Positions 1 to 64,000 of a DNA stretch of 64,000 nt are shown one piece after another (positions within the stretch are counted from its first letter, which is position 1; every line of letters begins with the position of its first letter). The position numbers were made by a program, and so were the translations under genes. The notes below the pieces were generated by a model. It worked only from the letters and a program-made list of their open reading frames with translations, was not told the origin of the DNA and did not search any database. The stretch is from Zygnema cylindricum (Eukaryota; Streptophyta; Zygnematophyceae; Zygnematales; Zygnemataceae). The stretch spans positions 130,082-194,081 of the forward strand of contig JBBHKE010003410.1 in the NCBI GenBank assembly GCA_037447655.1, written 5' to 3'.

Positions 1-137
1 AAATCCCAAAGACTCCTAAAGCCCTCTCCCTCTCCCTCTCCCTCTCCCTTCCTGGTTGTGTCACAACCAAATAGTGTGGTGTCTTTTTGGCCTCTTTCTC
101 ATGAGGGGTTTTACTGTTTTATCGGAGTTGGTTTCAG

Positions 138-1060
138 ATCTACAAAGACTGGACCAGTTAGCAAATTTGGAGGAGAAAACAGAGGTGACGTCACACTGAA
201 CCCTGGAAATCCTCAGAAACCCTAAACTTCCTACTATTTTTTCAAGCCTATGTTTACTGAAGGTTTGAAAGCTATTGACAACCAAACTATCCTGAAAACC
301 ATTTCATTCCATTTTTATGGGTAGGAGTTATTTGTCCTTACAATTAAACTACATTTTTTTATTGAACTTATTACAACCAAAACCCCAACCCTAACTTACA
401 TGATAGCATATGAACTGTTATTATGTTTTCAGATCTTTGTGTGGAAATGCAATGGTTACCCATGATTTCATAACTTGAACTTCTGTTTGCTCTTTTGTCG
501 ATACAGTTACGAAAAAAAAGAAACTGGTTTGTGTAAAACCTCGATTGTGTACCACTTTACTTGGATTTTTCACTTTTTTTCCTTTCCTTTGAGAGATGCT
601 TAAATACGTAGTGGCATTTCGACCGAACTTAGGGAGATCTAGGGAGTCGTCTAAGTGTGATTTGTACCCATTTCAAGTTCTCCTCTGCGATTGGAATTGC
701 AGGGCAAGGAAGGAAAGGAAGGTGAAGAGAAGAAGAAGGAGGAAGGAGAGGAGGATGAAGAGGAGGTTGTGGAAGACGAGGAAGAGGAGTTTGGGGAGAA
801 TGATTATGGGGAGGTGAGTCCAATATGTGCAAAGAAGAAAGAACCGGTTCTAAGGAAAGCTGCTCTCAAATCTTTCCTTTTGAAGCCGTGGAAGTTTGTA
901 TGTCGTAAGTTTAAAACAACAAAAAAGTAAATGGCAGGGAGCGGAAGAGGGAGAGGGAGAGGGAGAGAGATGCATTGATGATATGGTATGGATTGTATTT
1001 TACAGACATATGGTTTTGAGGACGATGAAGAATACGCCGAAATGGACGACGGTGATGACG
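138..1060 (+). CDS. Acidic C-terminal exons, RNA polymerase III subunit RPC7/Rpc31-like (partial)
   Basis: Three exons in compatible phase can be seen: 138-184 (after TTTCAG, donor GAG|GTGACG), 703-813 (after TTGCAG, donor GAG|GTGAGT) and 1006-1060 (after TTACAG, donor GACG|GTACGC). Read together they give a leucine-rich stretch (DLQRLDQLANLEEKTE), a run of Lys/Glu, then EEEFGENDYGETYGFEDDEEYAEMDDGDD. A short coiled segment followed by Glu/Asp runs and an NDY...DDxxDY...DD tail is the typical C-terminus of Pol III subunit RPC7 (Rpc31), which helps Pol III start tRNA and 5S transcription in the nucleus. The N-terminal exons would lie left of the window and the stop codon was not placed; a possible next exon begins at 1162. 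Acidic tails occur in other nuclear proteins, so the exon structure is firmer than the name. Confidence 0.42.
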
Positions 1061-2401
1061 GTACGCATTTTCCAACTTTTTTTGTCGATTTCCATTCTTG
1101 ACAGAAATGGAATGAATTCTTGTTGGTGGCATGTAAACTCGTAAATTTTTTGTTTTGTAAGGAGATTCTGAAGTTGATTTTTTTAGTGTTAAGACAGTAT
1201 GTTTACTGTCTAGTTTGGATGTTTTTTGGGAACTCTTTGTGATTAGTGAACCTGAGTCAGAACGGAAAATACTCATGGAGATCCAATGGTTTATCATGGG
1301 TAAATTTAAACAAAAAAGTAATGTAAAAGAAATAACTGAAAACAGAATCCGTTACGCGAGACGGTAAATGCATGCTTGCCATCATCGAAATGCAAACTCG
1401 CGGTGCCTATTACCTATCGCTTGTTTCACTTTTCAATCAGTTCAATGTCTTTTTCATTGTTTATTTTTGTTTTTTTGGGTCAGAGGGTCTGTACCTCACT
1501 TTTTTCATCCGTGTATAAAAGTTTAGGGGAGGGAGGGAAGTAAGGTCTGTGCATTCTCTTTCTAGGTCCAAAATTGTAACTGGGTTAATTGGGTGGAGCC
1601 GATTCTATCGTATCTGACTTATTAACGGGGGGTGGAGGGAGGAAATCCGTACAGAGGGACCAACCTTCTGAAAAATCAGAGGTTTTTTCAAAAACTTCAT
1701 GGTTCCTGTCTTTCGTTTGGCACAGTTGTCAGTGACAACTCTCTGTTGATTTACGTTTTGACCAATTAGAAGCTCAAATTTGGACTACTTCGTGGCAGTA
1801 TTTCTTCAGGTCTGTTAAGTTTTCCCCTTTATTTTGTTTTGCACAGAGGGGCTATTTGAGAATGTTCAAACGACGAGACTTGGAATGAGAATTTTCTGAA
1901 AGGAAAAACATTTGTAAATTTGGCAAAGATAATTTGAAAACACTAATATTATAACACAGTGATATTAAGCAATAGTTGAGTTTTCTATTTGAGTTTTCTT
2001 TCGAGGCTCTTTTTCGGCTTTTTTTAGGTTTCAGAAGCTTTATTTTGTCAGGATCATCATGTCGAAGGCCTTGGGTTTTTTAATTTGTCCTTTTTCTCTG
2101 ACCCAGAACAATATTTGATATCAGTTCTGTGGTATGGTCTTGACAGAATGTGACAGAATGTGACAGACAGAATGTGGCATTTAAAGCGAGAAAGTAAAAA
2201 CGTGACTTTCAACTTGTGACAGTTACAACAGAAGGAAATGTAAACTGTGCATTTCGCAGAAATGCCTGTAGGAATGGGAACAGTTGATATATATTTTTTG
2301 AAACGATAAGTCTTTTGAAACGATAAGTCTTTTGAAACGATAGCTCCTTTGATTTATTTATTTATTTGCTTATTTTATTACCTACTTTCTTTTGTGTGCA
2401 G
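1061..2401. other. Intron or intergenic, no gene recognised
   Basis: AT-rich and without a convincing coding exon. Short perfect tandem repeats occur near 2143-2175 (TGACAGAATG units) and 2297-2342 (three copies of a TTTTGAAACGATA unit). A possible splice acceptor with an open frame starts at 1162. Confidence 0.4.
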
Positions 2402-2542
2402 GTTTTATTACCATGGCCTGTACAGGAAAACCTAGTCTGGGAGCCAGACTGGTTTGTATTGCCCCCAGGGGAGTTCTATCGGCACATCTTATGGGAAGGG
2501 ATCGGCAAAGCCGCTCCCTTATTAGTGTGGATGTGGTTTTGA
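2402..2542 (+). CDS. Putative terminal coding exon, unidentified protein
   Basis: A pyrimidine-rich tract ending TGTGCAG is followed by a 46-codon open frame ending in TGA. It is rich in Trp, Pro and Phe (VLLPWPVQENLVWEPDW, then FVLPPGEFYRHILWEGIG). The composition looks like real protein rather than translated AT-rich DNA, and the frame starts exactly at the acceptor. I do not recognise the family. It could be the last exon of a gene whose other exons are to the left, perhaps the acidic-tail gene, or a stand-alone relic. A poly-T tract follows at 2675-2707. Confidence 0.33.
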   Translation, partial: VLLPWPVQENLVWEPDWFVLPPGEFYRHILWEGIGKAAPLLVWMWF

Positions 2543-4975
2543 CAATAGGGGCTGATGATTACGGGGATGTGCCGTCTTTGACTTATCCCCGAAGGAAAGG
2601 AGTGATGGTGATCGTAGTGGGGCGAGTTTACAACATAGTAGAATTTCGACATTGTTATCGTTTTATTGTTTCGTTTTGTTTTTTTGTTTTTTTGTTTTTT
2701 TTTTTTTATCGCTCTTTGGTATTTTTCTCTCAAACTTTTGTTGTGGGTGTGGTATCGGTGTTGGGTCCAATGAGAAACTCTGAAATGTTCTATATAGTTG
2801 CTTGGTTTGTAGGTTTAGCCCTCATTTGTATTGAAATTAGTAAGTTTTGAACATAATATATGCCTCCTAGTTGATGAATACTAAAATAGTTAAAAGAGAA
2901 GTCTAGCTTGTCATGCCTTCGAAAAATGCGAGAAGTACAAACAAAAATGATTACAGGTAATTGTACCTGCATGTCGTTAGTTTTTAGGATTTCTTTTTTA
3001 AAAATTGGTTCACAGCGACTAAATGATATTATATTGAACATTTATCTAATTTAGATGCATACAAATTTACACTTCACAAACGTCATACCACGGCACTGAA
3101 GCTGTCTCCTTGCAGCCACATTTCTCCCTGTAGACATAGATGGGTCAGAATTATAGAAACAAGCTGAGATTGTGCTCCATGGCCCAAATAAGAATCACTG
3201 TCTGATTTCGCTTGTGTGGCACAGTAAGTTCATTGGTCGCAGCTTGATCCTGACCGGAGGTTTTAGTGGAACGGAGACACTTTTTGAAATACCTATAGCT
3301 AAAATATTTCAGTGGAAAGGTCTATCAGAATGCCGCTATATGAGCTGTATACATTGGAAACATGCACGGAAGTTTGACCCTTTTTCTATGCCAGGGTATC
3401 TTGTAATTGCATAGACCTGAAGAAAAATATTGCACGTCCCTCTAGGAATGGATGAGGATCAGCTACTACAGATCTTTGCATCTTGTGGACGAATTGTCAT
3501 CGGTACCTGGCACATTACAAAAGGATAGACGATGTTAAGGTGTTATTGGACAGCTCACTCAAATAAGGCACCGCTAGATTTTGTTCGTTAAAAAAAAAAA
3601 AGCAAAGAAAACTTGCGTGAATATTTGCCAAAACGCGACAGTAAAGGAGAACTGTCAAAAAATCTATTGCCGGTTGAAAAGGATATGCAGTCTGCACTAA
3701 GGGCTCTCCAATGAAGTAAAGCTAATTGAGAAAATAGACCCTCGTCCAATGGGAATCACAGAAAAAAATATAATACTCTGTAGACTAAGTATGACAACTT
3801 ACCTTGCCACTGAAACCCGGTGGAAATACTGACACCCATACTAGAAAATTGTCTTCTGCAAAGATCCATATACTCCATACTCCAGCGATATGGATCTTAA
3901 TCTTACCAATCGTGCTTAAAATTCACAACTTAAATATACTTCATACAGCTGTAGATTGTTGTCTAAAAACAATTAAAAATTTGAAATATTCGTGGAGTTT
4001 TTGTCCAGTCTCTGCATATTTGTTGGATGCCATAACATCAAAGAAGATCCTCTGATAAACCATGTCTAGTTTGTCGAGACATGCATCTGTGGATTTGTCG
4101 ACCATCTCCTGTTGCACAAAAAGACACTGGTCTCCTCTACCTAAGGTATACATCTGCTCGATCCGTACATTTGTTATCGTACAGGATATTTAACTTAGCC
4201 GTGACGAGCATGCCACTTTTACCACACAGGCTATTGATTGCCGCATAAAAATTGAGAAGCTTTAATGATAGAGATTTCATTTCGGTTTGATTGATTCTGT
4301 GTGTGTCTTTTCGGTTCCGACTTTTCCTTCCCTTTGTTTGCTTGTACTCAGATGGTCTACCATAGCGCAGTTGATTTTCTTTGAAAATTCTAGATAAAAA
4401 TCCAGAACTTTCTAAACTGTACTGGAGATCTGTACTTACAAGGATTGAAGAGTTTTTATGTGGCCAATAGAAGGTGGAATGCTTCCACTTAATTGATTGT
4501 TCCATAAGTTTCTGACATCACATTTACATTTAAAAATCAGCAATGAGGGGCTTTATGATTGGTCAACATAAAAACACAAACCTGAATTGTTTTTATGAAT
4601 TATCATTGAAAAAAGAAAGGACGACATTCCTGACATCTTCTGTTATCGGTAGAGAAAATGATTAACTCTTTCTAAAATAACACTGGTTTCGACGATTCTA
4701 TTGCGAAGGCCACTGTGAGGAAACTCCAACCTTTGTTCACACCACTAATTGAGTGGACCAAAAACTCCCTCAGTTTGAATGAGTACAGATTTTTCGAAAA
4801 AAAATGCATGACAAACTTAGTGCTCTATAGCATAAATGTACATTTGATGAATTCACCAAAGAAAATTTTCTAATCTTAGAGTTCAGGGTCCAGTTGGTGC
4901 TTGGTTGCAAGAAACAACATTTTTTTTCAACAATTTGTTTGATGTTTCGTCAGTTTAAGTTTGTTTTTATCTCTA
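2543..4975. other. No recognised gene; two unassigned minus-strand ORFs
   Basis: Mostly AT-rich. On the minus strand two open frames, 4137-4505 and 3941-4153, lie end to end in different frames and have protein-like composition. They could be one decayed reading frame of a host gene or transposon, but no motif was recognised. Confidence 0.3.
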
Positions 4976-5192
4976 CACCGTGTATCTCTATTAGTGTTAA
5001 TAATTTTTTCGCTACTTAAAACATCTTTTCTCCGTACACATTTGTCCTATTTCCGATTTGAGGCCGCCAATCGGAAGCTGAGAATCTTACCTCTCAATCA
5101 CCACCGTCAGATCCACAATCCGACAAGTTTGTACGGAGAAAAGATGTATTAAGTGGCAAAAAAGACATAAACACTAATAGCAATTCGCGGTG
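4976..5192. mobile_element. Stowaway-like MITE, full-length copy 1
   Basis: A 217-bp foldback element. The left end CACCGTGTATCTCTATTAG is matched in inverted order by the right end near 5170-5192, and the inverted repeat runs about 100 bp each way, through the CTCCGTACACA motif to the centre. TA dinucleotides flank both ends, as expected of Tc1/mariner-type (Stowaway) MITEs. It has no coding capacity. Related copies are at 47646-47869 and 61216-61414. Confidence 0.75.
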
Positions 5193-6754
5193 TACATTTC
5201 GGTTCACCTCACCTTTCGCTTTGAGGATCTCGCCATGTTCATGCATGCATGATTTGTTTCGAGATGCTCTGCCATTGGCCTAAAAGCTGGGTGCATTGTC
5301 GAACGAGAGGTGTCTCATATACTTTCCTCCTTGTCACAAGTATATGAGTGGACAAAGCCATTGTGTTTTTTTTTTTTTTTCCCTTCACGAGTTTGAGAGG
5401 ACCCTTACAAGTTTGGTCATGACTGATCTGACTGAGACACATGTTTTTGTTAGTGTGTGGTAGCTCAAGAGGGAAGGGCTCTAGAAAACGAGATCACACA
5501 ACTAGAATACACAAATCAGTTTGTAGCACTTGCAACGAAATTTTTTCCACTATGGACAAGTCATCAAACAAATTTTTATGCAATTGTGCTCAAAAAAACT
5601 TTAAATTTAGAGGTGGACACCAAGACTGCTTACCGTTCTTTAACATCCACGTGTACCAACTGCCTTTGAACGAGCGCTTGTCGGAGTGCTCATCTATAAG
5701 AACATGGCGGTTGATGGTAGACGTTGCCTCTCGAATTTTCCATTGATGGCTCGAGATCGATTTGTGATCCTTAAAAGGTTATGAAAAATTTGTCAAGGTT
5801 GTGGGTAAACATATATTGTATGTCTCTGGTATCTGTGGTTAGCCATCCTTAGTATTTTGAATGCGTGTTGGTGGTTACTTGTTTTGATTGACCCTGTCTT
5901 GTTAACTTCTTTACAATGGCTTTGCCTATTTTCCCTCAACTCTTGTAATCGTTGTATGCCATTTTTTTAGGGATTTAACTCTTTCTATACCGTAATGGTT
6001 TGTCCATCGCAAGTTTTGTATAAAGATTCGCCCTCTTCTCTGACAACAAGAATAAAACCAAATAAAAAAAGTGCGACCAATACACTAACCTGGTAGTCTA
6101 TTCCCAACGAACGATACTTCCTCAACATCAATTTTTTTTTGGAACAAGTAGTCGATCCCTCCCCAAGGGTTTGTCCAGCTTCCTAAATTGCAAAATGTGC
6201 ACATAACGTATCATCATCAAAGTAGACTCAAAGAATGCAACCACGAATTTAAACATAAAAACAAATTTGAGCTTAAGACTTAGTTTCAAAGAAATAGGAA
6301 CCGAGTATTACACGTATTATAAATAACAAACAAACGAGTTTCTACGATATTTGTAATCTACATGGGTATTCTGTTTTAGTTCTCGCATTTGTAATTGACC
6401 TGAATATTATTTTTTCTCCCGTACCAAACTTTTTCGTACCCATTGATGAAACTTATGGAATCTGAACTAGATGTGCCCCTTGTATTACTTTGTTTAGGGG
6501 ATGGGAGGGAGGGAGGGAGGGAGTATCATGTACATGGGATATGGTGAATTCCAAATTATGTGAGCCCAACGTTAAGTTTCAATGTATTTCAAAGAATCCA
6601 CACCTTCACTTCATTATAAAGAGAAAGCTTATAGAGGTTAACTTTGCAAAGGTAACGAAAGTTGTTAGTTTTTTATTTTGCCTTTAACCAGCATTGGCGC
6701 GTTCTGACTCTAGTGAGACAAAATAGTTCTTCAATTACCTCGGAGATAAAAGAG
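5193..6754. other. No recognised gene; unassigned ORF at 5457-5669
   Basis: Plus-strand frames at 5441-5746 and 5457-5669 overlap. The second (VAQEGRALENEITQLEYT...) looks protein-like and may be an exon of an unknown gene or transposon. The rest is AT-rich, with a short GGGA run at 6500-6520. Confidence 0.25.
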
Positions 6755-6826
6755 CTCTCCGGCCGGGAATTGAACCCGGGTCTCCCGCGTGACAGGCGGG
6801 GATACTTACCACTATACTACCGAAGA
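6755..6826 (-). tRNA. tRNA-Asp (GTC)
   Basis: The minus strand folds into a 72-nt cloverleaf: acceptor arm TCTTCGG/CCGGAGA (one G-T pair), A box TAGTATAGTGG, anticodon arm CCCGCCTGTCACGCGGG with anticodon GTC, and T arm with GGTTCAATTCC. It closely matches plant nuclear tRNA-Asp. The sequence directly 3' on the minus strand (6743-6754) reads AGCTCTTTTATC and includes a TTTT run suited to Pol III termination. Confidence 0.93.
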
Positions 6827-7269
6827 AGATGTCAGCAGTGTGAAAATGCATATATAATTCTTTTATCAGAATCTCGACAGACCACACTAAATGCATGTGC
6901 ATGGAATATGGCACCAATTCCGACAAAGCACCCGGGCGACGCCGGCTTTTACTGATCATAGCCTATTCCCACCGGAGCATTTATAACTTTTTGCCCATTC
7001 CGATGATTTTCCGAGAACTCTTAGGAAAACGGGTCTTGTTCACACCAAAATTTCGGCACGTAACTCCGATTGAAGGTGTCCCGTGACACGTCACAAACTT
7101 TGACGTCATCAAACAAAGGCGCGAAAACAAGCTTTGACGTCATCAAACAAAGGCGCGAAAACAAACCAGCAGTTTTTCAAATTTCCTAATACGTCCCCCT
7201 CTTCCCTTCCGCCCTCCCGTTCTCCTCTGCTCCCTCGCTAAAGTACAGCTAATGTGTTAGATATTAAAG
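6827..7269. other. Intergenic, short tandem duplication
   Basis: No gene seen. A GACGTCATCAAACAAAGGCG unit with its flanks is duplicated in tandem at about 7100-7165. A pyrimidine-rich stretch (7195-7245) precedes the SDHAF4-like exon. Confidence 0.4.
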
Positions 7270-7529
7270 TAGAGAAAAAACTCTTAACCCTAATTTTTAT
7301 TCTGTCCCTGGACCGTCGGATTCTGTGGATTTACCAATACCTCCTACTGTGGAAACAAAAACTGGAGAGGGAAAAAAAGGTACGGAAGTTGAAGAAATAG
7401 AAGGAGAGGAAGAAGACGAACCAATTATACAGAATAAACCCTAAAACTGGAGAGATAGGAGGTCCAAAAGGTCCTGAACCCACTCGGTATGGAGATTGGA
7501 AGAAAGGAGGGAGATGTTATGACTTCTGA
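7270..7529 (+). pseudogene. SDHAF4-like (DUF1674) C-terminal exon with a one-base frameshift
   Basis: The C-terminus reads [19 protein letters not shown], then KKGGRCYDF and a TGA stop. This is the signature of succinate dehydrogenase assembly factor 4, a small mitochondrial matrix protein that binds the flavinylated SDH1 subunit during complex II assembly. The preceding sequence is an open, acidic linker (YSVPGPSDSVDLPIPPTVE, then [18 protein letters not shown]), also usual for plant SDHAF4. Between them, at about 7441-7444, one extra base shifts the frame and makes a TAA; without it the linker runs into the conserved core. There is no GT-AG intron at this point. The targeting-peptide exon was not found. 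It is either a recent pseudogene or an intact gene carrying a sequence error. Confidence 0.8.
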
Positions 7530-7544
7530 TAGGGGTCGTGTTCT

Positions 7545-7800
7545 ACAAATGAAAAACTGTTTAAGTTTGGGAAGGGAGAGGAGAGAGAGGGAGAAGGAAG
7601 TGGGAGAAGAGGTAGAAAAGCAGGGGAGGGGTAAAGGGGAGACAGTGGAGAGGGAAGAGCATAGAGGGGAGAGGGAATGGAGTGGGAGAGGAGAGAAGAG
7701 ATGAGAAAGAGGGAGAGGTGAAGGGAGAGGAGAGGGAGAAGGGAGGGAAAGAGTGAGGGGAGAGGGAGGAGAGGAGAGGGAGAGTAGAAAATAGGAGAAA
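7545..7800. repeat. GA-rich low-complexity tract
   Basis: About 250 bases of almost pure purine on the plus strand (GGGAGAGG-type units), directly 3' of the SDHAF4-like exon. Open frames here on both strands are composition artefacts. Confidence 0.85.
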
Positions 7801-8686
7801 ATAAAAGTGAAAAATAAAAGAGAGATTGCAGGTCAAGTGCATACAAAGGAGAGGAGAAGACGTTTTGAGAACAGGAAACAGATTATAGGGAAATGGTTTT
7901 TCTAGGGTTCTTTCAGAGTTTTGACACTTTCTATTTGAGCTGTAAAATGTAGTTTTGTAGTTTCACTATCCAATAAAACTTGCTAATTTCAGGCAGTTTG
8001 TATAGCCCATTTTTATTTCGACTTACACTCCTGGATTTGAGGCATTCTTTTTGCAAGTAAAGCAAAAATTCGGAAGAATTTTGGGCAAAGATGGACGATT
8101 TTGGATGGAAACTTTCCATATTATTTTGTACATGACTGCTCCTATTCAAGAAAATAAAGAAGAAAAGAAGAAACAAAAAGTTTTTTTGATTCACTTTTGT
8201 GCAGGTTTTTTTTCCACCTTTTCTTCTCTTCTCCTATGGCGGTGGGTTTAATATGTTTTGCTTTTCCATGGAATTGTCATTTTTTGACTAAATTGCATAA
8301 AGTTTATATCAATTGTAAAGGATGTGAATTACATCGAGAGTTCACAAAAATTGACTCTGTTCGTAACCTGTTTGCATCTGTAACAATTTATATTTGTTAT
8401 CAATCCTTTTTGTCATACTCAAGCCAAACGTGTTATTTTCTTGTCAAACTACCTTTAAAAAACCTTGAAAACCATAAAAATCCCTGGATAAAACAAACCG
8501 TAAAAAAACCTCAACAAACTTTACAACTTTAAGGTGTGTTTTTTTAGTAAATCGAGTGTCTTTAACTATGAACACTTGCGATCTCCCCAAACCTAGGCCT
8601 ATCACTTCAATATTTAATTTTTTAATAACAAACCGAATTGCACCCTTCATAACTGCAAGCAGTTTGCACCTTCCTGTTGATCGCTA
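7801..8686. other. No recognised gene
   Basis: AT-rich sequence with short frames on both strands and no recognisable protein. Confidence 0.4.
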
Positions 8687-8770
8687 TACCGTGAATTACT
8701 TATAGTGGTAATGCTTTTTAGCCGCTTAAAACATCTTTTCTCTGTGCACACATGTCCGGTTTATGATTAG
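8687..8770. mobile_element. Partial Stowaway-like MITE (left half only)
   Basis: TACCGTGAATTACTTATAG followed by GCCGCTTAAAACATC and TTTTCTCTGTGCACACATG matches the left half of the MITE at 4976-5192. The right half is missing; the sequence passes into the local duplication that starts at about 8771. Confidence 0.55.
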
Positions 8771-9254
8771 AGACCACCAATTTTTTTCTTCTCTAGGGTT
8801 GTTGTAGAATACTATTTTCGAAAAATTTGCACATTGTATTCCTTTTAACGACAAAGATCTGAGACTTCTCCACTTTATCTACCGGCAATGTTTTGTTGCC
8901 TGTCTTTCTTGTGGCTCAAATGTTTTTCATACTTAGTTTCTTCTACGTAATTAGTACTACTCTCCATACTAGAGTGATTAGACATAAGCGATTATGGCGT
9001 TACTGGCCAGTAACTGCAGGAATCACACAGAATAATGAAAATAAAATTCTTACAAAAATCGTGCAATTATGATTACTAACATAGCTGGCGGTAACAACTT
9101 AATCTCTTGTTGTCTAATTAGTGATTTCTTCTTATTTGTTTCCTCTACGATCTCCTATTTTGATGGTGGATCACAGATCAGTGATGTTTTCCAAACCTTA
9201 CTGCAAATGATTCTCAATTTTAGGAAGGTTAAGGAGGTGGGCTTATTTTAATTG
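8771..9254. repeat. Local duplication unit D, copy 1
   Basis: From GATTAGAGACCACCAATTTT to GGTGGGCTTATTTTAATT this is repeated with few differences at 9891-10398. Unit E (9387-9748) follows. Together D and E form a tandemly duplicated block whose second copy was split by the copia array. Confidence 0.85.
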
Positions 9255-9386
9255 GGTAAGATTGGAGAATTGATTTCGTTTTCGATTTGATTCTAATTTG
9301 ATTTGAATATGACACGAGTGGATTTGATGTGATTTGACCTGATTTGAATTGTTTCGTGACTAGTATGGCTTTACAAATAGCCTTCC

Positions 9387-9748
9387 CATCTCTTAGACTT
9401 GTTATTTTCAACCTTTTCCCTTGTAATTAGATAGATTTTCGTCACGCAGTAACAAAGGTTTTATAGATATTTGACATAGACCACAACAATTCATGCGATA
9501 AAAAGTAAAAAAAAAAAAAAAAATGACATACTATGCAAAACTTTCAAGATCAAGCAGACAAAAACGTCTCTGATTTGCTGTTCAAAACAGAACAATTGCA
9601 GTGAAATAAAAGGCTGCTAGAATCTGCATTTAGTGCACTTACCAGCGCTACTGCACCTTTGTGTAAACGTTTAACGTTTATTCCATATTACCTCCTTTGC
9701 CGCACACATTCAGTTATCTAAAAGCATAGTATGTGAGTTGTCTTTGTG
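9387..9748. repeat. Local duplication unit E, copy 1
   Basis: CATCTCTTAGACTTGTTATT to GCATAGTATGTGAGTTG matches 18910-19262 with small indels, including a poly-A length difference and the shared block GACATAGACCACAACAATTC. Confidence 0.85.
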
Positions 9749-9890
9749 AAATATCTCGAACTGGTTTGATCGTTTCTGAGATCCTGCAACTTGGATAGAT
9801 TTCTAGCCATGATTCATTTAGCTAGGAGTGGTTCAAACGTCGCCTAAGTAATAGCATCAAATTTGCTCCAAGGTAGACATGATTAGAGAC

Positions 9891-10398
9891 CACGCAATTT
9901 TTTTCTTCTCTAGGGTTGTTGTAGAATACTATTTTCGAAAAATTTGCACATTGTATTCCTTTTAACGACAAAGATCTGAGACTTCTCCACTTTATCTACC
10001 GGCAATGTTTTGTTGCCTGTCTTTCTTGTGGCTCAAATGTTTTTCATACTTAGTTTCTTCTCCGTAATTAGTACTACTCTCCATTTTAGGGTGATTAGAC
10101 ATAAGCGATTATGGCGTTACTGGCCAGTAACTGATTAGACATAAGCGATTATGGCGTTACTGGCCAGTATCTGCAGGAATCACACAGAATAATGAAAAAA
10201 TCTTACAAAAATCGTGCAATTATGATTACTAACATAGCTGGCGGTAACAACTTAATCTCTTGTTGTCTAATTTGTGATTTCTTCTTATTTTTTTCCTCTA
10301 CGATCTCTTATTTTAATAGTGGATCACAGATATTTTCCAAACCTTGCTGCAAATGATTCTCAATTTTAGGAAGGCTAAGGAGGTGGGCTTATTTTAAT
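9891..10398. repeat. Local duplication unit D, copy 2
   Basis: A second copy of 8771-9254, carrying an internal tandem duplication of about 40 bp (ATTAGACATAAGCGATTATG, twice at 10095-10165). Its right edge, at about 10398, is the left border of the copia array. Confidence 0.85.
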
Positions 10399-10443
10399 TA
10401 GAAAGGGCAAGATAAATTGAAAAGCACGATGGTAAACCATCCG

Positions 10444-10842
10444 AGTCTGAGGGTTGGAGATGGAACTTGTTGCTGGAGTAGCAAATTACAAAAGGTTACA
10501 GCTCAATCCACAATGGAGTCAGAATATATGGCAGCAGCTTTCGCCCTCAAGGAGCTCCTATGGGTCAAGTCCATTTTACAGGAACTTGGGTATATGCAAA
10601 TTGGCACTCAAGCTATCTGGTGTGACAACCAAGCTGCCATAGCAATTGCCTCTAACCCCAGCCATCACTTTAAGAGCAAACACATTGATGTTAGACTTCA
10701 CTTTGTTAGAGAAAAAGAACTTACAAAAGTCGTTAAATTGTGTTATTTACCAGATAAGAACATGGTGGCTGACATGTTAACAAAAGCTCTTCTTGCTCCT
10801 AAGTTACAGTTTTGCAGAGATGCTATTGGACTAAGCGAGTAA
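10444..10842 (+). pseudogene. Copia RNase H/pol C-terminal fragment, left copy
   Basis: Open frame with WSSKLQKVTAQSTMESEYMA, then the WCDNQAAIAIASNPSHH block and LPDKNMVADMLTKAL, the conserved end of copia pol. It begins in the middle of RNase H (no STSGFVF block before it), ends at TAA, and is followed by a purine tract (TTTAGGGGAG) abutting the LTR. Essentially identical to 17416-17811. Confidence 0.92.
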
Positions 10843-10865
10843 CTGAGTCTAAAGATTTAGGGGAG

Positions 10866-11740
10866 TGTTGTATTTTATAAATCTTTATTTCAGTAAATAG
10901 GGGTACAAATAACTTAGGATATTTTTTCTAGTAGTCTACTGTAATACTTACTTTAATTAGTGCTACAGTAGCAAAAGGTACATTAGAGTGTATTGTATTT
11001 TTTGTAGGGACACGTGTCGGCGAAAGAACGTATGCGGGTTTTTCGGAGTGGCGCCGACAGTCAGCCATACGTGTCAAAATGTTGACGATGCGATTCACAT
11101 GATCGGACGAACGGGATCTGTCCCGAGTATTCTGGAAACATATGGTACAGCTCGACGGTACCATCGTCGATCGAATCTGTTCCAACGTACGCGATTCACC
11201 TTGGACCACAAGCGTGATTCACGAGGGACCACAAGCATGATTCGCGTGGGACCACAAGTGACGAAGCACTCAGGTGCTTCGTACTACACGACCACATTCG
11301 GATGGACTTTAGCAGTCACCGCTGACTAAGCATTTGGAAGGTTTTGTGTACGGTTAGAACGTTTTGTGTACGGTTCAATGTCTATAAATATCTGAATAAC
11401 ATTAGTTTGTTGTTTAGTGTGATATAAAATAATGTTTCATTAATCAATTTTTTAGAAAAGTAATAATTAGGGTTTTGAGGTACAGTGACGTACAAGTAGG
11501 ATGCTTTCTCGTTAGTCAGGATAATAACCGTAGTAACGGTTACCCGAATTAGTGTAGATCAGTAGATATACATTGTGAGTATATAACTTAGGACTTAGCC
11601 AATTTTGTAGTATCCAGTTTTGGGAATATGATTTTCTAAGGGCAGGTTTTGGGAAACTTTCAGACATCATATCTTATGGTTTACTGGGTCATTTGGGCTG
11701 CAATTTTGGGAATTGTCAGTTTACCGTATTGTGTATTACT
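10866..11740 (+). repeat. Copia-1 LTR, left copy (right edge approximate)
   Basis: Begins TGTTGTATTTTATAAATC directly after the purine tract. A TATA-like CTATAAATATC is at about 11382. It shares roughly 870 bp with 17835-18709 with only scattered changes near the end. The exact CA end and the primer site were not found with certainty. Confidence 0.8.
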
Positions 11741-11838
11741 GTGGCACATTCAAAGCATGTTGGCTTTCTGAGTCATATTTTGTGTCAGTTCTAAGTTGGC
11801 TGTTGAGTAGGTACTTTGATAGTTTCTGTTGTTTTTCA

Positions 11839-12736
11839 TGTATACTTCCACTACTACTGTTGGTTCTTCGCCTGCAACGGTGGTTGTAGAACAAAAGGTT
11901 ATGGGCCTTTCGTCAGGAATTCCTATCTTCAATGGCCAAAAGTATGCGTACTGGGCGGCGATGGTTGAATCGTCGTTTGAAACTGCTGACTTATTGGGGG
12001 TCTTAGATGGCTCCCTTGATGAAACAGATCCAACTTGGGCAAAGAAGAATTCAATGGCAAGGAACAATCTAAGTCTTTGTATTTCAAAAAATTTGGTCAT
12101 GTCTTGACTGAAAATGAAGAAGGCGAGGGAGATTTTGACATCCCTCAAATCCGCTTTTGAGAAAGCGAATGTTCAAGAAGAGCTCTTGGTGGCTGGAAAA
12201 ATTTGGGGATACAAATACACGAGGGAACTATGGTTGAGTATTGTGACAATTTTTGCGTGCTCATTGATGCTCACTCTTCTGCTGGGGGGTCATTTCCTGA
12301 GTTTCAACAGGCAGCTTTGCTTATTAGACGTCTCCCTAGTAGCATGAAAGGTGAGTCTGCTTTGCTTATTAGACGTCTCCCTAGTAGCATGAAAGGTGTG
12401 TCTATTCAATTAAAGAGTCATGACAAAGCTAGCTGGTCATTTTATGTAGCGTATAATCTTATATTGGAGGAAGAAACTAATACTAAACTCCTTAAGGGAG
12501 AAGGAAAGATTGAAGCATTTGCAACCGACTTTGAAAAAAGAAATCAATTAAATCAGAATAGGAATCAGTTTAACCAGAATCAGAATCAGTTTAGTCAGAG
12601 GCAGAATAGGCCATCTACTACTACATGTTTCTACTGTTCTGAGAAGGGTCATGGATACAGGTACTCTCCTAAATTGAAGAAGACTAATGAGACAAGTTTA
12701 TACAAGTCAGGTTGGCAACAGAGCCAGTATCACTGA
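11839..12736 (+). pseudogene. Copia-1 gag, frame-broken
   Basis: Starts STTTVGSSPATVVVE, followed by a gag-like helical region (GIPIFNGQKYAYWAAMVE). The frame is interrupted near 12107, and there is a 50-bp tandem duplication (LLIRRLPSSMKG twice, 12315-12400). A zinc knuckle lies at about 12628-12670 (CFYCSEKGHGYRYS), where the last Cys is Ser, so the CCHC is broken. An Asn/Gln-rich repeat (NQNRNQFNQN) precedes the knuckle. Confidence 0.82.
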
Positions 12737-12855
12737 GGTTTTTCTGGAAATCCTTCCCGTGGAAATGCTCTTTTTTTAACTTTTGCAACTGATGCAGATA
12801 AGTCTCTCAGCTTCAATGAGCAAGAGGGGGCGGATTTATTTGCTATGGCGCTGCC

Positions 12856-14120
12856 ATGGAGGGTCCAAAGGATGCAGGATGGATCATGGACACAGGAGCG
12901 TCTGCCCACATGTGTTGGAACAAGGCGGCTTTTACGAATCTGCAGCAAACATCTCCAAAGAGTATCTACTATGGTTGCGGCATGAGTGTTCAAACCTCAG
13001 CTCAAGGTGATGTATCATTAATGGTAGATGTGGGGGGAAAGTCGGTAGAGAGAACCCTTCACAATGTTTTGTATGTTCCAGATTTTGAGAAAAATCTTTT
13101 TTCTACATCATTAGTGGAGAGCAAAGGCTTTGAAGTTGTTTTGAAAGGAGGGAGACAGTTTGTTAGCAAGAAAATGGAAAGTTCCAGTAACAGGAACTAG
13201 AGATGCTAGCAAAATGTACCGGATGGACATGGCTGAATATAAGGAAAATGATGTTCTTTACTCGAGTGTTGAATGTAATAATGAGTTGTGGCATAAGAGA
13301 TTAGGACACATGAATTATGGTAGTCTAAAGAAAATGGTAAATTCGGGAAAAGTTGATGGAGTTTCTCTCACATCTCATCCTATAAAAACATGTGATGGTT
13401 GTTCACTTGGCAAGATTCACAAATTGCCATTTCCACAGGAAACAGACCATAGATCGGAAAAAGTTATGCAACTCATCCATTCTAATGTTCTCGGTCCTTC
13501 ACAAGCGGCTTCGGCTGGAGGGGCCCACTATATGGTCACATTTACAGATGACTACTCGAGGTACACAAAGGTTTACTTCATGCAACATAAAAGTGAAGTG
13601 TTTACTCACTTCAAACACTACAAAGCGTGGGCAGAAAAGCTTCATGGAGTTCCAATATTGGCGCTAAGATCGGACAACGAGGAGAATACACATCGAAAGA
13701 ATTCAAAGAATTTCTCCTTCAGGAAGGTATCAGTCACAATCTTACAGTTCCATATACACCAGAACAAAATGGTGTTTCTGAGAGATTAAATAGGACAGTG
13801 ACAGAGAGTGCTCGGTCCATGCTTGCATATAAAGGGCTAAATTTGAAATTCTGGGTTGAAACACTTAATTGTGTTGTTTATATTAAGAATAGAATAGCTT
13901 CTAGGTCTGTTAGCACTACACCATATGAACTTTGGACAGGGGAAAAACCTGAAATTAGTCACTTTAAGATCTTTGGCAGCAAGTGTTTAATTTTAGATAC
14001 TTCACGAATAGATGGAAAATGGAACCTAAAGGCTTACTTGGGATTTTCATGGGGTATGATGATAATGCGAAAGGATATAGAGTTTTTGTCCTTGAGAAAC
14101 AGAAAAAGTGATTGTTTCTA
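12856..14120 (+). pseudogene. Copia-1 protease and integrase, frame-broken
   Basis: The aspartic protease motif WIMDTGASAHMC is at about 12877. The GAG-pre-integrase/zinc region has WHKRLGHMNYGSLKKM and CDGCSLGK (HHCC). Integrase core blocks: FTDDYSR (first Asp), LRSDN (second Asp) and PYTPEQNGVSER (Glu). A frameshift between the second Asp and the following GEYTSKEF block (about 13680), and another near 13160-13200, break the frame. Confidence 0.88.
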
Positions 14121-14275
14121 GAAATATCCAGATTAAAGATGAACAGGATTCGGTTGACCTATTTAAAGTGCCAGATCAACCGGCAAAAGAAAAGCAAGAA
14201 TATGTCATTTTTCACCATACGTAGAGAGTCTCCTTTCCACCGGCAAGTGGGACACCTCTTCCTTCAATTCCTCTG

Positions 14276-15667
14276 GTGCCTTTACATGCTGTTTCCCCAC
14301 AAGCTACACCTCAGGTGGAAGGAACTACTACACATTTTGTACCAGATCAAGTTACGGTTCAGACTAAACAGCGAAATCAGAGGTTACCGACCATCTCAGC
14401 CCCAGAATTTCCGGGGGGAAAGAGATCTAGCAGCCGTCTGCAAGCAAGCTCACTTTTATTTTCTACAGCTACAGAGGAGCCTTTAACAATCCAGGAGGCC
14501 TTCTCATCACTTGAGAGAAGTCAGTGGATCGAGGCGGCAAATGATGAAATGAAGTCCATTATGGAAGCACAGACATGGGAGCTGGTGGATCTTCCTCCGG
14601 GTAGGAAAGCCATCGGCAGCAAATGGGTATTCAAGGTGAAGCTGAACCCGGACAACACCATTGAAAGGTACAAGGCCAGACTATTGGCTAAGGGATATAA
14701 TCAAAAAGAAGGTTTAGACTTTGAGGAAACCTTCTCCCCAGTTGTTAGATTTCCCACTCTTAGAATTTTGCTAAGTCTAGCGGCTATAGGGAATATGGAA
14801 ATACATCAGATGGATGTTGAAACTGCTTTTTTGCATGGAGAGTTAGAAGAAACAATTTATGTGAAACAACCTGAAATGTATGTTTAAAAAGGAAAGGAAG
14901 AATTAGTGTGTAAATTGATGAAATCTTTGTATGGGCTAAAACAAGTCCCGCGTAAGTGGAATCTAAAGTTAGATGAGCTTTTGATTGGGCTAGGTTTTAA
15001 AAGAATTAGCTCAGATCATTTTGTATATGATATACAAGGAGAGGATGGGGTAATTTACATTGCTGTATATGTGGATGATCTATTTTTAATAAGTAAATCA
15101 ATGGATGAAATAAACCGCATTAAAGCGGCTTTAAGGTCCAGGTTCGAGATGAAGGACCTCGGTGAGGCCAAATATATCTTAGGAATACAGGTAGAAAGAG
15201 ACAAAAACAAGATGCTGATTATGTTGACTCAGAAAGAAGCAATAGGTAACATGCTAGAAAGATTTCAAATGAAAGATGTGAAAGGATCCGTAACTCATAT
15301 GGAATTCAGACACAAATTGGAAGGAATTCATACAGATTCGGGCATAATTGTTGGTGATAGTTTAGAAACAGGGGAGGAAGAGTTTATGGCTTCAAAGCCA
15401 TATAGACAGGTAGTTGGAAGTCTTATATATTTCATGAATTGTACGAGACCCGACATTGCAGCAGCTGTGGGAGTCTTGAGTAGAAGTCTGCAGAATCCTA
15501 AAATGGTAGACTGGGAAGCAGGGAAAAGAGTGTTGAGATATCTTGCAGGTACTCGAAATCTCAAGCTTGTTCTCGGAGGAGGAGAGGTGAAAATCCAGAC
15601 GTGGAGCGATGCTAGCTATGGGGACATGCCAAGCCGGAAATCTACGTCTGGCTTCGTTTTTGTTGAA
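14276..15667 (+). pseudogene. Copia-1 reverse transcriptase, interrupted
   Basis: RT blocks in order: WELVDLPPGRKAIGSKWVFK, NTIERYKARLLAKGYNQ, QMDVETAFLHGELEE, a TAA stop at 14885-14887, SLYGLKQVPRKWN, YVDDLF (catalytic Asp pair present) and LGIQVER, then RNase H start WSDASYGDMPSRKSTSGFVF. The frame ends abruptly at about 15667 where a 1.7-kb insertion begins. The missing remainder resumes at 17416. Confidence 0.9.
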
Positions 15668-16897
15668 ATGTATGTATTTTCTAGGTCTGTATTGCAAAAA
15701 AAAAATAGAGTAAGTCAACAAAGGCAGCCTGCTTCTTGTTCAAATCTCTCCGGTCCCCATACTTGTTGCAGTCACTGAAGACGAGAGAGAGCTAGAGCCA
15801 TGGCCGTCTAAAGAGGATAGGCTAATTCGTCGTTTGTACCAAAATGATTGTGCCGGGGTCAGGATTTGATCCTGGTACCTCCACACTATATTAGACGTTA
15901 GCTTTAGCCAATAGCTTAGAGTAAACGATGGCATATGTGGGGTACAATAGGTATTTATAAGTGTAGAAGTAGAGAGTTCTAACAAACTAACAAATAACCA
16001 AAAACTGCTCTTGACCAGATTTGAACCATGGTCTATGGTTATATTTGTAGAGGTAAGCCTTAACCAATAAGGCGTTATCGAAACAATACACGTGACGGGT
16101 TTTATAAATACATAAACATTAACGCAACAGCTAATTAACAGCAGACTAACCAAAAGGAGCAATTCATGCATGTACGCGAATCTGAACCGTGTAAAATTTG
16201 TTTTGATCGGATGGCCGGTGTTATAGCCGCCACGCGAAGTGAGCTTTTGGCGGCATAAGGAGATAGCGTCACGCGGTGCCACGTGGCGCCACATTATTTG
16301 ATACCGGAGAAGATGGGAGGAGGAACCATGGCTTCCGATTTGACAGGTGTCACCTTATAGACCTTGTCGTACAATGGTTGTACAATAAGTACATCGCCCA
16401 TTGTACCTTCTTGTACTATATAGTGTTCCTATTGGACTAGGGTTTAGTAGTAGGTAGTCGTAAGTAGGCAGACCAAGACTTAGTGATACTTAGGTACCTC
16501 TCTCTAAGAGAGCTTGTAACTATAAAGGTCATCTTTGACCAGCCATAACTTAATGCTCGGGTGAGCAAATTCAGTGATTCTTTTTGCTGCGGACTCAGGG
16601 GAGTCCAAGCTACACAAGGGTGTAGTCGGTCAGAGTCTTTGCGTGCCAGGGTGGCACTTATTCAGTGGGAAAGTCAAAGTGGGGAATATTGTCCAAAACA
16701 CATATTGAAGCTTTGCATTTTGTGGTGGAACTGAGCACACAGAAGGTCTTCTCTTCACAGGGGTGAAGGTATATTGGGGTTTTTATTGTGAAGGGATCAT
16801 TTATTTGGGTTTATATCAACTTGGAGTCTGCACTATCTAGATTAGCTTCTTTTGGATCTGCGAATTCTGTGGGCAATGGAGCCCATAGATTTTCAAG
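15668..16897 (+). mobile_element. Inserted copia-2-family LTR and leader fragment
   Basis: Shares TATTTTCTAGGTCTG, CTAGAGCCATGGC, GGATTTGATCCT and, further on, CATAACTTAATGCTCGGG-type leader sequence with 26846-27860, the 5' part of the second copia element. It inserted into RNase H of copia-1. It contains two minus-strand tRNA-like B-box blocks (GGATCAAATCC near 15870 and GGTTCAAATCT near 16026). It stops where the TRIM starts (16898), at the beginning of a coding-like MEPIDFQ. Confidence 0.7.
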
Positions 16898-17002
16898 TGT
16901 TGGATTGGCACGTGAATGCCGGTTCAATACGGGGTAGAATGTGAAACGTCACACTCGAATCCGCCTAAAAGAAATAGGTACGGACCCGCCAGGCTCTACA
17001 TC

Positions 17003-17074
17003 GAGCTGGTGGCACAGTGGTTAGTGCGCTGACAGCTCAAGTCAGAGGTCCCAGGTTCGAGCCCTGGCCGGCTC
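17003..17074 (+). tRNA. tRNA-like gene within TRIM left LTR (nominal anticodon CTC)
   Basis: A complete 72-nt cloverleaf: acceptor GAGCTGG/CCGGCTC, D stem GCAC/GTGC, anticodon stem CTGAC/GTCAG with loop AGCTCAA, T stem CCAGG/CCTGG with loop TTCGAGC. The A box TGGCACAGTGG fits the consensus and the B box GGTTCGAGCCC is close to it. A TTTT run follows at 17077, suited to Pol III termination. Position 33 is G rather than the universal T, so decoding is doubtful although transcription is plausible. Confidence 0.8.
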
Positions 17075-17288
17075 ACTTTTCCCTAGTATGGGACATACCG
17101 AATCCCGGATTTCACGGAAATCAACATGGTATCGGAGCCAGCGGGATTGCGGATGGTGTGACCGGCCTTCCCGTGAGGGGGGGTGTTGGATTGGCACGTG
17201 AATGCCGGTTCAATACGGGGTAGAATGTGAAACGTCACACTCGAATCCGCCTAAAAGAAATATGTACGGACCCGCCAGGCTCTACATC

Positions 17289-17360
17289 GAGCTGGTGGCA
17301 CAGTGGTTAGTGCGCTGACAGCTCAAGTCAGAGGTCCCAGGTTCGAGCCCTGGCCGGCTC
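17289..17360 (+). tRNA. tRNA-like gene within TRIM right LTR
   Basis: Identical to 17003-17074, in the same position of the second LTR, again with a TTTT run two bases downstream. Confidence 0.8.
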
Positions 17361-17415
17361 ACTTTTCCCTAGTATGGGACATACCGAATCCCGGATTTCA
17401 CGGAAATCAACAGTT

Positions 17416-17811
17416 TTGAAGATTGGAGATGGAACTTGTTGCTGGAGTAGCAAATTACAAAAGGTTACAGCTCAATCCACAATGGAGTCAGAATATATGG
17501 CAGCAGCTTTCGCCCTCAAGGAGCTCCTATGGGTCAAGTCCATTTTACAGGAACTTGGGTATATGCAAATTGGCACTCAAGCTATCTGGTGTGACAACCA
17601 AGCTGCCATAGCAATTGCCTCTAACCCCAGCCATCACTTTAAGAGCAAACACATTGATGTTAGACTTCACTTTGTTAGAGAAAAAGAACTTACAAAAGTC
17701 GTTAAATTGTGTTATTTACCAGATAAGAACATGGTGGCTGACATGTTAACAAAAGCTCTTCTTGCTCCTAAGTTACAGTTTTGCAGAGATGCTATTGGAC
17801 TAAGCGAGTAA
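17416..17811 (+). pseudogene. Copia-1 RNase H/pol C-terminal fragment, right copy
   Basis: Continues the pol frame broken at 15667: LKIGDGTCCWSSKLQKV to LLAPKLQFCRDAIGLSE and TAA, followed by the same purine tract and LTR. Essentially identical to 10444-10842. Confidence 0.92.
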
Positions 17812-17834
17812 CTGAGTCTAAAGATTTAGGGGAG

Positions 17835-18709
17835 TGTTGTATTTTATAAATCTTTATTTCAGTAAATAGGGGTACAAATAACTTAGGATATTTTTTCTAG
17901 TAGTCTACTGTAATACTTACTTTAATTAGTGCTACAGTAGCAAAAGGTACATTAGAGTGTATTGTATTTTTTGTAGGGACACGTGTCGGCGAAAGAACGT
18001 ATGCGGGTTTTTCGGAGTGGCGCCGACAGTCAGCCATACGTGTCAAAATGTTGACGATGCGATTCACATGATCGGACGAACGGGATCTGTCCCGAGTATT
18101 CTGGAAACATATGGTACAGCTCGACGGTACCATCGTCGATCGAATCTGTTCCAACGTACGCGATTCACCTTGGACCACAAGCGTGATTCACGAGGGACCA
18201 CAAGCATGATTCGCGTGGGACCACAAGTGACGAAGCACTCAGGTGCTTCGTACTACACGACCACATTCGGATGGACTTTAGCAGTCACCGCTGACTAAGC
18301 ATTTGGAAGGTTTTGTGTACGGTTAGAACGTTTTGTGTACGGTTCAATGTCTATAAATATCTGAATAACATTAGTTTGTTGTTTAGTGTGATATAAAATA
18401 ATGTTTCATTAATCAATTTTTTAGAAAAGTAATAATTAGGGTTTTGAGGTACAGTGACGTACAAGTAGGATGCTTTCTCGTTAGTCAGGATAATAACCGT
18501 AGTAACGGTTACCCGAATTAGTGTAGATCAGTAGATATACATTGTGAGTATATAACTTAGGACTTAGCCAATTTTGTAGTATCCAGTTTTGGGAATATGA
18601 TTTTCTAAGGGCAGGTTTTGGGAAACTTTCAGACATCATATCTTATGGTTTACTGGGTCATTTGGGCTGCAATTTTGGGAATTGTCAGTTTACCGTATTG
18701 TGTATTACT
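17835..18709 (+). repeat. Copia-1 LTR, right copy
   Basis: Starts TGTTGTATTTTATAAATC and matches 10866-11740 (offset 6969) almost throughout. Confidence 0.82.
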
Positions 18710-18909
18710 ATGGCATATTTAAAGCATGTTGGCTTTCTGAGTCATATTTTGTGTCAGTTCTTAGATGGCTGTTGAGTAGGTACTTTGAGTCATATTTTGT
18801 GTCAGTTCTTAGATGGCTGTTGAGTTGGTACTTTGATAGTTTCTGATGTTTTTCATGTCTACTTCCACTACTACTGTTGGTTCTTCGCCTGCAACGGTGG
18901 TTGTAGAAT
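18710..18909 (+). pseudogene. Copia-1 leader and truncated gag start after the right LTR
   Basis: The leader carries a tandem copy of GAGTCATATTTTGTGTCAGT, then gag codons STTTVGSSPATVVVE followed at once by TAA, where the sequence passes into duplication unit E copy 2. A normal 3' LTR would be followed by host DNA. Confidence 0.85.
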
Positions 18910-19262
18910 AACATCTCCTAGTCTTGTTATTTTCAACCTTTTCCTTTGTAATTAGATAGATTTTCGTCACGATGTAACAAAGGTATTTGACATAGACCAC
19001 AACAATTCATGCGATAAAAAGTAAAAAAAACAAAAAAATGACATTTTATGCATAACTTTCAAGATCAAGCAGACAAAAACGTCTCTAATTTGCTGTTCAA
19101 AACAGAACAATTGTAGTGAAATAAAGGGCTGCTAGAATCTGCATCAAGTGCACTTACCAGAGCTACTGCGCCTTTGTATAAACGTTTAAACGTTTATTCT
19201 ATATTACCTCCTTTGCCGCACATATTAAGTTATCTAAAAGCATAGTATGTGAGTTGACTTTT
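18910..19262. repeat. Local duplication unit E, copy 2
   Basis: Matches 9387-9748 with small differences. It is the right flank of the copia array. Confidence 0.85.
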
Positions 19263-19660
19263 TTAAATATTCTAGGTGCTTAGTCAACATTAGATGCAAA
19301 CGTCCAGCCGACTGTTGATCAAGTGGTCAATGTCACCTGAGTTCGTACAAAGTGATGAGTCACTTTGTGGTCCCACGTGAATCGCGTCCGTTGACCCCAT
19401 TGAAATCTATGGTCGACGTAAAATGTTGTAACACAATTTTCCCAGATAATCGGGTAAGTCTTCGTCCGTCCGATTCTTCAAATGTATTCGTTCGATGTAT
19501 GTCACGTGTGAAAGTGCGTGGGCGCCTTTCCATAGAACCTGTATGATGTTCTTTTGCTGACGCGTGTCCTTGTAGAAGTACAATACACTCAAAGTATTTG
19601 TGTTATTGTCATACTCAATAAAGTAAGTATTATAGTTTTCTTAGACCAAAAATATTATAA
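19263..19660 (-). mobile_element. Diverged solo copia-1-type LTR, inverted
   Basis: The minus strand follows the copia-1 LTR in order: a TAATACTTACTTTA block, GAGTGTATTGTA, GGACACGCGTCAGC, CGATTCACGTGGGACCACAA, and TGACTAAGCACCTAG at the end, but with many differences. No internal coding sequence is attached. Confidence 0.65.
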
Positions 19661-20499
19661 GTCCTTAGACTCTCCTCACAGCCCTGTTTATTGAGTATGA
19701 AGATTTCCTAAATTCAACATTCAAGTGTGTCAAAAATAGGATGCTAGAGTTGAAGGAAGGTTGATCTCCAAAGATGTAAAAAAAACCAGTTCAAGAAAAA
19801 GAAGTTTCCATCCGAAGTGTTCACACCTCCCTTTGTTATGCACAGTCCACTAATGAAACTTATTGGAAAAACCTCAAAACACAAAAATTGCAAATGGCCC
19901 CTTCCTCTTCAACTTAGAACAAATTATGCTTCAAACATAAAATAGGAGGTCAAAAGGCAGACTTGGGGAAAATGGAAGGTTACAATACACAACAGTAAGC
20001 CAGAAAAGCATCTACATCATAAAAACTATAATGGACTTCCTAAGAAACTGTGTCACGACATGACCAACAATGCGAAGTATGAAACTGATAATTCAAAACA
20101 AAAGGTCTTTTAAGAATTTCCACAGGAACGTTAGATTGTTACATGTGCGAAGAATCCCAACGTTCTAAAAAAAAACATAACTTAGAACAAATGCTCATAG
20201 AATTCACAAGGTTCCTTTAAATTTCTCCTGTAGAACAAAAGCACAAAGTGAACAAGCGCCAAAGAAACCCACAATTGAGGAAAAAAACAGAAATCACACA
20301 AAATGCTTGAGACTGTTTCACGTGCCCAAACACCTGCCATGAAATTTTAACAGTGACATATTTTTGGATTTTCCCATGGTCTCATTTCAAACAGTGACAT
20401 GTTTTTGGATTTTCCCATGGTCTCTTTTCAAACATGTGATCAGCTTAGCCGTCTACCGGCCACAGTCTAAAAAATTCGATGGAAAATGTCATGCCGCAT
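19661..20499. other. No recognised gene; short tandem repeat
   Basis: A-rich, probably old transposon sequence. A unit of about 45 bp (GACATATTTTTGGATTTTCC) is tandemly duplicated at 20355-20432. Confidence 0.4.
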
Positions 20500-21702
20500 C
20501 GTATCGGTGGCCAACATGTATGATTTTTGGCTAGCACGCGCGATCTCTTGCACGTGCGCGATATTTAAAACGCGCACACGATTTTTGGCATGCACGCATG
20601 ATTTCCGCACGCACGCATGGTTTGTAGTCGCACTGGGTTTCGCAGTTTCATTAGTATCATATCGTCGATTCACTTATTTGTGGCGTGTTCGCCATTTGCG
20701 TGCACATTTCGTTTGGATATATACTAATTTTGAGCGATATGTTTCATTTCGTGCGTAGGTATGCGATTTCGAAAGTATGGACACGAAATATCATTTGGGT
20801 GACGCAACGCGATCTCTGAAAGTATTTCGTGCGATATGTTTCGTTTCGTGCGAATGAACGCGATTTTGGATTATAGACGCTGAGAACCGTTTGGAGGCAA
20901 ATCGCGATTTGCGGGCGACGCTTCGATACACTTTATTTATTTATGTCGCGAACCTATGTAGGTTTGCGCGTACATGTAGTTAGGGAGGGTTTTTACCCTC
21001 GGACGGTGGGTATTGTGGTGCGTACGGTAGACAATGTTTGTCGCATATTGGCCAACATTTTAATTAGTTGCATGCATGTAAAGTATGTTAAACGTATGCT
21101 AGTTTCGCTTAGGCCTAGCGTAACTCCTACTTAGGCTAATTCTCAAACTTAGAGAATTTTAGCTTTTAGACAAGAATTTTCTCTTGGCGGCTAAGCTTCT
21201 CTCTTGCTCTCTCTCACAGATTGCTCATGTTTCTCTCTCTTATTGCTAGCTAGCTGTAGAGGATAGAAAAACTAAAATTTTTTTCTTATTGTATTTCTGC
21301 ACTCGCTTGTTAATCCACACGGCTCAAAGCGAAGCCTGGAAGGTTTTCTCCCAACTTGTGTTATTTTTGGGAAGTGGTGGAGTGAAGTTCGTTTGGAGAG
21401 GCATCCACATCCAGCTGTGCCTTCTACGGGCAACAGAACGGTTTGGAGTGTTTGTGTTTGTTTTGCTTTCTCTTTGAGATACTCTTGTAGAGAATACGAT
21501 AGAGACCCGAGAGCCTAGTGGCTACCTCGTGGCTTAGTATTATTGTCCAAAAAGGTTAACTTCTCTTAAAATAAATTATTAAAAATATAAAAAAAAAAAC
21601 AATTTGTTTTTGTTTTTTGGTTTTCTTCTTTTTTGCTTTCATTCCTTGTCTTCTATCTTCCTTCCACTCTATTTTTTTTTGCAGATTTAGATCGAAATTT
21701 GT

Positions 21703-21815
21703 GTCAGATTTTAGGGTAAAATTGCGAAATTAGGGTCAATCTGCGGAATTAGGGTTTGGCTGCATATTTAGGGTCTGGGATGCAAATTTAGGGTTTGTGC
21801 AGATTTAGGATTTTT
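21703..21815 (+). repeat. Short tandem repeat with TTAGGG core
   Basis: About five units of roughly 20-25 bp, each with ATTAGGGT or TTTAGGGT preceded by GCGAA, GCGGA, GCATA or GCAAA. It lies in the leader of the retroelement. The core resembles the plant telomere repeat, but the spacing is not telomeric. Confidence 0.6.
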
Positions 21816-23447
21816 TTTTGTGATTCTTAACCCTATGTCAACATCTTATCATTCGTTGGTCGCAAATTTTTGGTTTTTGCAGCAAGGAATTAGAGTTTGG
21901 GAAACCTTTTTGCCTAATACTACCTTACTTTGTGTTTTATTTTGAAGATTTTTCAATATTTCTTATCTTTCTTTCCTTTGTTGCATCTTCATGTGCTATT
22001 TTGTTGATGTTTGGTTTGTGTTGGATTTGATATTTTCTTTCATTTCCTCTTACCAAATTTAATCTTTCATAACACTTACCAAAAAAAAATATATTATAAA
22101 TATTTTAAAGTCGCACGAATTATAACATAAAACTATCACTGCTTTATAGTTGGGTATAGCGTGGCATAGTGTTGATACGCATACCCTAGCAAGATACTAA
22201 CATCTTTGGTGTTTAGTGGTGGTTTTAGGGACGATTATTCAAAACCGGAGTGGATTCCATTTTGAGGACTCTGCAAAATCCGACTTGTTTCGAACAAGAC
22301 CGGTTTACCTTTAGTGCTCACCAAAGAACTAAAGGTGTTTGTAAGTATCCCGATGCCTTCTGAGTGCAGAAGCGTCACGTTATAGTGTGGACACTCGTGT
22401 AGGGGATCGATGTGGATTGGTTTAATAAAGAACTTTTATTTTTGAGCATTTGCAATTTTTCTACTTTCCTCGCATGCTATCTGGCTGTGAGTGGCTTTGA
22501 GGTTTTCCTGTGACTAAATAGAGTGGAATTTCTTCCTAGATCTTGCCGTGGGTAGCACTGTATAAACGCTTTCTGTTTGTGCCGCTACAGATTTGCACCG
22601 AAAGGTGCCTAGATAGCTCTCTGTTTGTTTTTATAGATTTGGCCTTTCGGCCTTGCCCTTTGTTTGCAGGGTAGAGGTTTTGGTATACCGACTTTTAGTT
22701 AGATCTGACCACCGAGTCCTTATAAGGACTTCGAATGTTGACTTGTTTTGTGTGGATTGGCTTGTCATTTGACGCACCTCGGTTAGGCCGTCTCAACCTT
22801 TTAGAGTCATAATCAAGGGTTCTCTCTTTGTTTATACTGACGAATTGGGATAACTTACGTTATCAATCCAGATCTACGCGCAGCGGGACAGTTTTCCGTC
22901 CACCGCAGTTAGATCTTTCTAGTTTTTCCAGACTAATTCACGTTGCGACCTCTAGATCTTTGTCAGTTCGGTCAGTATTAGCCCCAGTCTCATCATTATC
23001 CTCGGTTTCCTGTAGGTCATACCTAGATAGAACGTAAGACGACTTTTCGGGGGGGATCGTTTCTCATTGTCTCACTTTTTAGTCCCCAGCCAGTCCAAAT
23101 TTGGCCCAACCGGTTCTCTTGCTTCTTGACGACATGGCTTCCTCTTCGAAGGGATCCATAGAAAAGATGAGTTTTTGCTTTTCATGTCTAAAGGACAATA
23201 TGTCTTTATCTTGTTTTCGCATGTTGTATGACGCACAAAATGAAGGATTTAGCATTCTATTAGCAAAACAGGTTCGACCTTCGATAGTTTTCTCTCTTTT
23301 TGGTCGATATCTCTGCGGTTCGACCCTCACCCTCTACACTCGCTAGTATGGTACCATTCTAGCAATGACGGAGTACGCTCTGTCGTTTCTAGAGTACTTG
23401 AGGTCATTGGCCGGGTAGAAATCCTTTACCAAGCGACCGTCCCAACG

Positions 23448-24230
23448 GTGTTAGATGTCAATGGGGATGAGCTATTTCCAACTGTCTCCGATATTTCCCA
23501 TCATTTTGCCGTGGCTGCCCGAGAGGCGTTCCCAGCTAGACCGGGGGGAACAACTTTTTTACGTGACCCGCTATTGGTCATGTTCGATCTCTTTCAAGAG
23601 GAATATCAGATGCAAAATCCGGATCAAGTGAAGGAGTTATTGAACTTCAAATGTAAGTCAGGTAAGACTACCCTTGCATTGCGAGCCCGAATGGAAGCCC
23701 TTCTAGAAGCTTTGCCGGACCTCATGTTCGATGTGGAAACTATCCAAAAATTCCTGGGAAATTGAAAATATTCATTCACACTTATCTCAGTCAAATATAC
23801 GGCTGAAATTTACCTTTGAGCAAGCGGCGGAATACGCGGTTGAGTATGAGATGCAATCGTTGTGGTGGGATGCTCATGATAAACCTGAATCTGAAGAGGA
23901 GCAACTTGACCAATCCTCACCACCTCTTAGGAACACTTGGCCTTCTTATATTTTCCAAAGACCCGTTGTGTTTCCGATATGGAAACACGGGGCACGATGC
24001 TCTCATGTGCCCAGATAAGTCTGTCACATGCACCCATTGCCAATAGAAGGGACATTACGTCCACCATTGCCATGTTAATGACCCCAAATTCTCTCATCAA
24101 AATCAGGTTCAAAACAAGGGAATTCTTACTCATTCAGCAAAGCCGGTCACTCCTACGGAGATCGAAAAAGAGGCGACTCGGCCTAAGATCTCTCGACGAG
24201 AGAGGGAAAAGGCTGAGTTGTAAGTGATAA
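23448..24230 (+). pseudogene. Gag-like polyprotein fragment with two CCHC knuckles
   Basis: Reads LDVNGDELFPTVSDISHHF and FKCKSGKTTLALRARMEALL, then in another frame CFRYGNTGHDALMC and CTHCQ, a stop codon, KGHYVHHC. These are two adjacent retroviral-type zinc knuckles. In the first the second Cys is Tyr; in the second a TAG interrupts the motif. Frameshifts near 23765 and 23940 confirm decay. Confidence 0.7.
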
Positions 24231-24571
24231 TAGTCACCATGATGAAGGAGCAATTTGATGCCTTCATGGCCGAAATGAAAACCCAATTCACGGCGATGGC
24301 GAGGTTAGTCGTCCACATGCCATCGTTGGCTGGCCGAATCCTCTAAGATTTTACCGTCTAACAATGGGCAGCTACTTTCGATAAGGGCTCGCTGGATCAC
24401 AATCGACACAATAAATTACAAAATTCACGAATTCCACTTTCATTCGAGAAAGAATCTATCTCTCCTCTACAAGACACGGCTTCCTCCATTGTGGCTTAAA
24501 CTCTCGCCATTTTTGATAGCACCATACATGATGCGCATCCAGTCAAAGAACGGCTTAGCATCTTTTCTTCC

Positions 24572-25539
24572 ATGATGGATGATGTTAAAGCCTCTCTTCT
24601 TGTTAATGAGTTTTCTAAAGCCTCTCCCCTAGTTAACGCAACCGCTGGAGCCGCCGCTTTGAGAGCGTTGCAGTTGAACCTTAGTCTTTCGGTTATTCAG
24701 CCGGCTATCGCAGATGAGTGCCGTAACCTCGACCCTCATATCAGTTTCTTAGACAACTCTCAAAAGTCCTTCTCCGTTAATGATGTTGCTAATTCTCTAT
24801 CTCATGGAATCTTGGATCCAGATTTGCGCTCAAGGTTGGTCTGACCGTAGACAAGCAATAAGCCACGACTAAACGGCTTCTCACTTCACCCAGTATCACA
24901 AAGCTGGTGCTTGGAATCACCAAGGACCAACTCGTCTTTCGATTCCAAAACCGAACTGAGAGCGATTTAGTGGAAATTTCTGTCCTAGCATTGGTCACTT
25001 AATGCAATAATTATGAATGCTTAGTGGGACAAAATGTTATCTTTCGAATTGGAGAAAGAGTAGATATGCATGATCAAACCTTCTCCTTCCACCCCTCTAA
25101 CTTTCGGAAACGCAAAATCTACCTTTCTCTTGTCTCTGCCCGCAAACCGTTGCCCACTATGGCGTATTTCGCATCCCCTCTTTTTGCATTTTCCAGTGGT
25201 GACCTTAGGGACGACAATTGCGACTCTCTTTTGCCATAAAAGATCCTACCAGACACTCCATCATTTCCAAGAAAAAATAGTGAGCATGGTCTTCTCCTTG
25301 ACTCGCGTCATCTTTTGAATACTTTCTGCACTAATCTGTCTCCACACATTCTCCATGTAATAGACATCGATGCTAACGGGGTGTTAAGTGTACACAGTGT
25401 GTATATGTCTTTGAGTGGTGATCAGGGGTTTAACGTGGAGTGCTTCGCCTCTCCATTATCTTTCAACCCAGCCGACCATTGTTACTGCCATGGCGGTCCC
25501 ATTCCCCTGGTTGAGATGGCCAGCACCCCTGTAGGCTAA
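24572..25539 (+). pseudogene. Post-gag region, possible aspartic protease relic
   Basis: Open pieces at 24572-24844, 25024-25239 and 25315-25539. The stretch LVGQNVIFRIGERVDMHD, followed by QTFSFHP, resembles the C-terminal part of retroelement proteases (LxG...GxxVD). No DTG/DSG active site was seen. The other pieces are unrecognised. Confidence 0.35.
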
Positions 25540-25687
25540 AGAGCTGGGGGGGGAATTATTTGGTCGATCTCACTCGAAGGGATTATTTTTTCTTTCACCT
25601 TGTGTTATAATCACATTTATTCTTTTGCATAATATATATACATTTTTCCATATCGTTCATTTTTCGTTTGTATATTTGGTTGTGAGC

Positions 25688-26075
25688 ATGACTTGGCTGG
25701 TTAGGATACATAGTTCAACTTGCACGATATCTTGCACGTGCGTTCCATATTCGATGCACGCGCGCACGATATTTTATAGACACGCATGATTTCCGCACGC
25801 ACGTATGGTTTGTAGTCGTATTGAGTTTCGTAGTTTTATTAGTATTATATCGTCGATTCACTTATTTGTGGCGTGTACGCGATGACTTGGCTGGTTAGGA
25901 TACATAGTTCAACTTGCACGATATCTTGCACGTGCGTTCTATATTCGATGCACGCGCGCACGATATTTTACAGACACGCACGATTTCTGCACGCACTCAT
26001 GGTTTGTAGTCGCATTGAGTTTCGTAGTTTTATTAGTATTATATCGTCGATTCACTTATTTGTGGCGTGTACGCG
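25688..26075. repeat. 194-bp tandem duplication inside the right LTR
   Basis: GACTTGGCTGGTTAGGATAC to GCGTGTACGCGA occurs at 25688-25881 and again at 25882-26075. A third start of the same sequence, with its upstream part, follows at 26250-26400. Confidence 0.85.
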
Positions 26076-26420
26076 ATTCGCGTGCACGTTTCTTTAGGAT
26101 ATATACTAATTTTGTGCGATATGTTTCATTTCGTGCGTAGGTATGCGATTTTGAAAGTATGGACGTGAAATATCGTTTGAGTGATGCAGCACGATTTCCG
26201 TGAGTATTTCGTGCGATATGTTTTCGTTTCGTGCGTATGCACGCGATTTTGGATTATTGGGTCTAAAGGAGTATTTTTTTTTTCCTTGTGTCATATTTAT
26301 ATTTATTTTCTTGCATGATGTATATATATTTTTCCCTTTTCATTCATTTTTCGTTTGTATATTTGGTAGTGAGCATGACTTGGCTGGTTAGGATGCATAG
26401 CTCACCTTGCTTCTCACTTT

Positions 26421-26834
26421 TGCACGACAAAAATCTAAATGGAGCCACAGATGGGGAAAAAATAAGTAGTAATAAACAATAAAAGATATCTTAACACAAG
26501 AGCCTGTTTCCAACGGCAAAAAAAGAATCCCTTACCCTGATCCGATATTTATAAATGATAGATCCTCCAACAACAACCACAGCTACGCAAGCGAGGATCA
26601 CCGATGTAACAAACCAACCAAGGATGGATGAGGGCGAAGAGGATCTTAGTTTGCTTGCAACGAAAAACAGATAGAGTTGAAAATATCTGATATTTGTTGA
26701 TCCCCACTATCCTGTTGCGTCTCTTGTGAATGAAAAACATGACGACTTCACTTTCCATCACTACTGGCATTAATAACCCTAATCTGATCTAATACTTATT
26801 ATACAAACTAATAATTGTAGAAACTAATGGTTTT
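26421..26834. other. No recognised gene
   Basis: Short AT-rich spacer between two retroelements. Confidence 0.5.
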
Positions 26835-27915
26835 ATTAGTATTTTCTAGGTCTGAAAAGAAATATAGAAGTCAAGGCAGTCTATCTCTAACTTCTCTCTC
26901 CAACTCTCAAACTTGTCGCAGTCACTGAGAAATTGGAGAGGAAGCTAGAGCCATGGCTACCTTGGCTATCCTGAGGTTTACGGGAATTTTATATTAGGAT
27001 TTATTTATTTATTTAAAAGGTATGTGCCGGCGGCAGGATTTGATCCTTGTACCTACCGGCCGGCAGACAGGAAATAGCCGGTAGCCCTAGCCGTTAAGTC
27101 TAGGATTAATGTTACGTAGTATATAGTTTGATAATTATTTAAACATGTATACGTATGATAATTCATTTAACTATAAACAGATTACGGGATACATAGATCC
27201 GGTAATATATACGGTACGGACTAAAATCAATACCGCGCATTTGTTTCGTAAGTGAAACAAATACCGCGCATGTATTTATTACGGCTACGATTAAATCCGA
27301 ATTTAATCGGACGGCCGGGATTAGCGCCGAGATCGCGGAGGAAGATTTCGGCGGTTTGTGGCCATCACCACATCGGATGACGCGTGCGCAATTACATTGG
27401 ATCGTGGAATCTCCGGAGATCATGACACCGAATCCGAATATGACATGTGTCGACATTTGGGCCATGTCGTACAATGTTCGTACATAAAGTACACCGGCAA
27501 TTGTACTTTTGCGTACGGAACTTTATTCTGATTAGTTCCGTACATCAGTAGATATAGTCTGTGAGAGAGATAGGACTTAGAAAAATTAGGAGATAGGACC
27601 CTCTCTCCCAGAGAGCTTCTGTACAAAAGGTCAACTTTGACCCTCCATAACTTACTGCTCAGGGGAGCAAATTCAGAGATTATTTTTGCTATTGACTCAG
27701 GGGAGTCTTGCCTTCACAGAGGTGCAGGTGGTCAGAGTTTTTGTCTGCCAGGGTGGTAGTTTTTTTTGCTGAAACACAAAGGGGTCAGGATTATCCTAGA
27801 GGCTTCTTGGAAGCTGTCCACTCTGAGGACTTATGGAGGTCTCAGAGTTTCAGGTTATGGGCCCACCCTCTAGGTACCAATCTTTAATGGAACTGGATTC
27901 ATATACTGGGAAAGT

Positions 27916-28761
27916 ATGATGATAGGAGCTCTATGCGAAAAAAGGTTTTGGGGGATAGTGAGTGGACGGTTGGGACGTCCATCAAGTCTTGGAATTCCTC
28001 CAGGGTTTGGAGGAAGCAGATTCACCAGGAAAGAGGATCCACCTTCAACGGAGGAAACAAAAGAAGGAGAGGTGGTGGACAAAGGAAAGGAGAAGGAGAC
28101 GACCACACCAATAGCAACTGGTTCGGCATTCATGTCACCTATTCCGAGGAACGAGGAGAATGATACTGAAACCTGGGACTTCAACAATATGGCGGCAAAG
28201 CACTTCATCCTACGCCATCTCACTCAAGGACTTGCATGTCCTCATTTGCAGGTAGAAAGGGCATCCGATCTTTGGATGGCTCTCATAGAGATGTACCGAA
28301 GTGGTACGATTCAGCAACAACAGTTGGCTGATCAGAAAGTTAAGGAGTATGTATACAAAGGGGGAAATATGTTGGATTTTTGCAATGAGCTTGCTACACT
28401 CTTCATGGAGCTAGAGAGTGCGGGAAAAGATTTTAGTGAAAAAGAAAAGGTTAACTGTTTACTGATGAAGTTACCTGATGAGTTCGTGAACATAGTTTAC
28501 CGTGTGCAGGACTTGCCTGACTCAAGGTGGATATGGAACTCAGTGGTAGGGATGATTCTCGTTTGGGAGAATACGATTGAGATCCAAAGGGGAAGAAAGA
28601 GTGGCCAAACCTTCGCAACTGCGACCGATTGGAGGAACAAGGATTCTCAGAAACCGGGTGGAAACTATAGGGGGAGCGAGCAGAAAAATCAAGGGCTCCT
28701 AAAGGTTTATGTCATTTTTGTAAGAAACCTGGGCATTATATGGCAGAGTGCAGTAAGCTAA
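27916..28761 (+). pseudogene. Copia-2 gag, frameshifted before the zinc knuckle
   Basis: A 281-codon frame with a UBN2-type gag core (LWMALIEMYRSGTIQQQQLA and KVNCLLMKLPDEFVN). The CCHC knuckle (CHFCKKPGHYMAEC, about 28709-28750) is in another frame, so a frameshift lies close to 28700. Confidence 0.82.
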
Positions 28762-28886
28762 GCTAGCTTCGGTTAAAGGAGGGGAAGACCGGTGGTACCC
28801 CAAGAGGAAAGAAAAAGGCCCTTGTAACACAGGTACATGAGGCGGATTCCGAGGACGAGGACGATGAGCTCCTTTTAGATGAGGAA

Positions 28887-30200
28887 TTGGAGGCGAAAAA
28901 AGAGGTCAAAATTCCACGAAGGCAGAAATGTGCTTACGGTGGATTGATAAGTGAAGAAGGCTGGATTGTAGATTCAGGTGCCTCCATGCACATGTGTAAG
29001 GATAGGCACTTGTTCACTAAGATAAGAAATATTCCCACCGTAGAGATAGTGTACGGGGATGGGAGGAAAGTCACCACTTCTCTTGTAGGATCGGTAGATC
29101 TGAAAGTGTTAGTAGAAGGAAAGACATCAATAGTAACATTCGCCGATGTATTGTTTATTCCGGAGCTGAACAAAAACCTCATCTCTACATCTGTATTAGT
29201 GATAAGGATTTTATTTACTAGCACTAAGGAAGGAGTCTTTACTGCTAGTTTTGAGGAGGAAGTCTATTTCATTGTTGAGAAAGGTAGCCATGGGATGTTA
29301 AGGCTGATATTAAGTAATGAAATGAAGAAACTTTATTATGCTGGTGTTCATGATATTATAATGTGGCATACGAGGCTTGGGCATGTAAATCTAGATAAGT
29401 TAAGGGAGATGAAAAAGATGGGAGTGGTGGAAGGGATTCAGTTCAGTGAGAGTGATAATATAAGTGATTATAGTTAGTGTGCTCAAGGTAAACACACAGA
29501 TTACCCTTTCCTAAAACAACCACCTATAAAGGGGAAAAAATTCTAGATCTAGTACACACAGATATTTGGGGACCAGCTAAAGTGCCCTCACCGGGGGGGA
29601 AGAGATTTATGATGACTATCACTGATGATTGGTCTCGGTATTCCCGAGTGTATTTTTTGAAAAACAAGTCGGAAGCTCAGGATTGTTTTAGACAATATAA
29701 AGCATGGAGCAAAAAACTTCATGAAACTCCAATCAAGAGAATAAAGAGTGACAATGGTGGAGAGTATACTTCTAACCAGTTTGAGGATTTTCTGAGGGAA
29801 GATGGGGTCCAACACCAAAAGACAGTTGCAGAATACCCGGAACAGAATGGGGTAGCTGAGCAATTATATAAGACACTAAGTGATAGTGCTAGAATTATGT
29901 TGTCGGATAAGAAGATAGGAAAAAGGTTCTGGGAAAAAGCAATGAACTGCGCTAATTACCTCAAAAATAGAGTTCTTACCTCAGCTATAAAAGATCAAAC
30001 ACCTTAAGAGAGATGGACCAGTCGAATACAAGACATATCTTACTTAAAGGTTTTTGGCAGTCAAGTATTCAGTCTAGATACAGATCGGTCTAATTGGAAG
30101 CTAGATCATAAAGGAAAACCGGGATACTTATTAGGATATGATGAGGATGTTAAAAGATATAGAGTTTATGATATAAAAAAGGGAAGATATAATCTTAGTA
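28887..30200 (+). pseudogene. Copia-2 protease and integrase
   Basis: Protease WIVDSGASMHMC (about 28962). GAG-pre-integrase WHTRLGHVNLDKLREMKK. Integrase first Asp ITDDWSRYSRVYF, second Asp IKSDNGGEYTSNQF, Glu block YPEQNGVAEQ. Stops at about 29475, 29544 and 30004 break it; the sequence after 30004 still reads as the post-integrase region (YLKVFGSQVFSLDTDRSNWK). Confidence 0.88.
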
Positions 30201-30215
30201 AAGCATCTAGTAGTT

Positions 30216-31105
30216 ATGGATGAAGGAAAGTCTATGGATCCCTTCAAATATACAAAGTCACTAAAAATCAGATTTGAGTCAGAAAATTCCGATAACTTTG
30301 AGCTCCCTAACTATCCAGGTTTTAGAGAAGATGACATTCTTGAAGATACAAATCAGACCGAAAAGGACTCGGCTGTGGAAACTCGAGTGACAACTCTACC
30401 CGAAGCGGAATACATGGTGGAAATTGATTCGGAATCAAGGGATAGGGGAGAAGCCGAGTTTGTTCGAATGAATCCACGAGAACCATCTATCCCAGCCTCA
30501 GATTTTGAGCGGGGAAGGAGAAGTAGCAAAAGACTACAAAAAAAACAGGTTAATAACAAGGTAACTAAACTATCTCATCAAGATGAACCTCAAACTTATG
30601 GAGAGGCGATGACTTGTCCAAAAAGAAACCGGTGGAAGACAGCCATCAATGGGGAGATGGCCTCAATTATGGCAGCCGATACTTGGGAGCTGGTGGATTG
30701 TCCACCTCACCGAAAACCAATCGGTTATAAGTGGGTCTTCAAATTAAAACTGAACCCAGATAACACAATCGAGCGCTACAAGGCCCGATTAGTGGCAAAG
30801 GGATTTACACAAAAAGAGGGAATTGACTACGATGAAACCTTTGCCCCAGTGGTCAGATTTCCCTCCGTCCGCATACTTCTCAGCCTGGCACCAGCGGAAG
30901 ACATGGAAGTGCACCAGATGGACATCAAGACATCCTTTTTGCATGGATAATTGGAAGAGGAGATCTTCATGCGACAACCCGAAGGGTTTGTAGAGGAAGG
31001 AGAGGAGAGTAAGGTATGCCGGCTGATTAAATCTCTTTATGGTTTGAAACAGGCACCTCGACAATGGAATAAGAAGCTTGATGATTTTCTTACCGGTCTG
31101 GGACA
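30216..31105 (+). pseudogene. Copia-2 reverse transcriptase, N-terminal half
   Basis: RT blocks WELVDCPPHRKPIGYKWVFK, NTIERYKARLVAKGFTQKEG and HQMDIKTSFLHG, a TAA, then SLYGLKQAPRQWNKKLDDFL. The sequence diverges after LTGLGQK and the catalytic YVDD region is absent. Confidence 0.88.
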
Positions 31106-32759
31106 AAAGCAATCATGCCCAAAAATCGTGCAAATTTCTATGTCGTGCAAATTGCTGAATGTGAAAAATGTCATTTGTTCTTGGTCTGTATTTTATTTTT
31201 TTGGAGTAATGCGCTGTCTACGAGATAGAGAAAGAAGTCAGACAGAAGGCGGCCATGTCTGTGCGCTGTCAAGGCGGTCGTGTTTGCCTGTCAGATAGGC
31301 TTGGACAAACAAAATTTCATAAAATTTTACCTTCGTGGCATTCGAACCCGGGTACGTCAAGTGCGTAGCGTACTATATGATGAACGATTGGACTACCAGT
31401 TGGTGAAGAAGTTCCGATACAAGCGAAAAGTGTGATAAAAATCTAAAGAGTTTATTGTTTTACCGCTCATTTAACGGGAAAAACTTGCAAACTGCGTTAT
31501 ATGTAATATTTTTTTGTTTTTTTATGTACGGAATAGTACGGAAGGAAATTCATTAACGATTTTTTGCGATTTGAACAAAAGGTTCAATGTGTCTGTTACA
31601 TATAATTCGTCACGTACGGTACGTTCGCACTGATCGCCATGAACAACTATGCTTCCCACGTTTCGCTTTATTCTTTAGAGTAGGTCATTAGATTCGTTTT
31701 ATTGTGATAGGCTTGTTAAATACGGAGGTCAAAAAGGTGGAACTCCACAGTTAAATAAATGGTTTCTATGCTCTCAAATTCAACATGGTGGTGGCTGAGC
31801 GTTCAGACTTCAGACTTGGGCACAGTCTCATTTCACCACTTGGTAATTAGTAGTCCGCAGGTTGTTACAAGTCAAAGGGACTTTGGAGAGGAGACAAATC
31901 TTGGTAATCTTCGTTACATGCTATATCATACAGATCAACATTAGGGCAGTCAACAAGTATTACCTATATTATCAACTACAACAACTTTACAACTTGTTCC
32001 CTCAGTGTTATCAATTATTATAGCGTTGTTAGTTCAAAAGCGGCTTGGAGAAATCATACACACGCCAAGCGTCAGTGAGCAAAGATGGTTGTTGGTCGAA
32101 ATGCCCTATGAAACAAAATTTTGGACGTTAAAAATTTGAGGAATTGCGACGCGATCAGCGATCACTTTATCATTAAAAGTGATAGTAGTGTTGTGTATCG
32201 GTGAGTTTTAATTCCGGTAATTGATATATCGACTATCATTATCGGTAAGGGGACCTCTCGCTGGCGGTCTACTGGACGGAGAGAGTGCGCAAGGAGAGAA
32301 ACAATAGAGCGAGAGAACTGTCAAAGGAAGCGCAAGGACGCCCAAGCCATCGGATTGCCAAGTGGGGATGAGAAAGAGGAGAAAAATTGTAGCCAGGGAA
32401 TGGGATAGAAGGGGAAAGCTGAGAAGGGGAGTGAAACATCCAAAATGTGAACAATCGTGGCGGCCGTGTAACTAAACGGCAAAGTCAACCATCTTTTGAC
32501 GGTCGTGTTGAATAGAGATTCAAGTGTCTTCGTGCATTGATACAGACCGCGTTCAATTTTGATCGTACTTATCAGGTGTGGTGGTCTTCCAGGAATACAG
32601 TTGCAGCGTCAATTTCAGCTGGTAGCAACACCGATGTGAACTAGAGTGAGTTACACTTTTAGCCACATGCCAATGTACTATGTTATTAGTTTTGCGGCAT
32701 ATGGCGTCAACCGTCACGTCATGAAAACCGAAGTATTGCCGATGTACCATTGACAAAAC
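31106..32759. other. No protein gene recognised; one tRNA-like block
   Basis: A minus-strand block at about 31326-31405 has a B-box-like GGTTCGAATGCC and could be a SINE head or decayed tRNA; the cloverleaf is poor. The stretch 31500-31640 (ACGGAATAGTACGGA, ACGATTTTTTGCGATTTGA) resembles 37660-37780, an unnamed dispersed repeat. Confidence 0.4.
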
Positions 32760-34440
32760 TAAAAACAAAACGGTAACTGTAACTGTACAGAAAAAACACT
32801 GTAACTGTACCTAGGACTACAAGTGTAACTGTACCGAAAACAGTGACTGTACCAAAGACCAAAGACTGTAGCTGAACCTGCACTAAAAACAATAACTATA
32901 TTAAAAACACCAAAACTGTAACTGGAACTGTACCTGTGCCTAGGACTGTAACTGCAACTGCACCAAAGACTGTAACACTTGTACAAAAAAACAAAAAATG
33001 TAACTGTACTAAAAACTGTAACAGCATTAAAAACTGTAACTGTGCTAAAAACATCAAAACAGTAACTCTATAAGGAACACTTCCATGTAACTGTACAAAA
33101 AAACACTAACTGTAATTGACTGTCCCGAAGACCGTAACTGTAAATGTACCAAAGTAAATGTAACTGTACCAGAAATACTAACTGTAACTCACTAAAAATA
33201 CTAACTATAACTGTTCTAACAACAGTGTACTAAAACACTAAAAACTGTACAAAAAACACTACTAACTGTAACTGCACTAAAAACACTAACTGTAACTCTA
33301 CTGATAACATTAACTCTGCCTCTACTAAAAACACTAACTGTAACTGTACTAAAAACTAAAAACAAAACAGTAGCTGTAATTGTACTGGAAACACTATTGT
33401 ACTAGAAACACTAACTGTTACTGTACTAAAATCTGTAGTGGAACTGAACTAAAATCACCGACTGCAACCGTACTAAAAACACTACTAAAAAACAGAAAAC
33501 AAAATAGTAACTGTAATTGTACTAAAACACTAACTATTACTGTACAAAAATCACCGACAGTGACTACACTAAAAACACCAAAAATGTCACTGTAACTGTA
33601 CCCAAGACTGTAACTGCAACCGTACCTAAGACTAAAACTGTAACTTTACTGCAGACGGTAAGTGTACCAAAGATCCTAACTAAAACTTTACTTCAAAAAA
33701 ACAACTGAAACTGTACTAAAAACAAAAACCGTTACTGTAGAAAAAACGCACTAACTGTAACTCTACTAAAAAGACCAGCCGTAACTGTACTAAAAACTAA
33801 AAACAAAACAGTAACCGTAACTGTAGGGAAAACACTAACTAGAAATGTACTAAAACAATAACTAAAACTGTACTAAAATCACCAACTGAAACTAGAATAA
33901 ATTTAACAAAACTGTGACTGTAATTGTACCTAAGACAGTAACTGTAATGGAACCTAATACTACAACTGTAACTGGACCTGTAGCAACAACAATGCCTGTA
34001 CTAAAAACACCAAAACTGTAACTGAACTGTGCCTAAGACTGTAACTGCAACTGTACAAAAGATGGTAACACTTGTACAAAACAGTAGCTGTACAAGAAAC
34101 ACTTGTACCAAACAGTAGCTGTACAAGAAACACTTGTACCAAAAAGCACGGTACTTAAAACACTACCTGTAAATGTACAACAAAACACCACCTGCAACTG
34201 TACAACAAAAATCCACCTGTACACTCACTGTAACTGTAAATAAAACACTAACTGTAACTGAACTAAAAACACTACCTGTAACTGTAAAAAAAACACTTAT
34301 GTAACTGTAACACTTGTACAAAACAGTAGCTGTACAAGAAACACTTAACCATAACTGAACAAAAAAACACGGTACTTTAAACACTACCTGTAACGCTACA
34401 ACAAAACTCCACTTGTACACTCACTGTAACTGTAAAAACA
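32760..34440. repeat. Degenerate minisatellite, about 1.7 kb
   Basis: Dozens of imperfect units built on AACTGTAACTGTACTAAAAA with optional CACTA, many with 1-5 base changes. Local higher-order copies exist, for example AGCTGTACAAGAAACACTTG repeated near 34085 and 34115. Frames on either strand are artefacts. Confidence 0.93.
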
Positions 34441-35088
34441 CTGTAATATTATTATTGTATTTATTATATTATTATTATATTATTGTATTATATTTATTGT
34501 GTTATGTTTATTATATTATTATATTATTATATTGATTATTCCTCCCCCCTCCCCCTCCCTCCACTCCCCTCCCCTCCCCCTCCTCTCCCTCCCTCCCTCT
34601 CTCCCTCCTCCCTCCCTTCCTCCCTCCCTCCCTCCCTCCTCCCTCCCTCCCCTCCACCTCCTCCTCATGTTTAATGCTGTAATTGGTATTCTTTCTGGAT
34701 CTGCTGGTTATTGTCCGTGTTGCATCATAAAGGCCCCTGTGGACTTCTCCAATAGTATGGAGAATGAGGACATATTACCACATTTTAACACGGTGAAATT
34801 TGAATCAAGAACGTGTAATATGGCCCCATTTTTTGCTCTTAAGAACTATGGCAAAAGCGAATGTAAAAACTCATCCAAAACAATTACACACTTTTGAACT
34901 GCGAAGAACATATTAAGGAATGCGTTTCTCTACATTCTTCCTGCCCCTATTTTGTCTTCTTCTTCTTCTGTCGGTCCGAATATTCAAGATTTGTCTGCTA
35001 TGCACTGCAGGCCAATTAATTAGCTTTACATTGAGAATTATTACCGCGAACTTAGACTCGTAAAAGGTTTTATAAGACCCAAGCTCAC
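34441..35088. other. AT repeat, pyrimidine tract and spacer
   Basis: A TATTAT-rich stretch (34441-34540), then CCCTCC-type pyrimidines (34541-34672), then about 400 bp without a recognised gene. The next kinase exon would be expected on the minus strand here but was not found. Confidence 0.6.
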
Positions 35089-36464
35089 CAGCTGTTTGGC
35101 TATGGCTCGGACTTGTTCCTCTGGAAGGCTCTCATCTTCCTCAGAATTTGGAAAAAGTCTCTACATATCCAACGTTACCAGTCGACCAAAATACACCAAA
35201 ATTTAAATAGCCTGATAATCATGATTCGAGAAAATGTTGAATACCGTGGTATATCCACTGAGGAAAACGTTAAATTAAACAAACAACAGCAATTCACGAG
35301 CCTGATTTTGTTCGGATCCATGTTCAATCAAGACTAGATAGACAATTAATAGTTAATCCCTACTTAATACATAATAATATGGAGAGTCTCGGTACTTTAT
35401 ACATTCACAACTTCTATGCACTGTAATTTATGCAGGTAAACTTTGTAAGCAACTCTGAGTAATATCCCAAGGTGGTCAACATAGTGTAGCTTTTTGGTGG
35501 GACGTTTGAGCTCAAAATGAGAAATTACGGACTAAACATCATGAGAACGTTCTAACTTTTTATTTGAGTTGTGCAAAACTTCTCCTATCTTCACATCAAT
35601 TTAGTGAGGAAAGAAGATGTCAGACTGCAACAACAAGTACAAATTCATTCTTTACTTTGAGTAAGTGAATAAGTGAGAGCCGGTAAGAAGAGTTACAGAA
35701 ACCCAAATCCTCAGTAACTATTGAATCACAAATGACTTCGACTTCCATATACCTCAAACAGCTCAACTATCCTGGATACAATTGAAAACATCTCGTTCTT
35801 AAAAAAAAATTGCAATCTGATGCTTAATTACTGCTGATATTTATGGTTATGCTTATTTTAATATTTGAAAACGTGGATAATACGTCCAAAAGAAGGGCCT
35901 CATCATTACGCGCCTCCAACTTACACCAAAAAGACAAAAAACTTGAAAGTACTGGTCGTGGACTTTTGATTTAACAGTTCATCTAACAGAAACAATACGT
36001 TTATTGTAACAAATTGGCATCTTCAAATTTACTGCTTACCTGTGCAAACTCTGTAACAACGCAAAACGCATTCGGGGTGTCAAAAGTGTCGAGCATTTCA
36101 ATTATATTCTCATGTTTCAACTGCCGTAGAATCTGTGGTAACAGTAGCAGTAACATTAAACAACATGTCATTCCTTCCCTCTAACCGTTTTTGGCCAAAA
36201 CAACCGACCGTGGGCTTTAATCTGAAGACTTAATTCTCTCGTTCTGTGCGACTGAAATTTCAGAATCAACGAAAAGCATGTTTAGCAGAGACGTCTACAA
36301 CTTTCAAACACAAGCATATTCCGTACAACAAGTTTATGACTTTGCAGCCATACAACACACCAAATTTCAAAGGAGAGAGAAACACTGACCTCGATTTCCT
36401 GTCGTAAATTCTCAATATCTTTCTCGCTTTTACCATTTTTTTGAATAAATTTCAACGCTGTAGT
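35089..36464 (-). CDS. FUSED/TIO-like Ser/Thr kinase, three exons (partial)
   Basis: Minus-strand exons, all phase 0 with GT-AG borders: 36390-36464 (25 codons, TTALKFIQKNGKSEKDIENL), 36040-36132 (31 codons, ILRQLKHENIIEMLDTFD then AFCVVTEFAQ) and 35089-35160 (24 codons, ending LPEEQVRAIAKQL). They are consecutive segments of a kinase N-lobe: the VAIK lysine strand (ALKFI), the alpha-C helix with its Glu (RQEIE), beta4-beta5 and alpha-E. The match is to TWO-IN-ONE, the plant FUSED kinase that acts at the phragmoplast in cytokinesis. The usual GELFEILED after EFAQ is replaced by RLFPNSEED, so that border may be wrong or the gene diverged. The glycine-loop exon and everything from HRD onward were not found, so the gene is either incomplete or spread over large introns. 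Confidence 0.8.
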
Positions 36465-37994
36465 CTGAATCAAACAAATCAAAACAATCATTTTGTCATA
36501 GGGTGCAGATGTCTCAGATATTAATTCTGAACAACATATTTTCAACTACTATACAGTAGGCTTCGAGTTCTCCAACTCAAAGCTATTTTAATCTTCGGGC
36601 ATGAGGACGCCTACTAAAGGGAGAGCAAAGAGAGAGGAAGACGGCGGGCAGGGAGGAAGGGTTTTGCATGGAATCTGACTAACTGACAAAAAATGCCGAC
36701 ATGCCAGCTGGCACTGACTGCCACGTGGCAGTATGCTGGCAGATGATAGGATATTATAATTAAAATTAGAGTTGATTAGCAAGACTGCAAAGGATTCCTA
36801 AAGGGGGAGTGGGGCAAACATAGAGAGAAAGGAGAGGGAGATAAAGGTAGGAGGAAGACAGAGCGAGAAAAGGTGAGGGAGAGAAAGAAATAAAGAAGAG
36901 AGAGAGAAATTATTATACAAATGACCCTTGAGCAGTAATGAGATCAATGAGAGCGTCTTACTGGTAGTCAATCTGTACCTGTATATGGCAACATAAGAGG
37001 AAATGGCAGAAAAAATCGGAGGAGGCAGTGCAAATTTTAGAAGTAATGCATCAAGAGGATAAAAGAGAGAGAGAGAAGGAGAGAGCCAGGAATGGAGATG
37101 AGGAAAAAAAGCCATGAAATGAGTTATGGAGCCATGGATGATGGAGATGGAATGAGCCAATGGGGTTAAATATTCAAAGGCATGAATTCAAAATAGTGCG
37201 CGTGTGGTCGGAAAGCCTAACGGCCACTTTTGAAATCTAGAAAACAGCGTGACGGGACGTTCTATGTGAGCAGTTTCGCCGTCGATTTGTGAATTTTCAC
37301 GGTTGACGACAAAAAAACTCCTTGATTTGATGCAAAGTTGTTCAAATCGCGCGATTTTTTCATTTTTCCCGATTTTTACGTATTATTAGTGACAGTTTGA
37401 AAAATCGCAAAAAAACGCGATGTACCTTCTGTCTGGTAAACTGAACAGCCAATTTACGGGAACTGTATGTAATTTTACGGCAACTGTACGGTTCTTTACG
37501 ATAAATAAACGGACTATGTGTTGCACTTCCTAGTACTTTCTGTCCAGTAAACTAAACAGAAATTTTACAGAAATGTAAGGAAATGTACCGAAAATGTACG
37601 GACTATTACGAAAAGAGACGAAATTGTACAAGAAATGTACAAACTGCGGTACAGGTAATTACATGTACGGAATAGTACGGATTTACAATCACTAACGATT
37701 TTCTCAAATCAACCTCTCTGATTTCTACGTATTATTCGCGCGTTTGAATCGTGAGTAAAATACGATTTGAAAAACTATGATTCGATGTTTAATGGGAGTG
37801 GGCCGAACCTTTCCTAAAGCTGTGCGTTTGCACTTAACGTGCATCGCTATTAATTATTTTTTTACTTTTCTTGCCTAAATCTCTATTTTCTAATTGCACA
37901 CCTGGAAGACAAACAATTGACGGTTACAGATCAGTGTCCTCAAAATGAAAATCGAACACGTTGACTAAAATGGCTGAAAAAACATCAACGCTTT
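36465..37994. other. No recognised gene; dispersed repeat
   Basis: Purine-rich tracts at 36820-36910 and 37060-37110. The stretch 37300-37780 contains repeated TTTTACGTATTATT and GTACGGAA motifs and looks like an old repeat related to 31500-31640. The first exon of the kinase might lie here but could not be identified. Confidence 0.4.
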
Positions 37995-38445
37995 GTTATA
38001 TTCACACTAGGAATGTATGATGAATGAGATGAGGAAATGAATGTCCTTTTTTTTGTTTGGACGCGAATCGCCCTTGACGTCATCTCACGTCAACAAAAAC
38101 GTCCTGATGTGATTCCTGTTGTCGTACAATTAGGCGCCGATGACTCAAATCCGTCCGTACCATTCATTCATTCATTCGGGATACGACTTCCTATTTTTTT
38201 TAAAGTCAGATTTATGATTCCGAAAAAGTTTTCCGGAAAAAGAAGATGATTTACCACAATTGTCAAATGCTGCATTCACACAGGGAATGAATGACGAATG
38301 AGATGAGGAAATGAATGTCCTTTTGTTTTGTTTGGACGTGAAACGCCTTTCACGTCATCTCACGTCAACAAAAACGTCGCGATGTGATTCATATTGCCGT
38401 ACGATTAAGCGCCGATGATTCAAATCCGTCCGTACAAAGCCATCG
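37995..38445. repeat. Two direct copies of a dispersed repeat (ATTCACAC...GAATGA family)
   Basis: ATTCACACTAGGAATG...ATGAATGAGATGAGGAAATG at about 38000 and again at 38270, each followed by the GGACG...CGCC, ACGTCATCTCACGTCAACAA and GGCGCCGATGA/GCGCCGATGATTC blocks. The same terminus occurs inverted at 43785-43945 and 44695-44840. Probably a TIR-type MITE family. Confidence 0.65.
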
Positions 38446-38699
38446 TTTTTCAACCGTACAACAACATATATTTTTTTCAAGGTGACCGACCGAGACATAC
38501 AAACAAAGAGGAACGCTTAAAAAAAAAAAAAAAAAAACAAACAAACCTCAACCGAAAAGAAAAGTGGCGACAAAAACAAACAACCTGCATAGTCCTATTT
38601 GAACCATTCTTTCACTTTCTTTTACTTTCCTTTCTTCTCGGTTTTTCGCTTTCTTATTACACTAAACATTAAACTTACTTTTCTTTTACTTTTTTTTTA

Positions 38700-40035
38700 C
38701 ATTCTTTCACTTTCTCTCCCTCCCAATCTTCCCTCTCTCCCCTCCCTCCCTCCTAATCCTGCCCTCTCTCCTTCCTTCCCTCCCTCCCTCCCTCCCTCCC
38801 TATCTGCCCTCTCTCTCTTCCCACCTTCCCTCCCTCCCTCTTTCCTTCTTTCCATCCTTCCCTCCCTCCCTCCCTCCCTCCCTCCCTCCCAACCTGCCCT
38901 CCCTCTTTCCCTCCCACCCAATCTCCCCTCCCTCCCTCCCTCCCTCTTTCCTTCCCTACCTCCCTTTTTCCTTCCCTCCCTCCCAATCTGCCCTCTCTCC
39001 CCTCCTACCTTCCCTCCATCTTTCCTTCCTTCCCTCCTTCCCTCCCTCCCTCCCTCCTTCCCTCCCTCCCTCCCTCCCTCTCTCTCTCTCTCCCTCCCTA
39101 ACTCCCAATCTTCCCTCCCTTTCTCCCTCCTTCCCAATCTGCCCCCTCTCCCTCCATCCCTCCCTCCCACCTTCCCTCCCTCCTTCCCAATATGCCCCCT
39201 CTCCCTCCATCCCTCCCTCCCACCTTCCCTCCCTCCCTCCCTCCCTCCCTCCCAATCTGCCCTCTCTCCCCTCCCTCCTTGCCTCCCTCCCTACCTCCCA
39301 GCCTGCCCTCCCTCCTTCCCTCCCTCCCTCCTTCCCTCCCTCACTATCTACCCTCCCTCCCTCCCCATCTGCCCTCCCTCCCTCCCTCTTTCCTTCCCTC
39401 CCTCCCAATCTACCCTCTCTCCCTCCCTCCCTCTCTCCCTCCCTCCTTCCCTCCCTCCGTCCCTCCCTCCCTCCCTCCCTCCCTCCCTCCCAATCTGCCC
39501 TCTCTCCCTCCCTCCCTCTCTCCCTCCCTCCTTCCCTCGCTCCATCCCTCCCAATCTGCCCTCTCTCCCTCCCTCCCTCTCTCCCTCCCTCCCTCCCTCT
39601 CTCTCTCTCCCTCCCTCCCTCCCAACCTTCCCTCCTCCCTCCCTCCCTCCCAATCTGCCCTCCCTCCCTCGCTCCCCTTCTCCCTCTCTCCCCCTCTCCC
39701 TCCCCCTCCCTCTCTCCCTCCCTCCCTCCCTTCCTCCCTCCCTCCCTCCATCCCTCCCTCCTTCCCTCTCTCTCTCTCTCGCCGTACCCCTCCCCCATTC
39801 CGCTGACCCTCACCCTCTCTCTCTCCCTCTCCCTATTCTTCCCTCCCCCTCTACCTCCCCTCTCTCTCCCTCCCTCTCCCTCTTCTTCTCCCTCTCTTGT
39901 CCTCTCCACCTCCCTTCCCCTCTTTTGTCCTCTCTACCTTTCTCCCCCTCTCCCTCTCCCTTTCCCTCTCCCTCCCTCTCCCTCCCTCTCCCTCTCCCTC
40001 TCCCTCTCCCTCTCCCTCTATCTCTCCCCTTCTCC
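38700..40035. repeat. 1.3-kb pyrimidine array (CCCT/CTCC)
   Basis: Almost pure pyrimidine on the plus strand. CCCTCCCT runs are punctuated by a recurring CCAATCTGCCCTCTCTC (more than ten times), which shows that the array grew by unit duplication. It ends in CCCTCT repeats and a T-rich tract to 40260. The long open frames here, up to 559 codons, are composition artefacts. Confidence 0.95.
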
Positions 40036-41848
40036 CCTCTTTTGTGCATTTCCAAGGCGTACTTTCTTTTTGCATGCATATTTTCACATTACATATTTTT
40101 TTTCATTTTCCTTTTTCCTTCCTTTTTTCCTTTTCTTATTGTCTTTTTTTTTTTTTTTTTTTCCTTCTATTTTTTTTGTTTTCCTTTTTTTTTTTTCTTC
40201 TCATTTTCTTCCTTTTTCTTTTTTATTTTCCTTTTTTCTTCATTTTTTTTTTCTTATTTTCCCTCAGGATCATGCTAAGCCTATACTATAAACCAATGAG
40301 GTATCTCGGATTCTCACGGATATGAATTAGGAGACTTCGATTTTCGGTTTTCGAGAACTTACGCTTTTCAGGCTTGCCAGTCGATATTAGAATATATTTT
40401 TTTTGTATTTTTTTTGGGTTTTAAAATTTTGTAGATACGATATGAAGTTTTGTGGTGGAAAAAGTATATCGGTGCGAGAAGGTTTTGGTTTTTTTGAGTA
40501 GATCTTAGTTTTTTTTTCGTTCCTTTGTCTTCATTGTCGTTGTTGTTTTTGGTTCTTTTTTTCTTTTACTGTCTTTTTTTCTGTAGACGATCTAAGTATG
40601 ATATAAGATTTTTTATTGGATTCGAGGAAAATCGGTAGTTTTTTGTTTTTCAATAGTTTTTAACAAAGAAAATCTTTTTATATAGAAGATTTAGTTACTT
40701 GTACATTATTTTGTTTAGTAAATTAGAGATGTGAGTCATTTTCTTTTAGTGATGTAAAAAACAAAAAAAAAAGGTTATATGGAAATAAAAATTTAGGTTG
40801 GGAAAAAAAAGATTTAGAAAAAAAAAACCAATGGAAAAAATGGAAATTCGAATTTCTAATGTTGACTAAAAGCCTACCATTGTCTTTATTGTGGAAAATT
40901 TTCTGAGTTTATTTTTTTTTTGGTTTTTTGCAACTGCCGCTTTTGTCGATGTTTGTGATTTTTGCCATGATTTCATTTAAGCCGTGACACAATTTCCACT
41001 TTAATTTCTTTACATTTTCCTGATTTTTTTTTTTTATGAATTTTTAGATTTTAGTTTCGTATCAGGTCAATCTCATTCAAACCCAAAATTTCATTTCCTT
41101 TTGTCCAAACTGCAAATTAAAGAATAAATAAAAAATAAAATTTCTGAAATGTAAAAGAAGTTTTCCATCTGGTTTTAAACTCAGAAAGCAGGTTTTTGTT
41201 TTTCTTTCCTTTTTTTTTCCTTATTTTTTTTGTTTTGTCAGTCTATACTGTAATCATTACCAGTCGAAAATAAATCATATACTTTTCTTTTGTCCAAGGT
41301 TTTTTTTTTTTTTTTTTTTTTAAGCGCTGTTATATTGCCATTTGAACCATTACCAAAAATAAAATATATCCATTAAAAAAAATATGTATTGTTAAGGAAA
41401 AGTCATAATAGTAAAAAAAAAAATGCCTTATCATCTTCACATAGAATATTGACATCTAATTATACAAAAATTTGAAATGAAAAATAATCTTAAACAAAAT
41501 TGTTTAAGAAATGAAATGATTTGTTCTCTTTCAATTTTTGACATTTACAAATAAGTGTTTTCTCTTTAGCACGGGGCAAAAATAAATCTAAAATATAAAT
41601 CTCAAATATAAAAACTAAAACTAAATTATTCACATCTTCTCGTTCATTTTTCCCTCTCTAACTGACAAAATAAAAATAACAACGTAAAAACAAAAAATAA
41701 TAATAAATAAAAAATAAAAAATAAAAAAATTTCCCATTCAACCAAGTAGATTACTGTACAAAAACCAATTCGAGAAATTCGCCACTTTTACCAATTTTTG
41801 CCAGAAATCTATATTTGGTACAACCAATCGCGTCGACGAATCGTAGCC
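40036..41848. other. T/A-rich, no gene recognised
   Basis: Poly-T and poly-A tracts and AT-rich sequence throughout. No coding signal was found on either strand. Confidence 0.5.
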
Positions 41849-43598
41849 CTACATCGATTCGAGGCTCAAAGTTTCCCCAAAAATTAAAACTATCTCTCCT
41901 CCCACATCCCCTTTCATTTTGGGGTTTTGGTCCACAATATCCACAAAAGACGAATTAGGGAGTTCGTACAAAATAGGGTTTAAGAAACCAAATGGGGATC
42001 CATTTAATTCTTGTGCGAGAAGGACAAAAAAGAAAAAAAAATGGGTAAAATTAAAAAGGGGGAAAAGGGAGAAAAGGTTGGGTGGGAAAAAGAGAAGAGG
42101 GAGAGAGGAAAGGGAGGTTTGATAGTACACAGATAATAAGGGGGAGAGGGAGGTAGATTTATTTTTTTGTTGCGAAAAAGAAAAAAAAAATAGCAAATTA
42201 ATCCACAAAAAAAAAAAACAAAAACAAAATTAAAACAAAAAACAACAAAAACAAAAACAACAATCAAAAACAAAATGAAAAACTAAAACAAAACTAAAAC
42301 AAAAACAAAAGAAAATAACAAAAAAAAATAACAAAACAACTTAAAAACAAAACTCACCCAGTATAAGGATCTCCCACCACACTAATATTCGGTGTCACTC
42401 TCCCTCTCCCTCCCTTCCAATACTGCCCCAAAAACTTATCCGTCGGACGACTCTTTTGATACAAAGGAACTCCACAGATTTTCGAAACTCCTCCTCTCTC
42501 TCCCCCAAAACTCCCTTTGGTACGAATTTCCCCAAAATACCTCTACCTCTCTCTTCCCTCCCTCCCCTATCCCCAAAGAGGTTCCTCCGACTCACGTCAC
42601 CCATGGGTCACTAGAGGGATAACTCGTTAAAGGTACATTTCCGTACAAAATTTGTACGGATTTGTCCCCATTATCTCCAGAACTGAAGTACACTCCGACT
42701 CCAAGGGAGGCGGCTTGGAGGAACATGTCGGTCCAGAGTTGGGGGCGAAAGGGAGAGGGAGGGGAGAGGGAGGGGAAAGGACAAGAGAGAGGGAGGGGAG
42801 AGGTGAGGGGGAGAGGGAGAGGGGGGGGACAGACGAAGATGATGGTGAGATTTTGTTTTCTTTCATGTCAACGATTCTCTCTCTCTCTCCCTCTCGGTCT
42901 TCTCTCTCTCTATAGCTCAGCTATTTCTCTCTCTCCCTTTCGGTCTTCTCTCTCTCTCGCTATTCTCTCCTTCTCTCTCGTCTCTCTCTCTCTCTCTTTC
43001 GCTCTTCCCATCTCTCGCTCTTCTCTCTCATCTCGCTCTACTCTCTCTCTCCTCTCTCTTTTCTCTACTCTCCCTTTTCACTTTTCTCACTCTTCTCACT
43101 CTTATCTCTCACCTCTTTCTCCTCTCTTTTCTCTCTCTTCTCATTCTTGTCTCTCTTCTCGTTCTTCTCACTCTCTTCTCACTCTCTTCTCACTCTCTCC
43201 TCACTCCTCTCCTCTCTCTCTCCCCCTTTATCTCTTTCCCTCTCCCTCCCTCTCCCTATATCTCTTGCTCTTCCTCTCCCTCCCACTCTCCCCCCTTTTC
43301 TCTCCCTCTCTCTCCTCCCTCCCTACCCCTCCCCCTTCCCTTTCCTCCCTCCCTCCTTTCCTCCTTCCCTCCTTTCCTCCCTCCCTCCTTCCCTTTCCCT
43401 CCCCACCTTGTTCTGCCGCAGCGTGACGTCAGCTGACTAGCTCTCGGTGGGTGGCAGCACCCCTCCGTACGAATTACTCACAACGGAACTGCAGCCGTCT
43501 GTCAGTACGGCCATGAGGGAGGTGAGGAGGTCCACGTCAGCAGGTTTGGCGCCACCGAAGTAGAGGATGGAGGCTTTGGGGGAGATGCCGTGGACAGC
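41849..43598 (-). pseudogene. Sedolisin-type (family S53) serine peptidase, decayed
   Basis: Minus-strand segments follow S53 order. 43461-43598: AVHGISPKASILYFGGAK and CSSVVSNSYGG, with good acceptor and donor. 42358-42738: LWTDMFLQAASLGVGVYFSS, GDNGD, YPSSDPWVT, a TGA (42592-42594), VGGTSLGIG, then after a frameshift FGGERGGVSKICGVPLYQK and RVTPNISVVGDPYTG, donor GTGAGT. About 41849-42024: SPFGFLNPILYELP with SSFVDIV. S53 enzymes use a Ser-Glu-Asp triad and are acid endo- or tripeptidyl-peptidases. Here the GTSxxAP serine exon was not found, the second segment has no AG acceptor (CCCCCAA where CCCCCAG is expected), and the C-terminus is out of frame. It is therefore a pseudogene. The family is common in bacteria and fungi and unusual in plants. 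Confidence 0.82.
42755..43420. repeat. GA/CT-rich tracts inside the sedolisin intron
   Basis: A purine-rich run (42755-42830) is followed by about 550 bp of CTCTCT/CCCT pyrimidines (42870-43410). No coding value. Confidence 0.88.
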
Positions 43599-43599
43599 C

Positions 43600-43745
43600 T
43601 GAGAGGTGGGAAGGGAAGGGAAGGGAAGGGAGAGGAGGGGAGGGGAGGGGGAGGAGGAGGAGGAGGAGAGGGAAGGGGAAGGGGAGGGGGAGGGGGAGTA
43701 TTAGAGGTAGGAGGGATGGGTAGTGGAAAAAGGGAATGGGGAGAG
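43600..43745. repeat. GGGA-rich purine tract
   Basis: GGGAAGGGAAGG and GGGGAGGAGGAGG runs directly upstream of the sedolisin exon at 43461-43598. Confidence 0.85.
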
Positions 43746-43784
43746 AAATGGAGGATATTTGGACGAGAGGAAGTACGCTCCAAA

Positions 43785-43945
43785 TTGTACCTTTTGTCTG
43801 TAGCTACGCTCCAAAAAGGTTGACAGTCGGGCGGTCCGGTCATTTTGGCGCCTCTGTTTTTTGTTTTTTTGCGAAATGAATGGTACGGGATGATTCGTTT
43901 TATCATCTCATTCATCATTCATTCCCTGTGTGAATACAGCAAAAG
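43785..43945. repeat. Dispersed repeat, left flank of MITE
   Basis: CTACGCTCCAAAAAGGTTGA to CATTCATTCCCTGTGTGAA. A second direct copy lies beyond the MITE at about 44710-44840, and inverted relatives are at 37995-38445. Confidence 0.7.
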
Positions 43946-43959
43946 TTTTGACACACTTA

Positions 43960-44688
43960 GGGTAACATTCCATTAGGCGGTCGCAGTAAACGTACGGACA
44001 ATTATACTCACAGCGTTTACTGCAAGTCCGCTCCATTTTGTCGGGCCAGTAACAAACCTTACTCAACTATGATTGGCGCCACATAGGTTACATTCAGATT
44101 CAGAAAATCTCAAAAAAATATACAAACGGAGATCGACATATCTGTACGACCGGAGGTAGTTTATGATTCGTACGGAAAGTTTGCGGCCAAATTTTGATTT
44201 TGAAAATGGAAATCAAAATTTCGAAACGGAAAGGCAAAAAGACGCGGCAAACTTTGAAGGTCGCGGCAAACTTTGAATGTCGGTGGATGTCAGACGGAGC
44301 GTGCGAGGATATTTTCGAACTCACCTACATCCAGCGTGGCAGGCGGCAAATGGCCTGTACGACGTGCACGCCTGTAATCGCTTGTTCAAAGTAGATATGT
44401 ATATTTTTTTTGACGTGTACCAATGGCAATGATCTTGTGGCCCCCAACTCTCCTCGCGGGGAGAGTTGGGGCCCACTACATCATGTGCCCGATTGCTTCG
44501 CGGATCTCACAAAGTAAAACATCCAACGGTTAGGAATAACGCTTACATCATTGGAGCTTCTCGACAGCTTTCCAGTAACGATGTTTCGTCTGACAAAAAA
44601 ATATAATGGTACGGCTATGTACGGTGATGTACGAAAACGTACGGCGTCCAGTAACGAACCCCACTTTTCGTCTAATGGAATGTTACCC
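43960..44688. mobile_element. Harbinger/Tourist-like MITE A (729 bp), TTA target duplication
   Basis: Terminal inverted repeat GGGTAACATTCCATTAG with the exact inverse CTAATGGAATGTTACCC at the right end. TTA flanks both sides (43957-43959 and 44689-44691), the target-site type of PIF/Harbinger elements. It contains ACGGAAA/TACGG-rich sequence and a GCGGCAAACTTTGAA duplication, with no transposase. Homologous to 60958-61839. Confidence 0.85.
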
Positions 44689-44893
44689 TTAACCGTATGT
44701 TTTGTCCGTCCCTACGCTCCAAAAAGGTTGACAGCCGAGCGGTCGGCCTATTTGGCGCCTCTATTTTTGTTTTTTTGCGGAATGAATGGTACGCGATTAT
44801 TCGTTTCCTCATCTCATTCATCATCCATTTATAGTGTAAATGCAATGATGTCTATTGAACAGGATGCTGATAATCGATATGTACTGTTTTTTG

Positions 44894-45885
44894 TAGTGTT
44901 GGGTATCGAGGACCATTTGACGATATTCGATATATATCAAATTTCAGGTAGCCGAGAATCGATATATCGCTTCGATATATCGAAAATCAAAATATCGCGA
45001 TATATCAAGAATTTAAAAATACATATATATATAACTATACTTTTTACTTCTGCTAGTACTACTGCTGTTGCCAGTACTAGTGCTAGTGCAGCTGGTAGTA
45101 CTAACTACTCGGTTGGGTATCGGGTAATTTCATATCGAGATAATTTCGATATTCGATATATCGAATAACGATCGAGCAAACTTCTCGATATATCGTACCG
45201 AGACCAACAAAAATTATCGCGATATATATCGCGATATATAGTATTTATTAAATTTAATATTTTCTATAATATGTTATTTTAGCGAGGAAGACAAATTGTT
45301 TGATACGCGACGTACGACGTGATTTTCGGTCAGTGACTTAAAGGTAGACGCCGCAAAATGTAACCGACAAAAGAGTAATAATTCCGTAATTCATATTATT
45401 AATTATTTAGTACGTAAAGATTTCACATACGAAAAGGTCACACTAATTAAGTCAAAGTATAATCTGAAAAAAAAAATTGTAGAGTGTTCTTTTCATGCTT
45501 TCAAGCAGGAATACCTACCAATCTGCAGGCATTTTTGCAGGCATCTACCAATCTGCAGATTGGTAGCCATTACGGCTTATCCATTTCCAGCGACTAATAT
45601 TATACAAAGGTTACACTTTTAGTTTTCTCCATGGATTCTCAAGGGATGGGAGGTAGCACGGGAGGTGAAGAGGATAATGACACTAAAATGCTTACGGATA
45701 TTTACTACCAGTTGCAGTAGCATTAGTTATAGCAACAGTAGCAAAAATAGTTATAATATTTTGTTTTAAAAAGCCTCGATATATTTACGATACGATATAT
45801 TGAAGCGATATATCGATTATCGGGTACCTAAAATTCAATATATATATATCGAATATCGGCAAATGGTCCTCGATACCCAACACTA
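44894..45885. mobile_element. TIR element B with CGATATATCG-rich ends, copy 1
   Basis: Ends AGTGTTGGGTATCGAGGACC and its inverse at 45866-45885. The inner ends are dense in the palindrome CGATATATCG and related GATATATCGCGATATATC runs. About 990 bp, non-coding. An internal second start (GTTGGGTATCGGGTAA, 45112) corresponds to the ends of the copies at 46375-47525 and 61858-63442. The terminal sequence recalls hAT elements, but no 8-bp duplication was found. Confidence 0.75.
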
Positions 45886-46168
45886 CTAGCTACTACTACT
45901 CCAAATTAATAAAAATAATAATAAACTTTCATATTTTGTACACTTCAAAATATAATTAATAAAAATAATAATAAAAATTCACATTTTGTACCCTTCAAAA
46001 AATAAACCCTGAAGATAATAAAAAAAAATCACATTTTGTTCTACCCTGTTTAGACAATGATTTTTCCCATTGTAGGTGTTTGTTTTTCCACTTCAAAAAT
46101 GGTTTTGCCGGTTCTTTGTGTGGGCGCCTTTGGAGCTGGTTTCCTCTCCAGCTGGTCTTCCTTGATCT
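45886..46168. other. Spacer with a short duplication
   Basis: A unit of about 50 bp (AATTAATAAAAATAATAATA and CATTTTGTAC) is duplicated at 45905-46010. No gene seen. Confidence 0.4.
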
Positions 46169-46393
46169 TTATCTTCTTCTTGTAATCTTACGAAATTCTC
46201 GTCTCCTCATAGAAATTAAACTTTTGCCACGGTTCCCATTACTTCTATAACGTGTAGATTTATTCACTAAGTTTTGGTCTTTTTTCGTAGATATGCCACT
46301 CTCTTTAAGTGTATGCTTTTTGAAGATTTTCATTTTGATTCCTTTTTCATTTAGCTGCTCTTTCCTCTTTCTAAGGTATTCCTGCCCGAGAGC
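46169..46393 (-). CDS. Exon-like basic ORF ending in a stop, unidentified
   Basis: On the minus strand a CATTTCAG acceptor at 46394-46401 is followed by 74 open codons and TAA: ALGQEYLRKRKEQLNEKG, KMKIFKKHTLKESGISTKKD, NKSTRYRSNGNRGKSLIS, MRRREFRKITRRR. It is very basic, like the C-terminus of a nucleolar or ribosome-assembly protein, but I do not recognise it. Its first 19 or so bases and the acceptor also align with element B (compare 45505-45520), so the acceptor may come from the transposon. It could be a host terminal exon next to an insertion, or captured coding sequence. Confidence 0.35.
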   Translation of the reverse strand, partial: ALGQEYLRKRKEQLNEKGIKMKIFKKHTLKESGISTKKDQNLVNKSTRYRSNGNRGKSLISMRRREFRKITRRR

Positions 46394-47525
46394 CTGAAAT
46401 GAACAGTCTGCAATTTTTTTTTTAATATCATAATTTGACTTTAATAGTGTGAACTTTTCGTATGTGAAGTTCTCTAAGGGTGAAGTTCCATCATACGTTT
46501 ATGTAATTGTACGGCAAACTCTACAGACCGGGTCGATTGTGTCAAAGTTCCATCACGTAGAGTTTGTAAGCCACGTGTTCTGAATTGACCGGCGCCACGC
46601 AAGCTACGATCAGATATTAAATATCTTTCATATTTTTAGCACCGCCAAACTTAACTTCAAATCTTGACTTGCTTACCATGTACCTGCGTACGAAGTAATC
46701 ACACAACAAAACTTTTATACATTTTGCAGACGCCAGTCTATACACCAGCTCATTTTTTAGGGTTTCAGTTTTCGAACATAACGAAAGTCCTTTGAGAGAA
46801 ATAGTGTGACAAACAAAAGTTACTGAAAATAGCGTGACAAGGGAATGTTACGAAATATCGTTTTTGTTTTCGGTTGTATTTTGGAACCGCGTGTCATGTG
46901 CAAATCTTAAGAATTTTCGTTGGTTTTCTATCATGACACGTAGCTTAATTGTCCAGCGTGTCACGTTTTATTTTTCCTGTATTTGCCAACCCACCTCCTC
47001 GAGGTGGGTTGACAGTTACAGAAAAAAATGAAGCGAACTCCTCGCAGATGAACATCCGACGGCCAGTATGACCTCCTAGACCTTCGGAGAGTATCGGCAA
47101 GATTATTTGTAATGTAGTTTTTCGTATAAAAACAAAATAAGCTGTACGATTTGGTACGGAGGGTCGCCGATTTGTGTAAACTACGCCACTTTTCACTTGA
47201 TGGAACTTCACCCTAAGTACTAAATAATTAATTATATGAACTACAAAATTAGTGCATAATTGTCGGTTACATTTTGCGGCGTCTACCTTTAAGTCAAGTA
47301 ACGAAAATCACGTCGTACATGGCGTATGAGACAATTTGTCCTTTTCGCTAAAATATCATATTATATAAAATATTAAATTTAAAAAATACTACACGTCGCG
47401 ATATACATCGCGATGTTATATGTTGGTCCCGGTACGATATATCGAGAATTTTTCTCGATCGATATTCAATATATCTAATATCGAAATTATCGCGATATGA
47501 ATATACTCGATACCCAACACTAATT
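46375..47525 (-). mobile_element. TIR element B, copy 2, inverted and carrying a nested MITE
   Basis: The minus strand from 47525 follows element B from its internal start (GTGTTGGGTATCGAG), through the CGATATATCG region and GCCGCAAAATGTAACCGACA, to GGTATTCCTGC at about 46375. It is split by the MITE at 46478-47213. The distal part seen in copy 1 is absent. Confidence 0.75.
46478..47213. mobile_element. Harbinger/Tourist-like MITE C, copy 1 (736 bp), TAA target duplication
   Basis: Inverted ends GGGTGAAGTTCCATCA and TGATGGAACTTCACCC, flanked by TAA (46475-46477 and 47214-47216). Element B copy 1 shows the corresponding unoccupied site near 45412-45424, so the insertion is directly demonstrated. 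No transposase. Confidence 0.88.
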
Positions 47526-47645
47526 TTTTGCATCTCGAAAATCCTTGTATCGGACCGATAGTTCATACGGAAAATTACGATACAATTTTCCATATCGTAC
47601 ATTAACAACATAAACGTACGTTTTGTACATTTCATACATTACGTA

Positions 47646-47869
47646 CACCTTTCCGTGTATCGCTATTAGAGTTAATGTTTTTTTCGTCTCTTAAAACATA
47701 TTTTATCCGTACACACAAGTCGGATTGTAGATCCGACGGTTGCGATTGAAAGGCAAAATTCTCAGCTTTCAATTGGCGGTCTCCATTTGAAGATCGGACA
47801 AGTGTGTACGGAAAAAAATATGTTTTGAAGTGGCGAAAAAGTGGTTAACACAAATAGCGATACACGGTG
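47646..47869. mobile_element. Stowaway-like MITE, full-length copy 2
   Basis: Left end CACCTTTCCGTGTATCGCTA, right end inverse TAGCGATACACGGTG, flanked by TA. It shares CGTACACACAAGTCGGATTG and its inverse with the copy at 4976-5192. The left tip has four extra bases. Confidence 0.75.
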
Positions 47870-48014
47870 TAATGTCCAAAACACCGCAGTTGACAAAATA
47901 ATCGGCGATTACCGCGATACTGAAGTTTATGGGCAAAGCCGACAAAGAACTATGTCGATATTAAGTTATTTCTAAATCGCGATCTATTATTTACGATTTC
48001 CATTGATGTAAAAT

Positions 48015-49360
48015 CACTAATTAACACTATTACCGCTTAAAAGCTGTTGTGACTTTGTTCACTCTTTCAATGGTTTTTTCTGTGATTAGTAAATCTTCCT
48101 TAAACGCAGCTATAAATAGAGTTCCATCTTCCCCTTCCATTACATAAACTGAATGATGTGAGTTGATCCTATTGAACCCTAGGTCGGTTAGGAATTCATC
48201 ACGTTTCATATTCGCTGCTTGGGAGCTTGCTTGAGTCCATACAGAGGTTTAAGCAGCTTACAGGCCAAATTTTATTTTCCAACTTCTACATAATATTCTG
48301 GTTATTTCATATAGATTACCTCTTCTGGTTCTTTAAGCCAGAATGCAGTTTTGACATCCATCAAATGTAACTCCATATCTTCTATGGCAGCCAGAGTTAG
48401 GGAAATTCTGACAATTGGTGAGAAAGTTTTCTCAAATTCAATGCCTTCTTTCTGATTAAATCAATGTGCGTGTTCGTCCGGCTGCGATTGATCTCTCTAC
48501 CTTTTTTCCAAGACTGATAGCTGCTTTTCACCGGTTCTGGATTGTTGTTGAGCCCATATAGGCTTCCGGATTTGTTTGCAAAAAAGAAACTTCGAGGCTA
48601 GAATCGATGGGCGTATTCATTCGGCTGCGACTGGTCTCTGCCTTTCCTCCAAGACTGGTTGCTGCTAATTAATGTCGAGCTTGAACAGTTAGTGGTGTTT
48701 CAGCTGCTTCCATAAAAAGTTGCTGATTAAGTATTGCAAATTCCTGAAGTTTTCATGTTTTTTCCTCAGCTGTCGTATTAAATACATCAATTGATTCACC
48801 TTCATCTTTTATTTCTGGCTATTACAAATCTGTTCTTTTGACAGGTCATTATATCCTAAGTTATGCTTGGCCTTTTGGTTCCATTTTTTATTTTTCAGCA
48901 TTATCTAGATAACGACCTTACTGCCAAAAAATATATAATGACTTTCTGGCCCATATTTCAGAAGGAGTTTTACCCTTGACAGCTTTAGGCTCTATTCTGT
49001 TTTTAATATAAGCTGCACAAATTTTAAAACTATTCCTTATGAATGCTACCATAGATCTGGTACTTTATGTCAAGGTTGTATTCAATCTTTCAACCACAAC
49101 ATTTTGTTCTAAATAATATGGGACTGAACCTTGGCGCGCGATACCGGCATTTTTTAGATAGTTGATGAAGTCGTTAGATAAGTGCCCCCCTCTTTTATCT
49201 GACCTGAGAGTCAAAATGGGAACTACATGGATCTTTTCACCCAAAGTTCTGATATCTCTGAAGTGTGAAAATACCTCAGCCAATAACCTTATGGTTTTCA
49301 GCAAGTTCAAACACAGTCTGCGAGTCAACAATGTTCACAAACCGCCATATAGTAACAGGT
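48015..49360 (-). pseudogene. Copia relic (integrase and RT), minus strand
   Basis: Minus-strand pieces: integrase LTLRSDKRGGHLSNDFINYL and PYYLEQNVVVERLNTTLT (49065-49331), RT EFEKTFSPIVRISLTLAAIE and LHLMDVKTAFWLKEP (48330-48460), and near 48030-48160 MEGEDGTLFIAAFKEDLL, where FKED occupies the YVDD position. Many frameshifts and lost catalytic residues show an old insertion. Confidence 0.85.
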
Positions 49361-50200
49361 GCTGATGCTTAGAAAGAGAATTTGTCCCAAAAGCTGTATT
49401 CATGGTCATCGAAACCCTAAACTCTTGTCATCATCATCACAAGGTACTTTTGTTCACAGGAAGCAAATTTGACTTGTAAAACAAGGAGAAAGTCCGGAGG
49501 CAAGCTTATCAACAAAACTCCTAAAACAAAGTATCAACTGTAAAGCAACAACTCCCAAAACGACCAACAATTTTGTGTTAAAGATTATCTACAAAGCTCA
49601 GTCATACAAATACTACGGCTGTTCGGTAAACCATCGGACAAAGTTTGATGTTTGATTATCACAAAGGACACCATGATATACCATTATTTCACGCCATAGC
49701 AATAATAATAATAGTAATAATAATAATTTATTCACTCCTGACAAACCTGACAGCAAAAATCCAAAGCGAAAAGGAATGAAGTTGAAAAAAAAACCATTTT
49801 TTCTGCAGCAATATCTGATATTAAATGTAAAAAAAGGAACAAAGATATGCACATAAAAATGGACATAAAACAAAGATAAATGGTTAATAATTCCAAACCT
49901 GCATGTAAATAAGAAACTGCAAAATACAAAAACGATACATCATGTACCAATTTATCGTACAAGGTTAGGAGAAAACTACAAAATTGAGAGGGCTTATTCA
50001 CAAAAGTCTATAGCCTAATCACTATAAAAAAACCTAAACTCTCACAAAACCACAGCTTAATTTTCTACCCTGTCCCTTCAAATTATAAACAACATCCAAA
50101 TTGAAAAACAAAAACAACAGCTGTATCTATTTCCTCGATTCAATTCATTGTCTAATTTCTCGATTCCCATCTATTTCCGGTAAACCATAATACAAAGTTA
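49361..50200. other. No recognised gene; 3' flank of the EGY2-like gene
   Basis: AT-rich, with an AATAATAAT microsatellite at 49690-49725. The polyadenylation region of the minus-strand EGY2-like gene probably lies in 49900-50200. Confidence 0.45.
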
Positions 50201-53200
50201 TCAACTGAACGGAAACGGTTGTGGACAACAGACAAGCACCCCTAATAGAAGAGTGCCCACCCCGAGTAACACCTGATTCTGGGAGGGCGGCGTGAGCTCA
50301 TCGGCCTGCGGGAGCACAGGGCCTCTCTGAAGCAGAACGACGAGAATGACCCAATAAAACGCCACGTCGTCAAAGAAGGCACTGCCGGCCAATAGAAAGA
50401 GAGAGACGCCAGTCCACCGTGAAGCTGCCTGGAAATTTAAAAAGAGAAAGATAGAGAGAGAGAGGAGTGAGAGTGAGAGTGAGAGAGAGAGGGGAGAGAG
50501 AGAGGGAGAGAAGAGAGAGAGAGAGAGTGAGAGGTGTTGAAAATACTCTCTAATACTACAATGTAGTATACTACCATGTGAAAATACGACTATCCCTTAG
50601 AATGTTCCTTTGGTGAAAGCTTTAGGAAGTGCTGCAACATCCTCCCACTCCCCCTCGACCTCACACTTCCCCTTTCCCTTTCCCTCTCCCTCACCTTCCT
50701 TCCCCAAATGCTTGAGCATTCTCTCTTTTGCCTCTCTCTTCCCCTCTCTCCCACTAACCTTCCTCTCCCAAAAAGCGTGTACTATCCTGCCTCCACTTCC
50801 CTCTCTCCCTCTGTCCATCAATCTCCCTCCATCTTCCTCTGTTCCTCTCTATCTCCTTCTCTCCCCCTCTCCCTCGTTCCCTCTCTCCCTTTTCCCCACT
50901 CCCCCTGTCCTTTCTCCCTTCTCTCTTTCCCCCTCTGTCTCTCCGCATCTCTCCTGCCCTCCGTCTCTCTCTCCCTCTCTCCTTGTCTCCAGCTCTCTCT
51001 CTCCCCCTCTCCCCCTATCCCTTTTCCCCTCTCCCTTTCCCCCTCTGTCTCTCTCCCTCCCTCCTGCTCTCCCTCTCTCCCTCTCCCACTTTCCCCTCTC
51101 ACAACTTCTCTCTCTCCTGTTCTCCCCCTTTCTCTTTTTCCATCTCTTTTCCCTCTGTTTTCTCCCTTTCTCCGACTCTGTCCCTTCATCTCTCCCTCCC
51201 TCCCTCCCTCCTTCCCTCCCACCCACCCTCCCACCCTCCCTCCCTCCCTTCAATCCCTCCCTCCCTCCCTCCCTCCCTCCCTCCCTCCCTCACCTTCCTC
51301 CCCCACAGTGCATGCGCTATCCTCCCTCCGTCCAGCTGCCCCAGCGGCACCGCACTCAGCGCGTTGGCCAGCAGCGCCAGCCAGGCCGGCACCACCAGGG
51401 GGGAGATGGAGAGAGACCCGCCCTCCACCAGACGCTCGCCCAGGATCGCTTTGCCTGACAACGAGTAGCAGAACACGAGAGGACGCAAAACAAAGGAAGG
51501 AACAAAGAATAAGGATGAAAAACAGGAAAACTTGAAATTGAAAGGAAAGAGAGGAAGGTGAGAGAGGACGAGGAAGGTCTGAGAGGTGATGTGGAGAGAG
51601 AGAGGGGAACAGGACCGGTCCGTCGTCGAGGATCACTTTGGATAGAAAAAAATAACGAAACAAGAGAGACGAAAGAAAAAAGAAAAAATGAAGATCAAAA
51701 ACAGAAAACATCAAACGATTACGATAAAAAGAAAGGTCTGAGAGGGTGATATGGAAAGAGAGGCGCCCTCCAGTGGTCGGTCGCCCAGGATAGCATTCTC
51801 TCAAAACAAAGAACAAAGAAAGAAAAAACAAACAAGAAAAAATAAAGTCTAAAAGCGAAAAAACCTCAAATTACTACAACATAAAGAAAGGTCTGAGAGG
51901 CTAATATGGAGAAAGAGGCATGTCCTCCATCCGTGCCAAGATAGCTTTCTCTAAAAAGAAATAACAAAAAGCAAAAGGAAGGAATAAAGAAAAGGAAAGG
52001 GTCAAGAAAGTTTCCCAAAAAACAAAACCCTAAAAACAAGGGATACATTACTCGCAAAACAAAAACGAAAACAAAAAGAAAAGGGATAGGTTCCATAAAA
52101 ACAAAAACAAATGAGATAACTTTCCCTAAAACCAAAAATAGAAACAAAAGGGATAAGTTTCTCAACAAAAAAAAATAAAGAAACAAGAAAAAAGAAACGG
52201 ACAGATTTACGTCAGATTATTACTACCCTCAGAGAGGTCTGAGAGGGTATATGGAAAGTGGGAAAAACGGAAATAAGACCATTTACCATAAATATTGTGG
52301 ACTTTTTCTTCGGCAAATGTTTGGCCATGAGTCCAACATCATCAGCAATCCTCACTAATTGTTGTGCGAAATTTTCGGACGAGGTTATTTGATTTTTATT
52401 TTATTTTTTGCACATTTGCATGTTAACAAGATTCAACGTCTATTAGTTTCCACTAATGTTTTTGGACGAGAACAAGTACACGGGAAAGGAAAAAAACGGA
52501 AAAAAAGAAGAAAAAAAAGAGTTTTCCGAAGCAAAATAACCCATGGAAACAACCCTGTCACTTATATATCTGTTTGCCGGAGATGGAAAGAAGACGGAAA
52601 GTTTCAAAAACCCTTCCACCTTGAAAAAGAAGCACAAAACAAAGGCACAAAAAACATAAAAGCGTAAAACAAACGCGCGAAAAAAAACACAAAACACACA
52701 CATAGAAAGGAAGCAAAAAAATATTACCGAGTCCTCCGACGATTAGAGAGTCGTGAAAGAGGGAGCTTTCCACAGCCATTCCCTCTCCCCCTGATGACAT
52801 CAGCAAACTGCCCAGAAGAATGACGAGCGCCACACCGGATCCGGCGAGTGGTCCAGCTGCTGCCACGTCAGCAAGCACTCCCCTGGTGGGGACCACACCG
52901 TTGATTCGAGTGATGGCGCCAAATGTGCCCAACTGGTCGACATTTTGTCAAAAAAGAAATGGCGGTTTAGAAATAGGTTTTCTATGGTTTTCTTGAACAG
53001 TCTCTTTCGAGCACTTTTCAGGTAAAAATTTAGCAATGAAGCCGTTGATGAACAGTTTCTATTTTACATAGAAATGGCAGTTTAGTGATGAGGCTGTTGT
53101 AAAATATTCTTTGATTTTAACCATAGAAAAGCAGTTGTATAAATGTGGCAATTGTTGCAGGTTAATGTTTCTTAATTTTGGAAAGCAGTCAGTTGAAACA

Positions 53201-55173
53201 ACCTACATAGCCGCGAATTCATAGACGAAAATACGAGATATGAAGCTAACCCATCATGAAAATATCGTGCCCTCTACCCTAAAGGCGACCAAAAAGTGTC
53301 TTACTGTTGATAATAAGACAAAAATGGCGTACAGGAAAGACAAACATGTTGTACAAATAAGACAAAATTAGCATAACAATCAAGACAAAAATGTCTAACA
53401 AACAAGACAATAATGCTGTACAAATAAAACAAAAATGCCATAACAAATAAAACAAAAATGGCAGTACAAATACGGCAAAATTATGACATTAGACTAACAC
53501 AAAAATGAAGTACAAATAAGATAAAAACTTCACACATAAAAGACCAAATTGCTGTACAACAAGACCCAAAAAAAAAAAAAAACGCCCTACGAATAAGACA
53601 AAAAATAGGCCATATCGACGAAGGAAAAAAAGGCGTACGCATAAAGACAGAAACGTTATACGAATAAAGACAAAAATTATGTACGAAGAAAGACAACAAA
53701 TCCGTAGGAATAAAGACAAAAAATGGCATACAAGCAAAGACGAAACACACTCTACGAATACAGACAAAGACGTGTCGTACGGACCTGCCAGCTGGGAATG
53801 AAGTACGGCAGACTGAGGCGGATCCCTGCCCTCTTGGCTGCCGCCACGTGGCCGAGCTCGTGGGCCGCCAGCACCGCCGCCATCACCAGGGCGCCGGGCC
53901 ACGCGTCAGAGAATATCTTCGCAAGGTATTCCGGGGAAGGCCTGCGGAAGAAAGAAGGGAGAGAGAGACTCAGAATGTCTTCGGAAGGTATTCCAGGGAA
54001 GGCCTGGAGAAAAGGGGAGGAGAAGGGTGGGAAAGGAGGGAGGAGGGAGGAGGGAGGAGAGGGGGAGTATGAAAAGAAAAGAAAAAGGAAAGAACGGAGG
54101 ATAAAGTTGGCATGTCCGTAAGTTTTGCGAAATGTCTAACCTTGAGAAACAGTTTTCAGATGGCTGAAAGAAAGAAGAAGACAAAAGAAGGGAAGAAAGA
54201 AGGAAAGAAAGGGAGGAAAAAAGAAAAAAGAAAAGAAAGAAAAAAAGAAAGAGAGGAAGAAGGGAAGGACAGATGAAAGAAAGAAAAGAGACAAAGAGGG
54301 AAGAAAGAAAGAAGAACAGAAAGAAGGAAGGACAAAAAGAAGGAAAAAAGGAAATAAATAAAAGAAAAGAGGGAAAGAAAGAAAAAAGAGAGGGATAGGG
54401 AGGGGGCGGAGGAGGGGTAGGGGGAGAGGGAGGGACAAGGAAGGGAGAGGGAGGGAGGGAAGGAGGGAGGGAGGGAGGGGGGGGCTGCTGAATTTTCGAA
54501 TACATGGCAATCCTATTATAAAAATCTTAATGATGTTCTAAAACGAAAGATAGACATAAGGAAAAACAAAAAAAGCCTTCCAGGTATGAAAAGAAGGCCG
54601 CTATACAAGTATTTCCCAAACTGGCAGCAACGTAGTTTTTTCTTTTACTGTATGATTTCATTCTTTTTTGACAAGAAAAATCTCGTCATACCGAGCAAAA
54701 TAATATAAATACAAAAAAATGCTTACAGGGCTTCTAATTCGATTTCCGCATTGACCTGCAAAATAGTGAAGAGAGTGGTCAATCCAAAGGCTCCCCCGGC
54801 CACCCACTCCGGTACAGCTGCCCTCCACAGAAACAGCCCACTCGGAGTCTTTGTCAGTTTCTTCAATTCTTCAGTTTCTGTTTAGTGGTTGACGTGGTTA
54901 TTCAGTTTTTGTCTCTCAGTTTGTTCCGTTCTTATCTCAACCTGTGCAGTAGTTGACTCAGTTAGGTTAGTCTTTGACTCAGTTTGTTCCGTTTTTCTGT
55001 GTTCCGTTCTTCGCTTCTTTTGCCAGTTTTTTTTTGTCAGTTTTTGTATGAGGGAGGAGGGGAGGAGGGAGGGAGGGAGGGAGGAGAGAGGAGGGAGGGA
55101 GGAGGGAGGAGGGAGGGAGGGAGGAGGGAGCAGGGAGGAGGGAGGAGGGGGGAGGGGGGAGGGAGGGAGGGAG

Positions 55174-55235
<62 letters not shown>

Positions 55236-58200
55236 CAAAAAGAAAAGGGAAAACAAAATTTGTCGTTCAGTTTTAATTTCACTTTCTTGGGTTTTTGTCT
55301 CAATCTGTTGAGTTTTCATTTCAAATTATTCAGTTCTAGACTCATTTGTTCGGTTATTTTCAGTTTCTTCGGGTTTTTCCTGGCTTATTAAGGTTTTTGC
55401 CTCAGTTTATTCAGTTTTTGTGCAGCTAATTCAGTTTGTGACTCATATTGTTCAGTTTTTGTCTCGGTTTTGTTCAAGTTCTTCCCAGATTGTGGAGTAT
55501 TTACCTCAATTTGTTCAATTTGCTCAATTTATTCAGTTTCTGTCTCAGTTTCTTCAATTTTGTCTCAATTTCAGTTTCTATGTCCAGTTTTTGTCTCAGG
55601 TTGTTCAAATTTTCTCTACATTAATACAAGTTCAATTTTTGAATATTAGTTTCACTTAGTCAGTTCTTTGTCAGTTTCAGTTCCAGTCTTACTTGTCAGC
55701 CAAATCCGATCATCTCAATGTGTCCACAGGATTTCGGAACCTCCCTCCCCCCCCCCCTCCCTTTCCTATCATTTTGTGCATCACTGTGTAATGCCTTTTT
55801 TAGGGTTTTCTCAAAAAAAAAAAAAAAAAAACAAAGTGATTGAAGTCACCTCCAGAAGCGGGAATCACATCAGCCGTCGGAATTATGACTGCCACAGGAC
55901 GATCGTCATCCGATTCTCTCAAAAGGAAAAGGGAAAATTGATCGCCAAATTTATCCTGCGAAAGTTTTTTTCCGAACATGGGGGATGTACAATAAACGCA
56001 ATTTTAGAAAAAACCCTCTCAAATAAACAACGATCTCTTCCGGATGAATTCCATGTAAAACTCAAAAGGTTATTACTTGTCCTTTTTCGTAAACTCTCTT
56101 AGGTAAAAAAAAGTGTTCAGTAAATCTTCTTACTTTCCCTCTCTCTCTCCCTCTCCCTCTCCCTTCCCTCTCTCACCTTCAATCTTTGTGTCAATTTTGC
56201 GTGTGTCTTCGCCGAGTCTCCTCTTAAATTTCCTCTAAACAAAACCCCACCCTGAAAATGGGTATATTTTCAAATTAGTGAAAAATAAATCATAGCTTTT
56301 TACAGGTGGAATTACTCAAACAGTCACATTTTTCCAATAAGAAAAAAGTCAATAAAATCTGATAAAACCTTGATCACGCGATCGCGTTCTTCATTTTGCA
56401 TTACATTTTTTTATGTCAAGTACTGAAATATTCTTAATAATGACTGTAAATTGACTGATGAAAGTTCTTCAAATTGGTTCTGGGAACACTAAAAAAACAA
56501 TCCTTAATAAACCAAGAAAAATCTTAACGGTTTTTTTTTTTTCAAGTGATGTATTCCGGCCAGCATGGGCCAAAACCAAGGAAAAAATAACAAATAAAAA
56601 AAACAAAGAAAAAAAAACAACAGACAACAAACAAATAACAAACGACAAATATTCACAGCTATGGAGGCTTGGGCATAATAAACTCTTGTGTTTCGGGGAA
56701 TTCTCGAGTTTTTTGGAGGACTTTTAGAGTGTGAACGGCTTTTGTTTCAAGTTTTTCTTTCTCTCCAGAATACCTCGTTCGATAAAACCACCAATATCCC
56801 AAACAGTATTCAATGAAGGGATGTACTCTGGTCATCGTGTTTTCATCAAATTCTAATTATAAAGAGGATGAATTGAAAAAGGACAAGCGTCCTCCACCAA
56901 ATGCTTGTGCACTTCTCACCATAATTAGTGTGGATGCTTTTTAAAAGTGCCAGATTATGGAGGTTACTGGTAAATCTTTCAAAGTAACCTGACCATGTTA
57001 TTTAGACCATCCACACTAACTATTGTGGACAGTGTCTTCTCAAATAAAATGCAAAAGACAACTTTTTTACACTAACAAAAGCATCAGCCTCAAAAACTTC
57101 CCTTCAATTGTGATCATCAATGGTATCGATCAATTCGAAACCAATATAGAAACAAACCGAACTTGTATTTCCTTTGCTATGACCACCTTGTCTAGAGGAA
57201 GGAGGGAGGCTGAGGGGGAGGGGGAGGAGGAGGGGAAGAGGAAGTGGAAGAGGAACGGAGATGGAACAGGGAAGGGAGAGGGGGAGAAAGAGGGAGGGAG
57301 AGGGAGAGGGAGAGGGGGAGGGAGAGGGAGCACCGTACCCCATAAGGTTCTTGGCCTGTTACAAAAAATGTGTCAAAACCAAAAACTTGGTTTCTCATTA
57401 TATCCACAGATTCCTTTGAAAGCACTCCTAAGCTCTGCATGGAAGTAAGTTCAAAGGCGACAAAAAATTGTGAAAATTGAAATTATATTCATTCAAATTG
57501 TCCTTCTTTCACTCAAATTAATACGACTCCACCCAAATAATAATTTCCACTCCAATTAAAAAAACTTCCCACTGACGTCAACTTAGACTTCCCACACATT
57601 AACATAAATAACACTTAAAACTGTGTATAATTTTCCACTCAGAAATGTAACGAGCCCTCATATCCTATCGAGAAATTTACAACTACGTATTTTGATTCCA
57701 CTGCATGATAAAAAAAATGATGATTTGTGGTATTGTTTTCACATGATTCCAAAACAAGCAGTAAAAAAAAATAAAAAAAAATCAAGTCTATAAACTCACA
57801 TAAACTGCCCCATTCACAGCTTCAGATTTTGGCTACCTGAACTTTTTTGTTGGAGCATTCAAAAAAACATTATCATTTTTTTAGTTCATGTATTCATGCT
57901 TATGTGAACATTTATTTCCATTCGGAGAATCGTACTTGTTCAAATAACTATCGTGATTAGATTTATAATTGATAATCAAATAAACTTTCTCAATTGAATG
58001 CCGTTATTTTTTCGAATATTCTTCGCGACTAGCAAATATGTAGTAGGCTGTTTAGGAAGTTAAGATGTCTCCTCACGGCAAAAATATATAAAATTCGTTT
58101 TTTTCCCAAGTATCCGCCACAAGTTTCTTGATCGATAACATTTTTTAACAAATGCAGAGACCATCAACTTTAAATCCTTTCGACTGCTTCAAAGATAGAA

Positions 58201-59110
58201 ATGAAGTTCCAATAAGGAAAACAAGTCCATTCTTCCAATTTTATTGACCACACAAAGAAGGAGAAAAGACAACAACAGAAGCAAAATTTTGTCTATTTAA
58301 ATTGAAGAATTATTTTCACATTTTGGAAAAACTCGGGAGCTTTTGGGCCACCATTTGATGCCTCCCACTTTAACTCGCCTTTCGGCTCATTTGTCTGCAA
58401 AAATCCAAAAATAGTCAGAAATGATTTTTGGGATAAAAACATTGTACCGCTTTTATCTTTCCTAGAAATTACAGGCGAAATCTCAGAACATTCAAATTGA
58501 AGTAAAACATTAAACAAGAAATCAAGAAACAATATACAGCCATCTAAAAAATTGGTGGCGAGGGAGAGGGAAAGGGAGAGGGAGAGAGAGAGGGAAAGGG
58601 AGAGGGAGAGGGAGAGGGACAGGAAGCGGGAGAGGGAAGGAGAGGAACTGGAGAGAGGTGTGTCGGGGAAGGAAAAAAGGTATCAAGAAAGTAAGAAAGA
58701 GGTGCAGTGGAACAGGGTGAGACAGAAAAAATTCATGTGCTTGATTATAAAATAATTCTTTTTTGTTCTTTTGTTTTTGCCTATATAAAATAGTTTGGAG
58801 CCAATACCGTTTTCCTATTCACATTAGTCCTCATTAGTCCTCCATCTTCATTAGTTTTTTCATTTTTCAATTTTCTGCCGTAATTTCCTCTTTTTCTCTA
58901 ATTTCCTTTCCCATTTCTTCTTCAAATATCTTCACAGACAGACAAAATCAAAACAGAAAGTTTTCAAAGAAAAAAGGCAGGGGGGAGGGGTGAGAGTTAT
59001 TACCGATGTTTATGTCGTTCACAGGAATAAAACTGTACCTTCTCAGATTGGTTTCCTTCTTCGGTCGGTGTTTTCTCCGAGCTTTCATCTTTTTCTCCCC
59101 CGTCCTTTTT
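50201..59110 (-). CDS. EGY2: EGY2-like plastid site-2 zinc metalloprotease (S2P, M50), ten exons
   Basis: Minus-strand exons: 59039-59110 (5' edge uncertain), 58320-58394, 57339-57434, 56177-56251, 55850-55955, 54727-54817, 53785-53941, 52728-52932, 51294-51454 and 50201-50428 (TGA). All introns are GT-AG and every phase agrees. Order: acidic linker (EKDESSEKTPTEEGNQSEK), VFGFDTFFVTGQEPY, GGVLFRGNLRG, KFGDQFSLFLL, AVPEWVAGGAFG, metal motif HELGHVAAAK, LPYFIPSWQLGTFGAITR, AAAGPLAG, the second zinc ligand block VPLGQLDGGRIAHALWGRK, then DVAFYWVILVVLLQRGP. This is EGY2, a thylakoid intramembrane protease of the S2P family. The first exon with the transit peptide was not found. The C-terminus ends at PQPFPFS, about ten residues shorter than in flowering plants. 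Several exon edges are duplicated nearby. The gene looks functional. Confidence 0.94.
50440..50535. repeat. (GA)n tract in the last EGY2 intron
   Basis: GAGAGAGAGAG-type purine repeat just upstream of the last exon's acceptor on the minus strand. Confidence 0.85.
50640..51293. repeat. Pyrimidine-rich intron tract (CTCCCT)
   Basis: About 650 bp of CTCCCT/CCCTCC on the plus strand, within the last intron of the EGY2-like gene. Frames here on both strands are artefacts apart from the exon-edge copy at 50752-50800. Confidence 0.9.
50752..50800 (-). repeat. Duplicated 3' edge of EGY2 exon 9 with its donor site
   Basis: The minus strand reads GGCAGGATAGTACACGCTTT (GRIVHAF), then WERK and GTTAGT, a copy of the end of exon 9 (GGRIAHALWGRK and GTGAGG at 51291-51330). 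The DG zinc-ligand part is not included. Confidence 0.75.
51540..52260 (-). repeat. Tandem degenerate copies of the 5' half of EGY2 exon 9
   Basis: On the minus strand the exon 9 start (KAILGERLVEGGSLSISP) recurs in decayed form at about 51735-51815 (NAILGDRPLEGASLSISP), 51570-51650 (KVILDDGPVLFPSLSTSP) and 51885-51965 (SYLGTDGGHASFSI), with a remnant at 52230-52260. Each copy ends in a shared GGTCTGAGAGG (plus strand) and is separated by A-rich spacer; the period is about 155 bp. Similarity includes the acceptor side. Confidence 0.8.
53977..54005 (-). repeat. Duplicated 5' edge of the EGY2 HELGH exon
   Basis: Plus-strand ATGTCTTCGGAAGGTATTCC, AGGGAAGGCCTGG copies ATATCTTCGCAAGGTATTCC, GGGGAAGGCCTGC at 53921-53944, the first codons and acceptor of exon 7, about 55 bp away. 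Confidence 0.75.
54010..54485. repeat. GA/AAAG-rich purine tract in an EGY2 intron
   Basis: GGGAGG runs, then GAAAGAAAGAAG-type purines, then GGGAGGGAGGG to 54483. Confidence 0.88.
55045..55230. repeat. GGGA and (GA)n tract in an EGY2 intron
   Basis: GGGAGGAGGGAGG units followed by about 27 GA dinucleotides. Confidence 0.92.
55231..55720. repeat. Degenerate TCAGTTTTTGTCTCA repeat in an EGY2 intron
   Basis: Dozens of imperfect units such as CAGTTTTTGTCTCAGTTTGT spread over 54850-55030 and 55260-55700, interrupted by the GA tract. No coding content. Confidence 0.8.
57190..57332. repeat. GGGAGA tract next to an EGY2 donor
   Basis: Purine-rich plus strand just downstream, in gene sense, of the exon at 57339-57434, within seven bases of the donor site. 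Confidence 0.88.
58555..58645. repeat. GGGAGA tract in an EGY2 intron
   Basis: GGGAGAGGGAGAGAGAGAGG-type purine repeat on the plus strand. Confidence 0.88.
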
Positions 59111-59500
59111 CTCCGCAAAACAAATACCTCTCCCCAATTTCTTCTTCGACTTTCGTCTGTTCTCAAAAACCCAGAAAAATAAATAACAGAAATAGACGAG
59201 CTACACGAATGATTAAGCAATGAAACAACAACAGTTTTGAGAATACCTATCTCTGCCTGCATTTATTTCATCGGTTTATTTCAACTATGTGCCTTTTAAT
59301 CGGTTTAGTTTCTCATTTTCATTCCTAGCTTTTTTTTTCTTCTTCCTTTTGTTTGTTCCTTTTTCTGCTCTCTTGGATGGATATATTATCCACACTCAAT
59401 AAGGTAGACACTTCTCTCACTCAGCTACCCATTTAGACTCTCCGCATCCTTTTGCCTTTTTTCTTTTCTTTCTTTTTGTTTTCTATGCCTATCCCAAAAA

Positions 59501-59583
<83 letters not shown>

Positions 59584-60957
59584 CACGGCATTTACCATAA
59601 TAAATATGAACATGTTACCACAAACCGTGTGGACTGTAAAGCCAGCATTCACATGCCACTGTAGTGATCCCCAATGGATACTTCTGTCAATTCACACTAA
59701 TTCCGGTGGAGCTTTCAATTTCCTACTCAGTTTCTCTAAAAGGGGTACAATGACCATAAACATTTACCCAAGAGACATAACTTCCAAATTTAACTCTCAA
59801 ATGTCCTAATTTTGAAAATCTAAGTACCTCATTTTACGGAAAAAAAGAGAACGAAAGCCTAGAGTTCTTTTATTCTTTTTATAAAATTTTATCATTTTGA
59901 GATTACGTCGAATAATTACCCTAAATGAGATGAAGTATTTGCCCTTCAAAAACTGAATTAGTTATGAAACCGAATCTAAATCTTGTAAAAAATTATATCG
60001 ATTTTCAAATTTGTACACATGCTAAAAAGATTTAGGGTTTTCTAATATAAATATTATTAATATTTCATGCGGAATTTTCTTCTACAGTGATTACTGTAGA
60101 GATTCTATCGCTTTCGTATGAGCTTTACAGCTGCCATTAAGACTTAACACGGAATTTAAAGTTTTTACAAAAAACTTATAAATACATTGTATGTTTTTAA
60201 AGCTTTCGTGTATATTTCCTTGAATTCTTTAACAAAATTTATCCAAATCTCACACATGTTACATACATTTTACAGACATTTTACATACATTTGATATATA
60301 TTTTGCATGTATAATTTGGTTTCAGTTTGACATGCGACACTCAACAGCGTAATGCAGAGTTGAGCTGTGAAAAAAACAAATCCCAGTCAAGCTTAGTCAA
60401 ACCTTGCATTAAATTCAGACGTAAATTGGTTTCCACGGAGAGAGGGAAACGGAAAACTGCCTCGAATCCAGCCACTCCCACAGTCAGCAGTCGCTTTGCC
60501 AGAAGACAAAAGAGAGGCCACGTGGGAACTTGCAGAAACAAGCGTATGAGGAAGAGGCATGGCTGGCACTCGGCCGCACGTGTGAGCCGTGTGGCCAGGC
60601 AGGCCTTCCAGCGGCCAGCGTCAGTAATGAAAAGAGAGGAGGGGAGAAAGTGAGAGAAAGCAGAGAGGAAGAGCGAAATGATGTGCATGAACCGTCAAGA
60701 GTGCATGAACCGTAATCCGTGCATTCAGCAATTCACTACATTACATTACAGTACTGTAGTACATTGTCATTGCTAGAGATTTGCAGGCGCGGCGTCCCTC
60801 CACGTCGCTTCGTCCTTCCAACGTCGTCGCAGTGGAGAAGAGATATAGGCACGGAACATCTGCAAAGTGAAGCTGAGAGGATTTACCTTGGGTTTGCACT
60901 CCCACACGTGCACAAGTACGTACGACTGACCGTAAAGTACAGTGTTGTATTTATTTA
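59111..60957. other. Upstream region of the EGY2-like gene; unassigned ORF
   Basis: The missing first exon(s) and promoter of the minus-strand EGY2-like gene should lie here. An open frame on each strand covers about 60327-60690, where GC content rises; neither is recognised. Its minus-strand frame could encode a transit peptide, but no splice link was established. Confidence 0.35.
59501..59580. repeat. (GA)40 microsatellite
   Basis: About 80 bp of uninterrupted GA dinucleotide, the purest microsatellite in the window, upstream of the recognised EGY2 exons. Confidence 0.98.
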
Positions 60958-61839
60958 GGCCGGACTTCCATTAGGCGTTACAGTAATTTACGGATCCATT
61001 TACTGAATGGTGTGCCTTCCATTAGGACGCTTGAGTAAACCACTTTTTATTTGCGTGGCTCATTCTGGTTGGTAACACGTATATTAATATTCGATGCTTA
61101 AAATCTTGAAAGAATCTTCGAATGCAAAGTCTGAACGCAATATCTGTACTAGCGTAAGGTAATATCTGTACCAGCGGAGGTAATGAATGACTCGTACAGA
61201 GTGCATTATAATATACACCGTGAATCGTTATTAGCCTTATGTACGCTATATCAGCACCCCAAAATTTTGACATTGATACCTTAAATATAATAAATTATAC
61301 TATTTAAGGAAGTGGACCATATTCTGCCACGTCTCCTAGCGCTAAATTAGAATGAATGACGCTAATTTATTCTTTACACTAATAATTTCTTTACGCTAAT
61401 AACGATTCAAGGTGTACTATCCAAAATTTCAAAACGCAACGACAAAAAGGCGGCGGCAAACTTTGATGGTGGGAGCCGTGACGGGATAGTTTCAGCGGAT
61501 TCGCATCCACCCTGGCGAAAGGGACATGGCTCATGCGACGTGTACGCACAATAGCGCGTGCTCATCGTGGATTTATTTCTTTTTTCCACGCGGCCCATTT
61601 TTACACGTTCAGTATGTGCAAAGTGTCCTCACTGTGCACGGTCGCCACAGACTGTAGAGTTGGCGACGTGGCGTCTCAGATAAAAAGTGTAATGCATCCT
61701 ACGGTCAGATTTTACGCCTACAACCCTGGAGATTATTTCCGTAAAGATGTTATCCTTGGAAAAAAAAAGGTGCGTACCTGTACGAAACTGTACGGCCATC
61801 AGTAAACAGCCCCACTTTTTCGCTAAAGGAAGTCCACCC
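60958..61839. mobile_element. Harbinger/Tourist-like MITE A, copy 2, carrying a nested MITE
   Basis: Ends GGCCGGACTTCCATTAGGCG and CGCTAAAGGAAGTCCACCC, flanked by TTA (60955-60957 and 61840-61842). The interior (CGGCAAACTTTGATG, TCATGCGACGTGTACGC) matches 44214-44390 of MITE A copy 1. The extra length is explained by the Stowaway-like insertion inside. Confidence 0.82.
61216..61414. mobile_element. Stowaway-like MITE copy 3, nested
   Basis: CACCGTGAATCGTTATTAG at the left and inverse CTAATAACGATTCAAGGTG at the right, flanked by TA. About 199 bp, shorter inside than the other copies. Confidence 0.72.
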
Positions 61840-61857
61840 TTATATACTAAAGAGTTA

Positions 61858-63442
61858 ATGTCGGGTATCGGGTAAAATCATATCGCGATAGTTTCGATAT
61901 TAAATATATCGATTATCGACCGGTCAGCGGCATCGATATATCGTACTGGGACCAACAAAAACTATCGTGATGTATTTCGCGATGTATAGTACTATACTTT
62001 TTCAGTTTAATACAAGTTATTTTATCGAAAACGAGAAATTGTGTGATACGCCGCGTATGACGTGAATTTTGTTACATTACTTAGGGTGGCGTTCCATCAG
62101 TCGAAAAGTGGGGTAGTTTAAAGAAATCCGCGACTATCCGTACCCAACCGCACCGTTTATTTTGTCTTGATACGCGCAACAAAATTACATATAATCTTGC
62201 CAATACTCTTTAAAGGTCTGGGAGGTAACACTGGCCGTCGGATATTCATCCGCAAGGTTCTCGCTTCATTTTTCTCTGTAGCTGCCAACGTACCTCAAGG
62301 AGGTGGGTTGCCAGATACGCAAAAAAAAAATCGCGACACGCTGGACGATTAAGCTACGTGTCATGATGGACAACAAACGAAAATTGACAAAAGTTGCACA
62401 TGACACGCGCTTTCGAAAATATAACCGGAAATAAAAATGTAATTTTGAACTCTCCCTCGTCATTCTATTTTCGGTACCTATTGTTTGTCACACTATTTCT
62501 GTCAAAAGACTTTCGTTATGTTCGATATCATGAACCCTAAAAAATGAGCTAGCGTAAAAGACTGGCGTCTACAAAAAGTGAAACAACCTTCTATCTTATG
62601 ATGATTTCGTACGCAATTACATGGTACGCAAATGAAGATTTGATGTAAACTTTGTCGGTGCTTTAAATCTTAAGGATATTCAATATCGGATCATCGCTAA
62701 CATGGTGCAAGTCAATTTAGAACACGTGGTTTATAAACTCTACGTGATGGAACATTGACTCAATCAACCCGACCCATAGAGTTGGCCGTACGATTACAAA
62801 AACGATTGATGGAACTTGACCCTTAAAGGTAAACGGCGCAACATGTAACGTGTAACTGTAGGAAAATTAGTATCTTACAGAATTAGTACGTATTAAAGAA
62901 CAAAAATTCAAATTTTCAAAAGAAAAAACTCACACTATTTAGTGAAATGATAATTTGACAAAAAAGAAATGCAGACTGTTCGTTTTAGTTGGGAAAACTT
63001 ACCAATCAGCCACGAATACTAACCAATCTGCAGACACAAAGCGTGTTATTGATGCTTATCCAATTTCAACAATTATCACTGTATAAAGGTTATATTTTTA
63101 TCTTTCTTTGTGGATTCCCAAGGGAAAGGAAACGGTATGGGAGGTGTAAAGGGAGATGGCACTCATCTGCTTCGAGATATGGAAACAGTAGACATGAAAA
63201 ACTCATTATAAATTGCATATCAGTTTAGGGATGCAAAATAGGTCATTCTCAAGAGTTATAAGAAACACGAGAACAAGCTTCGATATATCGCGATATAATA
63301 TATCAGCATATCATCTCAATAAATCGGCAAAATATCGGGATATTTAGCTTCTCGATATATCGAAGCAATATATCGATTACCGGCTACCTAGAATTAGGTA
63401 CATACCGAATATCGGCAATTGATCCACGATACCCAACACTAC
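61858..63442. mobile_element. TIR element B, copy 3, carrying a nested MITE
   Basis: Starts GTCGGGTATCGGGTAAAATC (as 45112), runs through the CGATATATCG region and GTGTGATACGCCGCG block, and ends ATCGGCAATTGATCCACGAT followed by ACCCAACACT at 63430-63442. It is interrupted at 62084-62822. Confidence 0.75.
62084..62822. mobile_element. Harbinger/Tourist-like MITE C, copy 2 (739 bp), TTA target duplication
   Basis: GGGTGGCGTTCCATCA and TGATGGAACTTGACCC form the ends, with TTA on both sides (62081-62083 and 62823-62825). Element B copy 1 has the empty site GACTTAAAGGTAGACGCCGC at 45337-45356. It is in the opposite orientation to MITE C copy 1 and shares CACGTAGAGTTTGTAA-type sequence with it. 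Confidence 0.88.
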
Positions 63443-64000
63443 TTAAGACATTTAAATTCGTACAAGCTAGGAATTACTCAACATGTATCGTACGAACTAA
63501 TTACAATTTAATGTGAAATACGCATTTTGTACTATTGGTATTTGATATATATATATTTTTTTTTTCGTACGATCGTTGTATTTTTCGGTATATTGTCGTT
63601 TAACGAACTTAATAACTACAGTACAGTATTGTAATGTAAAGTACGTTACACTCTGGACCTCTATTATTGAAAAAAAAATTATGAGTGAGGAAATAAAAAT
63701 GTTATTAACGATATTCTAAGCTATATAATTTGAGGCCAACAAAACATTAACACTAAACAACATGCATAACACTAATTTATCTACACATTCCAATAGTGTA
63801 GCCCTTATAGTATGTTGATTTAGTCGACGTTTGAACATGTGAGAATACGTTCGCACTTATTTCATTTGAATGACGCGTCAAATCTAAATGTTGTCTACCT
63901 CTATATTTATTATCGCTAGATTATAATACAATACCGATATTATTGATATTAAACAGCAAAAGGGACAAACATATCGTTGAGGGAAGAATAAAATTGTTAT
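63443..64000. other. AT-rich, no gene recognised
   Basis: No coding exon or repeat family was recognised up to the window end. Confidence 0.5.

Follow-up and report, generated by a model that had tools for sequence, protein, structure and literature searches.

What kind of element is present at positions 16898-17412 of the 64-kb stretch of DNA analyzed here (the window), where two nearly identical repeats each contain a tRNA-like sequence? Overall, the 515-bp segment is organized as a miniature LTR retrotransposon that lacks a protein of its own. We consider it likely that the segment is a Helenus-type TRIM, which is a non-autonomous element with LTRs that both include a Pol III gene derived from a tRNA, and that it uses the Pol III and Copia-helper mechanism proposed below. 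Its main parts are the following.

16898-17126, + strand: 5' LTR, 229 bp
16898-17002, 17003-17080 and 17081-17126, + strand: putative U3, R and U5 of the 5' LTR, respectively, with predicted limits
17127-17183, + strand: internal part, 57 bp
17127-17142, + strand: primer site (PBS), TGGTATCGGAGCCAGC, initiator-Met type, adjoining the left LTR
17175-17183, + strand: polypurine tract (PPT), GAGGGGGGG, adjoining the right LTR
17184-17412, + strand: 3' LTR, 229 bp, identical to the 5' LTR at 228 of 229 positions

The sole mismatch between the LTRs is a G at 16977 that corresponds to a T at 17263, and the LTR termini are TGTTG...CAACA, which form a 5-bp inverted end. An earlier note on this DNA, based solely on its sequence, had described 229-bp LTRs with one differing base, a 57-bp interior, a primer site touching the left LTR and a purine tract touching the right LTR, and this anatomy is borne out at the coordinates listed. 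The PBS agrees at 14 of 16 positions with the site that pairs with the 3' end of plant initiator-Met tRNA. Its first 13 bases contain one mismatch, and a scan of the 64 kb in both orientations finds no other site with at most one mismatch. The element has five to eight stops in each of the six frames, and its longest open stretch, of 81 codons, matched no protein at E ≤ 1. When the frame that crosses an LTR and the internal part was compared with predicted proteins, one candidate was returned, and none at E ≤ 1. The segment therefore has the properties by which TRIMs are recognized: two direct LTRs, a length below 1000 bp, no coding capacity, a PBS beside the 5' LTR and a PPT beside the 3' LTR.

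Two similar repeats could also arise without a retrotransposon, if a genomic segment comprising a tRNA-like gene and its spacer had been duplicated in tandem. Tandem Repeats Finder does report 1.8 copies of a period of 286, a target duplication is absent, and there are other duplications in the neighbourhood. However, the repeat is bounded by TG...CA with its 5-bp inverted end, the initiator-Met-type primer site (one mismatch in 13, unique in 64 kb) touches one repeat, and the purine tract touches the other. We regard a duplication of this kind as extremely improbable, and the retrotransposon reading is retained in what follows.

The LTRs contain the following features of a tRNA-type gene.

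17003-17075, + strand: tRNA-like cloverleaf with discriminator A, anticodon CTC, in the 5' LTR (ARAGORN, Rfam)
17010-17020, + strand: A box, TGGCACAGTGG (strict pattern)
17054-17064, + strand: B box, GGTTCGAGCCC (strict pattern)
17077-17080, + strand: TTTT, putative Pol III terminator, in the 5' LTR (from the sequence)
17289-17361, + strand: tRNA-like cloverleaf in the 3' LTR (ARAGORN, Rfam)
17363-17366, + strand: TTTT, putative Pol III terminator, in the 3' LTR (from the sequence)

The tRNA calls made by ARAGORN, with anticodon CTC, extend over 17003-17076 and 17289-17362, and each LTR copy matches the Rfam tRNA model with 54.6 bits (E = 5.4e-9). All 21 of the 21 cloverleaf pairs can form, one of them as U-G. 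The flawless 72-nt cloverleaf of the earlier note thus stands with regard to pairing, and its length is better given as 72 nt plus the discriminator. For the unmodified RNA, the cloverleaf is not the structure of lowest energy, which is better by 0.2 kcal/mol, and the folding energy of the block is unremarkable (z = -1.13, with 32 of 200 shuffles equally stable). Thus, identification of the block as tRNA-like rests on the covariance model and not on energy.

The strict A-box/B-box pattern finds both boxes in each LTR, intact as had been claimed, and it matches at these two LTR blocks only when both strands of the 64 kb are scanned; the pattern is too stringent to be exhaustive, because it misses the ordinary tRNA-Asp gene of the same window. 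That gene (anticodon GTC) lies at 6755-6826 on the minus strand, scores 61.1 bits and appears ordinary. The TTTT runs begin two bases past the discriminator, at 17077 and 17363, where the earlier reading had placed them, and the + strand of the element holds no further TTTT. Functional tRNAs require U33 in the anticodon loop. Position 33 here, read from the sequence, is instead the G at 17035 that had already been singled out as the odd base. The block fails in this respect as a functional tRNA gene, and decoding is therefore unlikely.

An element with such a block might still be an ordinary Pol II TRIM, if one LTR had received a single insertion of a tRNA gene or SINE that reverse transcription then copied into the other, in which case the block would be a passenger and not a promoter. 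Insertion of a SINE into a TRIM LTR is the origin that has been proposed for Helenus in general (Kojima 2024, PMC10886601). Moreover, synthesis of a genome-length RNA by Pol III is difficult to reconcile with a T4 stop inside the 5' LTR, and conservation of the block cannot be shown with the single copy known from the 64-kb window. However, the blocks of both LTRs have complete stems, boxes and terminator, and no direct duplication of at least 5 bases was found around the block, which argues against its recent insertion into the LTR, although an old duplication could have decayed. On balance, we consider a passenger unlikely and prefer a block that acts as a Pol III promoter.

To which known family, then, might the element belong? 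SINE2 elements have no LTRs, PBS or PPT. They resemble the present element in their tRNA-type internal Pol III promoter and in being short and non-coding, but they need non-LTR retrotransposons (PMC10886601). Cassandra is likewise organized as a TRIM, its LTRs both contain a Pol III gene, and its PBS, TGGTATCAGAGC, is also of the initiator-Met type (Kalendar 2020, Maiwald 2024). In contrast, the Cassandra block is a 5S rRNA sequence with A and C boxes and no tRNA, and the elements measure 565-860 bp (cited in PMC10886601). Rfam detects no 5S rRNA in the present LTRs, either at gathering level or at E ≤ 0.5, but does find tRNA. The anatomy agrees with the parallel that the earlier note had drawn with Cassandra, with a tRNA-type promoter substituted. 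Ajax elements of nemerteans likewise have a piece of a Pol III gene in their TRIM LTRs and are 421-434 bp long, but this piece is a partial 5S rRNA block, the primer is of the Leu type, and the hosts are animals (PMC10886601).

The earlier note had added that no family of this kind was described. This statement does not hold, because a 2024 publication describes such TRIMs, whose LTRs contain tRNA-derived sequence, under the name Helenus (PMC10886601). According to that description, the name Helenus applies to TRIMs of less than 1000 bp that have tRNA-derived sequence in their LTRs, the lengths given are 311-1263 bp, and Helenus, Cassandra and Ajax together constitute TRIMp3 (Kojima 2024, PMC10886601). 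The hosts given there are fungi, animals and, as the sole plant, Selaginella moellendorffii (Kojima 2024, PMC10886601).

The element corresponds to this description in being short and non-coding, in having two LTRs that each carry tRNA-derived sequence, and in having a PBS and PPT that adjoin the LTRs. The A and B boxes are kept within the LTRs, and the length of 515 bp falls in the range of 311-1263 bp. The motifs TRGCY...YGG and GGTTC, which are kept in most of the Helenus elements described, are present here. The 3' end of initiator-Met tRNA is among the Helenus primer types, and the PBS of fungal Helenus is Copia-like. The tRNA-like block of Helenus is described as lacking complementarity to the PBS, so that it does not self-prime (PMC10886601). 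In a self-priming trial restricted to the 3' end of the present block plus CCA, 10 of 17 positions matched, versus 14 of 16 for initiator Met. Helenus insertions in plants and fungi are reported to have 5-bp target duplications (TSDs), a property of single insertions that stands outside the naming rule (PMC10886601); such a TSD is not found at the present locus, where the flanks are rearranged. The only plant family in that description, Helenus-1_SMo, has 120-bp LTRs, 85 bp inside and 5-bp TSDs, whereas the present element has 229-bp LTRs, 57 bp inside and no TSD.

Based on these structural features and the published description, the element is probably a new member of Helenus/TRIMp3. TRIMs are known from Selaginella, Chlamydomonas, Volvox and Chondrus in a survey whose main text does not contain the word "tRNA" (Gao 2016). 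Among the matches listed from open-licence literature, there is no report of tRNA-type TRIMs beyond Kojima 2024, no title reporting TRIMs in green algae, and no earlier report of Helenus/TRIMp3 in the present host lineage.

How might such an element be copied? Pol III would be directed by the A and B boxes to start near 17003. Some of the polymerases may pass the short TTTT at 17077 and halt at the TTTT at 17363. Cassandra transcripts are described as running from the 5' small-RNA block to the 3' one, each within its LTR (PMC10886601). By analogy, the product would be an RNA of ~364 nt, from ~17003 to ~17366, with the tRNA-like block at both ends, and the block would thus correspond to the R region, for which the limits given above are predictions. 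Initiator-Met tRNA would prime reverse transcription at 17127, and Copia enzymes would presumably copy and integrate the RNA in trans, which would make the element mobile. The presence of Copia remains on both sides of the element counts in favor of this proposal.

The TTTT of the 5' LTR counts against this mechanism, because it should terminate Pol III transcription partly or completely. Human cells are described as frequently reading through Pol III terminators, and yeast read-through increases as the T-run shortens; the run lengths given as sufficient for termination are four T (human), five (fission yeast) and six (budding yeast) (PMC5356446, 2017 review). However, read-through of yeast tRNA genes typically reaches 50-200 nt, and the resulting RNAs are rapidly processed or degraded (PMC5356446). 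The distance required here is 286 nt past the 5' TTTT, and the reported reach of read-through slightly lowers our confidence in the proposed explanation. The interval separating the two stops is not significantly depleted of T-runs, as TTTT is also absent in 69% of shuffles.

A bolder version of the mechanism, which we regard as distinctly doubtful, is that the LTRs of this lineage keep the complete tRNA fold and not just its two promoter boxes. The ends of the RNA would be intact tRNAs, dead for decoding, that serve both as the R region and as a target of tRNA-processing enzymes or tRNA-binding proteins. Maturation of the tRNA would then choose between a short tRNA-like RNA and a full-length template, and the element would represent an algal or early-plant branch of TRIMp3.

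How the element came to its present position is less straightforward, given its neighbours.

15674-15804, 15841-15880 and 16334-16662, + strand: left neighbour, outside the element, colinear Copia-like pieces
17417-18788, + strand: right neighbour, outside the element, Copia pol tail and LTR region

The 5-bp target duplications that the earlier note had proposed to look for are absent at this copy, which is flanked by TCAAG on the left and GTTTT on the right. An imperfect flank match of 7 of 8 bases, TTTTCAAG/TTTTGAAG, lies one base out of register and is expected by chance in 0.4% of random flank pairs; this near match is not a TSD of the Copia type, because it is too long and shifted. The left-neighbour pieces are 70-85% identical to the 5' part of a Copia element around 26839-27764, and this neighbour appears to have been truncated before 16898. 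The right neighbour is a 99.5% duplicate of 10448-11819 (1372 bp). In the reading of frames, Copia pol is interrupted near 15667 and continues from about 17424. The element thus occupies a junction of truncated Copia elements, and its flanks may fail to match owing to recombination or deletion that followed insertion, or to a fault in the assembly.

Accordingly, the alternative to a simple recent insertion, although not to a TRIM, is that the element in its present form derives from recombination of two copies or from insertion followed by deletion. We give this history an even chance. It fits the lack of a TSD and the mixed origin of the flanks, of which the left resembles the 5' portion of a Copia element and the right is the pol tail of another. 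This tail and its duplicate at about 10450 start at approximately the same base of pol. However, because the LTRs are identical at 228 of 229 positions, a recombination partner must have been nearly identical, and the junction could also be an assembly error. If simple insertion is assumed, plant rates give an age of 0.17-0.31 Myr, with 95% limits up to 1.7 Myr, an estimate that is only indicative because the flanks are rearranged. With respect to the recent movement that had been claimed, the single difference in 229 LTR positions speaks for it, and the missing TSD and rearranged flanks speak against it.

Several other Copia sequences occur in the window. The direct repeat 10448-11819/17417-18788, with copies ~6969 bp apart, runs from within Copia pol through an LTR-like region, and an adjoining piece (11769-11891/18786-18908) extends it to the gag start. 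The two copies of the repeat begin at almost the same position in pol, so that they look less like plain LTRs than like a Copia arrangement that is tandem or permuted. The gag-pol frames of the first Copia element (12161-15778) are broken into several pieces; among the frames scanned, a gag_pre-integrs domain is found in 13145-13789 and RVT_2 in 14225-14887. A second broken Copia (27874-31298) has gag, Pol_BBD, integrase and partial RT domains, and it is this element whose 5' side is similar to the left neighbour described above. The best 120 of 3797 matches to a Copia RT fragment include plant TNT1-94-type proteins with 37-46% identity and one contig labelled as an actinobacterium.

No further copies of the element occur within the 64-kb window. 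Exact searches of viral contigs gave no hits, either for 21 bases taken from the tRNA-like block or for 23 bases from an end of the LTR, and a 24-base LTR piece had none in prokaryote genome contigs; both collections are ill-suited to the host, and the viral, prokaryote and protein collections searched may omit the host's own records.

What, finally, is the host lineage? The only host protein gene recognized in the window consists of pieces of an EGY2-like chloroplast site-2 protease at 50201-54135 on the minus strand. Its product has 44-52% identity to four land-plant matches and 46% to Chlorella. A midpoint-rooted tree was built from 17 of at least 120 homologues and the window sequence. In this tree the window sequence groups with seven rows, the four land plants included, to the exclusion of Chlorella (support 98/96), and it lies outside those seven rows (support 100/99). 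The Chlorella row is flagged as a long branch of unsure position, and the opposite side of the tree consists of nine rows, of which one is named as cyanobacterial. The land-plant grouping of this protein tentatively suggests that the host is a streptophyte alga or an early-diverging plant. Elsewhere in the window, pyrimidine-rich TCCC/TCTC arrays (38730-39780 and 50798-51302) yield spurious long frames.

If this reading of the host holds, the range of Helenus, for which Selaginella alone represents plants, would be extended in the direction of streptophyte algae or plants that diverged early. The start block, the TTTT and the putative R region coincide in this compact element, which would also make it well suited to testing Pol III transcription of tRNA-type TRIMs.
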